Assembly: GCF_902769175.1 (NCBI RefSeq)
Contig: NZ_CACXNW010000009.1
Location: 1 to 64,000, forward strand
Length of the DNA: 64,000 nucleotides
Origin: an uncultured Methanobrevibacter sp.
GTDB lineage: Archaea; Methanobacteriota; Methanobacteria; Methanobacteriales; Methanobacteriaceae
Reading direction: 5' to 3'
How positions within the stretch are numbered: the first letter of the stretch is position 1; the number at the start of each line of letters is the position of its first letter. Under the pieces are notes generated by a model, which was not told the DNA's origin, did not search any database, and worked only from the letters and a program-made list of their open reading frames with translations. A program made the position numbers and the translations under genes. Below are positions 1 through 64,000 of the stretch, piece by piece.

Positions 1-1400
1 TTTCAATATTGTTGTATCCACCGATAACAGCAATTGCATAACAGAATCCACTATTTACTTGGCTTTCGATTACGTTGTTTGAATGTTGTTGTAAGATGGG
101 GTGTCTCCTGTTCCTACATATGTTGTTATGTATAGGATGTTACCGCTGTTTTTAGTTGCATTCAATACGTTGTTGTCTATTGTACAGTAGCTGGAGGTTC
201 CTATTACTACACAGCTTGATCCGGTTCCTCCGTTTTCGAAGTAGCTGTTTTTGACAGTTACATGGGAAGAATGATACAACATTTGACTTGCCATTGATAG
301 ACTGGTGTAGCTGTTTTTGACAGTTACATGGGAAGAGTTGGATCTGATAGATAAGAATCCTGTACCTGAACCTACACCAGACATATTAGCGACCATGCTG
401 ATTCCATCAATCACAACATCGTGTGCAGTTGTAATGTAGAATGCAGTGTTGAGGAATTTAAGTCCGCTTACATTGGTTCCAGAACCGCCTTCAAGGATGT
501 TGAAGCTTCCTGTTTTGTTGGTTTCAATGAAAGCATCCTCAGTAGTACTTACAATATTAACTGGCTTGTTGATGTTTACTGTGTATGCACCGAGGAAGTC
601 TCCTTGGAAGTCAAGGGTTGCTCCTTCAGGAACATAAGGGTACAAGACACCATTATTTTCAACATCGAAGTAGTATTTGAAGGTATCTTTAGTTACAACA
701 CCATCTAATGGGATGAAAGTTGCAGATTTTTCTCCTGTTAAGAAGTCTTCTGCTCCATTGTAGGTAACAGTTACAGTATTTTCTCCTGCTGTAATATATT
801 CTCCAGGGATTGTGTAGCTTGCTTTTCCTTCTTCTAATTCGATGGTTTCTTCTTTACCATTGATTTTTACAGTTACAGTTCCGCTTGCAAAGATAGTTTC
901 TTGACCATTTTCATTTGTTACAGTAATTGCAACAGTTGCTTCAGTTCCGGCCCAACCAGCATCTACTTCAATTTGGATGTCTGGTCTATATGGAGGATAG
1001 TTGTTTCTAACGGTGTTTTCTTTGCTTGCATCATAGTTAACTGCATCATCACCAGCTTTTTCACTTGCATATAATACATTGTTGGTTACAATATTGTTTG
1101 CACTTGTCTTAAGGTCGATTGCATATTCAGTGCTGGTTCTGACTTCATTTCCGATAATTGTGTTGTCATCTGAGTTTACGGTTACAATGCCATTGATAGT
1201 GTTTTCACTTATTTCAGTACTTTGAGCAGCTTTAGCTACTGTTACTGCACCATTGACTGTGTTGTCTTTGACTATACCGTTTGCACTGAATATTGTTATT
1301 TTGGATATTCTTGATATGCAACATGGAGATATCGTGATTATAGCGTTTGCACTGAATATTGTTATTTTGGATAATGATGAGGATTTTCTATGTGTTGTCT
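1..1400 (-). pseudogene. adhesin-like protein, third module, partial
   Basis: From about 1385 to 73 the adhesin reading continues in one frame and encodes a third Ig-like domain followed by a third beta-helix block very similar to the block at 1640-2230. It has no start codon of its own upstream of 645. At about 85 the copy here lacks one base relative to its twin near 1700, so the frame closes at 70, and the downstream reading to the left edge is in another frame. Confidence 0.7.
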
Positions 1401-1487
1401 TTGACTATACAGTTTGCACCGTTTACAGTTAAGCTGTTTACAGTGTTTCCAGATGCTATTGAGTCTCCATTAAGGGTCATTGCACCT

Positions 1488-4211
1488 TCAACAGTGTTGT
1501 CGAGTACTGTACTGTTTACCATAGCGGTTAATCCGCATCCGCCGGTTAATGTGTTGTTTATGTAAGTGTTGAAACCGTTTGGTTGCGGTGCTGCGCCCCA
1601 AGTGGATTGTTGTACAATACCTGCACCAGGGTGGTTGATTGATTGCGTAACAGAATCCACTGTTTACTTGGCTTTCGATTATGTTGTTTGTAATGTTGTT
1701 GTAGCTTGGAGTGTCTCCTGTTCCTACATATGTTGTTATGTATAGGATGTTACCGCTGTTTTTGGTTGCATTCAATACGTTGTTGTCTATTGTACAGTAG
1801 TTGGAGGTTCCTATTACTACACAGCTTGATCCGGTTCCTCCGTTTTCGAAGTAGCTGTTTTTGACAGTTACATATGAAGAGTTGGATCTGATAGATAAGA
1901 ATCCTGTACCTGAACCTACGCCAGACATGTTAGCAACCATGCTGATTCCATCAATCACAACATTATGTGCAGTTGTAATGTAGAATGCAGTGTTCAAGAA
2001 GCTTAATCCACTTACATTGGTTCCTGAACCTCCTTCAAGAATGTTGAAGCTTCCTGTTTTGTTGGTTTCAATGAATGCATCACCAGTTGTACTTACAATG
2101 TTTACCGGTTTGTTGATATTGGTTGTGTATGCACCGATGAAGTCTCCTTGGAAGTCAAGGGTTGCTCCTTCAGGGACATAATAGAACAATGCACCATTAT
2201 TTTCTTCATCGAAGTAGTATTGGAAGGTGTCTTTGGTTACAACACCATCTAATGGGGCGAAAGTAGCACTTTCCTCTCCAGTTGCGAAGTCATCTGCACC
2301 ATTGTAGGTAACAGTTACAGTGTTTTCACCAGCGGTGATGTCTTCTGCAGGGATTGTGTAGGTCGCTTTTCCTTCACTTAATTCGATGGTTTCTTCTTTT
2401 CCATTGATTTTTACAGTTACATTTCCAGTAGCCAATATGGTTTCTGCACCTTCAAGGTTGCTTACAGTTATGACAATATCTGCACTGTTTCCTATCCAGA
2501 TTACAGGAGTTTCAATTTCTATTTTTGGCATGTAAGGTGGGTAGTTTTTTTGTACAGTATTGTTTTTGGTTTCGTCAAAGCTTACAGCTTCCTCACCTTT
2601 TTTCTCAGCGGCATACAATTGATTGCATTCTACAATATTATTTCTGGATTTCAATACAATTGCATATTCCTCATCAGTATGGATTACATTGTTGGTAATT
2701 ACAAGGTTGTTGTTACTTGCTTTAGTGGTAATTTGACCATTGATGTTATTTTCATTTACGGTAGCAGTTCCAGCAGATTTAGTACCGAAACTAATATTGC
2801 CGTCAACATCTGAACCTTGGAGCAATGTATTGTTTCCACTAAGTGTTACATCTCCTACAATTATAGATTCAAGAACTTTTGAATTGTCTCCTTTTAAGGT
2901 AACTGCACCATTTAACTCTGAATCTCTTACAAGAGCGTTCTTACCGTTTACTTGGGTGAGACCATTGATTATATTGTCATATGCAGTACCGTTTTCATTT
3001 ACGATTAATCCATTTGCTGTGTTATCGTAAGCGGTAGCTCCAATTCCTACAGTCAAATTCTTTCCTACGGTGTTATTGTATGCAATACTGTTTTTACCGG
3101 TATTCATTGCGCCGGTAACACTATTGTTGTACATGGTTGAACCATCTGGAGCATTAAATGAGGATCCGTTGATTAAAACATTGTTTCTATAGGTATTGTT
3201 AACGAAGTCTCCTTGACCCCATTGAGCATTAATACCTGTACCACCATAATCAATAAAGTTTCCTTCAATTAGGTTATTAGCTCCACTAATTACTAAACCC
3301 CCGCAAATTGATGCAGGTTCTTTAAATCCGTAGATTTTGTTGTTTGTAATAGTGTTGTATTGGTTAGCTAAAACACCTGTAGGAACTTCTACATTGTAGG
3401 TGGTTAAATAAATCATATTTCCTACATTTCCTTCAACAACTATAGTGTTGTTGTCAAAAGTACAGTGGTCTGCCCAAGCCATTACCAATGAACTTGAACC
3501 TCCATTGTTTCTTGTGTAGAAATAGCTGTTTTTAACAGTTACATAAGTGGAATTAGCTCTAATGGAAGTTGCACCATTACCAGATCCAACTCTTTGGTCT
3601 TCAATGGTGTTGTTGATATGGTCTAAAGTAACGTTATGTGCATTGAACACCCATATTTGGCTGTTATGGAATACAATGTCAGTTACATTGGTGCCTGAAC
3701 CTCCGTAGGTGATTGCAAAACTGTCTCCAGGGTCTTCACCGAATAAACTGCCTGCAGTTGTGTTCAAGTCTATGAATGCATCATGGGTTGAAGTGATTAT
3801 ATTTACAGGTTTGTTTATGTTCATGGTGAAGTTTCTTTCAGGAGTGCTGTAGAATGCACCTTGGAAGTCAAGGGTGACTCCATCTGGTATATAATTATAT
3901 AATCTTCCATTTTCTGCTCTGTTGAAATAATCAAAGAATGTTTCATTGGTTACAACACCATCTAAAGTTTTGAAGCTTGCAGTAGCAGTTCCTGCTTCAA
4001 ATTCATCAGATCCACTGTATGAGACAGTTACGGTATTTTCACCGCTAATAATATCTGTTGCAGCGATTGTGTATGTTGCTTTTCCTTCGACTAATTCAAT
4101 TGTTTCTTCTTTTCCGTTTACTTTTATGGTAACGCTACCAGTTGCAATTACAGTTTCAGTATCTTTAAGACCAGTAACATTTACGATTATGTCATTGAGT
4201 ATCCATTCCAT
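1488..4211 (-). pseudogene. adhesin-like protein, largest fragment (two Ig/beta-helix modules)
   Basis: Largest open segment of the broken adhesin gene (up to 907 residues, the last 60 or so out of frame). It holds one Ig-like domain (about residues 1-90), a long beta-helix block, a second Ig-like domain (VTVKINGKEETIELSEGKAT) and a second beta-helix block. It has no ribosome-binding site or signal peptide, so it would not be secreted on its own. The join to the upstream part is at about 4200 (TADNVWNGYS to NDIIVNVTGL, one base missing). The join to the downstream part is at about 1635, after SGFCYAIN. Confidence 0.75.
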
Positions 4212-4383
4212 ACATTGTCAGCAGTGATTTCAATATTTGGTTGGATTTTTTCTTCAGGTTCTGGAATTTCATCAGTATTGTCTGAAATATCTGTTTCTTC
4301 ACAGGAACCTGGGTTTACAGCTTCATCACCGCTTAAGTCATGTGCAATTAATGTATTTCCAGTTACATTTAAACTATCTGCAT

Positions 4384-4983
4384 CTAAGACTGATACTGCA
4401 TACTTACCTTCTGTACAATTACATTGTCTCTTACATCTAATGAACGTTGACCGGTCATCCATTGTGCATAACTTACACCATATAGGTAGTTATTTTCATC
4501 GTAGTCTGCAGTATTGTAAGTGTAGATTGTATTGTTGTAGATTTGACCTATTCCGTTTTGTATCTCAATACCGGAAACTAATCCCCATCCAGTGGAGGCA
4601 CTAGTAGCTAAACCAGTTACATTAATGAAATTATCACTGATATAAAGATTGGAATCTTCTCCCATCATACTTGCTGCATAGATTCCTAAGTTAGGTCCAT
4701 TGGATTTTGAAATGATTTCATTTCCTGTGATATTTAAGTCAGCCTTTACCACTTGGATTGCATATGCAGTTCCTGCTTCGGCACCGCCTCCGTTTGTAAA
4801 GATATTGAAGTTGTTTCCTTTAATATTTGATGCGGTTGTGAATCCTACTGTAAATGCGTATAAATAAATGTTAGTTCCTACAGGAGTAACTGTATCAATC
4901 ATTGAGAAATCATTGTTGAGGATATTGATATCATTACATCCAACTATGAACATGGATTGTGCTGTAGGTAACTTGCAGTACAT
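4384..4983 (-). pseudogene. adhesin-like protein, second fragment (beta-helix)
   Basis: Continuation of the broken adhesin gene in a different frame, about 199 residues. It consists of parallel beta-helix rungs with motifs such as NNTIYTYNTADYDENN and no start signal of its own. The frame is lost near 4412, where NVIV should be followed by TEGKYAVSVLDAD. One missing base explains the break, and the rest reads in the 4187-4462 frame. Confidence 0.75.
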
Positions 4984-5867
4984 TTGTTAATGCTTGAATC
5001 TTGAATGTTGTTACTATACACAAGGCCATCAACTTCCTTAAATTTAATAGGGTTTACGGTAGTCAATCCCATTAGCATATAGTCCCCATCATAATTTTGA
5101 GCATATAATCCAGGTAGTCTTGTAGTGATGTTGTTTCCGTCGATTAAAATGTCTATTGCATCAAAAACATTGATTGCAATAGCATCTTTTGAATCATCGC
5201 TTACAGTACTTTCAAAGAATATTGTGCTGTCAGTTATTTCTACATTGTCTGCACCATCAATGTTGATGGCGATGGCGTCTTCATCCCCTACACTATAACT
5301 AATGTCTAAATTGGTTAAAGTTGCATCACTTGCTCCAACATAAATCAGGTCTCCCACTGAAGTGTCACTGATAAATGTAAGCCCATCTAAAACAACATTA
5401 GCAGCGGTAATCTTAATTCCCATATTTTTTAATATTGCTTGATCGCTGTTGATAGTAATTCCCTTATTAATGGTAATTGATGGGACAATAGAAGAGAATT
5501 CATTTTTGAAGGTTAAATCTCCACTAACAGTGGATTTTAAATTTCCATTTGTATCAAAATAATCAAAAAAGTTTTCGCTAGTCACTACTTGTGCATCATC
5601 ACCAAGTTTTGATGAGCTAAGCAGATCCTTTGAATCATTAATAATATTTGAGTTATCCATATCGCCAATAGCATCATCGCCAACATCCCCATCTAAATTC
5701 ACATCTGTAACTGCGTCATTAATGGCAATGTCACCATCAGCATTTAAATTTACATTGTCTAAAACTGCAGAGTCATCTGCAGTCACATCTTCGGCAGCGC
5801 TAACTGCTCCGAATGTAATAATAGCCAATAAAAGTAGACTAATTATCGCTATTTTATTTAGCTTCAA
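4944..5867 (-). pseudogene. adhesin-like protein, N-terminal fragment with signal peptide
   Basis: First open segment of the broken adhesin gene, 307 residues. The start is TTG at 5867, chosen because AAAGGTGATAAC sits directly upstream as a ribosome-binding site. Residues 1-25 form a Sec signal peptide (KLNKIAIISLLLLAIITFG, then SAAED). Residues 25-95 are an Asp/Asn-rich spacer, and from about 100 the beta-helix repeats begin. The frame is lost near 4965: the reading after NKCTAS runs into a stop at 4944, while the continuation (PTAQSMFIVGCNDI) lies in the next frame. Confidence 0.8.
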
Positions 5868-6120
5868 GTTATCACCTTTCGTCGTTCAATTTTCCAGTTT
5901 TCTATATTCAAATACACAGGATAAAATTAAACTAGATTTTTTAAAAATTAGAATTTTTAAAATTAATTTTATAAATTATAAAAATAATTTAATAATTTCT
6001 TGAATAATTTTTATTAAATTAGATAATATCAAATATATTTGAATATAATTAATATATATTTTAAAACTTGTATTAATATATTACTATATGAGTTTATGGT
6101 GGTTGACTGAATTTGGTTTT

Positions 6121-6270
6121 TTTTGGGTTTGTATGGTGTGGTTCTTTTTGTGATGTGTATGAAATCGCTTATTTTGGGTTTGTATGGTGTGGTTCTTTTT
6201 GTGATGTGTATGAAATCGTTTATTTTGGGTTTGTATGGGGTGGTTTATTGTGGGGTGTATGATGGTGGCT
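6121..6270. repeat. 51-bp tandem repeat, about three copies
   Basis: Units begin at 6121, 6172 and 6223, each starting TTTTGGGTTTGTATGG. The first two are nearly identical and the third diverges in its second half. G/T-rich on this strand, which stands out from the A/T-rich surroundings. Confidence 0.8.
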
Positions 6271-6308
6271 TATATTAATTTTAATATTATGGTTTTAATA
6301 AAATTCTT

Positions 6309-6371
6309 TAGGTACAACAAAATTTTTTTTAGGCTGTACTAAATTTAAATTAGGTATAACTAAATATTTGG
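6309..6371. promoter_or_regulatory. three direct repeats phased at 21 bp (TAGGYnnnACTAAAT)
   Basis: TAGG followed by an ACTAAAT-like core occurs at 6309, 6330 and 6351, exactly 21 bp apart, so the copies lie on the same face of the helix. The array ends about 40 bp upstream of a good TATA box at 6411. A further copy (TAGGCATAACTAAAT) lies at 7052 and a partial one (ATAACTAAAT) at 7088. This geometry suggests a regulator binding array. The regulator and target are unknown. Confidence 0.5.
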
Positions 6372-6403
6372 TCTTTATTTTTGAAATAAAGCAATTTTAA
6401 ACC

Positions 6404-6420
6404 GAATAATTTATATACTA
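6404..6420 (+). promoter_or_regulatory. archaeal BRE/TATA promoter candidate
   Basis: GAATAATTTATATACTA resembles an archaeal BRE/TATA element. Transcription would begin near 6440, ahead of a ribosome-binding site at 6516 and short ORFs at 6522 and 6530. Confidence 0.45.
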
Positions 6421-6529
6421 CTAATAATATAAAGTAACATATCCATTGAGGATAAAAAAATTATTGTTAATTTAAAATTTGGGGTTGAATCTCATGTGAA
6501 GTTTTATCCGATCATGAGGTTATGGTCAT

Positions 6530-6583
6530 ATGGCCATTTTTAAAGAATATTCAATGTGGGATATTGAATGCATTGGCTGTTAA
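6530..6583 (+). CDS. possible 17-residue mini-ORF
   Basis: MAIFKEYSMWDIECIGC is preceded by GAGGT at 6516-6520 with a 9-nt spacer and lies about 90 nt downstream of the predicted transcription start. The leader contains CTCATG...CATGAG arms (about 6491 and 6513), the second of which overlaps the ribosome-binding site and could hide it. A competing frame starting at 6522 gives a 61-residue Lys-rich ORF whose ribosome-binding site is too close to its start. Either, both or neither may be real; no family is recognised. Confidence 0.2.
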   Translation: MAIFKEYSMWDIECIGC

Positions 6584-6838
6584 AGGATACAAGTACTTTA
6601 AAGACAAGAAAAATAAAAAAATAAGTAAATTTTGTCCAGTCAATTTTAATTTTTCTAAAAAAATTAAATTATTTAGTCAGCTAATAATAAATTTCCCTCG
6701 GTTATAATTTATCCATTTTAAAAACCATAATAAATATTTATCACACTATTGTCTTTCAGTACTTGTCGTTCTTTAATGGTGTGTAAAAGTTTTTTTGTTT
6801 TTTTTTTAGTTTTTTTCTTTTTTTTCTTTTATTTTTTT

Positions 6839-6960
6839 ATTTCTTATTTTTTTATGTAGGTTTAAGCTTTCTAGTTTTTTTATTTTTTTTTATTTCTTAT
6901 TTTTTTATGTAGGTTTAAGCTTTCTAGTTTTTTTATTTTTTTTTATTTCTTATTTTTTAT
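6839..6960. repeat. 52-bp T-rich tandem repeat, two and a half copies
   Basis: Units starting TATTTCTTATTTTT lie at 6839, 6891 and 6944 (the last truncated), each containing ATGTAGGTTTAAGCTTTCTAG between long T runs. Confidence 0.8.
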
Positions 6961-7199
6961 GCAATTTTAATGTTTTTTTTTATTTGGTTATTATTTGATT
7001 TATTTTCAATGAGTAATTGTATTAGATTTAAATCATGTTTAATCAATTATTTAGGCATAACTAAATTTTCTTATATTTAAATTATCTATAACTAAATTTA
7101 TGTTCTTTATTTTCTAAAAAAACTAATTTAATCAAAGAATTTAAATATTAAAATGTTTAAAAATAATATTGTCTAATGAATATTGTTGCTAAACCTATT

Positions 7200-7254
7200 T
7201 ATTAGATTTGCCATATCTAATATGTTTGCGATTTTTATTACGGACATATTAGAT
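7200..7254. promoter_or_regulatory. nested inverted repeats (TATTAGAT half-sites)
   Basis: TATTAGAT (7200-7207) and ATCTAATA (7215-7222) form a perfect 8-bp dyad with a 7-nt spacer. ATCTAATATG (7215-7224) also pairs with CATATTAGAT (7245-7254). Three half-sites so close together suggest an operator or a switchable hairpin, about 150 bp upstream of the gltX TATA box. Confidence 0.45.
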
Positions 7255-7397
7255 TTTATACCTATTTTTTTGTTTTTTAGGATTATTTTATCCATTATCC
7301 TATTTTCCATGTTTTTCACATTATTTTAATGTTTTTCATCCTAATTTTTATAATAATTTTTAGAAAAATATCAAATTTTAGTCTTATTATTAATTAT

Positions 7398-7409
7398 ATT
7401 TATATAAGT
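7398..7409 (+). promoter_or_regulatory. TATA box, probable gltX promoter
   Basis: ATTTATATAAGT matches the archaeal TATA consensus and is the best such element upstream of gltX, about 140 bp before its start codon. Confidence 0.4.
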
Positions 7410-7549
7410 TTAGTTTCATAAATTATAACATAATTTTAATAATCATTATTAATTAATCAATTATTAATTAAACTAATTTAAAAATTTAAGATTATTAATT
7501 ATGAAAATCTTTTAAAAACTTTTTTTAAATTTATTTATTTCGTGATTTT

Positions 7550-9220
7550 ATGGATGAATTAGAAGAAATTGTATTTAAACATGCATTATTGAATGCAGCT
7601 AAACATAAGGGAAGTGCAAATCCTGGAGCAGTAATGGGTTCTATAATGAGCAGCGAACCTGAACTTAGACCAAGAGCAAAGGAAATCGGTCCTTTATCTG
7701 GTAAAATCGTAGCTCAAGTAAATGCACTCTCACCAGAAGAACAAAAAGCTAAAATGGAAGAATTAGGTGTAGCTGTTGAAGAGAAAAAACAGAAGAAAGA
7801 AGAAGGATTGCCAAAACTTCCAGGTAGCAATAAAGATGTTGTAATGCGTTTTGCTCCAAATCCAAGTGGTCCTTTGCATATTGGACATGCAAGAGCTGCT
7901 ATTCCTAATGGAGAATACGTTAAAAAATGTGGCGGAAAATTCATTTTAAGAATAGAGGATACAGATCCAAAACGTGTTTATGAACCTGCTTATGAATTGA
8001 TTCAAGAGGATTTGAAATGGTTAGGCATTGAGCCTGATGAAGTATACTATCAAAGTGACCGTTTTGAAATCTATTACCAATATGCTGAAGAATTAATTAA
8101 ACGTGGAGCAGCATATATGTGTACATGTGATGGTGCTGACTTTAAGGAACTTAAGGATAACTGTCAAGCTTGTCCATGCCGAGATAATACTGTAGAGGAA
8201 AATATGGAACTTTGGAAAAAGTTCCCTGAAATGGAAGTTGGTGAAGCGGTTCTTAGAGTTAAAACTGATATAAATCATAAAAATCCTGCAATCCGTGATT
8301 GGGTGGCAATGAGAATTGTTGAAGAGGAACATCCAAGAATGGGTACTAAATATAGGGTTTATCCTATGATGAACTTCTCAGTATCTGTAGATGACCACTT
8401 GCTTGGAATGACTCATGTCCTAAGGGGAAAAGACCATCTTGCAAACAGTGAAAAGCAAAAATACCTTTACAATCATATGGGTTGGGAAATTCCTGAATTT
8501 ATCCATTACGGTAGGTTGAAGATGGAAGATATAGCCTTAAGTACCTCCAAGGCAATGGAAGGTATTGAAGATGGAACCTACAGCGGTTGGGATGATCCAA
8601 GGCTTGGAACATTAAAGGCAATTGCAAGAAGAGGAATCCAACCGGAAACAATCACTCAGTTAATGGTTGAGATAGGTATTAAAATGTCTGATTCAGCAAT
8701 CAGCTGGAAAAAGATCTATGGTTTAAACAGAAATATCATTGAAGAAAAGGTAAACAGATATTTCTTCGTGCCAGACCCAGTAAAAATAGACATAAGTGAT
8801 GTTCCAGAAGAAGATTTAGGATTATCTATCGAAAGGCCTTTGCATCCTAACTTTGAGGAAAGAGGAAACAGAACCCTTGTATTTGACAAGGAAGTATACA
8901 TTCCAAAAGCAGATTTAACTGATGGAATCAGTCGTTTGATGGATGCAGTAAATGTTGAAATCAAGGATGAAAATGTTTCATTCCACAGCAAATCATTTGA
9001 AGATGCAAGAGAAGCTAAAGCAAGAATCATTCAATGGGTTCCAACTGATGCAATTAAGGCAAAAGTAGTTATGGATGATGCTTCAATCACTGAAGGTCTT
9101 TGTGAAGTTGACTGCAAAGACTTAAAAGTTGGAGACATAGTCCAATTTGAAAGATTCGGCTTTGCAAGACTTGATGAAATCAAAGACGATGAATTGATTT
9201 TCTATTATGCTCATAAATGA
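7550..9220 (+). CDS. gltX: glutamyl-tRNA synthetase, archaeal type
   Basis: Charges tRNA(Glu) with glutamate in the cytosol; in archaea this enzyme is usually also responsible for Glu-tRNA(Gln), which an amidotransferase then converts. The 556-residue length is normal for the archaeal/eukaryotic-type (GlnRS-like) class I enzyme. An archaeal N-terminal helical extension (1-95) is followed by the Rossmann fold with the HIGH motif HIGH (about 109-112, in PSGPLHIGHARA), a Cys-rich insertion (CTCDG...CQACPC, about 187-210), the KMSKS equivalent ALSTSK (about 329-334) and a beta-barrel anticodon domain. The ATG is preceded by CGTGATTTT, a weak GTGAT-type ribosome-binding site common in this window. 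Single-gene unit; a strong hairpin overlaps its stop codon. Confidence 0.96.
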   Translation: MDELEEIVFKHALLNAAKHKGSANPGAVMGSIMSSEPELRPRAKEIGPLSGKIVAQVNALSPEEQKAKMEELGVAVEEKKQKKEEGLPKLPGSNKDVVMRFAPNPSGPLHIGHARAAIPNGEYVKKCGGKFILRIEDTDPKRVYEPAYELIQEDLKWLGIEPDEVYYQSDRFEIYYQYAEELIKRGAAYMCTCDGADFKELKDNCQACPCRDNTVEENMELWKKFPEMEVGEAVLRVKTDINHKNPAIRDWVAMRIVEEEHPRMGTKYRVYPMMNFSVSVDDHLLGMTHVLRGKDHLANSEKQKYLYNHMGWEIPEFIHYGRLKMEDIALSTSKAMEGIEDGTYSGWDDPRLGTLKAIARRGIQPETITQLMVEIGIKMSDSAISWKKIYGLNRNIIEEKVNRYFFVPDPVKIDISDVPEEDLGLSIERPLHPNFEERGNRTLVFDKEVYIPKADLTDGISRLMDAVNVEIKDENVSFHSKSFEDAREAKARIIQWVPTDAIKAKVVMDDASITEGLCEVDCKDLKVGDIVQFERFGFARLDEIKDDELIFYYAHK

Positions 9221-9240
9221 GCATAATCTTTTTTTTTAAT
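9204..9240 (+). terminator. hairpin terminator overlapping the gltX stop codon
   Basis: ATTATGCTCAT (9204-9214) and ATGAGCATAAT (9217-9227) form an 11-bp perfect stem with a 2-nt loop, followed by a run of T. The TGA stop (9218-9220) lies in the second arm. Confidence 0.75.
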
Positions 9241-9267
9241 TCTTTTTTAATAATATTTTTTTATTTA

Positions 9268-9487
9268 CTTCTTAATGTGTATTATTGTTCTTTTTTTATT
9301 TTACTTCTTTAAGAGTAATATTATTGTTTTGTAAATTTTGCTTCTTTATGCGTATTATTGTTCTTTTTTTATTTTACTTCTTTAAGAGCAATTTTATTGT
9401 TTTGTTAATTTTGCTTCTTTATGCGTATTATTGTTCTTTTTTTATTTTACTTCTTTAAGAGTAATATTATTGTTTTGTAAATTTTTA
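9268..9487. repeat. 73-bp tandem repeat, three copies
   Basis: Units begin at 9268, 9341 and 9414, each starting CTTCTT and containing GTATTATTGTTC and ACTTCTTTAAGAG. Located directly after gltX in a 455-bp gap between convergent genes. Confidence 0.8.
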
Positions 9488-9621
9488 CTTTATTGAATTA
9501 TTAATTTAATTCTTATTTTTTAAAAAAAGTTTTAAAACAATTTATTTTTAAAAATAATTTAAAAATAATTCCTTTAAAGAGATTTAAATTAATTAAAGTT
9601 TAATAAATATTAAAAAAATAG

Positions 9622-9660
9622 AAGTTGAAAATCAATAGTTTTTCACTATAGATTTTCATA
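9622..9660 (-). terminator. hairpin terminator for the second adhesin gene
   Basis: Read on the minus strand just after the TAA at 9676, GAAAATCTATAG and CTATTGATTTTC form a stem with one mismatch, followed by a T-rich stretch. The same stem, almost base for base, follows the CPBP gene at 14100-14140. Confidence 0.55.
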
Positions 9661-9675
9661 AAATAGTTTTTATTT

Positions 9676-12600
9676 TTAGCTTATGTTTAGTGTTGCTTTT
9701 GCAGTTGTTGCTGCAAATGTGCTGTCTCCTGCATATTTAGCAGTTACTGCATAAGATCCTGCTTTAGAAATGCTTACGTTTACGCTTGCAACACCATTTG
9801 CATTGGTTTTTGCTTTGTAGGTTTTTCCATTCACTGTGAAGCTAACTCATTTGTCTGCAATTGCTGTTCCTTTTGCTGTTTTGAAAGTTGCTGTTAATAT
9901 CTTGGTTTTTGCACTTACCTTATATGACTTGTTAGGAACGGTCAGTGTAGGGGTTTGTGTATCAACAGTGATTTTTGCAACTGCAAATGATGCGTTGTAG
10001 TTTTCATCACCTAAGAAACAGATAGCAAATGTGTATACTCCTTTGTATCCAAGGTTGATTTGGAGTTTTGCTGTTCTGTTTTCATCTGTGATGATTCCAT
10101 CTTTTTCATAGGTGTATACTACTCCATTGAATCCTATTTGCATAGGGACATTTGGCATAATTTTTCCGTTAGAGTCTTTTAATGTGAAGTAGAACCATTC
10201 TCCAGTGTTTACATCACTTTGAGCAATTGCTGTTGTGTTCATATTCTCGAATATGATTTGTGTACCTAATTTTGCTACTTTAAAGTAATCTGTTGCCATA
10301 GATGGGTTATAAACTTCGTTTCCTGCATAATTTGCTACTATTGGGTAGGTATCTGCAGTTAAAGTGTTGTTTATTTCCAGTTTTCCAATACCTTCAGTTA
10401 CTTTAACGGTTTGGTTTGCATCATTGAACAATACTGTGATATCAGCGGTTAAACCTTTGTTTTCATGGTCTTTTAAAGTAAATTCAATCACTGTTTTCTC
10501 ACCATATGTGATGTTATTTGCTTTGATTGTAATGATTGAATCTTTGCTGTCAATTTTTGGCACATTCACTGCGACAGTTTTTCTTGCAGTTGTATAGTTT
10601 TCATTAGTGAATATCACTTCCACTGCATGGTTTCCAGGACTTAAGTTGTTTAATGGGACTGTCACTGTACCTGTTTCATTGATGGTGACTGTTATTGGGT
10701 TTTCAGTGTTTCCATCGATGCAAATGTTTGCAGTTCCAGCGATTGGATTTCCTTTATCTTTCACTTCAATGCTTACGCTTGCTTCTCCAGGACTTACTGT
10801 GAGCTCTGGAGTTCCAGGATTGACATTTGTTGTAAGGCTGATTGGGTTGAAAGTATACTCATCTTCATTTGATGGGCTTACGGTAATGAGTTTAGATCCT
10901 GCAGCTAATTTGCCAAGGTTTACAATATTGCTTATGACATCATATTCTTTAGCTTCTTCATTGTCAATGCTAACCATTACTTTTTCCAGATTGATGGATT
11001 TTCCGCTAATGGTTTGTGCAGTAATTGTAATGATTGTGTCTTCGCCATAGTCAACGTCATTTGCTTTTATTTCCACATTTGCTTGCTTGGTTTCATTAAT
11101 GTTTAGTTGTGCAGTGTTTGAACTGTCAACTGCATGGTATTCATCGTTACCTAAGAATCTTGCCATAATGTTAATGGTATCTTGATTAAGGTTTGCCTTG
11201 AATTTAGCTTGTCCTTTTCCATTTTCATCGGTTGTTACATAATCTACATAGCCTTCATCTTCGAATCCGTCGAGATATACTTTTACAAGGCCTGAAATTG
11301 GATTTTCATTTTCATCCATTAATGTGATGTTAATCTTTGCAGTTTCTCCCCAAGCCACTGTGCAGCTATTGTCTATAGTTAGTTTAGCATTGGTCATAAT
11401 GATGTCAATGCTTGCTGTTATGTTTGAGGCAGTATAGTTTTCATCTCCAAGGAATAAAGCACCTGCAATGTAAGTCTTTGTGCTTAAGTCTTTTAGGGAT
11501 ACTTTTATTTCTCCATTTTCATTGGTTGTTTTTTCTTCAACTCCATTTAAGACTATGATTACTTTTGCATTGGAAATTGGATGATTTTCACTATCTTTTA
11601 AGCTGATGGTGAGATTTTCATCTGAACCTATGTATGCGGTTATATTTTCTGCAGACAATACAGTATTTGCTTTTTTGATTGTTATATGGGCTGTATTATT
11701 TGATGCTGTGTAGTTTTCATTTCCAGCAAAGCCAATCTGTGCTTCATATTCTCCTAGAGCTAATTTGTTGATTGGTATTTTTATCTGACCATTTTCATCG
11801 GTAGTGAATGTTTCATTATTTTCAGATATGTTAACTGTCAAGTCGACTCCTATTATAGGATTTCCCTGTTCATTTGTTAGGGTTGCAACTATTTTCTCAT
11901 CTGAACCGAATTCTGCTATTATATCATTTGAAGACAAGCTTGTATTTTGTTTTTCTACAATAATGTTTATTTTTTTAGATGGGCCATAACCTGAATCTTT
12001 CCCAAAGCTTATTGTTGCTGTGTAATTGCCTGCTGCCAATTTTTGGAATAGTGATGCATCCACAAATAGGGTTCCTGATTTGCTGGTTATGAAAGTTTCC
12101 CCTTCAAAAAGGTCAATGTATATTTGTTCTCCGCTTATAGGATATCCATCTGCTTCTGTCACTTCAATTAGATAGGAGTAGCTTGTGTTGTATTTAATAA
12201 TAAATGGATTTTCACAATTTATTTTTGCTATGATCTTTACAACGAATATATTTACATCCTTACGTGTTCTTTCACGTGTATCGTCCCCTAAGAATAAAAA
12301 GCTTGCATTGTGGATGCCTAAACTTAAATCCTTAAGGGTTATTGAGACAGAACAATTCTCCTCTGTAACTGGATACATTAATTTGTTATCTAAGCTAACA
12401 ATTACCATGGTATTAGCTATAGGACCTGGATTTGGACCTGCATCATAGAATGTGGCAGTTAATTTTGAAATGGTATTATGGATCATAGTTGTGTCATTCA
12501 CATCAATAACAACAGGATCTTTAGTTAATTTTATTGTAAAATTATGAATTTCAATTTCAGAGGCACCTTCAATGCTTGCAGTAGCGATATACTCTCCTTC

Positions 12601-13500
12601 AGGTAACTGAAATCTCCAATATTCTCCACTTTCAACCATTGCAGTATCTACCAGTTCCCCATCTTTATAAACATTTATGGAAACAACAATATTATTAAAA
12701 TCCTTGCCGGAATCTGTCTTTACATTTACACCTATCCCGTTTACTTCATAGCTTTTGCCTGTGTAATTATCAATATTGATAGTGATGTTTTGGCAAAATT
12801 CACAATCTTCATATATGTTATTGGTAAAGGTACAATTTATCACAACAGCATCTCCAACTGCGATATTCTCTCCATAGCTATCTATGTAGTTATCTTTAAA
12901 ATTAGAATTTATTGCAAAACCTAGGAATAATGCTGCTAGGTAGGAAGCATGATTATTTGTAAAGTTACAGTTTATTGCATTAAATTCATATCCTGCTCCT
13001 CCTTGAACTGCTTGGTTTTCTTGGAATGTACAGTTTATTGCGATTCTTTCTTCCATTGCTCCACCGTAACATGCAATGTTCCTTATGAATGTGGAGTTTA
13101 TTGCTTTTCCATGATATATTGCACCTCCCCCTCCACTTTTTGCATTGTTGTCTATGAATGTGGAGTTTATTGCAGTTCCTTCATACATTGCTCCACCATC
13201 ATATGCTTTGTTATTATAGAATGTACAGTTTATTGCTGTGGATGCTCCTAATATTGCTCCACCATTCTCTGTATAATATGGCTTTCCATTTGCAAAAGTG
13301 ATGTTTTTAAATACAACAGTGCTATTGGTTACATGGAATATCCGTGCTTTGCCATTTGCATCGATTGTGTATCCATTTCCATTGATGGTTACTGTACGGT
13401 TAATTGTAATGCCGTTAGGAAAATCATCTTCATCAGAATAATTGTAGTCTCGAGTTAGATTTATTTCTAAATCATCATTGTTATTGATGAGGCTATTCAA
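9676..13500 (-). pseudogene. adhesin-like protein with in-frame stop and missing signal peptide
   Basis: Large surface protein of the beta-helix plus Ig-like type. From 13500 to 9850 one frame is open (1217 residues). The first 200 or so residues are beta-helix rungs (INSTFIDNNAKSGGGGAIYH and similar); then come Ig-like units of about 90 residues (ITLMDENENPISGLVKVYLD and similar). A single TGA at 9847-9849 interrupts the last unit. The same frame resumes at once with VSFTVNGKTYKAKTNANGV and ends at a TAA (9676-9678) after TAKATLNIS, the usual end of such proteins. At the other end the frame opens at 13645 but contains no ATG or GTG, only a TTG at 13500, and no hydrophobic leader. The acidic stretch before it (DISSINENQELILEKTPNEE) looks like the spacer that normally follows a signal peptide. 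Both ends therefore look damaged. Confidence 0.8.
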
Positions 13501-13626
13501 AGATTTGAATGTTCCTGTTGCAGTTAATGGATTATTATCATTTTCCGCCCCTAAATTCTCTTCATTAGGAGTTTTCTCTAAAATAAGTTCTTGATTTTCA
13601 TTTATACTGCTAATATCCTTTGCACC

Positions 13627-13700
13627 CCCTATAATTATAGTTTTTAATCATATATTACTAACTTTATTAATTAAATATATTAAGTTTTTATATTTTTTTT
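13627..13700 (-). promoter_or_regulatory. remnant promoter and ribosome-binding site of the second adhesin gene
   Basis: On the minus strand a TATA-like element (TTAATATATTTAATTAAT, near 13670) is followed by AGGGGGTG (13627-13632 region), a good ribosome-binding site. No start codon or signal sequence follows it in frame, consistent with loss of the leader coding sequence. Confidence 0.35.
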
Positions 13701-13917
13701 AAATCAGTTGCTTATGATATGTTTGATTAAATTGGGTATTTTTATAAGAAAAAATAGTTTTTTAACAAAAATATGTGTCTATTCTTTTTTTATATGAAAA
13801 AAATAGTATTTTAGCAAATCATCTGCCAATTTTTTTTTTATTTTTATTTGAACATTAAAAAAGATTCTTTTTATAAAAAAAGATGAAAAATAATTAAAAA
13901 TAGTGATTTAACTAATA

Positions 13918-14110
13918 TTTTTGAATTTAATATAATTTGGTGAATAATTAAAATAGAGAATTTATTAATATTTAGAATTTAATTTAAAAAATAGGATTTG
14001 AAAATCAATCTAACAAAAATTTTTGAATTTAATATAATTTGGTGAATAATTAAAAATAGAGAATTTATTAATATTTAGAATTTAATTTAAAAAATAGGAT
14101 TTGAAAATCA
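13918..14110. repeat. 102-bp tandem repeat, two copies
   Basis: TTTTTGAATTTAATATAATT begins at 13918 and again at 14020. Both copies continue through TTTAATTTAAAAAATAGG and TTGAAAATCAAT; the second copy runs into the CPBP terminator stem. Fills most of the gap between two minus-strand genes. Confidence 0.8.
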
Positions 14111-14140
14111 ATAGTTTTTATACTATCAATTTTCATGGTT
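14098..14140 (-). terminator. hairpin terminator of the CPBP gene
   Basis: Minus strand: GAAAATTGATAGT and ACTATTGATTTTC pair with one mismatch around a short A-rich loop, followed by AAATCCTATTTTTT. It lies 15 bp after the stop at 14154. Confidence 0.5.
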
Positions 14141-14153
14141 TAACTATTTATTT

Positions 14154-14957
14154 TCACTTTTTTAAGACATATACTGATATGACTATTGCTACAATCACTA
14201 CAAAACTTACGATAAGACTGGATTCTGGTCCAAAAGTTCTTCCATTTAAAATATTTGGACTAATTGCACTGAATTTTAATAATGAATAGGTAGTGGAGCC
14301 ACTAACATTTAACCCGAAAACAGGTCCTAATAGGAAATTCCATGCTGTATGGATACCACCGCAGATCCAAATGTTATCATATTTTAAAAAGATTATAGCA
14401 AAAAGGGTTCCAATTAGGAAAATATTCACAATTGACAGTATATCAAATCCGTTATTTCCTAAGTGTGGAAGAATGAATACTATATTTGATGCCAATATTG
14501 CAAATAGAATGCTATGTCTTCTAGCAAAGTAGGTTAATGCCCATCCTCTGCAATATATCTCTTCACCAAATGATTGCACTCCATATCCTATGAAATATAA
14601 GATAAGAAGAATGCAGCTTGAAAAATCAATGCCATTATATTTGAATTGTCCAAATAGAACTCCTATGATTATAATAGCAAAAATCAATACTAATCCAATC
14701 AATAATCCTTTTAATGTTGATGATATTACATTTCCCTTACTAAATCCAATACTTCTCAAACTGCGCTTTTCTATTTTGGTAATAAATAAATAGATTAGTA
14801 TTGGTGAGAAAATAAAGGATAAATGGACTAATAAAAAGTTTAATGGAGTTTGTATTTGTGCATTCGGATCAAAAAACATATATTGAACTATTGATATGAC
14901 AAGTATCAATATAAAAAATAATATGATGAAACGTCCTATTTCCTTAGAAAAAGACAT
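14154..14957 (-). CDS. CPBP-family intramembrane metalloprotease
   Basis: Predicted CAAX-protease/bacteriocin-processing (CPBP, Abi) family membrane protein, 267 residues as read from the ATG at 14957. The three family motifs are present: EExxxR (E132-E133...R137), FxxxH (F161...H165) and HxxxN (H203...N207), which supply the metal ligands and catalytic glutamate. Six to eight hydrophobic segments surround them. Members process prenylated or small peptides, and many have no known substrate. The ATG at 14957 lacks a ribosome-binding site. A strong one (AGAGGAG) lies before another ATG at 15028, which opens a 30-codon reading that overlaps this gene in another frame, so the true protein may be about 295 residues with one base lost near 14940. 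Confidence 0.8.
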   Translation of the reverse strand: MSFSKEIGRFIILFFILILVISIVQYMFFDPNAQIQTPLNFLLVHLSFIFSPILIYLFITKIEKRSLRSIGFSKGNVISSTLKGLLIGLVLIFAIIIIGVLFGQFKYNGIDFSSCILLILYFIGYGVQSFGEEIYCRGWALTYFARRHSILFAILASNIVFILPHLGNNGFDILSIVNIFLIGTLFAIIFLKYDNIWICGGIHTAWNFLLGPVFGLNVSGSTTYSLLKFSAISPNILNGRTFGPESSLIVSFVVIVAIVISVYVLKK

Positions 14958-15028
14958 TTTCGAACATTTTTACGTGCTTCCTTAATCGTTTCTGATTTGT
15001 CTGCATAACTTTCTATAATTGAAAACAT
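14936..15028 (-). CDS. 30-codon reading ahead of the CPBP gene: lost N-terminus or leader peptide
   Basis: ATG at 15028 follows AGAGGAGAAGT, the best ribosome-binding site of the locus. The peptide begins MFSIIESYADKSETIKEARK and ends KCLFLRK, overlapping the CPBP start by 22 nt. If one base is restored near 14940 the reading joins as CLFLR, one uncertain residue, IGRFIILFF, a natural lead into the first membrane helix. The simplest reading is a frameshifted N-terminal extension; a translationally coupled leader peptide is the alternative. Confidence 0.5.
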   Translation of the reverse strand: MFSIIESYADKSETIKEARKNVRKCLFLRK

Positions 15029-15269
15029 ACTTCTCCTCTTTAAGTTAATTCTAATATTATTATTTTTTAATACTATTAATACTTAATTTTAGAAAATAAT
15101 CTTTATAAGTTTTTTTATAAATTAAAACATTTTGAATGAAGAGATGTGTAAAATTATCGTTTATATGTTTAGAATAAAGAAATAGATGTTTATGAGTTAT
15201 TAAATGTTTTTTGTGTTTGTTGAATTAAATAAGCATGTTTTATGTAAAATTAAAGGATAATAATTAAAA

Positions 15270-15400
15270 AATTAAAAAAATGGTTATTTGCTTGTAAAAT
15301 AAAAATTATGATAATTTAAAAATTAAAAAAATGGTTATTTGCTTGTAAAATAAAAATTATGATAATTTAAAAATTAAAAAATAGTTTTTTGCTTGAAAAA
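15270..15400. repeat. 51-bp tandem repeat, three copies
   Basis: AATTAAAAAAATGGTTATTT-type units with TGGTTA at 15281 and 15332 and a variant at 15382, each followed by TTTGCTTGTAAAATAAAAAT or a close variant. Confidence 0.8.
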
Positions 15401-15427
15401 TAAAAAAATATAAAAAAATAAGAAAAT

Positions 15428-15475
15428 TTAATAGCATGGTTTTGGGTCATTGTTAACTACATCATATGGAATCAT
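15428..15475 (-). CDS. candidate 15-residue peptide gene
   Basis: The minus strand encodes MIPYDVVNNDPKPCY followed by TAA. The ATG is 8 nt behind an uninterrupted GAGGAGG (15483-15490 region), one of the strongest ribosome-binding sites in the window. About 50 nt further up, an archaeal promoter (GTTTATATAC, 15552-15561, with a purine-rich BRE) would start transcription near 15530. After the stop, T-rich tracts (about 15400-15427) resemble archaeal terminators. All parts of a transcription unit are therefore present for a 15-codon ORF. No family is recognised. It could be a functional micropeptide, a modified peptide precursor or the fossil of a larger gene. Confidence 0.45.
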   Translation of the reverse strand: MIPYDVVNNDPKPCY

Positions 15476-15551
15476 ATGTTTTTCCTCCTCATTTTTAAGT
15501 AGCTTCAATTAATTTTCAAATTTCCTGTTAATTTAATTTATTAAATAGTTA

Positions 15552-15581
15552 GTATATAAACTTAATCGAATGTAAGCGCTT
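15552..15581 (-). promoter_or_regulatory. BRE/TATA promoter with adjacent AAGCGCTT palindrome
   Basis: Minus strand: TCGATTAA (BRE-like) then GTTTATATAC (TATA). Immediately upstream lies the self-complementary AAGCGCTT (15574-15581), unusually GC-rich for this DNA, a possible operator. Confidence 0.5.
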
Positions 15582-15948
15582 GCTTGCATCATTAAATCTG
15601 ATATATTTGCTTAAAAATATCGATAATATGTAAAAAACTATTTATTTGTATTTTTGAAGAATGATGATGGATTAAAAGGGTTTATTAAAGAAAATTTTAG
15701 GATTGATAAAATTAAAAGAATAAAAAAATACTAAAAAAAAAGAGAGTATAGGAAATCTATAGAATATAATATTAAAAAAAGAGATATTTTGAAATAAAAA
15801 AAATAAAAAAAGAAAAGAAAAAGATTATAAATTTATTTAAAGATTAATTCGGATTTTTTTTTATTAAATAAATTTATTCAGTCTTTTATTTTAAAAGAAA
15901 TTAAAAATAAAGAAATTAAAATAGTTTAAAACTATTTTAATTGATAAT

Positions 15949-18249
15949 TTATTTTAAAATCTTTTTAACAGTATTGGATTTAACCCAAATCTTTTTGGAT
16001 CTGTATTTAACACCAATATAACCTGGTTTGAGTTTTAATATTTGACTTGAATAGGTTTCACTTTTAATGTCAAACATTACAACTTGGCCAACTTTAAGTT
16101 CAAATAAGGTTCCATTGATGTAAACTTCTTCAACATCATTTCTTGCCTTATGCATCATAAGTGTTTTTTGGCCTTCTTCAACAGGTTCTTTTTCTGCAAC
16201 AGCAGCTTTTCTTGTACGTTTGGATCTTTCTTTAGCTTCAGCTCTTTTATGGAGTTCCTCTTCGCTGATGCCTTTGGATCCTAAAATCTTTTTGGTGTTT
16301 TCAGCTCTGCGTTGTTTATCTTTCTCTTTTTTCTCAATCTTTTCATAATCCTCTTTGGTGTAGACATTTGCATCTTTTTCAGATGTTTCATCAGTCACAT
16401 CTTCAAAGCTTTTAGATAACTCTTCATCATCTGTTTTATTGTAGGATTCCTTATTGATTTCCTTGTATATTTTGTCTACATCTTTATTTGGCCTATTGTA
16501 TGCCATGTCACGTTCTTCTTCTTCGTGGATTGGAGTTATAGTGATTGTGTCTCCAATATACTCGATTCCATCTCCTAATTCTTGAGCATAATCTTCAGGA
16601 ACTATATCATCAACTTCTTCCACAACAACCGGCTTTTCAGGAACATTGGATTTTCTGAAGTTTCTGATGGAATTAATAGCGCTGTTGATTAGTTCATTAC
16701 TTGTAGATTGGGTTTCAGTATCTGCATTGATTGTGACAAAGTCATTTTCAGGAGTGTTGTCAACTTCCACTTTTTTATCTTTGTTGAGAATTAAATGCAA
16801 GTCATCGTTGTAAACCTTTTCAGCAACTTGAGAAACTTTATCGCTTACTTTTGAAGCTCCTTCAACAATAGCTGATTTAGCTTCATCCACTTTGGATTCA
16901 GTTTCTGCTTTCACTTCAGGAATGATTGCAGATTCTTCTTCTGCAGCTTCTTCTTTTTCTGCACTTGCTTTTTTGATTTTTTCAATTGTAGATTCTATAT
17001 CTGGAGTTTCAGATTTTTCCTCTTTTGCAGGTTCTGCTTTAGGTTCTTCAGCTTTAACCTCTACAGTTTTTTCTGCTTCTTTTGCAGGAGTTTCTTCGGT
17101 TTTAGTTTCTGCAGGTTCTGCTTTAGGTTTTTCTGTTTTGACTTCTGCAGTTTTTTCTGTTTCTTTTGCAGGGGTTTCTTCGGCTTTAGTTTCTGCAGGT
17201 TCTGCTTTAGGTTTTTCTGTTTTGACTTCTGCAGTTTTTTCTGCTTCTTTTGCAGGAGTTTCTTCTGCTTTGACTTCTGCAGTTTTTTCTGCTTCTTTTG
17301 CAGGAGTTTCTTCTGCTTTGACTTCTGCAGTTTTTTCTGTTTCTTTTGCAGGGGTTTCTTCTGCTTCCGCTTCTGCAGTTTCTTCAGCTTCTTCTACTTT
17401 AACTTCTTTATCTGCAGAAATGGTTTCTTCCACTTCTTCTTTAGCTTCTTCAATCTTTTTAATCAATTCAGCAGTTTCTTTTTCTGCTTTTTCAACTACT
17501 TCGCTTTGCTCTTCAACCTTTGGAGTAGAATCTTCGATTTTTGCAGATTCTTTTAATTCTTCAATGCTGTCTGAAGGTTGCACTGATTTAACGACTTTCA
17601 CTCCACCATCAGTATCTTCAACAACTAATTTATTTGCATCTTTTGAGATGAATTCCTTTTGCTTTTCAGTCATTGGCACTTGTTTAGCTATAGGTTGTTC
17701 CTCTTTAGCTCTTGCACTGTTGATTGTTGCAGTATGAACAGGTTTAATAGGTTCTTGGAATGGCTTAACCTCTTCCTCTTTAACCATTTGGGTCTTAACT
17801 CTTTCTGGAGTTCTTTGTACCTTTTTAGTTGTAACTGCTTCAGCTGGAGCTCTTCTGACTTTTCTTACTTGTCTTTTAGGAGCATTTTCCATAGCTTGTG
17901 CTCTTTGTCTGAGCAATGCAGTAGTTCCACCAACGTTTTCAGTTTCAACAAGATCATCAGCTAAAGCGCTTCTGGCTTTTTTAGCTTCTTTTTTTGCAGT
18001 GTTGTATTGGCTGTCAATAGTATTTGCATAATTTTGTGCTTGAGTGTAATCTGGACGTTTTTTGCTTGTTCTTCTAGTTCTTTTACGTCTTTCATTATCG
18101 TAATCAGCTTTTGTGCTGTTGATAAATTCTTCTAATTTCTCTCTTTCGTCATCTTTTTCTTTGTCTCTGTAATATAGCTTAACAATTACTATGGAAATTA
18201 TTCCAATAATTGCTATGATTAAGAGTAATATTAATGTTACCTCTTTCAT
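15949..18249 (-). CDS. membrane-anchored Lys/Glu/Ala-rich repeat protein
   Basis: About 766 residues. I chose the ATG at 18249 over the GTG at 18258 because CGGTGA lies 6-10 nt before the ATG. Residues 4-26 form one hydrophobic helix (LILLLIIAIIGIISIVIVK) followed by a charged stretch, so the bulk is probably cytoplasmic. The middle is strongly charged and low complexity, with a 16-residue unit, AEETPAKEAEKTAEVK, repeated five times with small changes (coded around 17050-17390). Long helical or disordered segments follow. The last 60 residues (GTLFELKVGQVVMFDIKSET...KIWVKSNTVKKILK) look like a small beta-rich domain. No enzyme motif is visible and I do not recognise the family. The Ser-rich ORFs on the opposite strand here are shadows of this composition. 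Confidence 0.75.
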   Translation of the reverse strand: MKEVTLILLLIIAIIGIISIVIVKLYYRDKEKDDEREKLEEFINSTKADYDNERRKRTRRTSKKRPDYTQAQNYANTIDSQYNTAKKEAKKARSALADDLVETENVGGTTALLRQRAQAMENAPKRQVRKVRRAPAEAVTTKKVQRTPERVKTQMVKEEEVKPFQEPIKPVHTATINSARAKEEQPIAKQVPMTEKQKEFISKDANKLVVEDTDGGVKVVKSVQPSDSIEELKESAKIEDSTPKVEEQSEVVEKAEKETAELIKKIEEAKEEVEETISADKEVKVEEAEETAEAEAEETPAKETEKTAEVKAEETPAKEAEKTAEVKAEETPAKEAEKTAEVKTEKPKAEPAETKAEETPAKETEKTAEVKTEKPKAEPAETKTEETPAKEAEKTVEVKAEEPKAEPAKEEKSETPDIESTIEKIKKASAEKEEAAEEESAIIPEVKAETESKVDEAKSAIVEGASKVSDKVSQVAEKVYNDDLHLILNKDKKVEVDNTPENDFVTINADTETQSTSNELINSAINSIRNFRKSNVPEKPVVVEEVDDIVPEDYAQELGDGIEYIGDTITITPIHEEEERDMAYNRPNKDVDKIYKEINKESYNKTDDEELSKSFEDVTDETSEKDANVYTKEDYEKIEKKEKDKQRRAENTKKILGSKGISEEELHKRAEAKERSKRTRKAAVAEKEPVEEGQKTLMMHKARNDVEEVYINGTLFELKVGQVVMFDIKSETYSSQILKLKPGYIGVKYRSKKIWVKSNTVKKILK
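17050..17390. repeat. in-frame coding repeat (16-residue unit, five copies)
   Basis: Encodes AEETPAKExEKTAEVK five times inside the membrane-anchored protein; some copies are separated by a 12-residue TEKPKAEPAETK insert. The near-identical DNA makes copy-number change by slippage likely. Confidence 0.75.
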
Positions 18250-18565
18250 TTTTTTCACCGAATTAATCTTTATTTTAGTATTGGTTTTTTGAAATAATAA
18301 GTATAATTTAATAAAACTTTGATTAAATGATTTTCAATCCCTATTCATTAATTTAAACTTAAAAATCACTTTAAGACAATCATTGAAGCATTTAAATATT
18401 GTTTTTCAATTATAAAACAAACCTAAGTTAATGAAAGATTATCTTATAGTATTATATGTATATCTTTTTTATTTTATTTATACATTAGTTTTTGACTAGT
18501 CCATTATGGATTTTTTTTAAAAAAATTTTTCCTTTTTCAAATATCATTCTATTATAAATCCACAA

Positions 18566-18576
18566 TTTTATATAAT
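18566..18576 (+). promoter_or_regulatory. TATA box upstream of dapL
   Basis: TTTTATATAAT in a 520-bp A/T-rich gap between divergent genes, about 200 bp before the dapL start. Nothing else is recognisable in the gap. Confidence 0.35.
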
Positions 18577-18772
18577 ATATCTAATAAATATTTAAGTGTT
18601 AGATGTTTAGAAATTATTAATAAATTATTAAATTAATTGTTTTCCTTGTTAAGATGAATTTAAGAAGCTGAATAATATTTAATATTTTAAGTTTCTTATG
18701 GGGAATCAATTCCCATTTTTTAAGATTTATTTAACTAATGATTTCAATATTTAATATTTCTGAGGTATAAAC

Positions 18773-20005
18773 ATGGTAAAAATTAATGAAAACTATCTTT
18801 TATTGCAAAATAGCTATCTTTTTGTAGAAGTAAACAGACGTTCAGAAAAATATATGGCAGAAAACCCAGACAAAAATGTTATTAAAATGGGTATTGGTGA
18901 TGTAACAAAACCTTTAGTCCCTACAGTTATAAACGCTTTTAAAGATGCTGTAGATGAAATGGCTGAAGCTGACTCATTTATGGGATACGGTCCTGAACAA
19001 GGATACTATTTCTTGGCAGAAGCAATCATCAAAAATGACTTCAATAAATATGGCATAGACTTAGACCTTGATGAAGTGTTCATTTCAGACGGTGCAAAAT
19101 GTGACACAGGTAATATTCAAGAAATCTTTGCTTTAGACAATGTCATTGCAGTAACTGACCCTGTTTACCCAGTATATGTTGACACAAATGTTATGGCTGG
19201 AAGATCAGGTAATATCAAAGATGATGGAATGTATGAAAACATCGTATATCTTCCATGCACTGAAGAAAACAACTTTGTTCCAGAGCTTCCAACTGAACAT
19301 GTTGACTTGATTTATCTCTGTTTCCCAAACAACCCTACTGGAACCACATTAACCAAAGACCAATTAGCTAAATTCGTTGAATATGCAAAAGAAAACGATG
19401 CTCTCATATTATTCGATGCAGCTTATGAAGTTTTCATTACTGAAGATGATGTTCCTCATACAATCTATGAGATTGAAGGTGCTAAAGAAGTTGCTATTGA
19501 ATTTAGAAGCTTTTCAAAAACTGCAGGATTTACTGGTACCCGTTGCGCTTACACTGTTGTTCCTAAGGAAATTAAAATCAAGGACAGCCAAGGCAATGAA
19601 CAAGCTGTCAACCCATTATGGAACAGAAGACAAACCACTAAATTCAATGGTGTTTCCTATCCTGTTCAAAAAGCTGCTGAAGCGGTTTATTCACCTGAAG
19701 GACAAAAGGAAATCATGGAAAACATTGAATATTACTTGGAAAATGCAAGAATCATTCGTGAAAGCTTATCTGATATTGGATTAAATGTTTACGGTGGAGT
19801 CAACTCTCCTTACATTTGGGTAAAGACACCTAATGATATGGAATCTTGGGACTTCTTTGACCTTCTTTTAGAAGAAGCAAACATTGTAGGAACTCCAGGT
19901 TCTGGATTTGGTCCAAGCGGTGAAGGTTACTTAAGACTCACTGCATTCAACACTTTAGAAAACACTAAAGAAGCTATGAGCAGAATTTCCAAATTATCCT
20001 TCTAG
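18773..20005 (+). CDS. dapL: LL-diaminopimelate aminotransferase
   Basis: PLP-dependent class I/II aminotransferase that converts tetrahydrodipicolinate and glutamate directly to LL-diaminopimelate, a one-step route to lysine used by methanogens. The 410-residue length is normal for DapL. Family signatures: the N-terminal [13 protein letters not shown] and [18 protein letters not shown], the [15 protein letters not shown] segment, [10 protein letters not shown], and the PLP lysine in [13 protein letters not shown] (K near 248). The ATG follows TGAGGT (ribosome-binding site). Its stop codon lies in a terminator hairpin, so it is probably transcribed alone. Confidence 0.95.
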
Positions 20006-20025
20006 ATTTTTAAAATCTAGGGATA
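20002..20025 (+). terminator. hairpin at the dapL stop codon
   Basis: CTAGATTTT (20002-20010) and AAAATCTAG (20012-20020) form a perfect 9-bp stem with a single-base loop; the TAG stop (20003-20005) is in the first arm. The tail is only weakly T-rich. Confidence 0.5.
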
Positions 20026-20102
20026 ATTAATTATTTTTATTCGTTTTCTAAATATTTTAATTATTTTTTTATTTTATTTTGATTTTATATTATGGTGAGA
20101 AA

Positions 20103-20783
20103 ATGGAAGTTAATTCTCTTTTAATTGAAGAAAATGATGATTTACAGGATTTATTCTCAAAATATGGTGCATTGGCATTAGAAAAACAGGAAGCTTTATC
20201 CGCCCTTGTAGGAATTTCTGAACCTGAATTGGATATTGAAAAAGGAATTGTAAAATTTAATGAAAAGGAATTTCCTATTCAGCTTATTGGATTCCTCGAC
20301 CCTGATGAGGATACATGGTCCTGGGCTTGGGACAATGATGAAATCGGTTTTCCTGAAGAATTGATTGAAGAGGCAAAGGCAGTTAAGGAATTTGGAGAAA
20401 AGCAAAATGTTCTACAGTTTTATGAAAACGTATTTAGAGCAAGCTTAACTGAAGCCCATATCATAAGCATGACTATATCATCTCTATTCAGCAATGATGC
20501 ATATTGTGCTGTTAATTATGGAGGATTCGTCTTCTTTGTGACAATTGAATCTGATGAGATTAGTTTAAGTGATGATCCTGATGTATTTGCAACAATCTTA
20601 AATGATTTCCATCGCAGATTTGAAGTAAATCACAGAAAAGCCTTAAGCTCATATGCTGCTTTAAAGGGATATGAATTTAAGGAAAGAGATGAGTTTTCAC
20701 TTGTAAAAATCGGTGATGATAAGGTAGTCGTTAGTTTGACTGAAAGAAAAAACATTCATAGTATTAAGGTAATCAGAGCTTAA
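20103..20783 (+). CDS. DUF6882-like protein
   Basis: Acidic cytosolic protein of 226 residues. The ATG at 20103 is preferred over the upstream TTG at 20079 because GGTGAG precedes it with proper spacing. The segment around LIGFLDPDEDTWSWAWDNDE (about residues 60-80) matches the conserved 'D-TW-W-WAN' core of DUF6882 proteins as I remember that family. No signal peptide, membrane helix or catalytic motif is seen. First of four consecutive small acidic genes between dapL and purA. Function not known. Confidence 0.65.
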   Translation: MEVNSLLIEENDDLQDLFSKYGALALEKQEALSALVGISEPELDIEKGIVKFNEKEFPIQLIGFLDPDEDTWSWAWDNDEIGFPEELIEEAKAVKEFGEKQNVLQFYENVFRASLTEAHIISMTISSLFSNDAYCAVNYGGFVFFVTIESDEISLSDDPDVFATILNDFHRRFEVNHRKALSSYAALKGYEFKERDEFSLVKIGDDKVVVSLTERKNIHSIKVIRA

Positions 20784-20896
20784 TGCTTAAATTTTTTATT
20801 CTTTAACTTTTTTTATTTTTGTTTAATTCAATCAAATAAGTTTTTTATTGTAGATGATAGTTGATTTGGTGTTTTCAATCTTTTAAAGGTGTAATT

Positions 20897-21517
20897 ATGA
20901 ATCAGGAACTAATTGATGAAATCAATTATGAAATTCAGTTATTGATCAAATCAGGCTTTTATGATGAGGATGAGATGATAGAGATAATTGAAGATGAATT
21001 CATTGAAGAGAATATCAGTGAAGATTTGGTATTGGAGCTCTTTTTGGAGAATAAGGAAAAGATAGGGGAAATCAATGAAGATTCTCAAGATTTCACTCGT
21101 TTAAGGAATGCCTTTTTAGATTTGACTAAAGGGAAGATCATATCAATTCATAATGCAGGATATGATATAGAAGAGGGAATTCAGGATTCATTTGAACTCT
21201 TTACACATTTAAGAAACAATAAGCACTCTCCAAAGGGATTCTGCTTTTACAGCTATGAAGACATTGAAGTTGCAATAGAAGAAAATATATTGCCAATTGC
21301 CTTTGGGGATTTTGAATATGATGAGAAAAAAGGGCTTGAGATAGCTAAAGAAGTGGTTGAAGTACTTAAAGGATATGATTTTGAAATCAATTGGAATGAA
21401 TCTGTTGATGAAAGAATTGAAATCAAAAACTTTGATTGGAAAAAGAGCTTTGATGGAAATGAGTATTCAATGGATGGAGCCCTTGAAGATTATATTGAAT
21501 TAAACAAAAGTGATTAG
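20897..21517 (+). CDS. DUF6891-like protein
   Basis: Acidic cytosolic protein of 206 residues. Start at the ATG at 20897 behind AAAGGTG; an upstream in-frame start at 20861 has no such signal. Features recalled from DUF6891: an N-terminal INYEIQLLIKSGFYDEDEMI helix pair, NAGYDIEEGI, GFCFYSYEDIEVAI, LPIAFGDFE and a final WNESVDERIEIKNFDW segment. Neighbour of a DUF6882-like gene. Both families belong to small-protein sets of unknown role that tend to sit in accessory gene arrays (inference from memory). Confidence 0.65.
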   Translation: MNQELIDEINYEIQLLIKSGFYDEDEMIEIIEDEFIEENISEDLVLELFLENKEKIGEINEDSQDFTRLRNAFLDLTKGKIISIHNAGYDIEEGIQDSFELFTHLRNNKHSPKGFCFYSYEDIEVAIEENILPIAFGDFEYDEKKGLEIAKEVVEVLKGYDFEINWNESVDERIEIKNFDWKKSFDGNEYSMDGALEDYIELNKSD

Positions 21518-21539
21518 CTATTTTAAAAAGGGATTAATA

Positions 21540-21600
21540 AATTATTTAAAGGATTGAACTATTTTAAAAAGGATTGAACTATTTTAAAAGGATTAAATTA
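21540..21600. repeat. 19-20-bp direct repeats
   Basis: GGATTGAACTATTTTAAAA occurs twice in tandem from 21551, flanked by truncated copies, in the gap between two of the small acidic genes. Confidence 0.6.
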
Positions 21601-21696
21601 TTTTAATAATTTAAATATTTTAAAGGTTTAAACTATTAAATGATTAATCTATTTTTAATATAAGCAATTAATATTTGCCATTAAATTAGTGATTTT

Positions 21697-22383
21697 ATGA
21701 ATAATAGATCTAAGGAAATAATTGAAGAAGCGATTTCACAGGGAAAGTGGACTTGGCTGGAAGTGGATAATAATTCAAATTCATTGTATTTGGAATTTGA
21801 AAACCTTAAGATGTCCTCTCAACCGATATATGATAATTCATATAGGGGAGAATTAGCTATTCGTTTTGGTCAAAATATTTATTTATCCCTATTTTACAAC
21901 AAAAAGGAAGATTTAATCTTTTTAAGATTCAATGAAGATTATCTTAATGATTTAATCAATTCCAATAGTTATATCACTGAAAAGTTTCCTTATTTCTATC
22001 AGGAATTTTCTAAAAGAGTTACTAAATTCAAATTTCAGGATTTTGACTATTTAAAGGAAATAAAAGACAAATACTCCAATAATTTGGTTTTGGTTGACAA
22101 TAGAAATAAAAAGGTTGAAGATGAGACTCAAAATGATTTGATTGATAATCAAACTAAGAATGAAGGTTATGACTTTTTATTGACTTTTGAATATGAAGAC
22201 ATAGCTATTGTTGTTGGAGGAGACTTTATCAACTGCTTCAATGATTTTGAATCATTGGATGATGATGAGATTAAGCGAGTTTCCAATAATTGGATATTGT
22301 ATTATTTAGATTACTGGAACAAGAAAGGAACTGATAAAGAGTATGATAAGAATATGCTTTGCGAAGAGTTTCCTTTAAAATAA
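21697..22383 (+). CDS. hypothetical acidic protein
   Basis: 228 residues, no family recognised. The ATG follows AGTGATTTT, the usual ribosome-binding site type here. The N-terminus (MNNRSKEIIEEAISQGKWTW) is helical and amphipathic; the middle alternates hydrophobic and polar residues (LAIRFGQNIYLSLFYNKKED) like a beta sheet. The C-terminal third is very acidic. No signal peptide or membrane segment. Third gene of the small acidic cluster. Composition resembles its neighbours, and immunity or stress-related roles are possible but unsupported. Confidence 0.6.
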   Translation: MNNRSKEIIEEAISQGKWTWLEVDNNSNSLYLEFENLKMSSQPIYDNSYRGELAIRFGQNIYLSLFYNKKEDLIFLRFNEDYLNDLINSNSYITEKFPYFYQEFSKRVTKFKFQDFDYLKEIKDKYSNNLVLVDNRNKKVEDETQNDLIDNQTKNEGYDFLLTFEYEDIAIVVGGDFINCFNDFESLDDDEIKRVSNNWILYYLDYWNKKGTDKEYDKNMLCEEFPLK

Positions 22384-22477
22384 ATGAATGTTTTTTTTTC
22401 ATGGGTAATATATTATATTATTTTTTTTAAGATTTTTTAAATTATATTGAATTGAATTGATGAGTATTGGTGTATTT

Positions 22478-23020
22478 ATGGAACAATTGGAAAAAGGATA
22501 TGACTATTTCACAAAGAACAGCTATTTCTTTGGAGAGATACCTCATAAAAGAGCTGTTGAAATAGCTGATTATAAGTTCTTTTGGGATACTTCTGATGAT
22601 TTAGCTCCTTTTGGATGTGAAGAGTCATATATTGCATTCTGTGAACTTTCTGGATGGATAGAGGAAAATCCAAACACACCAATTATTGAATGCTTTTTAT
22701 GGATTTTAGAATCTTGGGATCTTGAAATTGAGGATTTCAATGATGATATAATTGAAATGGAGAATATATTGAAAATCATTCAGGATATGGACTTTTATGA
22801 TGAATTGATGAGCTTGGATTATACTGTAATAGCCACAGGATTTGGACAGCTTATCATTGAAGGAAAAATAGATGATGATGTTAAAAACATTATTCAATTG
22901 TCTATTTTGCGTCAAATGAATTCACATGTTTTGGATGCCTTTTTAGGAATGAATGAACCGTGCAAATATGAAAGATATCTCTATCTTCAAAAGCTTTTAG
23001 AGATATTGGAAGAAGCTTAA
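22478..23020 (+). CDS. hypothetical acidic helical protein
   Basis: 180 residues from the ATG at 22478 (GGTG 8 nt upstream); the ORF also has in-frame starts at 22457 and 22460 with no ribosome-binding site. Predicted all-helical, acidic and Trp-containing (AFCELSGWIEENPN, ECFLWILESWDLEIEDFNDD), with no membrane helix or catalytic motif. Last of four small acidic genes before purA. No family recognised. Confidence 0.6.
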   Translation: MEQLEKGYDYFTKNSYFFGEIPHKRAVEIADYKFFWDTSDDLAPFGCEESYIAFCELSGWIEENPNTPIIECFLWILESWDLEIEDFNDDIIEMENILKIIQDMDFYDELMSLDYTVIATGFGQLIIEGKIDDDVKNIIQLSILRQMNSHVLDAFLGMNEPCKYERYLYLQKLLEILEEA

Positions 23021-23509
23021 TAATCCATTTTTGATTCTATTTGATTTCTATTTGATTTCTATTCGTATTCATAGGTATTCTATTTGAATTCTATTTATAT
23101 ACCATTTATATTTCATTTATATTCTATTATTATTCTATTAATATTCTATTTCTATTATTTTCTATTCTATTTTATGATTATTGGATTGATTTAATAATAT
23201 TCAATTTTTTATTCACTTTTCTTTTCTTCATTGGACTATTGCTATACTTTTTTAGCCTATTTTTTAAAATGTTCACTTTAGGATAATATTTTTAAAGGTT
23301 GAAAAATAAAATATATATGGTTAATGAAGTATGAATTTAAATTTTAAATAGTTTAAAAGCTTTAATTCATACTAATTCCTAAATAAATCATTTTTATTTT
23401 TAAAAACTAACTAACAACTAACTAAAAAAACTAAAAAAATCGAAATAAATCTTTAAACTAACTATTAACTAACTATAAGACAATGTATAATATTTAAAAG
23501 GAGATTTAA
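23021..23509. other. 0.5-kb gap: ATTCT-rich low complexity and purA promoter
   Basis: 23028-23175 is a degenerate microsatellite of ATTCTATTT-like words. A TATA-like AAATAAAATATATATGG lies at 23303-23320. ACTAACTA words recur at 23406-23478, close to the purA start. Confidence 0.5.
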
Positions 23510-24529
23510 ATGACTTGTAGTATATTAGTCGGAGGAGCTTGGGGAGATGAAGGTAAAGGAAAATGTATTACCTACCTTTGTGATGCTGACAAGCCAGAAA
23601 TCATTGCTCGTGCAGGAGTTGGACCAAATGCAGGACACTCTGTTGAGTTCAATGGAGAAAAATATGGTTTAAGATTAACTCCATCTGGTTTTGTTCATAA
23701 GGACGCTAAGCTCATGATTGGTGCAGGAGTTTTAGTCAATCCTGACGTTTTATTCACTGAATTTGAAAACTTGAAAAAATATGACATTAAAGGCAGAATG
23801 ACTGTAGACCCAAGATGTGCAATCATTACTGAAGAACATATCTCAAGAGATAAGAATTCTGAATATTTGGCTAAAAAGATTGGAAGTACAGGTTCTGGAT
23901 GTGGACCTGCTAATTCTGACCGTGTATTAAGAAGTGTTGGCCTTGCAAAAGATGTTCCAGAAATTGAAGATTATATTGGTGATGTCTCTCTTGCATGTAA
24001 TGAAGCAATTGAGAATGGAGAAGACATTTTCATTGAAGGTTCCCAAGGATTCTCACTTTCACTTTATTATGGATCTTATCCATATGTAACAAGCAAAGAC
24101 ACTACAGCTTCTACATTTGCTGCTGATGTTGGTGTAGGACCAACTAAAGTGGATGAAGTCATCAATGTATTCAAATCATACATTTCCCGTGTTGGAGAAG
24201 GTCCTTTCCCAACAGAAATGACTCAAGAGGAAGTTGAAAGCAAAGGTCTTGAAGAGTATGGTGTAGTGACTGGAAGACGAAGAAGAATAGGCTACTTTGA
24301 TATGGAACTTGCAAAGGAGTCCTGTAGAATCAATGGAGCCACTCAAATCGCTTTAACATGTGTAGACAGATTATTTGATTGTGCATCTGTGCAAGACTAT
24401 TCTGAATTGTCTCAGGAAACCAAAGACTTCATTTCAGAAATAGAACAGGAAACTGGTGTTCCAGTAACTATCATTTCAACTGGTCCTGACTTAAAGGACA
24501 CTATTGACTTAAGAAAAGAGTTATTATAA
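23510..24529 (+). CDS. purA: adenylosuccinate synthetase
   Basis: Catalyses GTP-dependent condensation of IMP and aspartate to adenylosuccinate, the first committed step to AMP. The 339-residue length is the short archaeal form (bacterial enzymes are near 430). The P-loop GDEGKGK is at residues 12-18 and the catalytic His in NAGHSV near 41. Also visible are [10 protein letters not shown] (IMP binding), a conserved [19 protein letters not shown] segment and [11 protein letters not shown] near the substrate-binding loop. The ATG follows AAAAGGAGATTTAA, a clear ribosome-binding site. Single-gene unit ending in a hairpin. Confidence 0.96.
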
Positions 24530-24552
24530 TCTTTTCTTACCTTTTTTTATTA
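24511..24552 (+). terminator. hairpin terminator overlapping the purA stop codon
   Basis: AAGAAAAGA (24511-24519) pairs with TCTTTTCTT (24530-24538) around the stop codon, followed by ACCTTTTTTTATT. Confidence 0.65.
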
Positions 24553-24790
24553 TTTTTTATCATTTTTTAAAAATTAGTTTTTAATATTTTTTTAATTTAG
24601 GTCTATTGAAAACCTATTTTTAAACTTTATTTCATAGTTTTAAAATTATTATTTTTAGAGATTTTTAAAAAATTTTATAGGATTTCAAAAAAGCCTTTAA
24701 TTTAAATAATTAAATAGATATGTATAAAAATAGTTAAGTTAATTAATAATATAAGCATTTTAAAAAAAATTAAGTAAAAAAATAATTATT

Positions 24791-25205
24791 TTATTCTAGT
24801 TGTCCATTATAGATGCCAAATTTTTCTTGGTCACTTTGATATGAAGATCCAATAAGTTCACCACTTTTAGCATCGAATTGACGGAATTCCCCATCTCTAT
24901 AAGTGACTTTGTAAAATGGTAAATCCCTGTCTCCACGAATGTATTCTTTTTCGATTATCTCAATGTTAGGATCATTAGAATCAAAACCTTTATTTGGATG
25001 AACTTGCAACAGTTGTGGAATTGCTTTGTTTATTGCTAACGTCTAGGCTATCTCCATTATTATAATCACTAATTTTTTCCTTTATTAGATTATATGTACA
25101 ATTATCATTGAATGTAGGTGTTGGTTGAGCGTAAAGCATTCCAAGGCATCCTATGACGATAATGACAAACATTGCTCCAATCATTATCTTAAATACTTTA
25201 TCCAT
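24791..25205 (-). pseudogene. small membrane-anchored protein, frameshifted
   Basis: Two overlapping ORFs are halves of one protein of about 137 residues. The upstream part starts at an ATG at 25205 behind GGAGGTGAAAAT and has an N-terminal hydrophobic anchor (KIMIGAMFVIIVIGCLGMLY), then a polar Asn/Ser linker. It closes at 24990. The downstream part (NKGFDSNDPNIEIIEKEY, then YKVTYRDGEFRQFDAKSGEL) lies in another frame from about 25009. One base restored near 25000 rejoins them. The C-terminal beta-strand pattern is a little like a PepSY-type domain, which I cannot confirm. It may be a pseudogene or a sequencing error. Confidence 0.6.
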
Positions 25206-25340
25206 ATTTTCACCTCCTTTATTTTCTAATATTATTTTTTTTTTAAAATATATAAATTGTTTAGTTTTTTTAATATTTTTTTTATAAAATCAATTTTTTT
25301 CATAATTTTAGATGTTTTTTTATGCATTGTTTATTTAAAA

Positions 25341-26743
25341 TCATATTTCTACAATTCTTATGGAATTGGTGGATGTTGTTTCCCCTAATGGAAATCCTCC
25401 AGTAATCACTATTAAATCGCCCTTATTCAAATCAAATTCTTTTAGAACTATTTTTTTAATGTTTTCTCCCATTTCATCCATGCTCTTGAATGTTTCTGTT
25501 ATTACTGCCTTCACTCCAAAGTTTAAAACGACCTTCTCTGCAATATGCTTTGAAGGACAGCAAGCCAATATGATTGGATTAGGCCTAAAGTTACTGATCT
25601 TACGGGCTGTAAATCCGGTCATGGTAGGTGCGACTATCAGTTTAATGTCAGAGTATTCAACTGCAGCTATAACCAGTCGGGCAATAGTGTCGCTGATTCC
25701 TATTGTTCCCTTATATGCAGTATGCTTTGTATAGTCAATTGTTGATTCCACATATTTGCATATTCTGCTAATTATTTCAACTGATTCTATAGGGTGCTTT
25801 CCAACAGTTGTTTCTCCAGATAGCATAACGCAATCGGTTCCATCTAATATTGCATTTGCAACATCTGAAACTTCAGCTCTTGTTGGCCTTGGATTTTCAT
25901 ACATTGAAGCAAGCATTTCTGTAGAAACAATTGCAAATTTGCCCTTTTCACGGCATTTTTTGATTATTCCCTTTTGAAGCATTGGCAATTTTTCCATAGG
26001 AACTTCCACTCCCAAGTCTCCTCGAGCCACCATAATTCCATCTGAGACATCGATTATCTCATCTATGTTTTCAATCCCCTTTTGGCTTTCGATTTTTGAA
26101 ATGATTTATGCATCTCCACCAGATTCCTCGATTATTTTGCGAGCGGCAATCACATCTTCCTTTGAAGTTACAAAGGATAATGCCAAATAGTCACATGAAT
26201 GCATTGCTGCAAAGGAGATGTCCTTTTCATCCACTTCACTTATAAAGTCTAAGTTCAAGTCAACTCCAGGAACGTTAATTGTCTTATGGTTTTGAATCTT
26301 CCCATCACCTAAAGCATTTAATGTAACATAATCCTCCTGTTTTTCAGTGACTTCCAATTCAAACAATGCATTGTCTATAAGCACCTTGCTTCCCACTTCT
26401 ATAAAGTCTATCGCTTCGCTGTGGTTTACTCCGAATTCCTTTTCATTGCCATGAATGCAAGTCTTGCTCATCTTAATTGTATTTCCCTTACTGAGAGATA
26501 CTCCTCCAGATTCGAATTCCAATGTTCTAAATTCTGGGCCTTTAGTGTCATACATGATTGCTATAGGTCGATTGCATATTTTGCGGACCTTTCTGATAAC
26601 TTCTATTGTTTTTAATATGTCCTTTTCTGTAGCATGGCTTAGATTAATTCGTGCACAATCCATGCCATTATTAACCATTTCAGTCATTACTTCAACAGAA
26701 TTGGATGCTGGACCAATGTTGCAATAATCTTTGTTTTTTTCAT
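25341..26743 (-). pseudogene. pyk: pyruvate kinase, disrupted by a stop codon and a frameshift
   Basis: Pyruvate kinase converts PEP and ADP to pyruvate and ATP. The whole gene is present: ATG at 26743 behind TGGAGATTTAAT, total span about 467 codons, the normal length. Recognisable blocks: MKKTKIIAT, IGPASNSVEV, DTKGPEFRT, the B-domain, SKIESQKGIENIDEII, IMVARGDLGVEVP, STEMLASM, PRPTRAEVSDVANA and the C-terminal regulatory domain. Two lesions break it. Near 26722, one base is missing between KIIAT and IGPAS, so the start frame ends after 18 codons. At 26106-26108, TAA replaces the codon expected between GGDA and IISKIE, where lysine is usual; the frame is otherwise unbroken across this point. 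An active enzyme is unlikely unless both are sequence errors. Confidence 0.88.
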
Positions 26744-27354
26744 ATTAAATCTCCAAAAGTAATAGAATAAAATTGTTTTGCTGTTTGTTTATACTCTGAT
26801 TAATAATTGATTTAAAATTGATTAATAATTGAATATAATGGGTTGATATAATTATAGGTATGGTATTTAATATTATAAATTTGTTGATTTAATTTTTAAT
26901 AAAATGATATTTTCCTAAGGAAATTTAAATCAAATAAAATTAGATTTAATATTTTTTTTTTAAAAAAGGCTCTGCTTTTTATTATTTTCAAGGGGGGATT
27001 GTGACTAAATAATTAAATATAAAAATAGATTTGCATTAAATATTGTTTTAATAATCAAAAAAGAAAAATAGTAGATTTGCATTAAATATTGTTTTATTAT
27101 TCAAAAAAAGGAAAATAGTAGATTTGCATTAAATATTGTTTTATTATTCAAAAAAGAAAAATAATAGTTTTGCATTAAATATTGTTTTATTATTCAAAAA
27201 AGAAAATAATAGTTTTGCATTAAATATTGTTTTATTATTCAAAAAAGAAAAATAATAGTTTTGCATTAAATATTGTTTTATTATTCAAAAAAGAAAAAAT
27301 AGTTTGCAAGTTTTAAATTCTAAAAAAATAAAAAAAGAAAAAGGGGTTCGATAT
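26744..27354. other. 0.6-kb gap dominated by a six-copy tandem repeat
   Basis: Between pyk and the CofE-like gene, both on the minus strand. Apart from the repeat at 27025-27305 it is plain A/T-rich DNA. Confidence 0.5.
27025..27305. repeat. 46-bp tandem repeat, six copies
   Basis: The core TTGCATTAAATATTGTTTTA begins at 27031, 27077, 27124, 27170, 27215 and 27261 (periods 46, 47, 46, 45, 46). Each copy ends in an A-rich AAAAAAGAAAA tract. There are no unique spacers, so it is not a CRISPR array. Confidence 0.9.
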
Positions 27355-28539
27355 TTACTCGTTTGCTAAATTATCGAAGTATCCTTGGATAAAGACTACA
27401 GGAGTACCTTTGTCCCCAGAACCACTGGTTAAGTCACATAATGAACCGATTAAGTCAGTCAATACTCTTGGAGTGGTTCCTTCAGTAATCATTTGTCCAG
27501 TTAAATCAGCATCTTTTTGTCTGATTTCTTCTTTAATAGCTTCTTTTAATTCGTCTCCTTTTAAGTCAGCGAATTTATTGTCAGAAACATATTTTAATTT
27601 GATTTCGTTTGGATATCCTACTAATCCTTCAGTATGTGCTGGTGAAACAACAGGATCAGCTAATTCCCAAATCTTTCCGACAGGGTCTTTGAATGCACCG
27701 TCACCGTAAACCATAACTTCAATTTGTTTTCCGGTAAGGTCAATCAATCTTTTTTGAACTTCGTGAACTAAAGCATCGCCGGTTTTTGGGAATAATTTTA
27801 ATCTTTCTTCGGTTGCTTTATTGGAACCAAGTAATCCGAAATCAGGGTTGCATCCAGAATCTCCAATAGGTTCTGTTAAAATTTGGTGTAATCCATATAC
27901 ATTTGCACCTTCTTCCTTAAGGAATTTTGTGGTTTTTTCTCTTGTATGGATATCACAGGTTAAAACATCCGTATTGTAATCGAGAATTGTTTTTACTTCA
28001 TTGGAGAAGACAAATTCAACTTCACAGTCTTCGCTTTCAATCAATTCTCTGTAAAAGTCAATCATATTTATTCCGGTGAATGGATGTTTCCATGAGCCGA
28101 AAGTCTCTTTGTACTCTTCTTCAGAGATTACGCTTCCTAAATTGTATTCGCTTTTTTCTAAAAGCTCTTCATCTAAAATACCGTTTCCAACTTCGTCTGC
28201 AGGGAAAGAGGTTAAAAGAGTGATTTTGTCCATTCCTCTTGCAATACCTTTTAAGATAATGGAGAATCTGTTTCTACTTAAAATAGGGTTTGTAACTCCA
28301 ATGTTTTTAGATGGGAATTTGTTTTGCACATCTTGTGCCACATCATCTACAGTTACATAGTTTCCTTCTGAAATACCTACAACTGCTTCGGTAATTGCAA
28401 CGATATCCTTATCTTTAAATTCAAATCCTTCACTTTCTTTTGCTGCCATTAATGCATCTACAACTATGGTAGCCAAGTCATCATTTTCTTTAATAATCGG
28501 TGTTCTTATTCCACGTACTACTGTACCAACACATCTCAT
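27355..28539 (-). CDS. coenzyme F420-0:L-glutamate ligase-like (CofE-related) protein
   Basis: 394 residues, longer than classical CofE (about 250). The N-terminal two thirds resembles the F420 ligase fold: VVRGIRTPIIKENDDLATIV near the start, KDKDIVAITEAVVGISEGNY, GVTNPILSRNRF and GIARGMDKITLLTSFPADEVGN. CofE adds gamma-linked glutamates to F420-0 using GTP. This longer paralogue group also occurs in anaerobes without F420, so the exact reaction is uncertain. ATG behind ATCAGGAG. A perfect 8-bp palindrome sits between its TATA box and start, so transcription is probably regulated. cofC, an earlier F420 step, lies 5 kb away but in another unit. Confidence 0.7.
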   Translation of the reverse strand: MRCVGTVVRGIRTPIIKENDDLATIVVDALMAAKESEGFEFKDKDIVAITEAVVGISEGNYVTVDDVAQDVQNKFPSKNIGVTNPILSRNRFSIILKGIARGMDKITLLTSFPADEVGNGILDEELLEKSEYNLGSVISEEEYKETFGSWKHPFTGINMIDFYRELIESEDCEVEFVFSNEVKTILDYNTDVLTCDIHTREKTTKFLKEEGANVYGLHQILTEPIGDSGCNPDFGLLGSNKATEERLKLFPKTGDALVHEVQKRLIDLTGKQIEVMVYGDGAFKDPVGKIWELADPVVSPAHTEGLVGYPNEIKLKYVSDNKFADLKGDELKEAIKEEIRQKDADLTGQMITEGTTPRVLTDLIGSLCDLTSGSGDKGTPVVFIQGYFDNLANE

Positions 28540-28567
28540 TTTTATAACTCCTGATAAACAGATAAAT

Positions 28568-28590
28568 TTGTTGGACCATTAATCCAACAA
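28568..28590 (-). promoter_or_regulatory. operator candidate: 8-bp inverted repeat with 7-nt spacer
   Basis: TTGTTGGA (28568-28575) and TCCAACAA (28583-28590) are perfect inverted arms. The site lies directly downstream of the TATA box of the CofE-like gene, covering the expected transcription start, a classical place for a dimeric repressor. Confidence 0.6.
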
Positions 28591-28606
28591 CCTATATAAT
28601 TTATAT
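28591..28606 (-). promoter_or_regulatory. TATA box of the CofE-like gene
   Basis: On the minus strand ATATAAATTATATAGG lies about 55 nt before the start codon and abuts the palindrome at 28568-28590. Confidence 0.45.
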
Positions 28607-28726
28607 TTATTCCATTATTTATATGTTAAGATTTTTAGGGTTTTAAGTGAATGGAATTCCAATAAATCATTTATACAGGTTAAGTTTTTTATTAGTTCTT
28701 TTAGAAAATGATTTTTATTGAAAAAT

Positions 28727-28736
28727 TTTATATATT
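28727..28736 (+). promoter_or_regulatory. TATA box 26 nt before a start codon (leaderless transcript)
   Basis: TTTTATATAT is centred about 27 nt upstream of the ATG at 28758. No ribosome-binding site is present, so the mRNA probably begins at or near the start codon. Confidence 0.45.
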
Positions 28737-28757
28737 TAGTAAATTATACACTTATCC

Positions 28758-29141
28758 ATGAAAGGTATTATTGATCCCAACATTGAAATTCCTGATGATC
28801 AGGTAGCTATGGCATTCTTTAGAAGCATGCGTTGGGTCAATGGGGTTTATTGTCCCAAATGCAAGTCATATAATATCAATAATAGGGGAAGTCAAGGCAG
28901 AACTCGCAGATATGCTTGCAAAGATTGTGGAACCAATTTCAATAACTTTTCAGGAACAATCTTCCATAAAAGCAAAATTTCTCTTAATGTGATGTTGTAT
29001 ATTCTATTTAATTTGGATAAGAAAACCACAACCCAATTATCTGAAGAGCTTAATTACAGCAGGCAATGTATTTCAAGAATATCTAAACTGTTTAGGGATA
29101 AGCTATTAAACAATGCTGAATTCTTTGATATAGAAGAATAA
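28758..29141 (+). CDS. zinc-ribbon transposase-like protein (IS1595-type N-terminal part)
   Basis: 127 residues. A zinc ribbon is formed by C32-P-K-C35 and C54-K-D-C57, followed by FSGTIFHKSKISLNVMLYIL and a helix-turn-helix-like segment (QLSEELNYSRQCISRISKLF). This is the order seen at the N-terminus of IS1595/ISXO2-type transposases, whose catalytic DDE domain (another 170 or so residues) is absent here, and no continuation is visible downstream. There are no obvious terminal inverted repeats. It may be an IS remnant or a domesticated DNA-binding protein. It has its own promoter and no ribosome-binding site. Confidence 0.65.
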   Translation: MKGIIDPNIEIPDDQVAMAFFRSMRWVNGVYCPKCKSYNINNRGSQGRTRRYACKDCGTNFNNFSGTIFHKSKISLNVMLYILFNLDKKTTTQLSEELNYSRQCISRISKLFRDKLLNNAEFFDIEE

Positions 29142-29840
29142 TTTTTTCATATTGGATTTTTGTTCTTTTTATAAACGATTTTATTAATTTTTGAATTTTT
29201 CAATTTTTGAATTTGTTAGTTTATTGTTGCTTATTTTCTTGTTTTTGTAACCTTGATGGTACATTCATGTAATCATATTGGTGTTTTAACAATTGTTATA
29301 TTTTTAGTTTTAACTAGGTTAAATCTTTTATATTGTTCTGATTTTAATTGAATAAATCTAATTTTAAATTTAAATGATTTTCTGTCTTGATTATTTAATT
29401 TAACTCGTTTAAAATCCTTTAAATAATATCAATTTTCTAATTTTATAGTTGATTTTTGTACTATTAATCTATCATTCCTTTATTTAATGAAAAACATTAT
29501 ATATGTTGTTTCACAATCTTTAATATAAGTAATAAGTTTTTAAATTATATTTTATTAATCCATAAAGACTAATTGATAAATACATTTTTAATTTAAGAAT
29601 TAAACCTTTATTTTTATTGATAAATACCTTTTTAATTTAAAGAATTAAACCTTTATTTTTTCTTATTAGTTTTTTCTAAATTATTAAAAAATAGTTTATA
29701 AAAAAAAACAACTTATTTCTTAAAGATTTAATTATATAAACTAAAATCAAAGCTTTAAGGAGACATAAAAAACTAAAGCTACGCTTTTAGAATATATGAA
29801 AGATACTTTTAGTTTAATTTGAAAAATTAAAGTGATTTTT
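29142..29840. other. 0.7-kb gap with a 44-bp repeat and the ABC-importer promoter
   Basis: No gene seen. ATTGATAAATAC begins a 44-bp repeat at 29572 and 29616. The promoter and dyad of the next gene lie at 29730-29790. The rest is A/T-rich without recognisable remnants of the missing transposase domain. Confidence 0.5.
29730..29790 (+). promoter_or_regulatory. promoter and imperfect dyad upstream of the ABC binding-protein gene
   Basis: TATA-like ATTATATAAA at 29731-29740; CTAAAGC (29773-29779) and GCTTTTAG (29783-29790) form an imperfect dyad shortly after the expected transcription start. It could be an operator for a nutrient-responsive regulator. Confidence 0.35.
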
Positions 29841-30782
29841 ATGGATAAAAAAATTCTTGCGATTATTGCTATTATTATTGTAGCTATTGTTGCTGTTGGA
29901 GCTTACTTTGCATTAGGTTCAAGTGATGACACCATAACTATCGGTCACTTGCCATCTGATCACGACACTGCAATGTATGTTGCAGAAGCTCAAAAACAGT
30001 ATGAGGCTCAAGGACTTAAAGTTGAAACTGTTCAATTTAACAATGGTGGAGACTTAATGACTGCTATGGCAAGTGGAGATGTAGATGTTGGTTATGTAGG
30101 AATTACTCCTGTATTGTCTTCCATTGAAAAAGGAGTTCCAGTAAAAGTAGTATCTGGTGCTCAAATTGAAGGTAGTGGAGTGGTTGTTGGAACCAACTCT
30201 GGAATTAACTCACTTGCAGACTTAAAAGGCAAAAAAGTAGGTACCCCTGGTGCAGCTACCATTCAAAACATGATCATTACCTATGGCCTTAACCAATCTG
30301 GTGTAGATGTAAAAGATGTAGAGCTTGTTTCAATGAAAGCAGCTCAAATGACTGACGCATTAAAAGCTGGTCAAATTGATGCTATGATTTGTTGGGAACC
30401 ATTCTCCTCTATTGCTGTTAAAAAGGGATATGGAAAATTGCTCGAAAACACTTCTGAAATCATCCCAGGACACCCATGTTGTGTAGTTGCAGCAAGACAA
30501 GACTTCATTGACAAACATCCTGAAGACCTTAAGAAGATCTTAGCAATTCACGAAAATGCTACAAAATTCACTAATGAAAACCCTAAAGAAGCAGCAGCTT
30601 TATTACCTGAAGACATTGTACCAGATAAGGACTTGCAAGCAAGTATCATTGAAGACACTGAATTTGTTTCTGGATTAGATGCAGACTACAAACAAAATGT
30701 AATGGACTTCATGCAACTTGGTGTAGATTTAGGATTATTGAAAGAACCTATTAGTGAAGATAAGATTTTTGCTAAAGTTTAA
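29841..30782 (+). CDS. ABC transporter substrate-binding protein, NitT/TauT type
   Basis: 313 residues from the ATG at 29841 (AAGTGA upstream; the GTG at 29832 is less likely). Residues 5-25 are a hydrophobic anchor (ILAIIAIIIVAIVAVGAYFA) without a lipobox cysteine, so the protein is probably held on the outer face of the membrane. The rest has the periplasmic-binding fold of the nitrate/sulfonate/taurine family: TIGHLPSDHDTAMYVAEAQ, the QYEAQGLKVE segment, ASGDVDVGYVGITPVLS, ADLKGKKVGTPG and ALKAGQIDAMICWEP. Captures a small anion or related ligand for the permease and ATPase encoded downstream. The ligand cannot be read from the sequence. Confidence 0.85.
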   Translation: MDKKILAIIAIIIVAIVAVGAYFALGSSDDTITIGHLPSDHDTAMYVAEAQKQYEAQGLKVETVQFNNGGDLMTAMASGDVDVGYVGITPVLSSIEKGVPVKVVSGAQIEGSGVVVGTNSGINSLADLKGKKVGTPGAATIQNMIITYGLNQSGVDVKDVELVSMKAAQMTDALKAGQIDAMICWEPFSSIAVKKGYGKLLENTSEIIPGHPCCVVAARQDFIDKHPEDLKKILAIHENATKFTNENPKEAAALLPEDIVPDKDLQASIIEDTEFVSGLDADYKQNVMDFMQLGVDLGLLKEPISEDKIFAKV

Positions 30783-30808
30783 GCAGTCTTAAATTATGTT
30801 AAATTTCA

Positions 30809-30845
30809 ATTAGTAGTTTTAAACTACTAATCCTATTTTTTATTT
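30809..30845 (+). terminator. hairpin terminator after the binding-protein gene
   Basis: ATTAGTAGTTT and AAACTACTAAT (30809-30831) form an 11-bp stem followed by CCTATTTTTTATTTTTTT. Separates this gene from the permease gene. Confidence 0.6.
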
Positions 30846-31079
30846 TTTTATTCATTTTTATTATTTATTATTTTATTAATCATTAAATTTTATTAATCAT
30901 TAATTTGTATTAATTTCATAAATTTCATAATTTCATATATTTCATAATTTCATAAATTTTATAAATTTTATTAGTTTATTGTATTTTTATTGTTTTTTGC
31001 TTATTTTAGCATCAATTTTCTTTATTCATTGTTTAAGCGATTTAATATTTTACCCTACTTTGCTTAAAATGAATATAAT

Positions 31080-31096
31080 TAGAAAGTTTATATATT
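31080..31096 (+). promoter_or_regulatory. BRE/TATA promoter of the permease-ATPase unit
   Basis: TAGAAAGTTTATATATT is a near-ideal archaeal promoter, about 120 nt before the permease start. With the hairpin at 30809 it suggests two transcripts. The rest of the 430-bp gap is low-complexity ATTTCATAA-like words. Confidence 0.55.
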
Positions 31097-31213
31097 ATGT
31101 TTTAATAATATAATAATATTATATAGTTTAGGGATTTAAGAGTATTTTAATCAATAGTTTTAAAAATACAGTTAAATTTCATTAAAAATTAAATAATTAT
31201 AGCTAGTGATAAT

Positions 31214-31957
31214 GTGAATATAGATAGAAGAGTTTTACCATTTATTTTACCTATTTTACTTATTATAGTATGGTATTTAATTACTGATGGCTTGAATTTA
31301 GTTCCTTATTATATCTTGCCTAGTCCATTGGATGTATGCAATGCTGCATTAAAATTGGTGGCAAATGGAAAATTATTGGATCACACCATCAGTACCTTAA
31401 CTAAAGTATTCTCCGGTATCATTTTAGCAGCTGTTGTAGCTATTCCTTTAGGTATCATTTTAGGTTGGTATGAAACCTTAGATGAATTCACTTCATTGGT
31501 AATCAGTATTTTAAGACCTATTCCACCTATCGCTTGGATTCCATTCTCCATTTTATGGTTTGGTATAGGATTGCCTTCAGCTGTATTCGTAATCTTTATC
31601 GGTTGTGTATTCTCAGTATTGGTTTACACCATTGATGGTGTAAAAAGAACTGATAAGGTCTTGATTGAAGCAGCCCATACTTTAGGTGCAAATAATTGGG
31701 ACATTTTATATAAAGTCGTATTGCCATCAGCTCTTCCATATATTGTATCTGGTCTTAAGGTAGGTGTAAGTATTGCATTGATGTGTACTGTATCTGCTGA
31801 AATGATTGCTTCAAGCAAAGGTTTAGGATACATGATCTTGACTGCAAGTCAACTATTCGATCCAGGTACTATGGTAGTTGGTATGGTAATCATAGGTATT
31901 ATTGGAATCTTATTTGACGTAGCATTTAGAAAGGTACAGTCTAAGATTTTCTGGTAA
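31214..31957 (+). CDS. ABC transporter permease, NitT/TauT type
   Basis: 247 residues, start GTG at 31214. About six membrane helices; the cytoplasmic EAA loop, EAAHTLGANNWDILYKVVLP (about residues 153-172), contacts the ATPase. Family motifs include RPIPPIAWIPFSILWFGIG. Forms the membrane channel with the ATP-binding protein, whose gene starts 95 bp downstream, and receives ligand from the binding protein encoded upstream. The 430-bp gap to that gene is unusual for such operons. Confidence 0.88.
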   Translation: MNIDRRVLPFILPILLIIVWYLITDGLNLVPYYILPSPLDVCNAALKLVANGKLLDHTISTLTKVFSGIILAAVVAIPLGIILGWYETLDEFTSLVISILRPIPPIAWIPFSILWFGIGLPSAVFVIFIGCVFSVLVYTIDGVKRTDKVLIEAAHTLGANNWDILYKVVLPSALPYIVSGLKVGVSIALMCTVSAEMIASSKGLGYMILTASQLFDPGTMVVGMVIIGIIGILFDVAFRKVQSKIFW

Positions 31958-32052
31958 TTTGGAAAAGAATATTTAATTAAGTTAGATATTCAAGATAATG
32001 TTTATATTATGAATGTATTATTCGATTAATTTTATATATCGAAGGTGTTATA

Positions 32053-32805
32053 TTGGCAATTGATATTAAGAACATATCTAAATCATTTACAACAAAAGAT
32101 AAGGAATTTACCGCATTAAAGGATGTAAATCTCCATGTTGACGATGGTGAATTGATTTGTCTTTTAGGGCCATCTGGTTGTGGAAAGACAACCCTTTTAA
32201 GAATGGTTGCTGGTTTGGAAACTGCTGACAGCGGTGAGATTTATGATAGAGGCGAACTTGTAGAAGGCCCTTCAAGAGAAAGAGGATTTATTTTCCAGCA
32301 ATATTCCCTATTCCCTTGGCTAAATGTTTTGGATAATGTAATGTTTGGTTTGAATTTATCTGGAGAGAACAGTAAAGAGGAAAATCTTGCTGCTGCAGAA
32401 AGATATTTGGAAAGAGTGGGATTAGCTGATTTCAAATACAGTTATCCTCATGAGCTTTCCGGTGGTATGAAACAAAGAGTGGCTATTATTCGTTCCTTAT
32501 TAAACCACACTCCTGTTTTGCTAATGGATGAGCCATTTTCTGCAGTTGACATGTTAAATAGGCATAGCTTGCAAGAGCAATTGATTGGTGTTTGGAAAAG
32601 GTTTAACACAACAATTCTTTTTGTCACTCACGATGTTGACGAAGCTGTTTATTTAGCTGATAAGATTGTAGTGATGGATAAAAGGCCAGGCAGAATAAAA
32701 GATGTTGTGGAAGTTCCTCTTGAACGTCCAAGACAAAGGGAATCAAGAGAGTTTTTAAATTTCCAAGATGAGGTTGAAAAACTTTTAGGAGTTTGGGAAC
32801 CTTAA
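32053..32805 (+). CDS. ABC transporter ATP-binding protein, NitT/TauT type
   Basis: 250 residues. Start is TTG at 32053, supported by GAAGGTG just upstream. Walker A GPSGCGKTT (39-47), Q-loop in FIFQQYSLFPWL, signature LSGGMKQR (about 135-142), Walker B VLLMDEP (about 155-161) and H-loop THD. Energises the importer; the FPWLNVLDNV stretch after the Q-loop is typical of the nitrate/sulfonate/taurine class. The last 11 codons and the stop are duplicated immediately downstream. Confidence 0.9.
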   Translation: MAIDIKNISKSFTTKDKEFTALKDVNLHVDDGELICLLGPSGCGKTTLLRMVAGLETADSGEIYDRGELVEGPSRERGFIFQQYSLFPWLNVLDNVMFGLNLSGENSKEENLAAAERYLERVGLADFKYSYPHELSGGMKQRVAIIRSLLNHTPVLLMDEPFSAVDMLNRHSLQEQLIGVWKRFNTTILFVTHDVDEAVYLADKIVVMDKRPGRIKDVVEVPLERPRQRESREFLNFQDEVEKLLGVWEP

Positions 32806-32870
32806 TTATAATTGGTTTTTTAGTTGAAAAACTTTTAGGAGTTTGGGAATCTTAATTATAATTGGTTTTT
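32773..32870. repeat. 50-bp tandem duplication of the ATPase gene's 3' end
   Basis: GTTGAAAAACTTTTAGGAGT begins at 32773 and again at 32823. The copies, including the stop codon and ATTATAATTGGTTTTT, are identical except for one or two bases. The second copy is outside the gene. Confidence 0.9.
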
Positions 32871-32899
32871 AAACTTTAGTTTGAATCTTGATACAAAAC

Positions 32900-32935
32900 T
32901 TATCACTTTTATAGTGATAATTCTTTTTTTATTTT
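32900..32935 (+). terminator. hairpin terminator of the ABC-importer unit
   Basis: TTATCACT (32900-32907) and AGTGATAA (32913-32920) form an 8-bp stem with a 5-nt loop, followed by TTCTTTTTTTATTTTTC. Confidence 0.7.
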
Positions 32936-33077
32936 TCTTTAATTCTTTAAAAAAGATTTTAGTTATTATTTTTTAAAAAAAGTTTAAACTATTTATTCTT
33001 TAAAAGATTTGTGTCATTATTTTTTAAAAAAAGTTTAAGCTATTTAATTCTAAAAAAAGAGATTGCTATTTTTAATT

Positions 33078-33869
33078 TTATAATGTTTTTGAATTGAAAT
33101 TAGGATTTAAAGTGCCGTATCTACCATTTTTAACGGATTCATAAATGAATTTGGTAGACTTTTCAATAGCTATTTTTAAATTGTCCTCATCTTTACTGTT
33201 TTTATTTTCATTCTTTAGCAAAATAAGATTTGCACAAATTGCAGCAGATAAGCTGCAACCGGTTCCATGCAAATTGTCTGTTTTGATTAAATCTTGATGC
33301 AATGTAATAAGTTCATCCTTTTCCTTATTGTAAATGATGTTTGTTCCGTTGAGATGCCCTCCTGTAATCATCACATTACAGTATTTACCAATCTCATAAG
33401 CTGCTTCCTTTGCATCATCGGCATCATTGATTGTTAATCCAGATAGCTTTTCAGCTTCTGAAACGTTTGGAGTAACAAGAAGTGTTTTCTTAAGAAGATA
33501 TTTTTTCAATGCATCAGCTATTTCCATCTTTGCAAGTGCATCCCCTGCACTAGCTACCATCACTGGATCAACAACTATGCTTAAATCATATTCTTCCACC
33601 TTTTTGCTTACAAGTTGGATGATTTTCTTTGAGTATAATAGTCCTGTCTTTGAGTATTTGATGGTGTACTCATCAAAAATAGAATCAATCTGCTCTGAGA
33701 TATAGGTAGTGCTTACAGGTTCAACGGAAAACACTTTTTTAGGATTTTGTGCAGTAAGTGCAGTAACTGCAGCACATGCATGAACTCCATGTGCAGCCAT
33801 TGTCTTGATGTCAGTGCTTATTCCCGCTCCTCCTGAAGGGTCAAAACCTGCAATTGATAGTCCTATCAT
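33078..33869 (-). CDS. thiD: hydroxymethylpyrimidine/phosphomethylpyrimidine kinase
   Basis: Phosphorylates HMP and HMP-phosphate to HMP-diphosphate, the pyrimidine half of thiamine. 263 residues, ribokinase fold: GFDPSGGAGISTDIKTMAAH (8-27), AVTALTAQN, VVDPVMVASAGDAL and the anion-hole/catalytic motif HGTGCSLSAAI. Not fused to ThiN, unlike many archaeal homologues, as it ends soon after the kinase domain. ATG behind AATGTGATATT. It lies 88 bp after cofC on the same strand and may be co-transcribed, though the pathways are unrelated. Confidence 0.92.
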   Translation of the reverse strand: MIGLSIAGFDPSGGAGISTDIKTMAAHGVHACAAVTALTAQNPKKVFSVEPVSTTYISEQIDSIFDEYTIKYSKTGLLYSKKIIQLVSKKVEEYDLSIVVDPVMVASAGDALAKMEIADALKKYLLKKTLLVTPNVSEAEKLSGLTINDADDAKEAAYEIGKYCNVMITGGHLNGTNIIYNKEKDELITLHQDLIKTDNLHGTGCSLSAAICANLILLKNENKNSKDEDNLKIAIEKSTKFIYESVKNGRYGTLNPNFNSKTL

Positions 33870-33957
33870 AATATCACATTAATTATCTTTTTTTTTTTTA
33901 TTTATTTGTGAAAAAGGATTATTCTTCTTCAAATTCTATAATCTATAATCAAACAGT

Positions 33958-34665
33958 TTATTCATCTCTTGTAACCTTAAGCCTTTCATGGCCATGGCAG
34001 GATTCCACTTTGATTCCAAGTGATTCCAAATATTTTTTAGTTTCAGTTCCATTTCCATGAAGCATGATTTCTCCAAGGTCTTCAGTTGTATTGACATCCA
34101 ATGCCATATAGAATGAATCATGAACCAATGGAGCTAATTTCTTCCTTTCAGCGTCTTCAATATGCTTTTTAAAGCTGAATCCTCCGAATTTCATATCAAT
34201 TGACAATGGTTTTATAATCAATGTATTTGTTCCTCCTCCTTTTGAAGGGACAATGATGAAATCAAGATTTTTAGCTTGATCAATGAGAAGCTTAACATTG
34301 GTTTTGCCTATTAATGGAATGTCAGATGGTAAAATGATGACTTTTCTGGTTTTCTTTCTTGACCATTTCATAGCTTGTTTCAATGCTTTGTTTAATGCAT
34401 TTTCATTGCCATCCTTTGAAACTTTAGAAAGCTTGTGGTCTTCCTCAATAATTGTAGTAAGTCCTAATTCTTCAGCATATGCTAAAACATCATCATCTTT
34501 ACTTATTATAACTATTTTATCTACAATAGGCTTTAATGTGTCTGTTATATCTTTTAACATGGCTTTTAGGAGATTTTCTCTTTCTTCAGGTGATAAAAAA
34601 GGAGATAATCTGGTTTTAGCATGTGCAAATTGGTTTACAGGAATTATTGCATATATTTTATCCAT
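33958..34665 (-). CDS. cofC: 2-phospho-L-lactate guanylyltransferase
   Basis: Activates 2-phospho-L-lactate (or PEP) with GTP in coenzyme F420 synthesis, giving the donor used by CofD. 235 residues, nucleotidyltransferase fold. N-terminal AIIPVNQFAHAKTRLSPFLS with the family's K-(T/S)-RL motif, VIIISKDDDV, ILPSDIPLIGKTNVKLL and the GGGTNTLIIKP segment. ATG preceded by TAAGAGGAATGTAA. Part of a minus-strand series proS-cofC-thiD; the 150-bp gap to proS contains a hairpin, so cofC probably has its own start. Confidence 0.93.
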   Translation of the reverse strand: MDKIYAIIPVNQFAHAKTRLSPFLSPEERENLLKAMLKDITDTLKPIVDKIVIISKDDDVLAYAEELGLTTIIEEDHKLSKVSKDGNENALNKALKQAMKWSRKKTRKVIILPSDIPLIGKTNVKLLIDQAKNLDFIIVPSKGGGTNTLIIKPLSIDMKFGGFSFKKHIEDAERKKLAPLVHDSFYMALDVNTTEDLGEIMLHGNGTETKKYLESLGIKVESCHGHERLKVTRDE

Positions 34666-34787
34666 TTACATTCCTCTTAAAATTTTATAAAGTTATGATT
34701 GATTTTTATGTTTAAATTCTTAATTTTTCTAAAATTTGTTTATTTGTTTTTGAACCTAAACGGAGAGTGAAAAGATTTTGGTCAAGG

Positions 34788-34810
34788 TTTTTGAGCCATA
34801 GGCTCAAAAA
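34788..34810 (-). terminator. GC-containing hairpin after proS
   Basis: TTTTTGAGCC (34788-34797) and GGCTCAAAAA (34801-34810) form a perfect 10-bp stem with a 3-nt loop, 5 bp past the proS stop codon. No long T tract follows on the minus strand, but the stem is the most stable in this area. Confidence 0.6.
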
Positions 34811-34815
34811 GCTTG

Positions 34816-36222
34816 TTAATAAGTTTTTGCCATTAGTGCAAGATGTTTAGCTGGCTTGCCACAATGTGGGCAGACCTCGTCGGTTTCAATGTCTTCTTCA
34901 TTGATACCAAGGATATCTACCTCGGTTTCCTCTTCGATTGCCTTCCCACAGTCTTCTTCTCCACACCAGTAGAATTTGATAACTTTTCCTTCATCAACAA
35001 GTTCAGAAACATTGTCAAGACTTTCTACAGTAACTATTTTTTCCTCTTGTTTTTTCCAGGCATTGGCTTTTAGGTTTTCTTCAACTTCAATCAATAATGA
35101 GTCCACTTTTTCAGCTACATCATCATCTAAGCTGATTTCAATCTTTTCACCTGTGTCTCTTCTTCCAAGGATTGCTACATTGTTATTCAAGTCTCTTGGT
35201 CCTAATTCAAATCTAAGTGGGGTTCCTTTCAATTCCCAATCAAAGAATTTCTTTCCTGGCCTAATGTCTCTGGTATCCATTTGGACTCTTATTCCTTTAG
35301 CTTCCAATGCATCCTTGATCTCATTACATTTAGCCATCACTTCTTCTCCCCCATCCTTAAATATGATAGGGATTATTGTGATTTGTTTTGGTGAGATTTC
35401 TGGAGGCAATTGGAGACCTTTTTCATCTCCATGAGCTGCAATTGCTGCTGCAATTACCCTGTCGGAAATTCCATAACATGTCTGATAAGCATATTCGTGA
35501 TTTCCTTCCTTGTTTTCAAAAGTGATTTCAAAGGTTTTTGCAAAGGTTTGGCCTAAGTTATGAACTGTTCCTATTTGGAGGGTTTTTCCATCTGGCATGA
35601 TTGTATCAAATGCCATTGTGTATTCAGCTCCAGGGAATTTGTCCCAAACAGGCCTTTTGCTAAGTAAGTAAGCTATTCCAAGTCCATCAAAGAACTTTTT
35701 ATAAAGTTCAATTCCAGTTTCAACTTGTGCAGCTACCTCTTCAGCGCTTGAATGGACAGTGTGTGCCTCTGCAAAAGTTGTGATCTCCCTTACTCTGATG
35801 AGAGGTCTTGTATGTTTGGTTTCGTATCTGAATGTATTCACTACTTGGTACTGCTTGATTGGCAAGTCAATATGTGATCTTACCCATAAGGAAAACATTG
35901 GATACATAGCGGTTTCACTGGTTGGCCTGATAGCTAACTTTTCATTTAGCTCAGTTTGTCCACCATGAGTTACCCAGTATACCTCATCTTCAAATCCTTT
36001 TACATGAATTCCCTCTTTTGCAAGTTCAGCTTCAGGGATAAGCAAAGGATATAGGGTTTCATCATGTTCCTTATCCATCAAGTCTCTAAATATGTTTAAA
36101 GTAGCTCTTCTTATTTGAAATCCGTAAGGAAGCCATACTGCCATTCCTTTTATAGGATATCTTGAGTCTGTTATCTCTGCATTTTCTAAAATATCATGGA
36201 ACCATTCACTAAAATTTTCCAC
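34816..36222 (-). CDS. proS: prolyl-tRNA synthetase, archaeal/eukaryotic type
   Basis: Class II synthetase charging tRNA(Pro). 468 residues, the compact archaeal form without the bacterial editing insertion. Motif 2 region in [23 protein letters not shown], proline-site [15 protein letters not shown], motif 3 in [20 protein letters not shown], then the anticodon-binding domain and a C-terminal zinc domain (CGEEDCGK...CPHCGK) ending in the conserved Tyr (MAKTY). GTG start at 36222, supported by TTAGGTGATAAT upstream. Divergent from egsA across 464 bp. Confidence 0.95.
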
Positions 36223-36686
36223 ATTATCACCTAATAATAAAATAATAAGTCTAATTTTGAAAAATAACTAATATTCAATAATTTAATTTAATATAAATTT
36301 ATAAATTTTAGATAAATTTAATTATTAACTCATATATTAGTTAATAATATTATTAATATGTTTTTAATTAATTATATAGTTTTTTAGTTTAAACATTTTT
36401 ATAAAATCCCTTTTTTATCTTTTGAATTTGAATTTGCTCTTATTTGCATGATTTTATTTTTCTAAATTCTTTTTTTAAATCAAATAGTGTCTTATCAATT
36501 TGCTTTTGAAGAATTTTAAATCAAATATAAATAAGTCTATCAATTTCTTTTTAAAGATTTATAAATCAAAACTTATTTAATTTATAGAAAACATATATTA
36601 AATTAATATTTAATTAACATGCTAAAGAATTTAAAGAATATTACAGATTCAAATTATATGTCAAATTTAATTTTTAAGGAGATAAT
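36223..36686. other. 464-bp divergent intergenic region, proS / egsA
   Basis: A/T-rich, with several TATA-like words (e.g. TTATATAGTTT near 36375 and ACATATATTAAATT near 36592) that could serve either gene. No repeat, RNA or ORF recognised. Confidence 0.4.
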
Positions 36687-37730
36687 ATGGATTCTAAAAC
36701 AATTCAAATGCCAAGAGAAGTGCATATTGGACCTAATGTTCTTGATGACATAGGAGAAATATGTAAAAATTTACGTTTATTTGATGAAGCTCTTGTTGTA
36801 TCTGGTTCCCATACATTTGATGTGGCAGGGAAGCAAACTGTGGAAGCTTTGGAAAAATCAGATTTTGGAGTTGATGTAGTAAAGATCAAGGATGCTTCAA
36901 TGGCATCTGTTGAACTTGTACAGGAGAAGATAGCTAATGCTTCTGTAGTCTTAGGTGTTGGGGGAGGTACAATTATTGATGTTGCAAAGCTTGCTTCAAC
37001 CAATGCACACAATTACTTCATTTCAGTTCCAACAACTGCTTCTCACGATGGTATTGCATCTCCAATGGCATCAATAAAAAATAAAGAAGGGTCCGTTTCT
37101 AAAAATGCAAATTCTCCAATGGCTGTTGTAGCAGATACCGGCATTATCAATTCATCTCCTTTTAGATTAATTGCCTCTGGCTGTGCAGATATTGTCTCTA
37201 ATTATACTGCGATAAAAGATTGGAAATTGGCTTACAGATTAAGAAATGAATCTTACAGTGAATCTGCATCTGCCTTATCTGAAATGACTGCAAAGCTCAT
37301 TATAAACTCTTCTGGAAGCATTAAAGAAGGTCTTGAAGAAAGTGCACGCATTGTAGTTAAATCATTATTCAGCAGTGGTATGGCAATAAGCATTGCAGGT
37401 TCCAGTAGACCTGCAAGCGGTTCTGAACACTTATTCAGTCATGCATTGGATAAGATAGCTAAAAATCCTGCATTGCATGGTGAGCAATGTGGTGTAGGTG
37501 CCATTATGATGATGCATTTGCATGGTGGAAATTGGAAATCCATTCAAAATATATTAAAAACCATTGGTGCTGCAACAACTGCTTCAGAATTAGGTATTGA
37601 TGATGATGAGATTATTGAGGCATTGACAATAGCTCATACAATTAGACCTGAAAGATATACAATCTTGGGAGATAATGGCCTTACAAGAGATGCAGCTATT
37701 AAGTTAGCTAAAAAGACTGAAGTTATTTAA
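36687..37730 (+). CDS. egsA: sn-glycerol-1-phosphate dehydrogenase
   Basis: Reduces dihydroxyacetone phosphate to sn-glycerol-1-phosphate, which sets the archaeal stereochemistry of membrane ether lipids; a hallmark archaeal gene. 347 residues. NAD(P)-binding [13 protein letters not shown] (about 91-103), [18 protein letters not shown], and Zn ligands in [16 protein letters not shown] (Asp), [12 protein letters not shown] (His) and [20 protein letters not shown] behind TTAAGGAGATAAT. Neighbours on the same strand are separated by 70-190 bp, so a loose operon with UPF0179 and rpiA is possible. Confidence 0.96.
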
Positions 37731-37921
37731 TTGATTTGATATAGTATGGAAAAATAAGCATTTTATTTGTCTCTTGAATTTCATTAATTTTTTTTGAAAA
37801 TTTTTGTTTATAATTTTTCATATTAAATTCTCTTTAAAATTATTCTTCTTTAAATTTTTAGTGTGTTATTGCTTGAAAAATAATTTGGAGTGTCTTAAAA
37901 AATTTAAATTAGGATGATTAT

Positions 37922-38362
37922 ATGATTACATTGATTGGAAAGGAATTAGCAAAGGAAGGAGTGAGTTTTGTATTTCATGAGCCCATGGAAGAATGTACTA
38001 ATTGCAGGTTCAAGGCATCTTGTATAGATTCATTAGAGGAAGGGCATAGGTATGTAATTACAGAAGTTCGGGATGTTGAACAGAAATGTCCTATTCATGA
38101 AGGTGAAAAGGTTAATGTGGTAGTTGTTGAAGATGCTGAATTCACTATTTTAACTGATAAAAAAGGAGTTTTTGAAGGTTCAACATTTGATTTTGGTCGT
38201 AACGGATGTTCAAATAAGGACTGCGATTATAGGCATATGTGTTTCCCAGAAGGAATCTCTAAAGATGAAAAAGGAATTTATGTTAAGGATTTAGGTAAAT
38301 TCAAAGACTGTCCACGTGAAAAGTCCTTGCAAAAATGCATAGTAAAAATATATGATAAATAA
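37922..38362 (+). CDS. UPF0179 family protein
   Basis: 146 residues, an archaeal family of unknown function. Eight cysteines in pairs typical of the family, e.g. CTNCRFKASC (25-34), CPIH (61-64), GCSNKDCDYRHMC and CPREKSLQKC, suggest binding of zinc or an Fe-S cluster. ATG at 37922 after TAGGATGATT. Sits between egsA and rpiA on the same strand. Confidence 0.85.
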   Translation: MITLIGKELAKEGVSFVFHEPMEECTNCRFKASCIDSLEEGHRYVITEVRDVEQKCPIHEGEKVNVVVVEDAEFTILTDKKGVFEGSTFDFGRNGCSNKDCDYRHMCFPEGISKDEKGIYVKDLGKFKDCPREKSLQKCIVKIYDK

Positions 38363-38440
38363 AGGTTATAGATGTTTAAAAGTTAATATTGAGTTTTAAA
38401 ATCTAATCATTAGGTAAATAATTGTTATTTGGTGTTAATT

Positions 38441-39109
38441 ATGAGTCAAATGAAAAAAGATTGCGGTTATGCCGCAGCTGATTTGGTAAAAGATGGTCAA
38501 GTCTTAGGGCTTGGAACTGGTTCAACAACTCTTTACTTTATTGAAAAAGTAGGTATGAGAGTTAGAGATGAAGGAATTGAAGTGATTGGAATTCCTACTT
38601 CTTTCCAATCCAGATTGCTTGCTCGTCAATGGAATATTCCATTAACTGACCTTAGCGAACATGAAATTGATTTGGCTGTAGATGGTGCTGATGAGATTGA
38701 TCCTGACTTCAATTTAATTAAAGGTGGAGGAGCAGCACATACTTTAGAAAAGATTGTTGATTATTCTGCAGATGAATTGGTTATCATTGCTGATGAATCT
38801 AAACTTGTTGATGTTTTAGGAGCTTTCCCACTTCCAATTGAAATTATTCCAGAATCCTTAAATCCTGTTACAAAAGCTTTAGAGGTTATGGGAGGTAAAG
38901 TTGAAGTAAGGATGGGTCAAGCTAAAGACGGTCCTGTCATAACTGATAATGGAAACTTTATCTTGGATGTGGCATTTGGTCAAATTGAAAACCCTATTCC
39001 TATGGAAAAAGAGTTAAACACTATTCCTGGAGTTGTAGAGAACGGTTTATTCACTGAAATGGTTGATAAAGTTATCATAGGTTCTAAAGATGGTGTAAAA
39101 TATTTATAA
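38441..39109 (+). CDS. rpiA: ribose-5-phosphate isomerase A
   Basis: Interconverts ribose-5-phosphate and ribulose-5-phosphate, supplying ribose for nucleotides. 222 residues from the ATG at 38441, chosen over an earlier in-frame start at 38429 because GGTG lies 7-10 nt upstream. Motifs: GLGTGSTT, GIPTSFQSR, DLAVDGADEID, LIKGGGAAHTLEKI and the C-terminal GVVENGLFTEMVD. Followed after 39 bp by a small membrane-protein gene. Confidence 0.95.
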   Translation: MSQMKKDCGYAAADLVKDGQVLGLGTGSTTLYFIEKVGMRVRDEGIEVIGIPTSFQSRLLARQWNIPLTDLSEHEIDLAVDGADEIDPDFNLIKGGGAAHTLEKIVDYSADELVIIADESKLVDVLGAFPLPIEIIPESLNPVTKALEVMGGKVEVRMGQAKDGPVITDNGNFILDVAFGQIENPIPMEKELNTIPGVVENGLFTEMVDKVIIGSKDGVKYL

Positions 39110-39148
39110 TTCATCTTTTTAGAATTTATTTTAGATTTTGGTGATAAA

Positions 39149-39379
39149 ATGCCATTTGGTCCTGGAGGAGGGAGACCTTTTCCATATGATTATAAGGAGA
39201 CTTTAAATAAGGTTTTAATGCTTGTAGGCATTGTCATAATTATTTATGCAGTTCTTTGGATATTGGCTGAATTAAAGTTAATTCCAGTTATTATCTATGC
39301 TTTATTCCCTCAATTTGTATTGCTGCTTATTGGAATATTTATTTTCTATCAAGCTTATAGCCGCAGAAATCTCTATTAA
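39149..39379 (+). CDS. small two-helix membrane protein
   Basis: 76 residues. ATG behind TTGGTGATAAA. A Gly/Pro-rich N-terminus (MPFGPGGGRPFPYDYKETL) is followed by two membrane helices (about 24-43 and 48-67) and a short basic tail. No family recognised. Close spacing to rpiA suggests co-transcription. Confidence 0.65.
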   Translation: MPFGPGGGRPFPYDYKETLNKVLMLVGIVIIIYAVLWILAELKLIPVIIYALFPQFVLLLIGIFIFYQAYSRRNLY

Positions 39380-39865
39380 TTTATTTCTTTTCTTTTTTCT
39401 TTTTATTATTTTTAACTTTTTTCTATTTTTTAAATTATTTTAATTTAACAATGTATTGTTTTTTTCTATTTTTTAAATTATTTTAATTTAAAAGCGATTG
39501 TTTATTCTCTATTTTTAAAACATATTTTTTAATAAATTCAATATTTTTTTAAGTTTACTTAAATAAAGAAACTATATATAATATAATTTAGATAACTTAT
39601 AATAATATTCTAATAATATTATATTTTATTAAATTCTATTAATTTCAATTTAATTCATTGATTAATTTATTGGAATGTTCATATTTATTATTTAACTAAC
39701 TATAAATCAACTAACTATAAATCAACTAACTATAAATCAACTAACTATAAATCAACTAACTATAAATTAACTAACTATAATTTAACTAACTATAAATTAG
39801 TTAACTAAACTAATGGGCTACAAAAGATCAACTAACTATAAAAAATATCTTAAGGACTTGAGGAA
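39380..39865. other. 486-bp gap with two tandem repeats and a TATA box
   Basis: A 43-bp repeat starts at 39421 and 39464 (TTCTATTTTTTAAATTATTT). TATA-like AACTATATATAAT lies at 39570-39582. The 15-bp repeat array at 39694-39798 fills the probable 5' leader of the flavoprotein gene. Confidence 0.5.
39694..39798. repeat. 15-bp tandem repeat, seven copies
   Basis: AACTAACTATAAATC and close variants repeat seven times at exact 15-bp spacing; an eighth AACTAACTATA is at 39830. Located between the likely promoter and the start codon. The same word, ACTAACTATAAG, lies before purA at 23466. Confidence 0.85.
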
Positions 39866-41206
39866 ATGAAAGTTGTTATTGTAGGTGGAGGAGCTGGAGG
39901 AATATCCACAGCTTCAAACCTTAGAAGATTAGATAAAAATGTAGAAATTATTGTACTCACAAGAGATAATCACGTATCCTATTCTCCTTGTGCCATTCCT
40001 TACGTATTGTCAGATAATATTCACTCATTTGATGATATTGTAATGAGAACTGTTGATGATTATAAGGCAAAGAACATTGATGTCCTAATTGAGACTGAAG
40101 TCACTGCAGTTGACTCAGCTAAAAAGACAATTACATACTCCACTAAAGGTGAATCAGAGAAAACCATGAGCTATGACAAATTGGTATTGGCTACTGGTGG
40201 AAGTCCATTTGTACCTCCTATGAAAGGTGTGGATTTAGATGGAGTGTTTAAGATAAGAACTTTAGATGATGGTAAAAGAGTTAAGGAATGGTCTCAAAAC
40301 TGTAAAAGCGCTTTAGTTACAGGTGCAGGTTTAATTGGTATTGAAATAGCTTATGCATTCAAGAAAATGGGTCTTAAGGTAACATTATGTGAAATGTTGC
40401 CACAAATTGTTCCACGTTCCCTTGACCCTGATATGGCAGGAATAATCACTGATTATTTAATTGAAGAAGGCATTGATGTGGTTCTCGGCCAGCCTATCAC
40501 TGAGCTTAAAGGTGAAGACGGCAAAGTAAAGACTGCAGTGTTTGAAGATGGAAGTGAAGCAGATGCAGATATGGTCATCTTGGCTACCGGTGTAAGGGCA
40601 GAATTGGATTTAGCTAAAATGGCCGGTTGTGACTGCGGCAGATGGGCTGTTCTTGTAAATGACAGAATGGCAACAAGCGTACCTGATGTTTATGCAGTAG
40701 GTGACTGTGTAGAATCATACAGTGCAATACTCAGATCAAATACAGTTTCCCAATTAGGTACAACTGCAGTAAGGCAAGCAAAAACTTTAGCACAAACTCT
40801 TGCTGGCAAACGTTCCAGATTCAACCCTGTTTTAAATTCAATGGTTACAAAAGTAGGTAATTTGGAGTTTGGAGCAGTAGGTCTAACCCGTAGCTTTGCT
40901 CAACAAAACAGCATCAAGGCAGTTGTAGCAAAAGTAGAAGCATTGACAAGGGCAAGATACTATCCAAATGCAAAGCCAATGAATGTAAAGGTTATTTGTG
41001 ATGCAGATGGAACTATTATTGGATGCCAAATCATTGCAGAGGAGAGAGTGGCTGAAAGAATTGATACTATGACTTTAGCCATTACTGAAGAACTAACCTG
41101 CTTTGAATTAAGTAATATGGAGTTTGCATATGCACCTCCAGTATCTATGGTTATTGACCCCTTGGTAATGGCTGTAGAAGAGGTAAGTAAGAAGTTTGAT
41201 AATTAA
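39866..41206 (+). CDS. NADH oxidase / CoA-disulfide reductase-like flavoprotein
   Basis: 446 residues, pyridine nucleotide-disulfide oxidoreductase class III. FAD-binding VVIVGGGAGGISTASNLRR (3-21), the redox-active cysteine C42 in SYSPCAIPY, second dinucleotide site ALVTGAGLIGIEIAYAFKKM (about 148-167), ADMVILATGVRAE, PDVYAVGDC and a C-terminal dimerisation domain. Members reduce O2 to water or peroxide, or reduce disulfides, persulfides or CoA-disulfide; in a strict anaerobe an oxygen- or sulfur-stress role is plausible. Start at 39866 follows TTGAGGAA. Transcribed behind an unusual repeat-filled leader. Confidence 0.85.
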   Translation: MKVVIVGGGAGGISTASNLRRLDKNVEIIVLTRDNHVSYSPCAIPYVLSDNIHSFDDIVMRTVDDYKAKNIDVLIETEVTAVDSAKKTITYSTKGESEKTMSYDKLVLATGGSPFVPPMKGVDLDGVFKIRTLDDGKRVKEWSQNCKSALVTGAGLIGIEIAYAFKKMGLKVTLCEMLPQIVPRSLDPDMAGIITDYLIEEGIDVVLGQPITELKGEDGKVKTAVFEDGSEADADMVILATGVRAELDLAKMAGCDCGRWAVLVNDRMATSVPDVYAVGDCVESYSAILRSNTVSQLGTTAVRQAKTLAQTLAGKRSRFNPVLNSMVTKVGNLEFGAVGLTRSFAQQNSIKAVVAKVEALTRARYYPNAKPMNVKVICDADGTIIGCQIIAEERVAERIDTMTLAITEELTCFELSNMEFAYAPPVSMVIDPLVMAVEEVSKKFDN

Positions 41207-41607
41207 ATAAACTTTTTATTTATTTTTTATTTTACTTTTTTCCTATTTTTGCAATATTTATTTTTTATTTTTGCTATTTCTTTTCTTATTTTTTCTTATT
41301 TAAGTAATTTTGCAATATTGTTTTTTTTCCTAATTTGTTTTCTTATTTTTTCTTATTTTAGTAATTTTGCAGTATTGTTTTTTTGCTAATTATTTTTCTT
41401 ATTTTTTTGTATGCTTTTTTTTTTTAAATTGAATATAATTTCTTCTTTTAACTTTAATTTTCCAAATAAATATTAATTTTACGATTTACTTATTATATTA
41501 TATGGTAAACTAAAAATTCTAATTAAAATGTAATTTTATCAAAAAAGAAAGATTTATATAGGTTTAAAAATAAAATAAAGAGTAAATAATAAGTTTGGAG
41601 GGTAATT
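41207..41607. other. 401-bp gap: T-rich 57-bp repeat and promoter of the next gene
   Basis: 41220-41420 is T-rich with a 57-bp repeat (GTAATTTTGCAATATTG-type words at 41304 and 41361). A strong BRE/TATA (AAAGAAAGATTTATATA, 41544-41560) lies 48 bp before the next start codon. Confidence 0.6.
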
Positions 41608-42552
41608 ATGGAAACTAATTCAAATTACTCTCAAGTTCCATTTAGATTTGATACTGAGGATGAGATATTTATTATATGCATGTCTGAAACTGAAGAATTT
41701 CCACAATATATTACTAATTTCAACGATATAGTCGGCAGATATGACAATAGATTAATATCTTTGGATTATAAGAATTTAAACTTAGATTCAGTTAGACAAA
41801 GGATAAATGGTGATTTGATAAATATTGAACATCATTCCTCCATTAATTCCAGATTAATGCAGAGGGATTATCAATATTCTGTAATTCTGCATTTGAATTC
41901 TGGAAGATATGTTCATCCCTTCATTTTTTATACTGGAGCTTTACCTATTGAAAAAGTAGATTACTTAAATGAGGTGATGTTTTTCAATCCAAATTGGTTC
42001 ATTACAAGAGAAGTTGAAGGCAATATTCGATTAAACAATATTCTTTATAAGATCAATGAAAATATTAAATTGAATGTTTTTGATTGTTTTGATTTGATTT
42101 GGCTTCCAAAATTTAACATTAATATGGAATTTGATGAGTGTGTATTAAAGTGTATAAGTTTGTTGAAAGATATTCCCATGGATTATAAATTAAGATTAAT
42201 CGTAGAGAGATCATATTTTTTGTGGTTGGGAAAATCTGTACTTGATGAAAAGAAGTTAGAGAAAGCAAGGAATTGTTTTACTATGTCTGAATTAAAACTT
42301 AGGCCGTTTGAAGAGCAGTTTAGAGATGCAATGATGGACAATAGGTTTAGAAGAGGTATTGATATTGGCAAAAAGCAAGGTATTGATATTGGTAAGAAGC
42401 AGGGTATTGATATTGGTAAGAGGCAAGGGGTTGATGAGTCTGAAGAAAAGTTTATTCCCGCTCTTTTAGAATTTAAAAGTCCTGAAGAGATTTCTAAAGA
42501 TTATGATATTCCTTTAGAAAGAGTTTTAAAATATGTGAAAAGGAGTAAATAA
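41608..42552 (+). CDS. Rpn/COG5464-like putative PD-(D/E)XK nuclease protein
   Basis: 314 residues. ATG behind TTTGGAGGG. The core segment GDLINIEHHSSI...YSVILHLNSGRYVHPFIFYTG resembles the E-x-Q/H active-site strand and following strand of Rpn-type recombination-promoting nucleases ('PD-(D/E)XK family transposase'). As in many of those proteins the C-terminus carries a run of short charged repeats, here GIDIGKKQ three times plus a variant (42355-42426 in DNA). The last 35 residues may form a helix-turn-helix (SPEEISKDYDIPLERVLKYV). The N-terminal D of the nuclease motif is unclear. Rpn proteins promote RecA-independent recombination in bacteria; the role here is inferred. Confidence 0.55.
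   Translation: METNSNYSQVPFRFDTEDEIFIICMSETEEFPQYITNFNDIVGRYDNRLISLDYKNLNLDSVRQRINGDLINIEHHSSINSRLMQRDYQYSVILHLNSGRYVHPFIFYTGALPIEKVDYLNEVMFFNPNWFITREVEGNIRLNNILYKINENIKLNVFDCFDLIWLPKFNINMEFDECVLKCISLLKDIPMDYKLRLIVERSYFLWLGKSVLDEKKLEKARNCFTMSELKLRPFEEQFRDAMMDNRFRRGIDIGKKQGIDIGKKQGIDIGKRQGVDESEEKFIPALLEFKSPEEISKDYDIPLERVLKYVKRSK
42355..42426. repeat. 24-bp in-frame tandem repeat, three copies
   Basis: GGTATTGATATTGGCAAAAA-type units, each coding GIDIGKKQ, in the C-terminal part of the Rpn-like protein. Confidence 0.85.
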
Positions 42553-42719
42553 CTTATTTTATTTCTTTTTTAATTTTCTTTTTCAATATTCCTTTTTCCC
42601 ATATTGATTTTTTCAATTCTTTTTTCTTTTTTATTTTTTAATAATTTTTAGTTTAAAAACTTTTTTAAACTATCATTGCAATATCTATTTTTTATTTTTG
42701 TAATTTTTTCTTTTTAATC

Positions 42720-42735
42720 ATTACTTATTTATATA
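42720..42735 (+). promoter_or_regulatory. TATA box upstream of metG
   Basis: ATTACTTATTTATATA in the 323-bp gap before metG; the rest of the gap is T-rich low-complexity sequence. A second TATATATATTATAATG follows at 42742. Confidence 0.4.
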
Positions 42736-42875
42736 ACAGAGTATATATATTATAATGATAAATGATAATCATATAAATTATATTTATATAATTTTGCTTC
42801 ATTTAGGAAATTAACGATTATTTAGAAATTATAAATAAAATACAATAAAACAATTTACGCTTTGGAGAGGATTTA

Positions 42876-44624
42876 ATGACTAAAATATTTATTTCATGTG
42901 CACTTCCATATGCAAATGGACCATGTCATTTAGGACATTTAAGATCCACCTATATTCCAGCAGATATCTATGCAAGATATAATCGTATGGCTGGAAATGA
43001 GGTATTGATGGTATGTGCTACTGATGAGCATGGTACTCCTATTGCAGTTAAGGCTGATGCTGAAGGCAAAGCGCCTATAGAAGTTGCAAAACGTTACCAT
43101 GATATGATTGTAGAAGATATAAATAGCTGTGACATTTCTTTTGATAACTTTGCAAGAACCACTGATGAGATACACTATAAGATTTCACAGGACTTTTTCA
43201 AGTATCTTTATGATAAGGGATTGATTTATGAAGAAACAATCCAACAGCTTTACTGTGAAAACTGTGGAAAATTCTTGCCAGACAGATATGTTGAAGGAAT
43301 CTGTCCTGTCTGTGGTGCTGAAGCAAGAGGAGACCACTGTGAAGTTTGTGGAAGGGCATTAGACCCTATTGAGCTTGTTGAACCAAAATGTCTAACTTGC
43401 GGAAACACTCCAGTCATTCGTGACAGTACACAATACTTCTTTAAATTAAGTCATTTCCAAAAACCTCTTGAAGAGTACATAAGCACAAATGAATACTTGC
43501 CTCCAAATGTAAGGAACTATGCTGAAAACTGGTTAAAGGAAGGCCTTCAGGATTGGATCATGACCCGTGATATGAAATGGGGTATTCCAGTGCCTTTAGA
43601 AGGTGCAGAAGGCAAAGTGATTTATGTATGGGGAGAAGCATTTATCGGTTACATTTCCTCTGCTGCAGCTTGGTCTAGAAGAACTGGAATTCCATGGGAA
43701 GACTATTGGAATGGTCATGTAGTTCATTTCATTGGAAAGGATATTATTTATCATCACTCATTATTCTGGCCTGCAATGTTGCTTGGACGTGACTGTAAAT
43801 TACCTGATGACATTTTTGCAGGTGAATTCCTATCCCTTGAAGGCAGAAAAATGTCTACCAGTAAAAACTGGGTTGTTTGGGTAGCTGACTTCGTAAAGGA
43901 CTTTGATTCTGACTTGCTTAGATACTACCTTACAATAAATGCTCCTTTAAATAAGGATACTGACTTCTCTTGGGATGAATTCCAAAGAAGAATCAATGAT
44001 GAATTGGCTGATGTAATAGGAAACTTCCTCCACAGAACATTTACATTCACTAAAAAGTTCTTTGATGGAAAAGTACCTGAATATAAAAATCCAAGCGAAG
44101 CAGACTTGGAATTTGAGCAATCCATTAAAGAATTGCCTGATAAGGTAGGTGACTTGATTTCAGACATGAAATTCAGAGAAGGATTAGTTGAGATCATTTT
44201 GACTGCCAAAAAGGGTAACAAGTACTTTAATGATCAAGAGCCATGGAAAGCTGTAAAAGAAGACATGGAAAAAGCTTCAAATTGCTTATATTTATCTAAT
44301 CAATTATGTAAGGCAATGGCTGTATTGTTAAAGCCTTATATTCCAAACAAGGCTGATGCCATTTGCAATATAATCAATATCCCAACTGAAAATGAGTGGG
44401 ATGATGCTAAAGTCTTTTTAGAAACTGGCCATGAAATCAACAAGGCCAAACCATTATTCAAAAAGATTGAAGATAAAGTGATTGAAGAGCAAAAAGGAAA
44501 ATTATACAAGAATTTGGAAGATTCCGAATCTGATAAGAAAGAGTCTAAGGATAAAGACTCTAAAGACAAGAAGAGCAAAGACTCTAAAAAAGAAGATGAA
44601 GGTGAAAAAAATGGATTTAATTAG
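42876..44624 (+). CDS. metG: methionyl-tRNA synthetase, catalytic protein
   Basis: Class I synthetase charging tRNA(Met). 582 residues. HIGH motif HLGH (18-21), two zinc knuckles in a long connective domain (CENCGKF...CPVCG and CEVCGRA...CLTCG, about 126-175), KMSKS as KMSTS (about 326-330) and a helical anticodon domain. The C-terminal tRNA-binding domain is absent and is encoded by the next gene. Instead the protein ends in a 40-residue Lys/Asp/Ser/Glu tail ([20 protein letters not shown]). ATG behind TTGGAGAGG. It overlaps the next gene by 14 nt, so the two are translationally coupled. Confidence 0.95.
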
Positions 44625-44925
44625 TATTGATGATTTTGCTAAAGTGGAAATTAAAATAGGCAAGATTTTAGAATGTGAAAAGATTGAAAAATCTAACAAA
44701 TTATTAAAGACTCAAATTGACATTGGAGATAAAACCATTCAAGTAGTTGCAGGTTTAGGTAAAAGATATGCTCCTGAAGATTTAGTAGGTAAAAAAGTAC
44801 CTGTTGTAACCAATTTAAAACCAGCTAAATTAATGGGTGAAAAGTCTGAAGGAATGATTATGGCTACTGAAAGTGCAGCTATTTTAACTCCTGATGAATG
44901 TGAAATTGGCGAATTGCTTATGTAA
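44611..44925 (+). CDS. metG2: stand-alone MetRS tRNA-binding protein (beta subunit-like)
   Basis: 104 residues, EMAP/Arc1p-type OB-fold: [60 protein letters not shown] and the ending SEGMIMATE. In bacteria this domain is fused to MetRS; in many archaea it is a separate subunit that raises tRNA affinity. The ATG at 44611 (AAGGTGAAAAAA upstream) overlaps the metG end. An earlier in-frame start at 44482 would lie inside metG and read its tail out of frame, so I reject it. The 3' end is triplicated downstream. Confidence 0.88.
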
Positions 44926-45052
44926 TTTTGCTTTTTTCATTTTTTAATTAGTTGAAATTGGCGAATTGTTTATGTAATTTTGCTTTTTTCATTTTTTAAT
45001 TAGTTGAAATTGGCGATTGCTTATGTAATTTTGCTTTTTTCATTTTATAATT
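44901..45052. repeat. 52-bp tandem triplication of the tRNA-binding gene's 3' end
   Basis: TGAAATTGGCGAATTGCTTA begins at 44901 and recurs at 44953 and 45005 (the third copy lacks one A). The first copy holds the last codons and the stop; the others are non-coding. Confidence 0.9.
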
Positions 45053-45273
45053 TATGAAAAGGTAAATTATTTCTATTTGCTTTTTTTCATTTTATTTTTT
45101 TAAAAAAACATATTAAGAAATTCAAATGCATATCAAAAGATTTATATTAAGCGAAGTTTAATTATATTGTCCATAGAAAAAAACATTGGATAAAAATTAA
45201 CTGAGCTTAATTTATAATATCCTAAAAATATAAATTCTTGGCGGCGAATTTATAAAGTCCTCACGGTGATATT
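44926..45273. other. 348-bp gap: triplication and promoter of the DUF530-like gene
   Basis: After the triplication comes a BRE/TATA (CAAAAGATTTATATTA, 45134-45149). A locally GC-richer leader (TTGGCGGCGAATTTATAAAG near 45239) precedes the next start; no known RNA recognised. Confidence 0.5.
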
Positions 45274-46857
45274 ATGGATGAATCATTAATGATAACGGAA
45301 TCTGAAAAATTTCTAAATGAAATAGAGAAGGAGAGATTAGATTTAACTAATCTAAAAAAGGATTTTAAAGATTTAGAGTCCTTTTTAGAAATCTATCAAC
45401 TTCTTAAGAGTAATTTAGATAAGCTTCAAGAGATGAAAGAGAGTATGGATGAAAGCGGTTACACTGCTCCATTCAGATCTTTAAATCGTTATGGTTCCCG
45501 TGTTAATGATGATGTTGAAGTTGAGGAATTAGGAGAAATCAGTCGCCACAATCAAATCTTTAGAAATAGGGCATCTGCTAAAAAGAACAGTTTTGATAGG
45601 GTAAAGTATGCTATTTCAGCTCATAGGATTGCATTAGGCAATTTAGAGGAATATGCTAAAATCAGATGCAATGAATGCAAAAAGTCTTATAGTGTAAGCA
45701 GCTTTTTAGAACAGTCAAAGACATGCAAATGCGGTTCTAAGGATTTTGAATTTAAGATTAATCATTCTGGCGTTCATAGGCTTGAAATAATTCCATATCT
45801 TCCTTTATCCGGTAATTATATGGTATTAATGTCTGGATTATCCAGTTGGGGCAGAGAATCCTTTAAACGGGTTTTAAACATCTTAAAGCAACAAAGGAGA
45901 GGTGTGGTTAAAACTGTCACTCCTATTGTTAAATATAAGGAAAATGGCAGAACCATTACTAAAAGAGTGCCTCTTGACAGTGAATTTGCAGACAGTTATG
46001 AAGAGGAGCTTAGGAGAAGATTTGGTAAGGGAGTTCGTATTGAAAGGTTGGAATTCCACAGAACTAAGCCAACAATCATAAATGATAAGCACACATGCAC
46101 TAATTTGGCTTTGGCCTATGTAAAACATGCTGAAGATATTATAGAACGTCATGGAGAAGATATTTTCCAAGATAAAATCAAGGATTTAAACAATCTTAAA
46201 ATCTATGATGAAATCATTTATTCAGTTAATTTGGAAAAGCCTGAGTTTATTGAAGCAAGCGATCTTGAAGATTGGAGAGCTGATAAGATCAATAAGAGCC
46301 TTGAAGAGTTAGGCTTGATGGATAAGTATGGCAACTTGGATAGGAAGCTAAAAAAGGATTTAAAGGAAAGAGATAAGATCAAGACTAAAATCTTTGCAGA
46401 CATTGCTCCTACCTTGATATTATGGGACATTTCCAAATATTACTTATGCACTTCTCAAGATAGGCGAAAACGTTACGGTTCACCTTTCCCTTACATTCGT
46501 GGAGATATTGACAGACAGCAACGTAAGGTATTTTCAAATCCACATAGTCAAGTGGTTAAGCTATTGCAGGATAAGGAAAGGGAACATATTATCTCTGTTG
46601 ATGAAATGGACTTATTGTTGCACAAGAAGTTTAAGTTTGAAAAGAGGATAAAGAATTTGCACATTAAGCTTAATTATGCAGCTGTTGGCCCTGCTATAGT
46701 CTTCACCAATTCTAATTATAACATTAAAGAAGTTTCTCAAGCATTTAAAGTAGGGGAAAAGAGCATTAAACGTGAGATAAATAATATGAAAAGTATTAGA
46801 AAACCTAATACTAAACGTTCCAGAGATTTCATTGATTTGGTAAAGAACAAATCCTAA
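45274..46857 (+). CDS. DUF530-like archaeal protein
   Basis: 527 residues; matches in outline a methanogen protein family listed as DUF530 (recalled, not searched). ATG behind ACGGTGATATT. An N-terminal coiled coil (about 10-65) is followed by a zinc-ribbon-like CNEC...CKCG (about 131-152), then a basic segment RRGVVKTVTPIVKYKENGRT and HTCTNLALAYVKHAEDII. The C-terminus has an HTH-like stretch (NIKEVSQAFKVGEKSIKREI). The combination suggests a nucleic-acid-binding role, but none is established. The next gene also ends in HTH repeats and lies 61 bp downstream. Confidence 0.7.
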   Translation: MDESLMITESEKFLNEIEKERLDLTNLKKDFKDLESFLEIYQLLKSNLDKLQEMKESMDESGYTAPFRSLNRYGSRVNDDVEVEELGEISRHNQIFRNRASAKKNSFDRVKYAISAHRIALGNLEEYAKIRCNECKKSYSVSSFLEQSKTCKCGSKDFEFKINHSGVHRLEIIPYLPLSGNYMVLMSGLSSWGRESFKRVLNILKQQRRGVVKTVTPIVKYKENGRTITKRVPLDSEFADSYEEELRRRFGKGVRIERLEFHRTKPTIINDKHTCTNLALAYVKHAEDIIERHGEDIFQDKIKDLNNLKIYDEIIYSVNLEKPEFIEASDLEDWRADKINKSLEELGLMDKYGNLDRKLKKDLKERDKIKTKIFADIAPTLILWDISKYYLCTSQDRRKRYGSPFPYIRGDIDRQQRKVFSNPHSQVVKLLQDKEREHIISVDEMDLLLHKKFKFEKRIKNLHIKLNYAAVGPAIVFTNSNYNIKEVSQAFKVGEKSIKREINNMKSIRKPNTKRSRDFIDLVKNKS

Positions 46858-46918
46858 ATCTTAAGTCCCATTTGGCAAAGGGTTCTGAAGAATTTTTTCA
46901 TAAAGTAAGGTGTTTTTC

Positions 46919-47596
46919 ATGGTTGAAGACTTTGATGATTTTGATGATGATTTCGAAGATTTCGATGATTTTGATGACGATTACTATGAAGACTTTGACG
47001 ATGAGGAGGATGATTTTGACGATTTTGATGATGGAATCGATTATGACAATTTAGATCCAGAGTCAAAAGAGGAATTGGATATCTTTGATGAAAGGCCTTT
47101 GGAAACTGATTCTGAATATGATATCAATGCTGTGGAAATTCACATATCCACACAACTTACATCACAAAAAATCATTGAACTTATGGATACTTATCGTTCC
47201 TTAAAAAGAATTACCTGTCCTAAAAGCATTTATAATAGGATTTCCCCTAAATATATCAAAGCTTTAGATGAAGTGGGAATTTCAATTGAAGTGAAATATA
47301 ACTGGGGAAAGAAAAAATATTCAATGATTCAAATCAATCAGGTTGTTGACTTATTCAATGAAGGAAAGCAAACTGAAGAGATTTCAGCTATTTTAGACAT
47401 GCCTGCTTCAAATGTCAAGTATATCAAATCAAAGTATTTTGATAAGATCAATGTAAAGAATTACAATAGAAAATATGATGATGAATGTAGAGCAAAAGTC
47501 AAATATATGAAAGAGGCAGGATTGAAACCTAAAGAGATTTCTAAGGAACTTAATATACCTGTCAGGTCTATTTATTACATCTTAAATAAGAAATAA
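46919..47596 (+). CDS. acidic protein with DUF1699-like region and C-terminal HTH repeats
   Basis: 225 residues from the ATG at 46919 (AAGGTG upstream; the GTG at 46910 is less likely). Residues 1-50 are almost only Asp, Glu and Phe (DDFDDDFEDFDD repeated). Residues 75-140 (IHISTQLTSQKIIELMDTYR, ITCPKSIYNRISPKYIKALD) resemble DUF1699-type archaeal proteins. Two helix-turn-helix-like repeats follow (IQINQVVDLFNEGKQTEEIS and KVKYMKEAGLKPKEISKELN). Probably a DNA-binding protein whose acidic head could mimic nucleic acid or contact basic partners; function unknown. Confidence 0.6.
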   Translation: MVEDFDDFDDDFEDFDDFDDDYYEDFDDEEDDFDDFDDGIDYDNLDPESKEELDIFDERPLETDSEYDINAVEIHISTQLTSQKIIELMDTYRSLKRITCPKSIYNRISPKYIKALDEVGISIEVKYNWGKKKYSMIQINQVVDLFNEGKQTEEISAILDMPASNVKYIKSKYFDKINVKNYNRKYDDECRAKVKYMKEAGLKPKEISKELNIPVRSIYYILNKK

Positions 47597-49677
47597 TCTC
47601 TTTTTTTATTATTTATTAATAATATTTTTAATTAATATTTTTTTTATTATTTATTAATAATATTTTTAATTAATATTTTTTTATTATTAATTAATTAATA
47701 TTTTTTTAGTAATCTTTGATTAATTTTTTAATAATATTCTTTAATACATTGGTTGTTTTTTCTCTATTTTTTTTATGAAATTTACCAATTATTTGTCCTT
47801 GAATTTTAAATCGATATATCGTTTTTTACATACTTATCATTATATTGAAAATATGATTATTTATTTGATACTTTATCTCATTAAGTATAATTTTAATGAT
47901 AAATTTCTTTAAAAATTTTATATTTAAATTCCTAAAATCCCTTATTTATTTGTATGGTGTATTATTTATTTAAATTCCGAAATTTAGTTAATTTTTACTT
48001 ATTTTGCTATTTAAGGCTCAGAAAAATCATTTCATAATTTATATATATTATATTAAATAAATATATACTGTAATATGGACAATTTTTGATAATTTTCCAT
48101 CGAATAAAAAATACATAACTAGGTTAAGGATAGGTTAAGGGATTAAAAAAAGTTATGGTTTTTTATTATTGTAATGATATGATTTATAGGTTTTTCAAAA
48201 CAAGTGACATTATTGTTAATGAATAGAATAAGGATTGTTTGGGAGTCATTCTTTGTTTTAGGATATTAATTGTATTTTCATTTTTTTTAAGTCTATTGAT
48301 TATTTTCATTTTATGATAAATGTTCTTATCTTTCTTTTTTTGCTTTTCTTATAATTAATCAGCTATTATTTTTTTCTTTTGGAACTTATTGAAAAGTTTG
48401 TATTGAATATTAAATTTATCATTTATAATATTGTAATTTCGGTGATTTGTTTAAATAATTGTCAAAGTCCAATATTTAATATTCATTCATTGCTAAATTT
48501 TTGGGAGTGATTTTGCTTTGAATACCTATTGAATATTTCACTGGCCTTTTGGGAGTCTGGTTAGTGAGGATTAAGAGCTTATTTAGAAATCAACAAATGA
48601 AGATTTTTAGAGGATAATAGATAATGATTAAGTTATAAAGAAGATATTATTACAAAATTTTAAAAAAAATTTACTATAAAAAATATGTATTTATATTTAT
48701 TATATAATTAAGGATGTTGAAAATTAATAAGTCATATGGGCTTTAAAATGTATTAGCTGCAGGAAATTGCTTATTTCAAATTAATAGGTGGTTAATTGAT
48801 ATTTAGTCTTACAGAATATTTATTAGCTAACTGTTGATGGAAAAATAGGCTGTTTTTATAAGCTTGGTCAAAATATGATTTTAAAGAGTATATGATTTTT
48901 GTACAAAGTTTGTTGAATGATATTTTTCATAAATTATATGATTATCGCAAATTTAATTAAATAAATTTGATTCACCTTTATACTTCAAAAAAGGCTATTG
49001 CATTATTTGAATTTACTCTAAAAAGATTTTTATATTCAAAATAAGCTATTGCATTATTTAAATTTACTCAATAATGGAATATTCATATAATTTGGTTTGA
49101 AAAATATTTTAGTTGTTTGAATGAGTATAATTTGAATATCAAAAAATAATTATATGGTTGTTTTTGCATTATTCAAATTTAAATGATTGGTTCATGGAAT
49201 AAACAGATTCTCTTATTCTCAAATCAATCAAAGGATAATTATTAAAAATAAATTATCTTAAAAGCAATCATATAATGGTTCGAATTATATGATTTAAATT
49301 ATTATTAAAGGAGATAAATCAGATTATATGTTTGAATATTGTATTTAAGGGTTAAATTTAAATTAAAAACTTCATATGTTCTATTTTCTATGCAAAATAT
49401 AAAAATGGAATTTTATTGAAATTATTGTAAGACTTGGCATATCTGAAAAATAGGACATTATGGTTTTTGTGTGTATAAAGGAAATAATAAATTAATCTAT
49501 TAAAAAATTAGGTGTTTTAACTTAAAGAAATATGAAGGAAATTTATTAAATAAAAAATGAGAAAAGAATAATGAAATTCCATTAGCTCAAATGCTTAATT
49601 CTTTAATATTTCTAAATGTTTATTATTTGGTTGGACAAATTTTATTAATTAAATTTTTTATTAAGGAGGTAAATTTA
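47597..49677. other. 2.1-kb gene-free region upstream of the giant adhesin gene
   Basis: No ORF with a ribosome-binding site was found. It begins with a TTATTTATTAATAATATTTT repeat (three copies, to about 47700). TATA-rich stretches lie at 48040-48075 and 48680-48712. A 51-bp repeat (GCTATTGCATTATTT at 48994 and 49045) follows. Odd G-rich words (GGGAGTC/GGGAGTG) occur at 48241, 48503 and 48549. There is no clear promoter within 200 bp of the adhesin start, so a long leader or distant promoter is possible. Confidence 0.5.
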
Positions 49678-52600
49678 ATGAATAATAAGGCATTTATTAT
49701 CATTGGATTGATCTTATGTCTTTTATTTACCATACCTATGGTTTCAGCTGCTGAGGTCAGTGCTGATTCCGATTTAATTGATAATTCAGTAATTGGATCA
49801 AATATCAATTCACAAGCTATTGCAACATCTGATGCAAATGGTTTAGAAAGCAATATTGATGACATTAATTCTAATATTGATTCAAACATTAATGCTCATG
49901 ATAATGCAAACAATGGAGACATTATTGAAGGGCTTAATGATAACAATACCGAAATTGATATTGGTTCAAATAATGATGATGACAATGATAAGATTACTGA
50001 TATCAATTTAGGTAATAAAAATTCTAATGATAAAAACATTTTAGGTGCAAATGCACTTACTGCTGTCGGTGATGGAAACACTTTCACCGATTTAGAATAT
50101 TTAATTAATAAAGCTATCTCTGAAGGTGCTACCAGTTTCACATTGCCTCGTGATTTCACATTCACTTCAGGTGGTGATGATTCATTAATAAACGGTATCA
50201 CAATCAATTCTCCTATAACTATAATTGGTGGTTCACATACTATTGATGGAAGCAACTTAGCTAGAATTTTCGTAATTAACTCAAACAATGTATACTTAAA
50301 TGGAATTACCTTTAAAAATGCAAATGCAAGTTCTGAAGCTAGCTTTGGTGCAAATGGTGGAGCAGTCTATGTTCAGGCTGAAGGAACCATCACCAACCAT
50401 GGAGGAATATCCAATTCCACTTTCATCAATTGTTATTCACTTAAGGATGGTGGAGCACTTTATGTTAGAGGAGACTATTTCACTTTAGACAATTCATCTT
50501 TCATCAATAACACCGCAGGTGATGATGGTGGTGCCATTGATTGGGCAGGTGATTACGGTAGAATCTACAATTTGACTGCAATCAATAACAGTGCAATCAG
50601 TTATGGTGACTCCAGTTCAAAAGGAGGTACCCTTATTGTAACAGGTTCAAATATAGCTATGGATAGAATCAATGTTACAGGAAGTCGTGCAAAAGGTGAA
50701 AGTGAAGGTCACGACGAAATCCAAGGTGGAGCAATATTCCTAACCGGTAACAACTGTAACATTACCAACTCTACATTTGTCAATTGTTCTGTAGAGTTTG
50801 ACGGTGACTATGCTTCAGGTGGAGCATTATACATCCTTGGTAACAACACTAATGTAGTCAAATGTAATTTCACTGACAATTCTGCTACTGAAGATGGTGG
50901 TGCAATATTTATAGATGGTGAAAACTGTACCTTGAACCACACTGTTTTCATTAACAACACTGTCCATAATGATGGTGGTGCAATCGAATGGAATGGTGAT
51001 AACGGTAGAATCTATAATTTAACAGCTATAGATAATTGTGCAGACAGTGAACATGGTAGTTCTAAAGGTGGTACTCTCCTTATAACTGGTGACAATGCAG
51101 TAATTGATAAGGCTAATATTTCAGGAAGTAAGGTTTCCGGTGAACATTATACCGGTGACAAAGCTCTTCAAGGTGGTGCTATCAGCTTATCAGGTAATAA
51201 CTGTAACATAACTAATTCTGTATTCACCAATTGTTCCGTTGACTTTGATGGGGATGATGCTTCAGGTGGAGCATTATACATTTGGGGAAACTTTACAAAT
51301 ATAATCAACTGTAATTTCACCAACAACTCTGCTACTGAAGACTGTGGTGCAATTTTCATCGAAGGTCATGACTGTAGCTTAAACAACACTGTGTTCCTTA
51401 ATAACATCGCTCATAATGACGGTGGTGCAATTGAATGGAATGGTAACAATGGTAAGATATATAATATGACTGCAGACAACAATTCAGCTGACAGTGCTCA
51501 TGGTAGCTCTAAAGGTGGTACCCTCGTTGTTACAGGTTCAAATATGATTATGGATGGTCTTAAAATCACCAACAGTTATGTTGATGGAGACTCCTCTGCA
51601 AGGAATGTTCAAGGTGGAGCAATATTCTTAACCGGTAATAACACCAATATTACAAATTCAGTATTTGAAGATTGTCATATAGATTATAGCGGTGAAAATG
51701 CTTCTGGTGGAGCATTATACATTTTAGGTAACAACTCAAAAGTCGAAAACTGTAATTTCACTGGAAATGTAGCTCACAAGGATGGTGGAGCAATATATGT
51801 CAGCGGTTCTGATGTAGCTGTAATCGATTCAAATTTCATTGAAAACTTTGCTTCTGAATCGGGTGGAGCAATTTTCCTCATAGACAACAAGAACTCACAA
51901 ATCAATGGTTCAACCTTTAAAACCAATGTTGCATTATTGAATGGTGGAGCCATTAACTTCTATGCCGGTGCTGAAGACGGTCTTGTATCCAGCTGTGAAT
52001 TTATAGACAACAGCGTTTGGGGTGCTGGTGGATCTGTCTACTGGGAAGGTACCCGTGGTATTGTAGAATACTCTAACTTTACAGGAAGCAGAGCATTAGG
52101 TGCAGTATCTGATCCAAATACTGGTAGAGGAGGATCTGTCATTTGGCTAGGAGACAGAGGTACCATTCGTGAATGTGTCTTCAATGATTCCCAATCCACT
52201 AAAGAAGGTTCTGCACTTTACATTTTAGGTGAAAATGATAATGTATATTACTCTAACTTTACCCATTGTTCTTCCAATACCAGCGGTACTGTATATATCC
52301 GTGGTGGATACGCTACTATTGGAAACTGTTATATGAACAATAATACTGTTAAGGAAAATGGTGGAGGAATATATGTTTTAGGTAATTTCATTAATCTTTA
52401 TGATACTTCAATTAACAATTCTAAAGCAAATAAAAATGGTTCCGGTTTATACATCTTAGGTAACAGGACTCAAGTAAGCAATACCAACCTTACAAATTCT
52501 GATGCTGCAAGTTATGGTGGTTTTTATATTGCAGGTTTTAGAACTGTAATCGATGGAGCTCGCCTTGAAAACAACACTGCTACTAATGGATCAGGTATAT

Positions 52601-55600
52601 ATGTTTCTGGTGACCAAACTGAAATAAAAAGGACATTTTTCATCAACAATACAGCAAATCAATCTGGTGGAGGATTATTCTACGAAGGTCGTGGAATTAC
52701 ATTAAGTGATTCAGTCTTTGATAAAAACACTGCTAAAACTCAAAAAGGAGGATCAATTTACTTTAATGGTAAACAGGGAGATTCAATTCTTAGATGTAAC
52801 TTCACTAATGGCTGGGCAAATACTAATGCTGGTGGTATTGCTTGGACTGCCAATGGTGTAGGTGGATTAATCAAGGACTGTTACTTTGAAAATATGTCAA
52901 GTGGTCAGCATGGTGCATGTATCCACTGGGAGAAAAATCAAAATGGTACTATAGACAATTGTACTTTTGTAAATTCCATTGCAAGAACCACTAAGAATGG
53001 TGGTGCTGTTTATATGGGTACAAATCCAAGTTCTAACTTTGCAGTCAATCCAGTGATTTCAAATTGTCTTATAATTAATTGTACTCAAGGTAATAGGGGA
53101 GCCATTAACCTTCTTGGTATTAACTTAACTGTAGTAAACAATACATTCATTAATATCACTGGTGTTGGTGGTGACACTGATGGTTTCCGTGCATTGGAAA
53201 TTGAAAATGGTCTTGGTGCATTGATACTTAACAACACATTCATTAACTGTAGCGGTAATCGTCAAGGAAGTGGTGTAAGAGTGCTTGCAGGTGAAAATAT
53301 CACTGTAGCAAACAATACATTTATTGATTGCCACAGTACCAATGCTGGTGGAGGTATTTATTCTGGTGCTAAAGGATTCCAAATCTTTGAAAACAACACA
53401 TTTATCAATAACTCCGGTCAAAAGGATGGTGGTGCTGCAGCATTCGCTAATTTAGTCACTTCATTTAAAAACAATACATTTATTAACAATAGCATTGTTG
53501 TCCAGAGTTCCAGTGGTGGAGCAGTTGCTGTAGTTGCCAACACTGTCATTGACAACTCTACATTCATCAATAACACTGCTTTAAATAATGGTGGTGCTGT
53601 TTACTCATCTGGTGCTTTAACTGTTAACAATTCCTATTTCGAAAATAACCATGCTGATAATAATGGTGGTGCTATCCGGGTTTATAGTGGTAATTTAAGG
53701 ATAAGCAATTCAAGCTTCTTCAATAACACTGCTAAAGTAGGTGGAGCTGTATCCCGTGTAGGTAATGTATATGTTAATGGCTCATCTGTATTCATGTATA
53801 ATAAGGCAGAAACCGGTTCTGCTATCAGTGCAAGCAATGTCTATCTCACTGATGTATCTTTACTTCAAAATCAGGCATTATTCAATCAATGGTCTAATCA
53901 AAGGGATTCACGTATAGGAAATCATGCTTCCATAAATGCTACATTTGTAGGTAATGATAATCTATTGAATGCAATTAATACAACTTCAGCCATATTAAGC
54001 AATGTGACATATTGTGGTGTAGATGGTGGCGGATTATATGAAGAGACAACAACCAATACTAATAGCGTAACTGCTGCCAAATCCACAAATGAAATTCATC
54101 AAATAATCATATTGGAAATCTATGACACTGAAAATAATTTGGTTGATACCTTAACCACATTCACTGATGCCAATGGTAAATTCAACTTTGAGGTGGATTT
54201 AGCTAATGATGCCAATGAGTATGCATATAAGATAATCCATCCAGAAGACAATTATTACACTGGTGCTGAGTACACTATAGGAAGAGCATTATCTGAACTT
54301 ATCATTATACCTCAAAACATTACTCATCCTGAAGATGAAAACATAAGTTTTGAAGTAACTGGAGTTGCAGGTCAAAATCCTATTGGAAATATAACTGTAT
54401 TCATCAATGACACATTTGGCAATATAATATATAATGATACAATATTTATTAATGAAAGTTCACAAGCAATCTTAACTCTTCCAAGATTGAATGCAACTGA
54501 ATATTACATTTATGCAAAGTATAATGGTGATGAGATTTACTTGCCTGATAATGAAACTTCCATATTCCATGTAAATATGGCTGAATCATTTATTGTCATA
54601 GAGGTACAGAATTACACTTACAATGAAACTGGAAACATTACAATCACAGTTCCATATATTGAGTCAGGCAGAATATCTGTTATTGTAAGAAATGATGAAG
54701 GATACACACAATCCTACACTGTTTATGTTGATGAAGGAACTGAAGAAATTAAAATTGAACTTCCTATATTGGATGCTGGAAATTATACTGTTGATGCATT
54801 GTTCTATGGAAACAACAATTACTTCCCAAGTGACAATACCACTAATTTCACAGTATTCAAGGCAGTTTCAATTATTGATGTAAGCGCAAATAATGTAAGT
54901 GGTGGTGAAAGGTCTATAGTTGATATTCATGTTGATCCTAAAGTTGCAACTCAAAATGTAAATGTGACTGTTACTGATGCTAATGGAAATGTTGTTGCTG
55001 AATATGAAGATCTTGGATTGCTTGATTCTAAAACTTCAATCACTTTACCAGTTCTTCCAAAAGGCAGGTGCAATGTCACTGTTCATTATGGTGGAGACAA
55101 AAACCATAATGAGTCTGACAATGATACAATTTTCTATGTCACTAATGACTTATTCCCAATTGACATTGAAGCAATTGATTTAACATATGGTGAAAATGAA
55201 ACCGTTAACATTACAGTTCCAAAAGATGCAAACTCTGAAAAGTTATGGGTTGAAGTAAAATGGATTGAAAATGATGAATCTGTTATTGGAAACAATACCA
55301 TTGCTAACTTAGGATATTCCATTGATGAAAACGGCATAGTCCATATTGACACTTCCACTTTAGAAACCTTCTTCAATGTCGGAAATTACAGCATCAATGT
55401 GTATTATGAAGGTGATGATGACTTCTTAAGCAACAGCAGCATTTTTGGTTTTGAAGTGTTTAAGGCTGATGTTGAAATGATGGTTATTCCACAGAACATT
55501 AGTTATGGGGAAATTGAAAACATTACCGTTGAGATTCCAAAATTGAACGAAATTGGTCAAAATGATGCACTTGACCTATATGTAAATAGCACAAATAATG

Positions 55601-58600
55601 AAAGTATTAGAATTTTCATTGAAGACTATGACATTGGTACTGATGGCAAGGCAATTTGGAACTTAGATAATGTGATTTTACCTGCTGGTGAATATATAGT
55701 TGAAGCGGTTTATGCAGGTTCCAATAATTACAAGCCAACAAACAGAACTGAAAGGTTCACAGTATCTAAAGTGGCTACTTGGATTGAAATTGAAGTCAAT
55801 AATATTTTTGTTGGTGAAGATGAAGTAATAAATGTCACTGTTCATCCAAATGGTGAAGGTGGAGTGACCTGCAATATTACATTATATGTCAGAGATAAGG
55901 AAGTAACCCTTCAATTAAATGAAAACGGACAAGCCAGTTACACTCTTGCTGATGAAGTAGAAAGCACTGACATATCTGTAATTGCAATATACAATGGAGA
56001 CAATAACTTTAATGAATCCAAAAACTCCACTACTTATAATGTAACTAAACAGAACACAACTACAACTGTTGATGCCTTAAGTCCAATCAAATATGGAACT
56101 CTTGAAGATCTTAACATAACCGTTAATTTCACTGATGCTACAGGCACTATAACCTTATACATTAACAGCACTGCAGATGGATTTAATAATATTACAAAGG
56201 TATTCACTCTTGCTGAAACTGATGAAGGTAAAGTCAACTGGGATATCAATGGTTTAGTATTGCCTGTTGGCACTTATGATGTAACTGCTGTTTACTCTGG
56301 AAATGATAAGTATAACAACAGCACTTCTCAAATCACATTAATCGTTGTAGAACAAAATGAGGAATATGAAATCACTGTAGAAGCTAATGACACTCTCTAT
56401 GGTGATGATGAGATTATTATTGTAACTGTTCCAGAAGATGCAGAAGGCACTGTAACCATCAGCATTGATGGAAATGAAATTGAAACTAAGGAAGTCTCTG
56501 GAGGTAAGGCAATCTTTAATATTACTGGCCTTGAAGTCCATAATGACTATAATGTAACTGCAATCTATAATGGAGATTCCAATTATAAGGCTGGAAACAC
56601 TGGAGATGACTTATTCAATGTAACTAAAGCACCTTCACATATTGAAGTAATTGCTGAGGATATTGATTACAGGCAAACTGAAAACATCACAGTCAGCTTA
56701 GCTGATGTCAATGCTAGCGGTAAAATTGTCATAAGCATTATTAATAAAACAAGTGGCGAAACAATTAAGACTCAAGATATTGATGAATTTGTCACTACTG
56801 AAGGAATTGTTTACTCCTTTGAAGGATTAGAAGCAGGCAATTACACTGTAAAAGTGGAATTCACTGATGACCATAACTATGAGAATAGTGAAGATGCATA
56901 TGACTTTGAAGTCAGAAAGTCTGTTCCTGAAATCAGTGAAGACAGCCCTGATATCACATATGGAAATGATGAAACAATTACTGTAACTGTTCCAACAGAT
57001 GCTTCAGGAACCATTGATGTATTAGTTGATGGTGTATCCATTGGTGTAAAAACAATAGGCACTGATGACTTGACATTTACAATTTCCAAACCTCTTGCAG
57101 ATTCTAAGCATAATATAACTCTTATCTATAGTGGAGACAGCAATTATGACCCTGTAACTATTATAGGTGAATTTGCTGTTGATAAGCTTGTCCCAAGCAT
57201 TGAGATAGAGGTTAATACTATATTTGTTGGTGATGATGAAGTCATAAACATTACTGTAATAGGATTAGATGGTCTTGAAATACCAACTGGAAATCTAAGC
57301 ATATTAGTCAAATCATTAAATGAAACTAAAGTCCTTAATGGCGGTCAAGCAAGCTTAAGCCTTGAAAATGAAGTGGAAGGAACTGACATTTCTGTAGTTG
57401 TCTTCTATAATGGAGATAGCAATTATAATGCTACAATGGCTTCTGCAGCTTATAATGTAACTAAGAAAAACACTACAACAATTGTCACTGGCCAAACTCC
57501 AATCACTTATGGTTCTATAGAAAACCTTACAATAACCATAAATGAAACTGATGTTACAGGCACTCTTACTTTATATGTTTATGATGATTTTGGTGATGTA
57601 AACATTATTAAAGTATTTGAAATTGGAGACAGCAATGTTATCGAATGGAATATTGATGGAGAAATCTTCGATGTCTATTCATACAATGTCACTGCAGTTT
57701 ACTCTGGAGATGACAAACATATTGGCAGTACTGGAACTTTCCAATTTGCTGTAGAGCCATTTGGAGATTTCGAATTAAGTATTAGTGCTCCAGGTGGAGA
57801 ATACTTGAATGTTGCAGATGTGGTAGTAACAGTATCTCCTGCAATACCTGGTTGGATTCATTTAATCATCAATGATTCAATGATTGTATATGACTCTAAA
57901 ATGTTGCAATACGGAAGAGTAAGATTTAATGTTAGCAATTTTGAAGTAGGTACTTATAATATCACTGCCGATTATTTCTATGGTGTAGACTATGTAAGCA
58001 AGGATATATCTATAGTATTTGAAGTAACTAAAATTGATTCTCACATTAAGGCTATTCCAGAAGATATAGATTATACTCAAGTGGAAAATATCAATGTAAG
58101 CCTTCCAGACTATAATGCAAGTGGAAAACTAATCATTACAATTACCAATAAATCAGACAGCACACAGATTATCAGAACTTTGGAAATCGATGAGTTTAAT
58201 GCAACTGAAGGAATCGTCTACTCCTTTGAAGGATTGCTTCCAGGCAATTACACTGTAAAAGCTGAATACATCAATGACCACAACTATAAGGACAGCGAAT
58301 ACACTGCTGACTTTGAAGTTCGCAAAGGAGACCCAACTTTAACTGAAAACAGTCCTGACATAACTTATGGTGAAGATGAGAATATCACTGTCAGCATCAC
58401 TGGTGTTGAAGGTGGATTAAGTCCTACTGGAACCATTGAAGTAATTGTTGACGGTGTAATTGTTGACACCATTACAATTGGTGATGATTTAGAATACATT
58501 GTAATCAAACCTTTAGCTGATCCTAAGCATAATGTGACTGTTGTCTACAGTGGAGACAGCAATTATAATCCTCTAACCATCACAGGTGAATTTGAAGTGA

Positions 58601-61600
58601 CTAAGGCTTCCAATGAAATTACAGTAGTGCCAACCAACATTAGCTATGGCCAAATTGAAAACATTACTGTAACTGTACCTGATGGAGCTACTGGAACTGT
58701 AAGTATTACTGTAGGCACTTACACTGACACTAAGGAAATCACTGATGGAATCAGTGAAATTATCTTCAACATACCTAAAGAAACTGGAGATGACCTGTTA
58801 AATGCAAATGAAAACTACATTGTCTTTGCAAACTACTCTGGTGACAGCAATTATGAATCTGTAGTTGCAAATGCTCCATTCCATGTAGACCCAGCAAACA
58901 CTACAGTGAATATTGAAGCTAACAATATTCCTTATGGAAATGATGAAATCATCAATATAACTGTCACTGGCATTGAAGGAGCTGCAATTCCTGCCGGATT
59001 TGTAACAATCACAATTAACGGCACTGATATAGAATTGACTAAACGCTTAGACTCTGAAGGAAAAGCAAGCTTCAATATAAGTGGATTGGTGGTTGGCGAG
59101 TACAATGTAACAGCTAAATATGAGTCTAGCACTCAAAACTATAATGACAGCAATAGCAATGCATTATTCAATGTAACTAAAGCTGATGTGAAAGAGGAAA
59201 ACAGAAACATCAGTGCAATCAATATCACCTATGGTGATGATGAGACCATAACTGTAGTCTTGAATGAAACAAACATCACTGGAAATGTGACCATCACTAT
59301 TGGTGATTACACAGACACAAAGCCATTGGACAATGGCAAAGCAGTCTTTACAATAGCTCATTTAGAGGCAAATGATTACACTGTAGTTGCTAACTACTCT
59401 GGTGATTCCAATTATAACCCAATATCTATTGAAGATGGATTGACTACAGGATTTAAGGTAGATAAGGCTAATGTAACTGTAGAAGTTGATCCTATAGATA
59501 TCATTTACAAAGAAACTGAGAAAATCAATGTAACTGTTACTGGTGTTTTAATTGATGGCGAAGCAAGTGATGTTGTTGCAAAATACAACTTAAGCGGTAA
59601 GGTAACCATTTACATTGATGGAGTTGAAAATCAAACAAAAGACATTTCTGAGATTGATGAAAACGGTATTTTACACTTTGATGTTGAAGGATTAGCTGTA
59701 GGCAAACATAATGTAACAGCTGTTTATCATGATGATAGAAACTACAATGACAATAGTGATGCAAAAGACTTTAATGTAGATAATGCCCTTCCGGAAAACA
59801 TGCAGGTTAATGTTCAAAATATCACTTATCACATTGAAAGCGAAAACATTGAAATTGATCTTGGTGAAGTTCTTAATGGAAACCTTGTTGTCTACTTGAA
59901 TAATACTGAAATCTACAATGCTGAAGTGATTGATAAGGATAAAATCACTTTAAGCCCAATTGAAAACTTAGAAGTGGCTAATTACACAGTTAGAGCAGTA
60001 TTCACTGCAAATGATGATAGTGTAGATGCAAATGCAACCTTTGAAGTCAAACAAGCTCCAACTGTAGTTAGTGTAGAGCCTATTAACATCACTTATGGTG
60101 AAATTGAAAACATCACTGTATTTGTTGACAACACAATAGCAGATAAGTTTAACCTAACTGGCAGTGTAACTATTTATATCAATGGCAGAGAAGTGGAAAC
60201 CAAAGCTATTGGCTCTGATGGAAAAGCAGTATTCAATGTTGAAGGCTTGTCTGCTGCTGATGATTATCTAGTTGAAGCAAGATACCATAGTGATAGGAAT
60301 TACTTAAATAGCACTGGAAATAGTGGATTTAATGTGATTAAAGCAGATGTTGCTGACTTTAATGAAACATCAGACAATAATATCACTGCAGTAAACATCA
60401 CTTATGGTGAAGATGAAACAATCACACTTGAATTCAGTGAAAACAACATCACAGGTAAAGTGACAATCACTATAAATGGTGAGGAAATTGAAACCAAAGA
60501 TTTGGAAAATGGCAAAGTTTCATTTACTGTCAAAGACTTGGAGGTAAATGATTATGCTGTTGTAGCAAATTATAGTGGAGATTCTAATTATAATCCTAAA
60601 GAAGGAATTACAACCAGCTTCACAGTATCTAAAGCTAATTCAACTGTTACAGTAGTTCCTGCTCCAACTGTTGTCTATGGCAATAATGAAACAATCACTG
60701 TCACTGTTCCAATCAGAAACCACACAGGTACAATTACCCTTACAATCAATGGCACTGACTATGAATTCATCAAGCATTTAACTGCAGAAGATGGAGACAC
60801 AATTGTATTGACTAATGTAAGCGGACTTGCTGTTGGAACCTACAATGTCACTGTAAAATACACTGATGACAGAAACTATAACGACAGTGAAGCTTCTGCA
60901 TTATTCGAAGTGATTAAGGCTGCTCCAAGCCAAATAACTGTTGAAGCTCAAAATATAACATACACTGAAGATGAAATAATTGTAGTCACTGTTGGAGATG
61001 CAAATGCCACTGGCAGTGTAAGCATAACCATTGGCGATTACACAGATACTGTTGAATTGGATGAAAATGGACAGGCAAAATTCAATGTCACTGGTCTTGT
61101 TGTAGGCCATTACACAGTTGAAGCCAACTACTCTGGAGATGCAAATTACACAAGCCAAAGTGCTTCAGCTCCATTTAGAGTTGATAAGGTAGCATCAAAT
61201 GTCACTGTTGATGCAGAAGACATCATCTATGGTGAAATAGAGTATGCAAACATTACCATACCTAATTATAATGCAACTGGTAGGGTAATAATTAAAGTTG
61301 ATGGAAAATTATATGATGTCTTGCCAATAGACAGTAACACTCCAGTAAAACTTGAATTAGAAGGTTTAGATGTAGGAACTCACACTATTGATGTAGAATA
61401 CTTCGATGATGTTAACTACAATAATTCCATAGCACATATTGAGTTTAATGTAACTAAAGCTACCATTCCAGTTGGTCCTGAAAATGAATCCTCATTGATA
61501 GTTGTTCCAAGCAATATCACTTATCTTGACAATGAAACCATTGTGGTAAGTGTTGGAGTAAACAATGCAACTGGAAGAGTGACTATAACCCTTAAGGATA

Positions 61601-63327
61601 AGGATGGAAATGTGGTTGTTCTTGATGATTCTGTAGTTGTAAGCAAGAACATTACCGAAGAAGGCTCACAATCTGTAACATTCACTGTTCCAGGACTTGC
61701 TGTAGGAGATTACACTGTAGAAGTGAAATATGATTCTGATGCAAATTATGAAGATGCTGAGACCAGCGCTCCATTTCTAGTAAATCCTGCAAATTCAACT
61801 GTAACAGTTGAACCAGTCAATATAACTTATCTTGATGATGAAACAATCACTGTAACTGTACCTATTGCCAATGCAAGCGGTACTGTAGTTGTAAAACTAA
61901 ATGGAACTGTAGTGGATGAAAGAACTGTCAGTGGAGACAATCCGTCATATGCTATAAGCATTGAAGGATTAGCTGTTGGAGAGTATAATGTAACTGTTGA
62001 ATACAGCAATGATCCTAATTACAATGACAGTGAAGCATCTGCCTTGTTCCATGTTGATAAGGCTAATATTCCTGATGTTCCTGATACTGAAGGACTTGTT
62101 GTTATTCCAACAAACATAACTTATCTTGATGATGAGACTATAACAGTTACTTTGGATGTTCCTAATGCAACCGGTAAGGTTACCATTAAGATTAATGGCA
62201 CAGATGTGGAATTAAGCAAAAACATCACTGAAGAAGGTAGTCAAACTGTTACATTCACTGTTCCAGGCCTTGTTGTTGGAGATTATAATGTAACTGTTGA
62301 ATACACTGATGATGCAAATTACAATGATTATGATGCAAGTGCAATCTTTACAGTTAGTCCAGCTGCATCAAGTGTAGATGAGGTTCCAGTTGACATAACT
62401 TATGGTGATGATGAGACCATTACTGTTACTGTTCCTGTTGAAAATGCTACAGGAAAAGTTACAATAAGCATTAATGGCACTGATATTGAATTAAGCAAAA
62501 ATATTACAGAAGAGGGATCTAACACAGTCACTTTCACTGTTCCAGGCCTTGTTGTCGGCGATTATAATGTAACTGCCAAGTATAGTGATGATGCTAATTA
62601 CAATGATAGTGAGAATAGTGCATTATTCACAGTTTCCAAGGCTAATGTTACTGATATGACTGTAGTTCCTACAAATATCACTTATCTTGATGATGAGACA
62701 ATAGTTGTTACAGTTGATGCAAATAATGCTACTGGTAAAGTTACCATTACAATCAATGGCACTGATGTTGAGTTGACTGAGTCTGTTGATGGTGATGGCA
62801 AGGCTACCTTCACTGTTCCTGGCCTTGTTGTTGGCGAGTATAATGTAACTGCCAACTATCATGATGATCCTAATTACAATGATAGTGAAGCATCTGCCTT
62901 ATTCCATGTAGATAAGGCTAATATTACAGACATTAATGTAACTCCAACCAATATCACTTATGGTGATAATGAAACCATTACAGTTTCTATTGGAGACAAT
63001 AACGCTACCGGAAGCATAACCATTAAAGTAAATGGAACTGAATACGGTCCACAAGAACTTAAAGATGGTTCAACAACATTTAATGTTCCTGGCCTTCTTG
63101 CTGGGGATTATGAAGTTGAAGTTTCCTATAGCGGTGATGACAATTACAATGCTACCTCTGCAAATGCCGAATTCACTGTAGATAAGGCTAAGCCAACTGT
63201 TTATGCAATCGGCACTAATATCACCTATGGTGATGATGAGCAAATTACAGCTATTGTTGATGGCAAGAACGTTACTGGTACTGTAACTGTCTTCATTGAT
63301 GGAGAAGAGGCGGACGTGCTGTATTGA
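49678..63327 (+). CDS. giant adhesin-like surface protein (beta-helix plus Ig-like repeats)
   Basis: The reading frame is open for 4549 codons from the ATG at 49678, which follows TTAAGGAGGTAAATTTA, an excellent ribosome-binding site; an earlier in-frame start at 49591 has none. Order: signal peptide (residues 1-24, AFIIIGLILCLLFTIPMVSA), Asn/Asp-rich spacer to about 115, and a right-handed beta-helix region to about 1480 with GGAIY/GGAIF and NNTF rungs, including three copies of a 149-residue module. After that come 32 Ig-like units of about 90 residues, each starting with a variant of NITYGDDETITVTV. Many N-x-S/T sites suggest glycosylation. Such proteins are exported and thought to mediate contact with other cells. 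The frame closes at 63327, but the domain continues in another frame; no C-terminal anchor is seen in the window. Confidence 0.9.
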   Translation: MNNKAFIIIGLILCLLFTIPMVSAAEVSADSDLIDNSVIGSNINSQAIATSDANGLESNIDDINSNIDSNINAHDNANNGDIIEGLNDNNTEIDIGSNNDDDNDKITDINLGNKNSNDKNILGANALTAVGDGNTFTDLEYLINKAISEGATSFTLPRDFTFTSGGDDSLINGITINSPITIIGGSHTIDGSNLARIFVINSNNVYLNGITFKNANASSEASFGANGGAVYVQAEGTITNHGGISNSTFINCYSLKDGGALYVRGDYFTLDNSSFINNTAGDDGGAIDWAGDYGRIYNLTAINNSAISYGDSSSKGGTLIVTGSNIAMDRINVTGSRAKGESEGHDEIQGGAIFLTGNNCNITNSTFVNCSVEFDGDYASGGALYILGNNTNVVKCNFTDNSATEDGGAIFIDGENCTLNHTVFINNTVHNDGGAIEWNGDNGRIYNLTAIDNCADSEHGSSKGGTLLITGDNAVIDKANISGSKVSGEHYTGDKALQGGAISLSGNNCNITNSVFTNCSVDFDGDDASGGALYIWGNFTNIINCNFTNNSATEDCGAIFIEGHDCSLNNTVFLNNIAHNDGGAIEWNGNNGKIYNMTADNNSADSAHGSSKGGTLVVTGSNMIMDGLKITNSYVDGDSSARNVQGGAIFLTGNNTNITNSVFEDCHIDYSGENASGGALYILGNNSKVENCNFTGNVAHKDGGAIYVSGSDVAVIDSNFIENFASESGGAIFLIDNKNSQINGSTFKTNVALLNGGAINFYAGAEDGLVSSCEFIDNSVWGAGGSVYWEGTRGIVEYSNFTGSRALGAVSDPNTGRGGSVIWLGDRGTIRECVFNDSQSTKEGSALYILGENDNVYYSNFTHCSSNTSGTVYIRGGYATIGNCYMNNNTVKENGGGIYVLGNFINLYDTSINNSKANKNGSGLYILGNRTQVSNTNLTNSDAASYGGFYIAGFRTVIDGARLENNTATNGSGIYVSGDQTEIKRTFFINNTANQSGGGLFYEGRGITLSDSVFDKNTAKTQKGGSIYFNGKQGDSILRCNFTNGWANTNAGGIAWTANGVGGLIKDCYFENMSSGQHGACIHWEKNQNGTIDNCTFVNSIARTTKNGGAVYMGTNPSSNFAVNPVISNCLIINCTQGNRGAINLLGINLTVVNNTFINITGVGGDTDGFRALEIENGLGALILNNTFINCSGNRQGSGVRVLAGENITVANNTFIDCHSTNAGGGIYSGAKGFQIFENNTFINNSGQKDGGAAAFANLVTSFKNNTFINNSIVVQSSSGGAVAVVANTVIDNSTFINNTALNNGGAVYSSGALTVNNSYFENNHADNNGGAIRVYSGNLRISNSSFFNNTAKVGGAVSRVGNVYVNGSSVFMYNKAETGSAISASNVYLTDVSLLQNQALFNQWSNQRDSRIGNHASINATFVGNDNLLNAINTTSAILSNVTYCGVDGGGLYEETTTNTNSVTAAKSTNEIHQIIILEIYDTENNLVDTLTTFTDANGKFNFEVDLANDANEYAYKIIHPEDNYYTGAEYTIGRALSELIIIPQNITHPEDENISFEVTGVAGQNPIGNITVFINDTFGNIIYNDTIFINESSQAILTLPRLNATEYYIYAKYNGDEIYLPDNETSIFHVNMAESFIVIEVQNYTYNETGNITITVPYIESGRISVIVRNDEGYTQSYTVYVDEGTEEIKIELPILDAGNYTVDALFYGNNNYFPSDNTTNFTVFKAVSIIDVSANNVSGGERSIVDIHVDPKVATQNVNVTVTDANGNVVAEYEDLGLLDSKTSITLPVLPKGRCNVTVHYGGDKNHNESDNDTIFYVTNDLFPIDIEAIDLTYGENETVNITVPKDANSEKLWVEVKWIENDESVIGNNTIANLGYSIDENGIVHIDTSTLETFFNVGNYSINVYYEGDDDFLSNSSIFGFEVFKADVEMMVIPQNISYGEIENITVEIPKLNEIGQNDALDLYVNSTNNESIRIFIEDYDIGTDGKAIWNLDNVILPAGEYIVEAVYAGSNNYKPTNRTERFTVSKVATWIEIEVNNIFVGEDEVINVTVHPNGEGGVTCNITLYVRDKEVTLQLNENGQASYTLADEVESTDISVIAIYNGDNNFNESKNSTTYNVTKQNTTTTVDALSPIKYGTLEDLNITVNFTDATGTITLYINSTADGFNNITKVFTLAETDEGKVNWDINGLVLPVGTYDVTAVYSGNDKYNNSTSQITLIVVEQNEEYEITVEANDTLYGDDEIIIVTVPEDAEGTVTISIDGNEIETKEVSGGKAIFNITGLEVHNDYNVTAIYNGDSNYKAGNTGDDLFNVTKAPSHIEVIAEDIDYRQTENITVSLADVNASGKIVISIINKTSGETIKTQDIDEFVTTEGIVYSFEGLEAGNYTVKVEFTDDHNYENSEDAYDFEVRKSVPEISEDSPDITYGNDETITVTVPTDASGTIDVLVDGVSIGVKTIGTDDLTFTISKPLADSKHNITLIYSGDSNYDPVTIIGEFAVDKLVPSIEIEVNTIFVGDDEVINITVIGLDGLEIPTGNLSILVKSLNETKVLNGGQASLSLENEVEGTDISVVVFYNGDSNYNATMASAAYNVTKKNTTTIVTGQTPITYGSIENLTITINETDVTGTLTLYVYDDFGDVNIIKVFEIGDSNVIEWNIDGEIFDVYSYNVTAVYSGDDKHIGSTGTFQFAVEPFGDFELSISAPGGEYLNVADVVVTVSPAIPGWIHLIINDSMIVYDSKMLQYGRVRFNVSNFEVGTYNITADYFYGVDYVSKDISIVFEVTKIDSHIKAIPEDIDYTQVENINVSLPDYNASGKLIITITNKSDSTQIIRTLEIDEFNATEGIVYSFEGLLPGNYTVKAEYINDHNYKDSEYTADFEVRKGDPTLTENSPDITYGEDENITVSITGVEGGLSPTGTIEVIVDGVIVDTITIGDDLEYIVIKPLADPKHNVTVVYSGDSNYNPLTITGEFEVTKASNEITVVPTNISYGQIENITVTVPDGATGTVSITVGTYTDTKEITDGISEIIFNIPKETGDDLLNANENYIVFANYSGDSNYESVVANAPFHVDPANTTVNIEANNIPYGNDEIINITVTGIEGAAIPAGFVTITINGTDIELTKRLDSEGKASFNISGLVVGEYNVTAKYESSTQNYNDSNSNALFNVTKADVKEENRNISAINITYGDDETITVVLNETNITGNVTITIGDYTDTKPLDNGKAVFTIAHLEANDYTVVANYSGDSNYNPISIEDGLTTGFKVDKANVTVEVDPIDIIYKETEKINVTVTGVLIDGEASDVVAKYNLSGKVTIYIDGVENQTKDISEIDENGILHFDVEGLAVGKHNVTAVYHDDRNYNDNSDAKDFNVDNALPENMQVNVQNITYHIESENIEIDLGEVLNGNLVVYLNNTEIYNAEVIDKDKITLSPIENLEVANYTVRAVFTANDDSVDANATFEVKQAPTVVSVEPINITYGEIENITVFVDNTIADKFNLTGSVTIYINGREVETKAIGSDGKAVFNVEGLSAADDYLVEARYHSDRNYLNSTGNSGFNVIKADVADFNETSDNNITAVNITYGEDETITLEFSENNITGKVTITINGEEIETKDLENGKVSFTVKDLEVNDYAVVANYSGDSNYNPKEGITTSFTVSKANSTVTVVPAPTVVYGNNETITVTVPIRNHTGTITLTINGTDYEFIKHLTAEDGDTIVLTNVSGLAVGTYNVTVKYTDDRNYNDSEASALFEVIKAAPSQITVEAQNITYTEDEIIVVTVGDANATGSVSITIGDYTDTVELDENGQAKFNVTGLVVGHYTVEANYSGDANYTSQSASAPFRVDKVASNVTVDAEDIIYGEIEYANITIPNYNATGRVIIKVDGKLYDVLPIDSNTPVKLELEGLDVGTHTIDVEYFDDVNYNNSIAHIEFNVTKATIPVGPENESSLIVVPSNITYLDNETIVVSVGVNNATGRVTITLKDKDGNVVVLDDSVVVSKNITEEGSQSVTFTVPGLAVGDYTVEVKYDSDANYEDAETSAPFLVNPANSTVTVEPVNITYLDDETITVTVPIANASGTVVVKLNGTVVDERTVSGDNPSYAISIEGLAVGEYNVTVEYSNDPNYNDSEASALFHVDKANIPDVPDTEGLVVIPTNITYLDDETITVTLDVPNATGKVTIKINGTDVELSKNITEEGSQTVTFTVPGLVVGDYNVTVEYTDDANYNDYDASAIFTVSPAASSVDEVPVDITYGDDETITVTVPVENATGKVTISINGTDIELSKNITEEGSNTVTFTVPGLVVGDYNVTAKYSDDANYNDSENSALFTVSKANVTDMTVVPTNITYLDDETIVVTVDANNATGKVTITINGTDVELTESVDGDGKATFTVPGLVVGEYNVTANYHDDPNYNDSEASALFHVDKANITDINVTPTNITYGDNETITVSIGDNNATGSITIKVNGTEYGPQELKDGSTTFNVPGLLAGDYEVEVSYSGDDNYNATSANAEFTVDKAKPTVYAIGTNITYGDDEQITAIVDGKNVTGTVTVFIDGEEADVLY
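50524..51864. repeat. 447-bp coding repeat in the beta-helix region, three copies
   Basis: The module starting DGGAIDWAG/DGGAIEWNG begins at 50524, 50971 and 51418, exactly 447 bp (149 codons) apart; the third copy diverges after about 363 bp. Shared landmarks: GRIYNLTA, SSKGGTL, GNNCNITNS, ASGGALYI. Confidence 0.9.
55790..58620. repeat. five-domain supra-repeat in the Ig-like region, two copies
   Basis: Ig-like units 6-10 are followed by units 11-15 in the same order: NNIFVGEDEVINVTV / NTIFVGDDEVINITV, SPIKYGTLEDLNITV / TPITYGSIENLTITI, a variable unit, EDIDYRQTENITVSL / EDIDYTQVENINVSL and SPDITYGNDETITV / SPDITYGEDENITV. Period about 1.42 kb, indicating block duplication of five domains. 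Confidence 0.8.
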
Positions 63328-64000
63328 ATGTTCCTGGTTTATCTGCAGGAAATCATACTGTTAAAGTGATTTACAACGGTGATGACAACCATAATGTAAG
63401 TGAAGCTGAAGATAACTTCACTGTAAGCCAAGATAAACCTTCTATGGATATTAACGTCACTGACATTGATTATCACGATACAGAAAATATTGAGATTGCT
63501 CTTCCTGAAGATGCTACAGGTACTGTGAATGTAACTGTAACAGGTGATAATGGCATTACCAAGACATTTAATGATGTTCCTGTTGGTGAAGACGGTACTG
63601 TAAGAATCCCTGTTGAAGACTTGCCTGCTGGTGATTATGATGTAACTGTAGATTACTCCGGTGATGATAACTATAGTCCAACTACCGGATCAGGTTCATT
63701 CACTGTTGATAAGATTGACTCTATCCTTGATGTAGATACTGAAGACATTAGCTATGGAGATGATGAAACTATAGAAATCACTCTTCCTGAAGATGCTACA
63801 AGTACTGTTAATGTTACTGTAACCGGCGATAACGGTGTAAGCGAAACATTCATTGATGTTCCTGTTGGTGAGGATGGAACTGTAAGCATTCCATTGGAAA
63901 ACTTGCCTGCTGGCAATTATGAAGTAAATGTGGCTTATAGTGGTGATAATAATTACAATGCTGAAAATGCATCCAGCACATTTAATGTGGATAAGGCTAA
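63312..64000 (+). pseudogene. continuation of the giant adhesin in a second frame, partial at the window edge
   Basis: From 63312 the adhesin reading resumes one frame over as GRAVLNVPGLSAGNHTVKVI and stays open to 64000, giving the rest of the 32nd Ig-like unit and units 33 and 34 (NVTDIDYHDTENIEIALP and VDTEDISYGDDETIEITLP). It has no start signal. A single base added or lost near 63311 accounts for the change. Whether this is a true frameshift or a sequencing error cannot be told from here. Confidence 0.75.

Follow-up and report, generated by a model that had tools for sequence, protein, structure and literature searches.

A 15-codon open reading frame in Methanobrevibacter with the features of a lineage-restricted micropeptide gene

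Can an open reading frame (ORF) of only 15 codons be taken for a gene, and if so, what might its peptide do? Genes of such size lie below the threshold of gene finders, and genome comparison supports one here, in Methanobrevibacter, an archaeal genus relevant to methane from cattle. The window, as the whole stretch of 64,000 nucleotides analysed is called here, comes from an uncultured member of this genus. A preliminary description, made from the letters of the window, had claimed a complete minus-strand transcription unit for a 15-residue peptide: a BRE and TATA box, a leader, GAGGAGG, 8 nt, ATG, 15 codons, TAA, and T-rich tracts. All of these parts were verified in place (Table 1). The start of TTTATA is 5 nt past the TCGA of the operator, which is the usual spacing, and the distance from the TATA box to the ATG is 85 nt, giving a predicted leader of approximately 55–60 nt.

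Table 1. Positions in the window of the putative 15-codon gene and of its predicted control elements
Feature	Position	Strand	Remark
Operator AAGCAAGCGCTTACATTCGA (palindromic AAGYAAGYRCTTRC + TTCGA, the latter taken as BRE)	15566..15585	-	0-mismatch site
AAGCGCTT inside the operator	15574-15581	-	
TATA box GTTTATATACT	15551..15561	-	Conserved in three relatives
Untranslated leader, predicted	15476..15530	-	Start site ~15530 inferred from the TATA position
Shine–Dalgarno GAGGAGG, 8-nt spacer to ATG	15484..15490	-	GGAGG kept in 4/4 species
15-codon CDS, ATG...TAA, peptide MIPYDVVNNDPKPCY	15428..15475	-	Orthologues in G031, G018, and G030; evidence of purifying selection
T-rich tracts 3′ of the stop codon	15396..15427	-	Probable terminator

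So strong a ribosome-binding site in front of a tiny ORF had been considered unlikely to arise by chance. Within the 64-kb window, GAGGAGG-N5-11-ATG has a single occurrence. In the whole 3.1-Mb genome, however, GAGGAGG-N8-ATG has seven matches, compared with six for a reversed control, therefore the ribosome-binding site had been over-weighted. It is not in itself proof of a gene, and its use as such was dropped; it is the conservation in three other genomes that places the gene far beyond chance.

A DNA search of the genus identified two strong, near-full-length matches, in genomes G031 (73 %) and G018 (72 %), and pattern searches added G030 as the third relative carrying the ORF. All four ORFs are exactly 15 codons long, without insertions or deletions. 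The encoded peptides are predicted to be MIPYDVVNNDPKPCY in the window (G000), MIPFDVIENDPEPCH in G031, MIPFDVIENEPEPCH in G018, and MIPFDVIENEPETCN in G030, with the consensus M-I-P-[FY]-D-V-[VI]-x-N-[DE]-P-x-[PT]-C-x. The operator, TATA box, and GGAGG are likewise retained across the four species. A lack of conservation of the codons or of the ribosome-binding site in relatives had been named beforehand as evidence against a gene; the comparison was run, both are conserved in the three relatives, and the gene passed.

The family is present in 4 of the 19 Methanobrevibacter genomes, absent from all 120 of the other Methanobacteriaceae genomes searched, and without a match in the viral contigs searched. 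In a scan of 84,980 genomes, only two named assemblies were found to carry it, uncultured Methanobrevibacter RUG11990 and the MAG of Methanobrevibacter olleyae SIG14; the record of G018 is assigned to M. olleyae. All four carrier sequences are draft assemblies, two of them named as MAG or uncultured records. As only 4/19 genomes of the genus carry the gene, it is dispensable; judged by these searches, it represents a lineage-restricted Methanobrevibacter micropeptide family without known relatives. Allowing three mismatches in the genus gave only two extra matches, which are in other contexts and look like chance.

Identity between the orthologous regions is 75–94 % and gap-free in the ORF, compared with 48–80 % in the leader and 38–66 % after the stop codon, the last mostly with many gaps. 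Changes in the ORF are mainly at third positions, together with conservative first-position swaps, and the identity of the stop codon varies (TAA or TAG) at a fixed position. In every pair dN is lower than dS, with G018–G030 having too few changes to weigh. When the same substitutions were placed at random, an equally intact and conservative ORF was obtained with P = 0.0003–0.006 in five of the six pairs; the sixth, G018–G030, is uninformative, with just 3 bases differing. On the window's own branch the probability was P = 0.001–0.009, depending on how ambiguous sites were resolved. This branch has at least five replacements in the 15-mer, as would fit a partly relaxed selection once the partner gene had been lost. 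Across 15 codons and four sequences, these tests indicate codon-level purifying selection on the ORF between species. Based on this conservation, which settles the matter, the ORF is taken to be a genuine micropeptide gene, and the micropeptide reading of the preliminary description is borne out by the codons of four species.

In the window and in G031, the ORF is 3′ of, and co-oriented with, a conserved 'MKKMKEVT' gene, which encodes 769 aa in the window. In G018, two contig ends share a repeat, suggesting that there too the ORF adjoins this gene, and in G030 the ORF is approximately 10.5 kb further along the same contig, in the same orientation. In several relatives the stretch after the 'MKKMKEVT' gene is short or runs into other genes; in G033 just an apparent decayed operator remains in the slot, and in G021, the closest relative by the 'MKKMKEVT' gene, the contig stops before the slot can be read. 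Due to this variable content, the 15-mer is regarded as accessory, the variable slot that it occupies being one that precedes gltX. Elsewhere in the window, a CPBP/Rce1-like protease gene (14154–15028, minus strand) has a frameshift near 14955–14966: homologues in G031 and G021 have MFSIIESYADKSETIKEARKNVRK and MSFSKEIGRF joined in a single frame, and in the window these two parts fall into two frames. A second Shine–Dalgarno-preceded small ORF, at 14936–15028, was considered as another leader and rejected, being the frameshifted 5′ end of this protease gene.

In G031, G018, and G030, the 15-mer would be the first cistron, as it is followed approximately 75–100 nt after its stop codon by a gene for a 51-aa protein. 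This protein has a basic N-terminus, one predicted transmembrane helix, and an N-terminal Cys that is lost in G030. The gene is missing from the window, where tblastn for a remnant gave nothing convincing; the T-rich tracts and a 51-bp repeat occupy the position at which the relatives have the membrane-protein cistron. The repeat is an AT-rich tandem repeat at 15260–15406, with 2.9 copies and 94 % matches. The 51-aa protein is homologous (33–39 % identity, E down to 1e-8) to a 62-aa membrane protein (CDLRRK...VLLLSILAVSAAP), which most Methanobrevibacter genomes encode, that of the window among them. Unlike the 51-aa protein, the 62-aa protein has a longer C-terminus past the helix, its gene has another promoter, and there is no micropeptide in front of it. 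Neither Pfam nor NCBIfam has a family for these small (51/62-aa) membrane proteins. The end of the 62-aa protein, AVSA-APxPxMMxWV (L085–L094, for example L089 from 1498), resembles a signal-peptidase site, cleavage at which would free a peptide of approximately 10 residues. Behind its gene there is a conserved inverted-repeat region, TTTATTAAAGGATGTAAC ... ACATCCTTTAA, and the gene adjoins what appears by eye to be an orc1/cdc6 gene.

A GC-rich palindrome had been noted just upstream of the TATA box of the 15-mer. It is present, but is not private to this gene, being a genome-wide operator. The composite element consists of AAGYAAGYRCTTRC, TTCGA, 5 nt, and TTTATATA; the operator, BRE, and TATA box together can be written as AAGYAAGYRCTTRCATTCGA-N5-TTTATATA, and the operator also as AAGTAAGCACTTACATTCGA. 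With no more than one mismatch, the operator has 48 sites in its own genome, compared with one for the reversed control, and a slightly wider exact pattern has 27 sites there, compared with none. Of the 139 family genomes, 48 have matches to the wider pattern; these genomes belong to three genera, and the control was 0 throughout. In 23 of the 30 sites read, a TATA box is exactly 5 nt downstream. Strongly hydrophobic N-termini are found in 20/26 of the downstream ORFs, compared with 6/34 background genes of the window (p = 5e-6), and several more of the downstream ORFs look secreted once a wrongly called start or a frameshift is allowed for. The promoter looks like that of a regulon made up of adhesin-like proteins and further exported ones, with the 15-mer as one member. 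No published description of this promoter element turned up in the literature searched, although one may exist, and nothing relevant came up there on promoter motifs of Methanobrevibacter adhesins or on Methanobrevibacter micropeptides.

A chance ORF, or a non-coding regulatory RNA resembling a gene, would be consistent with the AT-rich surrounding region and with the lack of genome-wide enrichment of the ribosome-binding motif over its control. This reading, already disfavoured, is very improbable given the codon conservation in four species, with its synonymous changes and fixed stop position; in addition, the 15-mer region has no Rfam match up to E 0.5 and RNA folds of the leader and ORF are no better than those of shuffles. 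It is also unlikely that the ORF encodes a precursor from which a secreted or modified peptide (a RiPP or signal peptide) is made. The conserved Cys, small size, and co-regulation with secreted proteins would suit such a precursor; however, there is no signal sequence in the 15-mer, and its neighbours vary between species, with no conserved modification, protease, or transport/export gene adjoining. The earlier suggestion of a modified-peptide precursor has thus found no support.

A regulatory leader has more in its favour. Here, the ORF would act in cis as a leader peptide (uORF): reading of the 15 codons by the ribosome would control translation or transcription of the 51-aa gene, the start region of which would be in a hairpin that this reading opens, and the window copy would be an orphaned leader that outlasted the gene it regulated. 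Attenuator leader peptides of the trpL and ermC type are short ORFs with a strong Shine–Dalgarno sequence, before a gene with a ribosome site that a hairpin can hide. The position, length, and strong Shine–Dalgarno sequence of the 15-mer are typical of leaders, as is consistent with the closely following membrane gene of the three relatives. In all three, predicted folds cover the Shine–Dalgarno sequence or start of this gene (z -3.5 in G018, -1.4 in G030, and -0.6 in G031), and in G031 and G018 the region around the peptide's own Shine–Dalgarno sequence is less structured than shuffles. However, the fold clearly surpasses shuffles in just one of the three relatives, the pairing in G030 differs, and a ribosome at the stop codon of the 15-mer would not reach the Shine–Dalgarno hairpin. 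Moreover, it is the residues of the peptide that are conserved, not merely the act of translation, and the window ORF is still conservative without a target gene. In contrast to trpL and ermC, the 15-mer is without a run of regulatory codons, and its peptide persists in one species in which the downstream gene is lost; no repeated regulatory codon for amino-acid sensing was found in the four sequences, though a nascent-chain arrest motif may still be present. The regulatory leader of the preliminary description agrees with the foldable membrane-gene start in three relatives, but in the window it would have no downstream gene left to control. It is possible, although on balance not likely, that the 15-mer is such a leader.

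The reading favoured over a cis leader is that this is a genuine micropeptide gene, the peptide of which most likely serves the membrane protein as a small partner in trans (probability roughly 0.5). From the sequence, we infer that transcription would start from the promoter of the surface- and secreted-protein regulon, with its palindromic operator, BRE, and TATA box, and that the strong Shine–Dalgarno sequence would drive translation of a soluble 15-residue peptide. In the original arrangement, the peptide would be co-produced with the 51-residue single-helix membrane protein with its basic N-terminus. When the surface-protein genes are induced, it may bind in trans to the basic N-terminus of this protein or of the genus-wide 62-aa paralogue.

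This trans-acting role is favoured by persistence without the cistron partner, by higher conservation than the partner, and by two acidic residues having been lost from the peptide where the partner is absent. The window species retains the operator, TATA box, Shine–Dalgarno sequence, and ORF despite having lost the downstream gene, which speaks for a role of the peptide itself. Between G031 and G018, nonsynonymous changes number 1/37 in the peptide and 22/123 in the membrane protein (p = 0.017), therefore in this pair the peptide is the slower-changing of the two. The acidic E8 and E12 are lost in the window species, where the basic membrane partner is also lost; as one case, this match is only suggestive. 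It is a more tentative proposal that the 15-mer regulates a minimal (51–62 aa) membrane protein in trans, or forms a subunit of it, and tunes the surface-protein programme of rumen methanogens. If so, few functional proteins of archaea would be as small, and it would be able to persist after the loss of its cistron partner.

Unannotated small ORFs have been identified by Ribo-seq in Methanosarcina mazei, some in the 5′UTRs of longer genes and some conserved in the genus (PMC11456600). As in those cases, the 15-mer is a very short methanogen ORF conserved within its genus; the M. mazei ORFs are from another archaeal order and have ribosome footprints, whereas the 15-mer is known from sequence alone, and the two are likened by kind. 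According to a title cited in the same paper, Spot 42 RNA of E. coli encodes a 15-aa protein (PMC11456600). Going by that title, the protein is functional and of the same size, but it is bacterial and on a regulatory RNA, with no membrane-protein cistron, and is likened by size.

The micropeptide comes with a candidate partner, the 51-aa membrane protein, and with a promoter code that would tie it to adhesin-like and secreted proteins. Such proteins are thought to mediate the contact of these methanogens with other cells, and the operator may provide an entry to the regulation of large surface repertoires in this Methanobrevibacter clade. In the window's own genome, several operator-driven genes, probably for secreted proteins (L066, L078, and L079), are broken at short T or A runs in the signal-peptide region, for example ACTTTTTAAAATC, which may reflect phase variation, decay, or an error of assembly. 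In G020 and G032 (L017 and L019), this operator also stands before a conserved stretch, ACTGTAAGAAGTGTTTCTGCATCTATGATGTGGATCACTACAGTAATTCTATTT, that appears not to code for protein and is a candidate small RNA.
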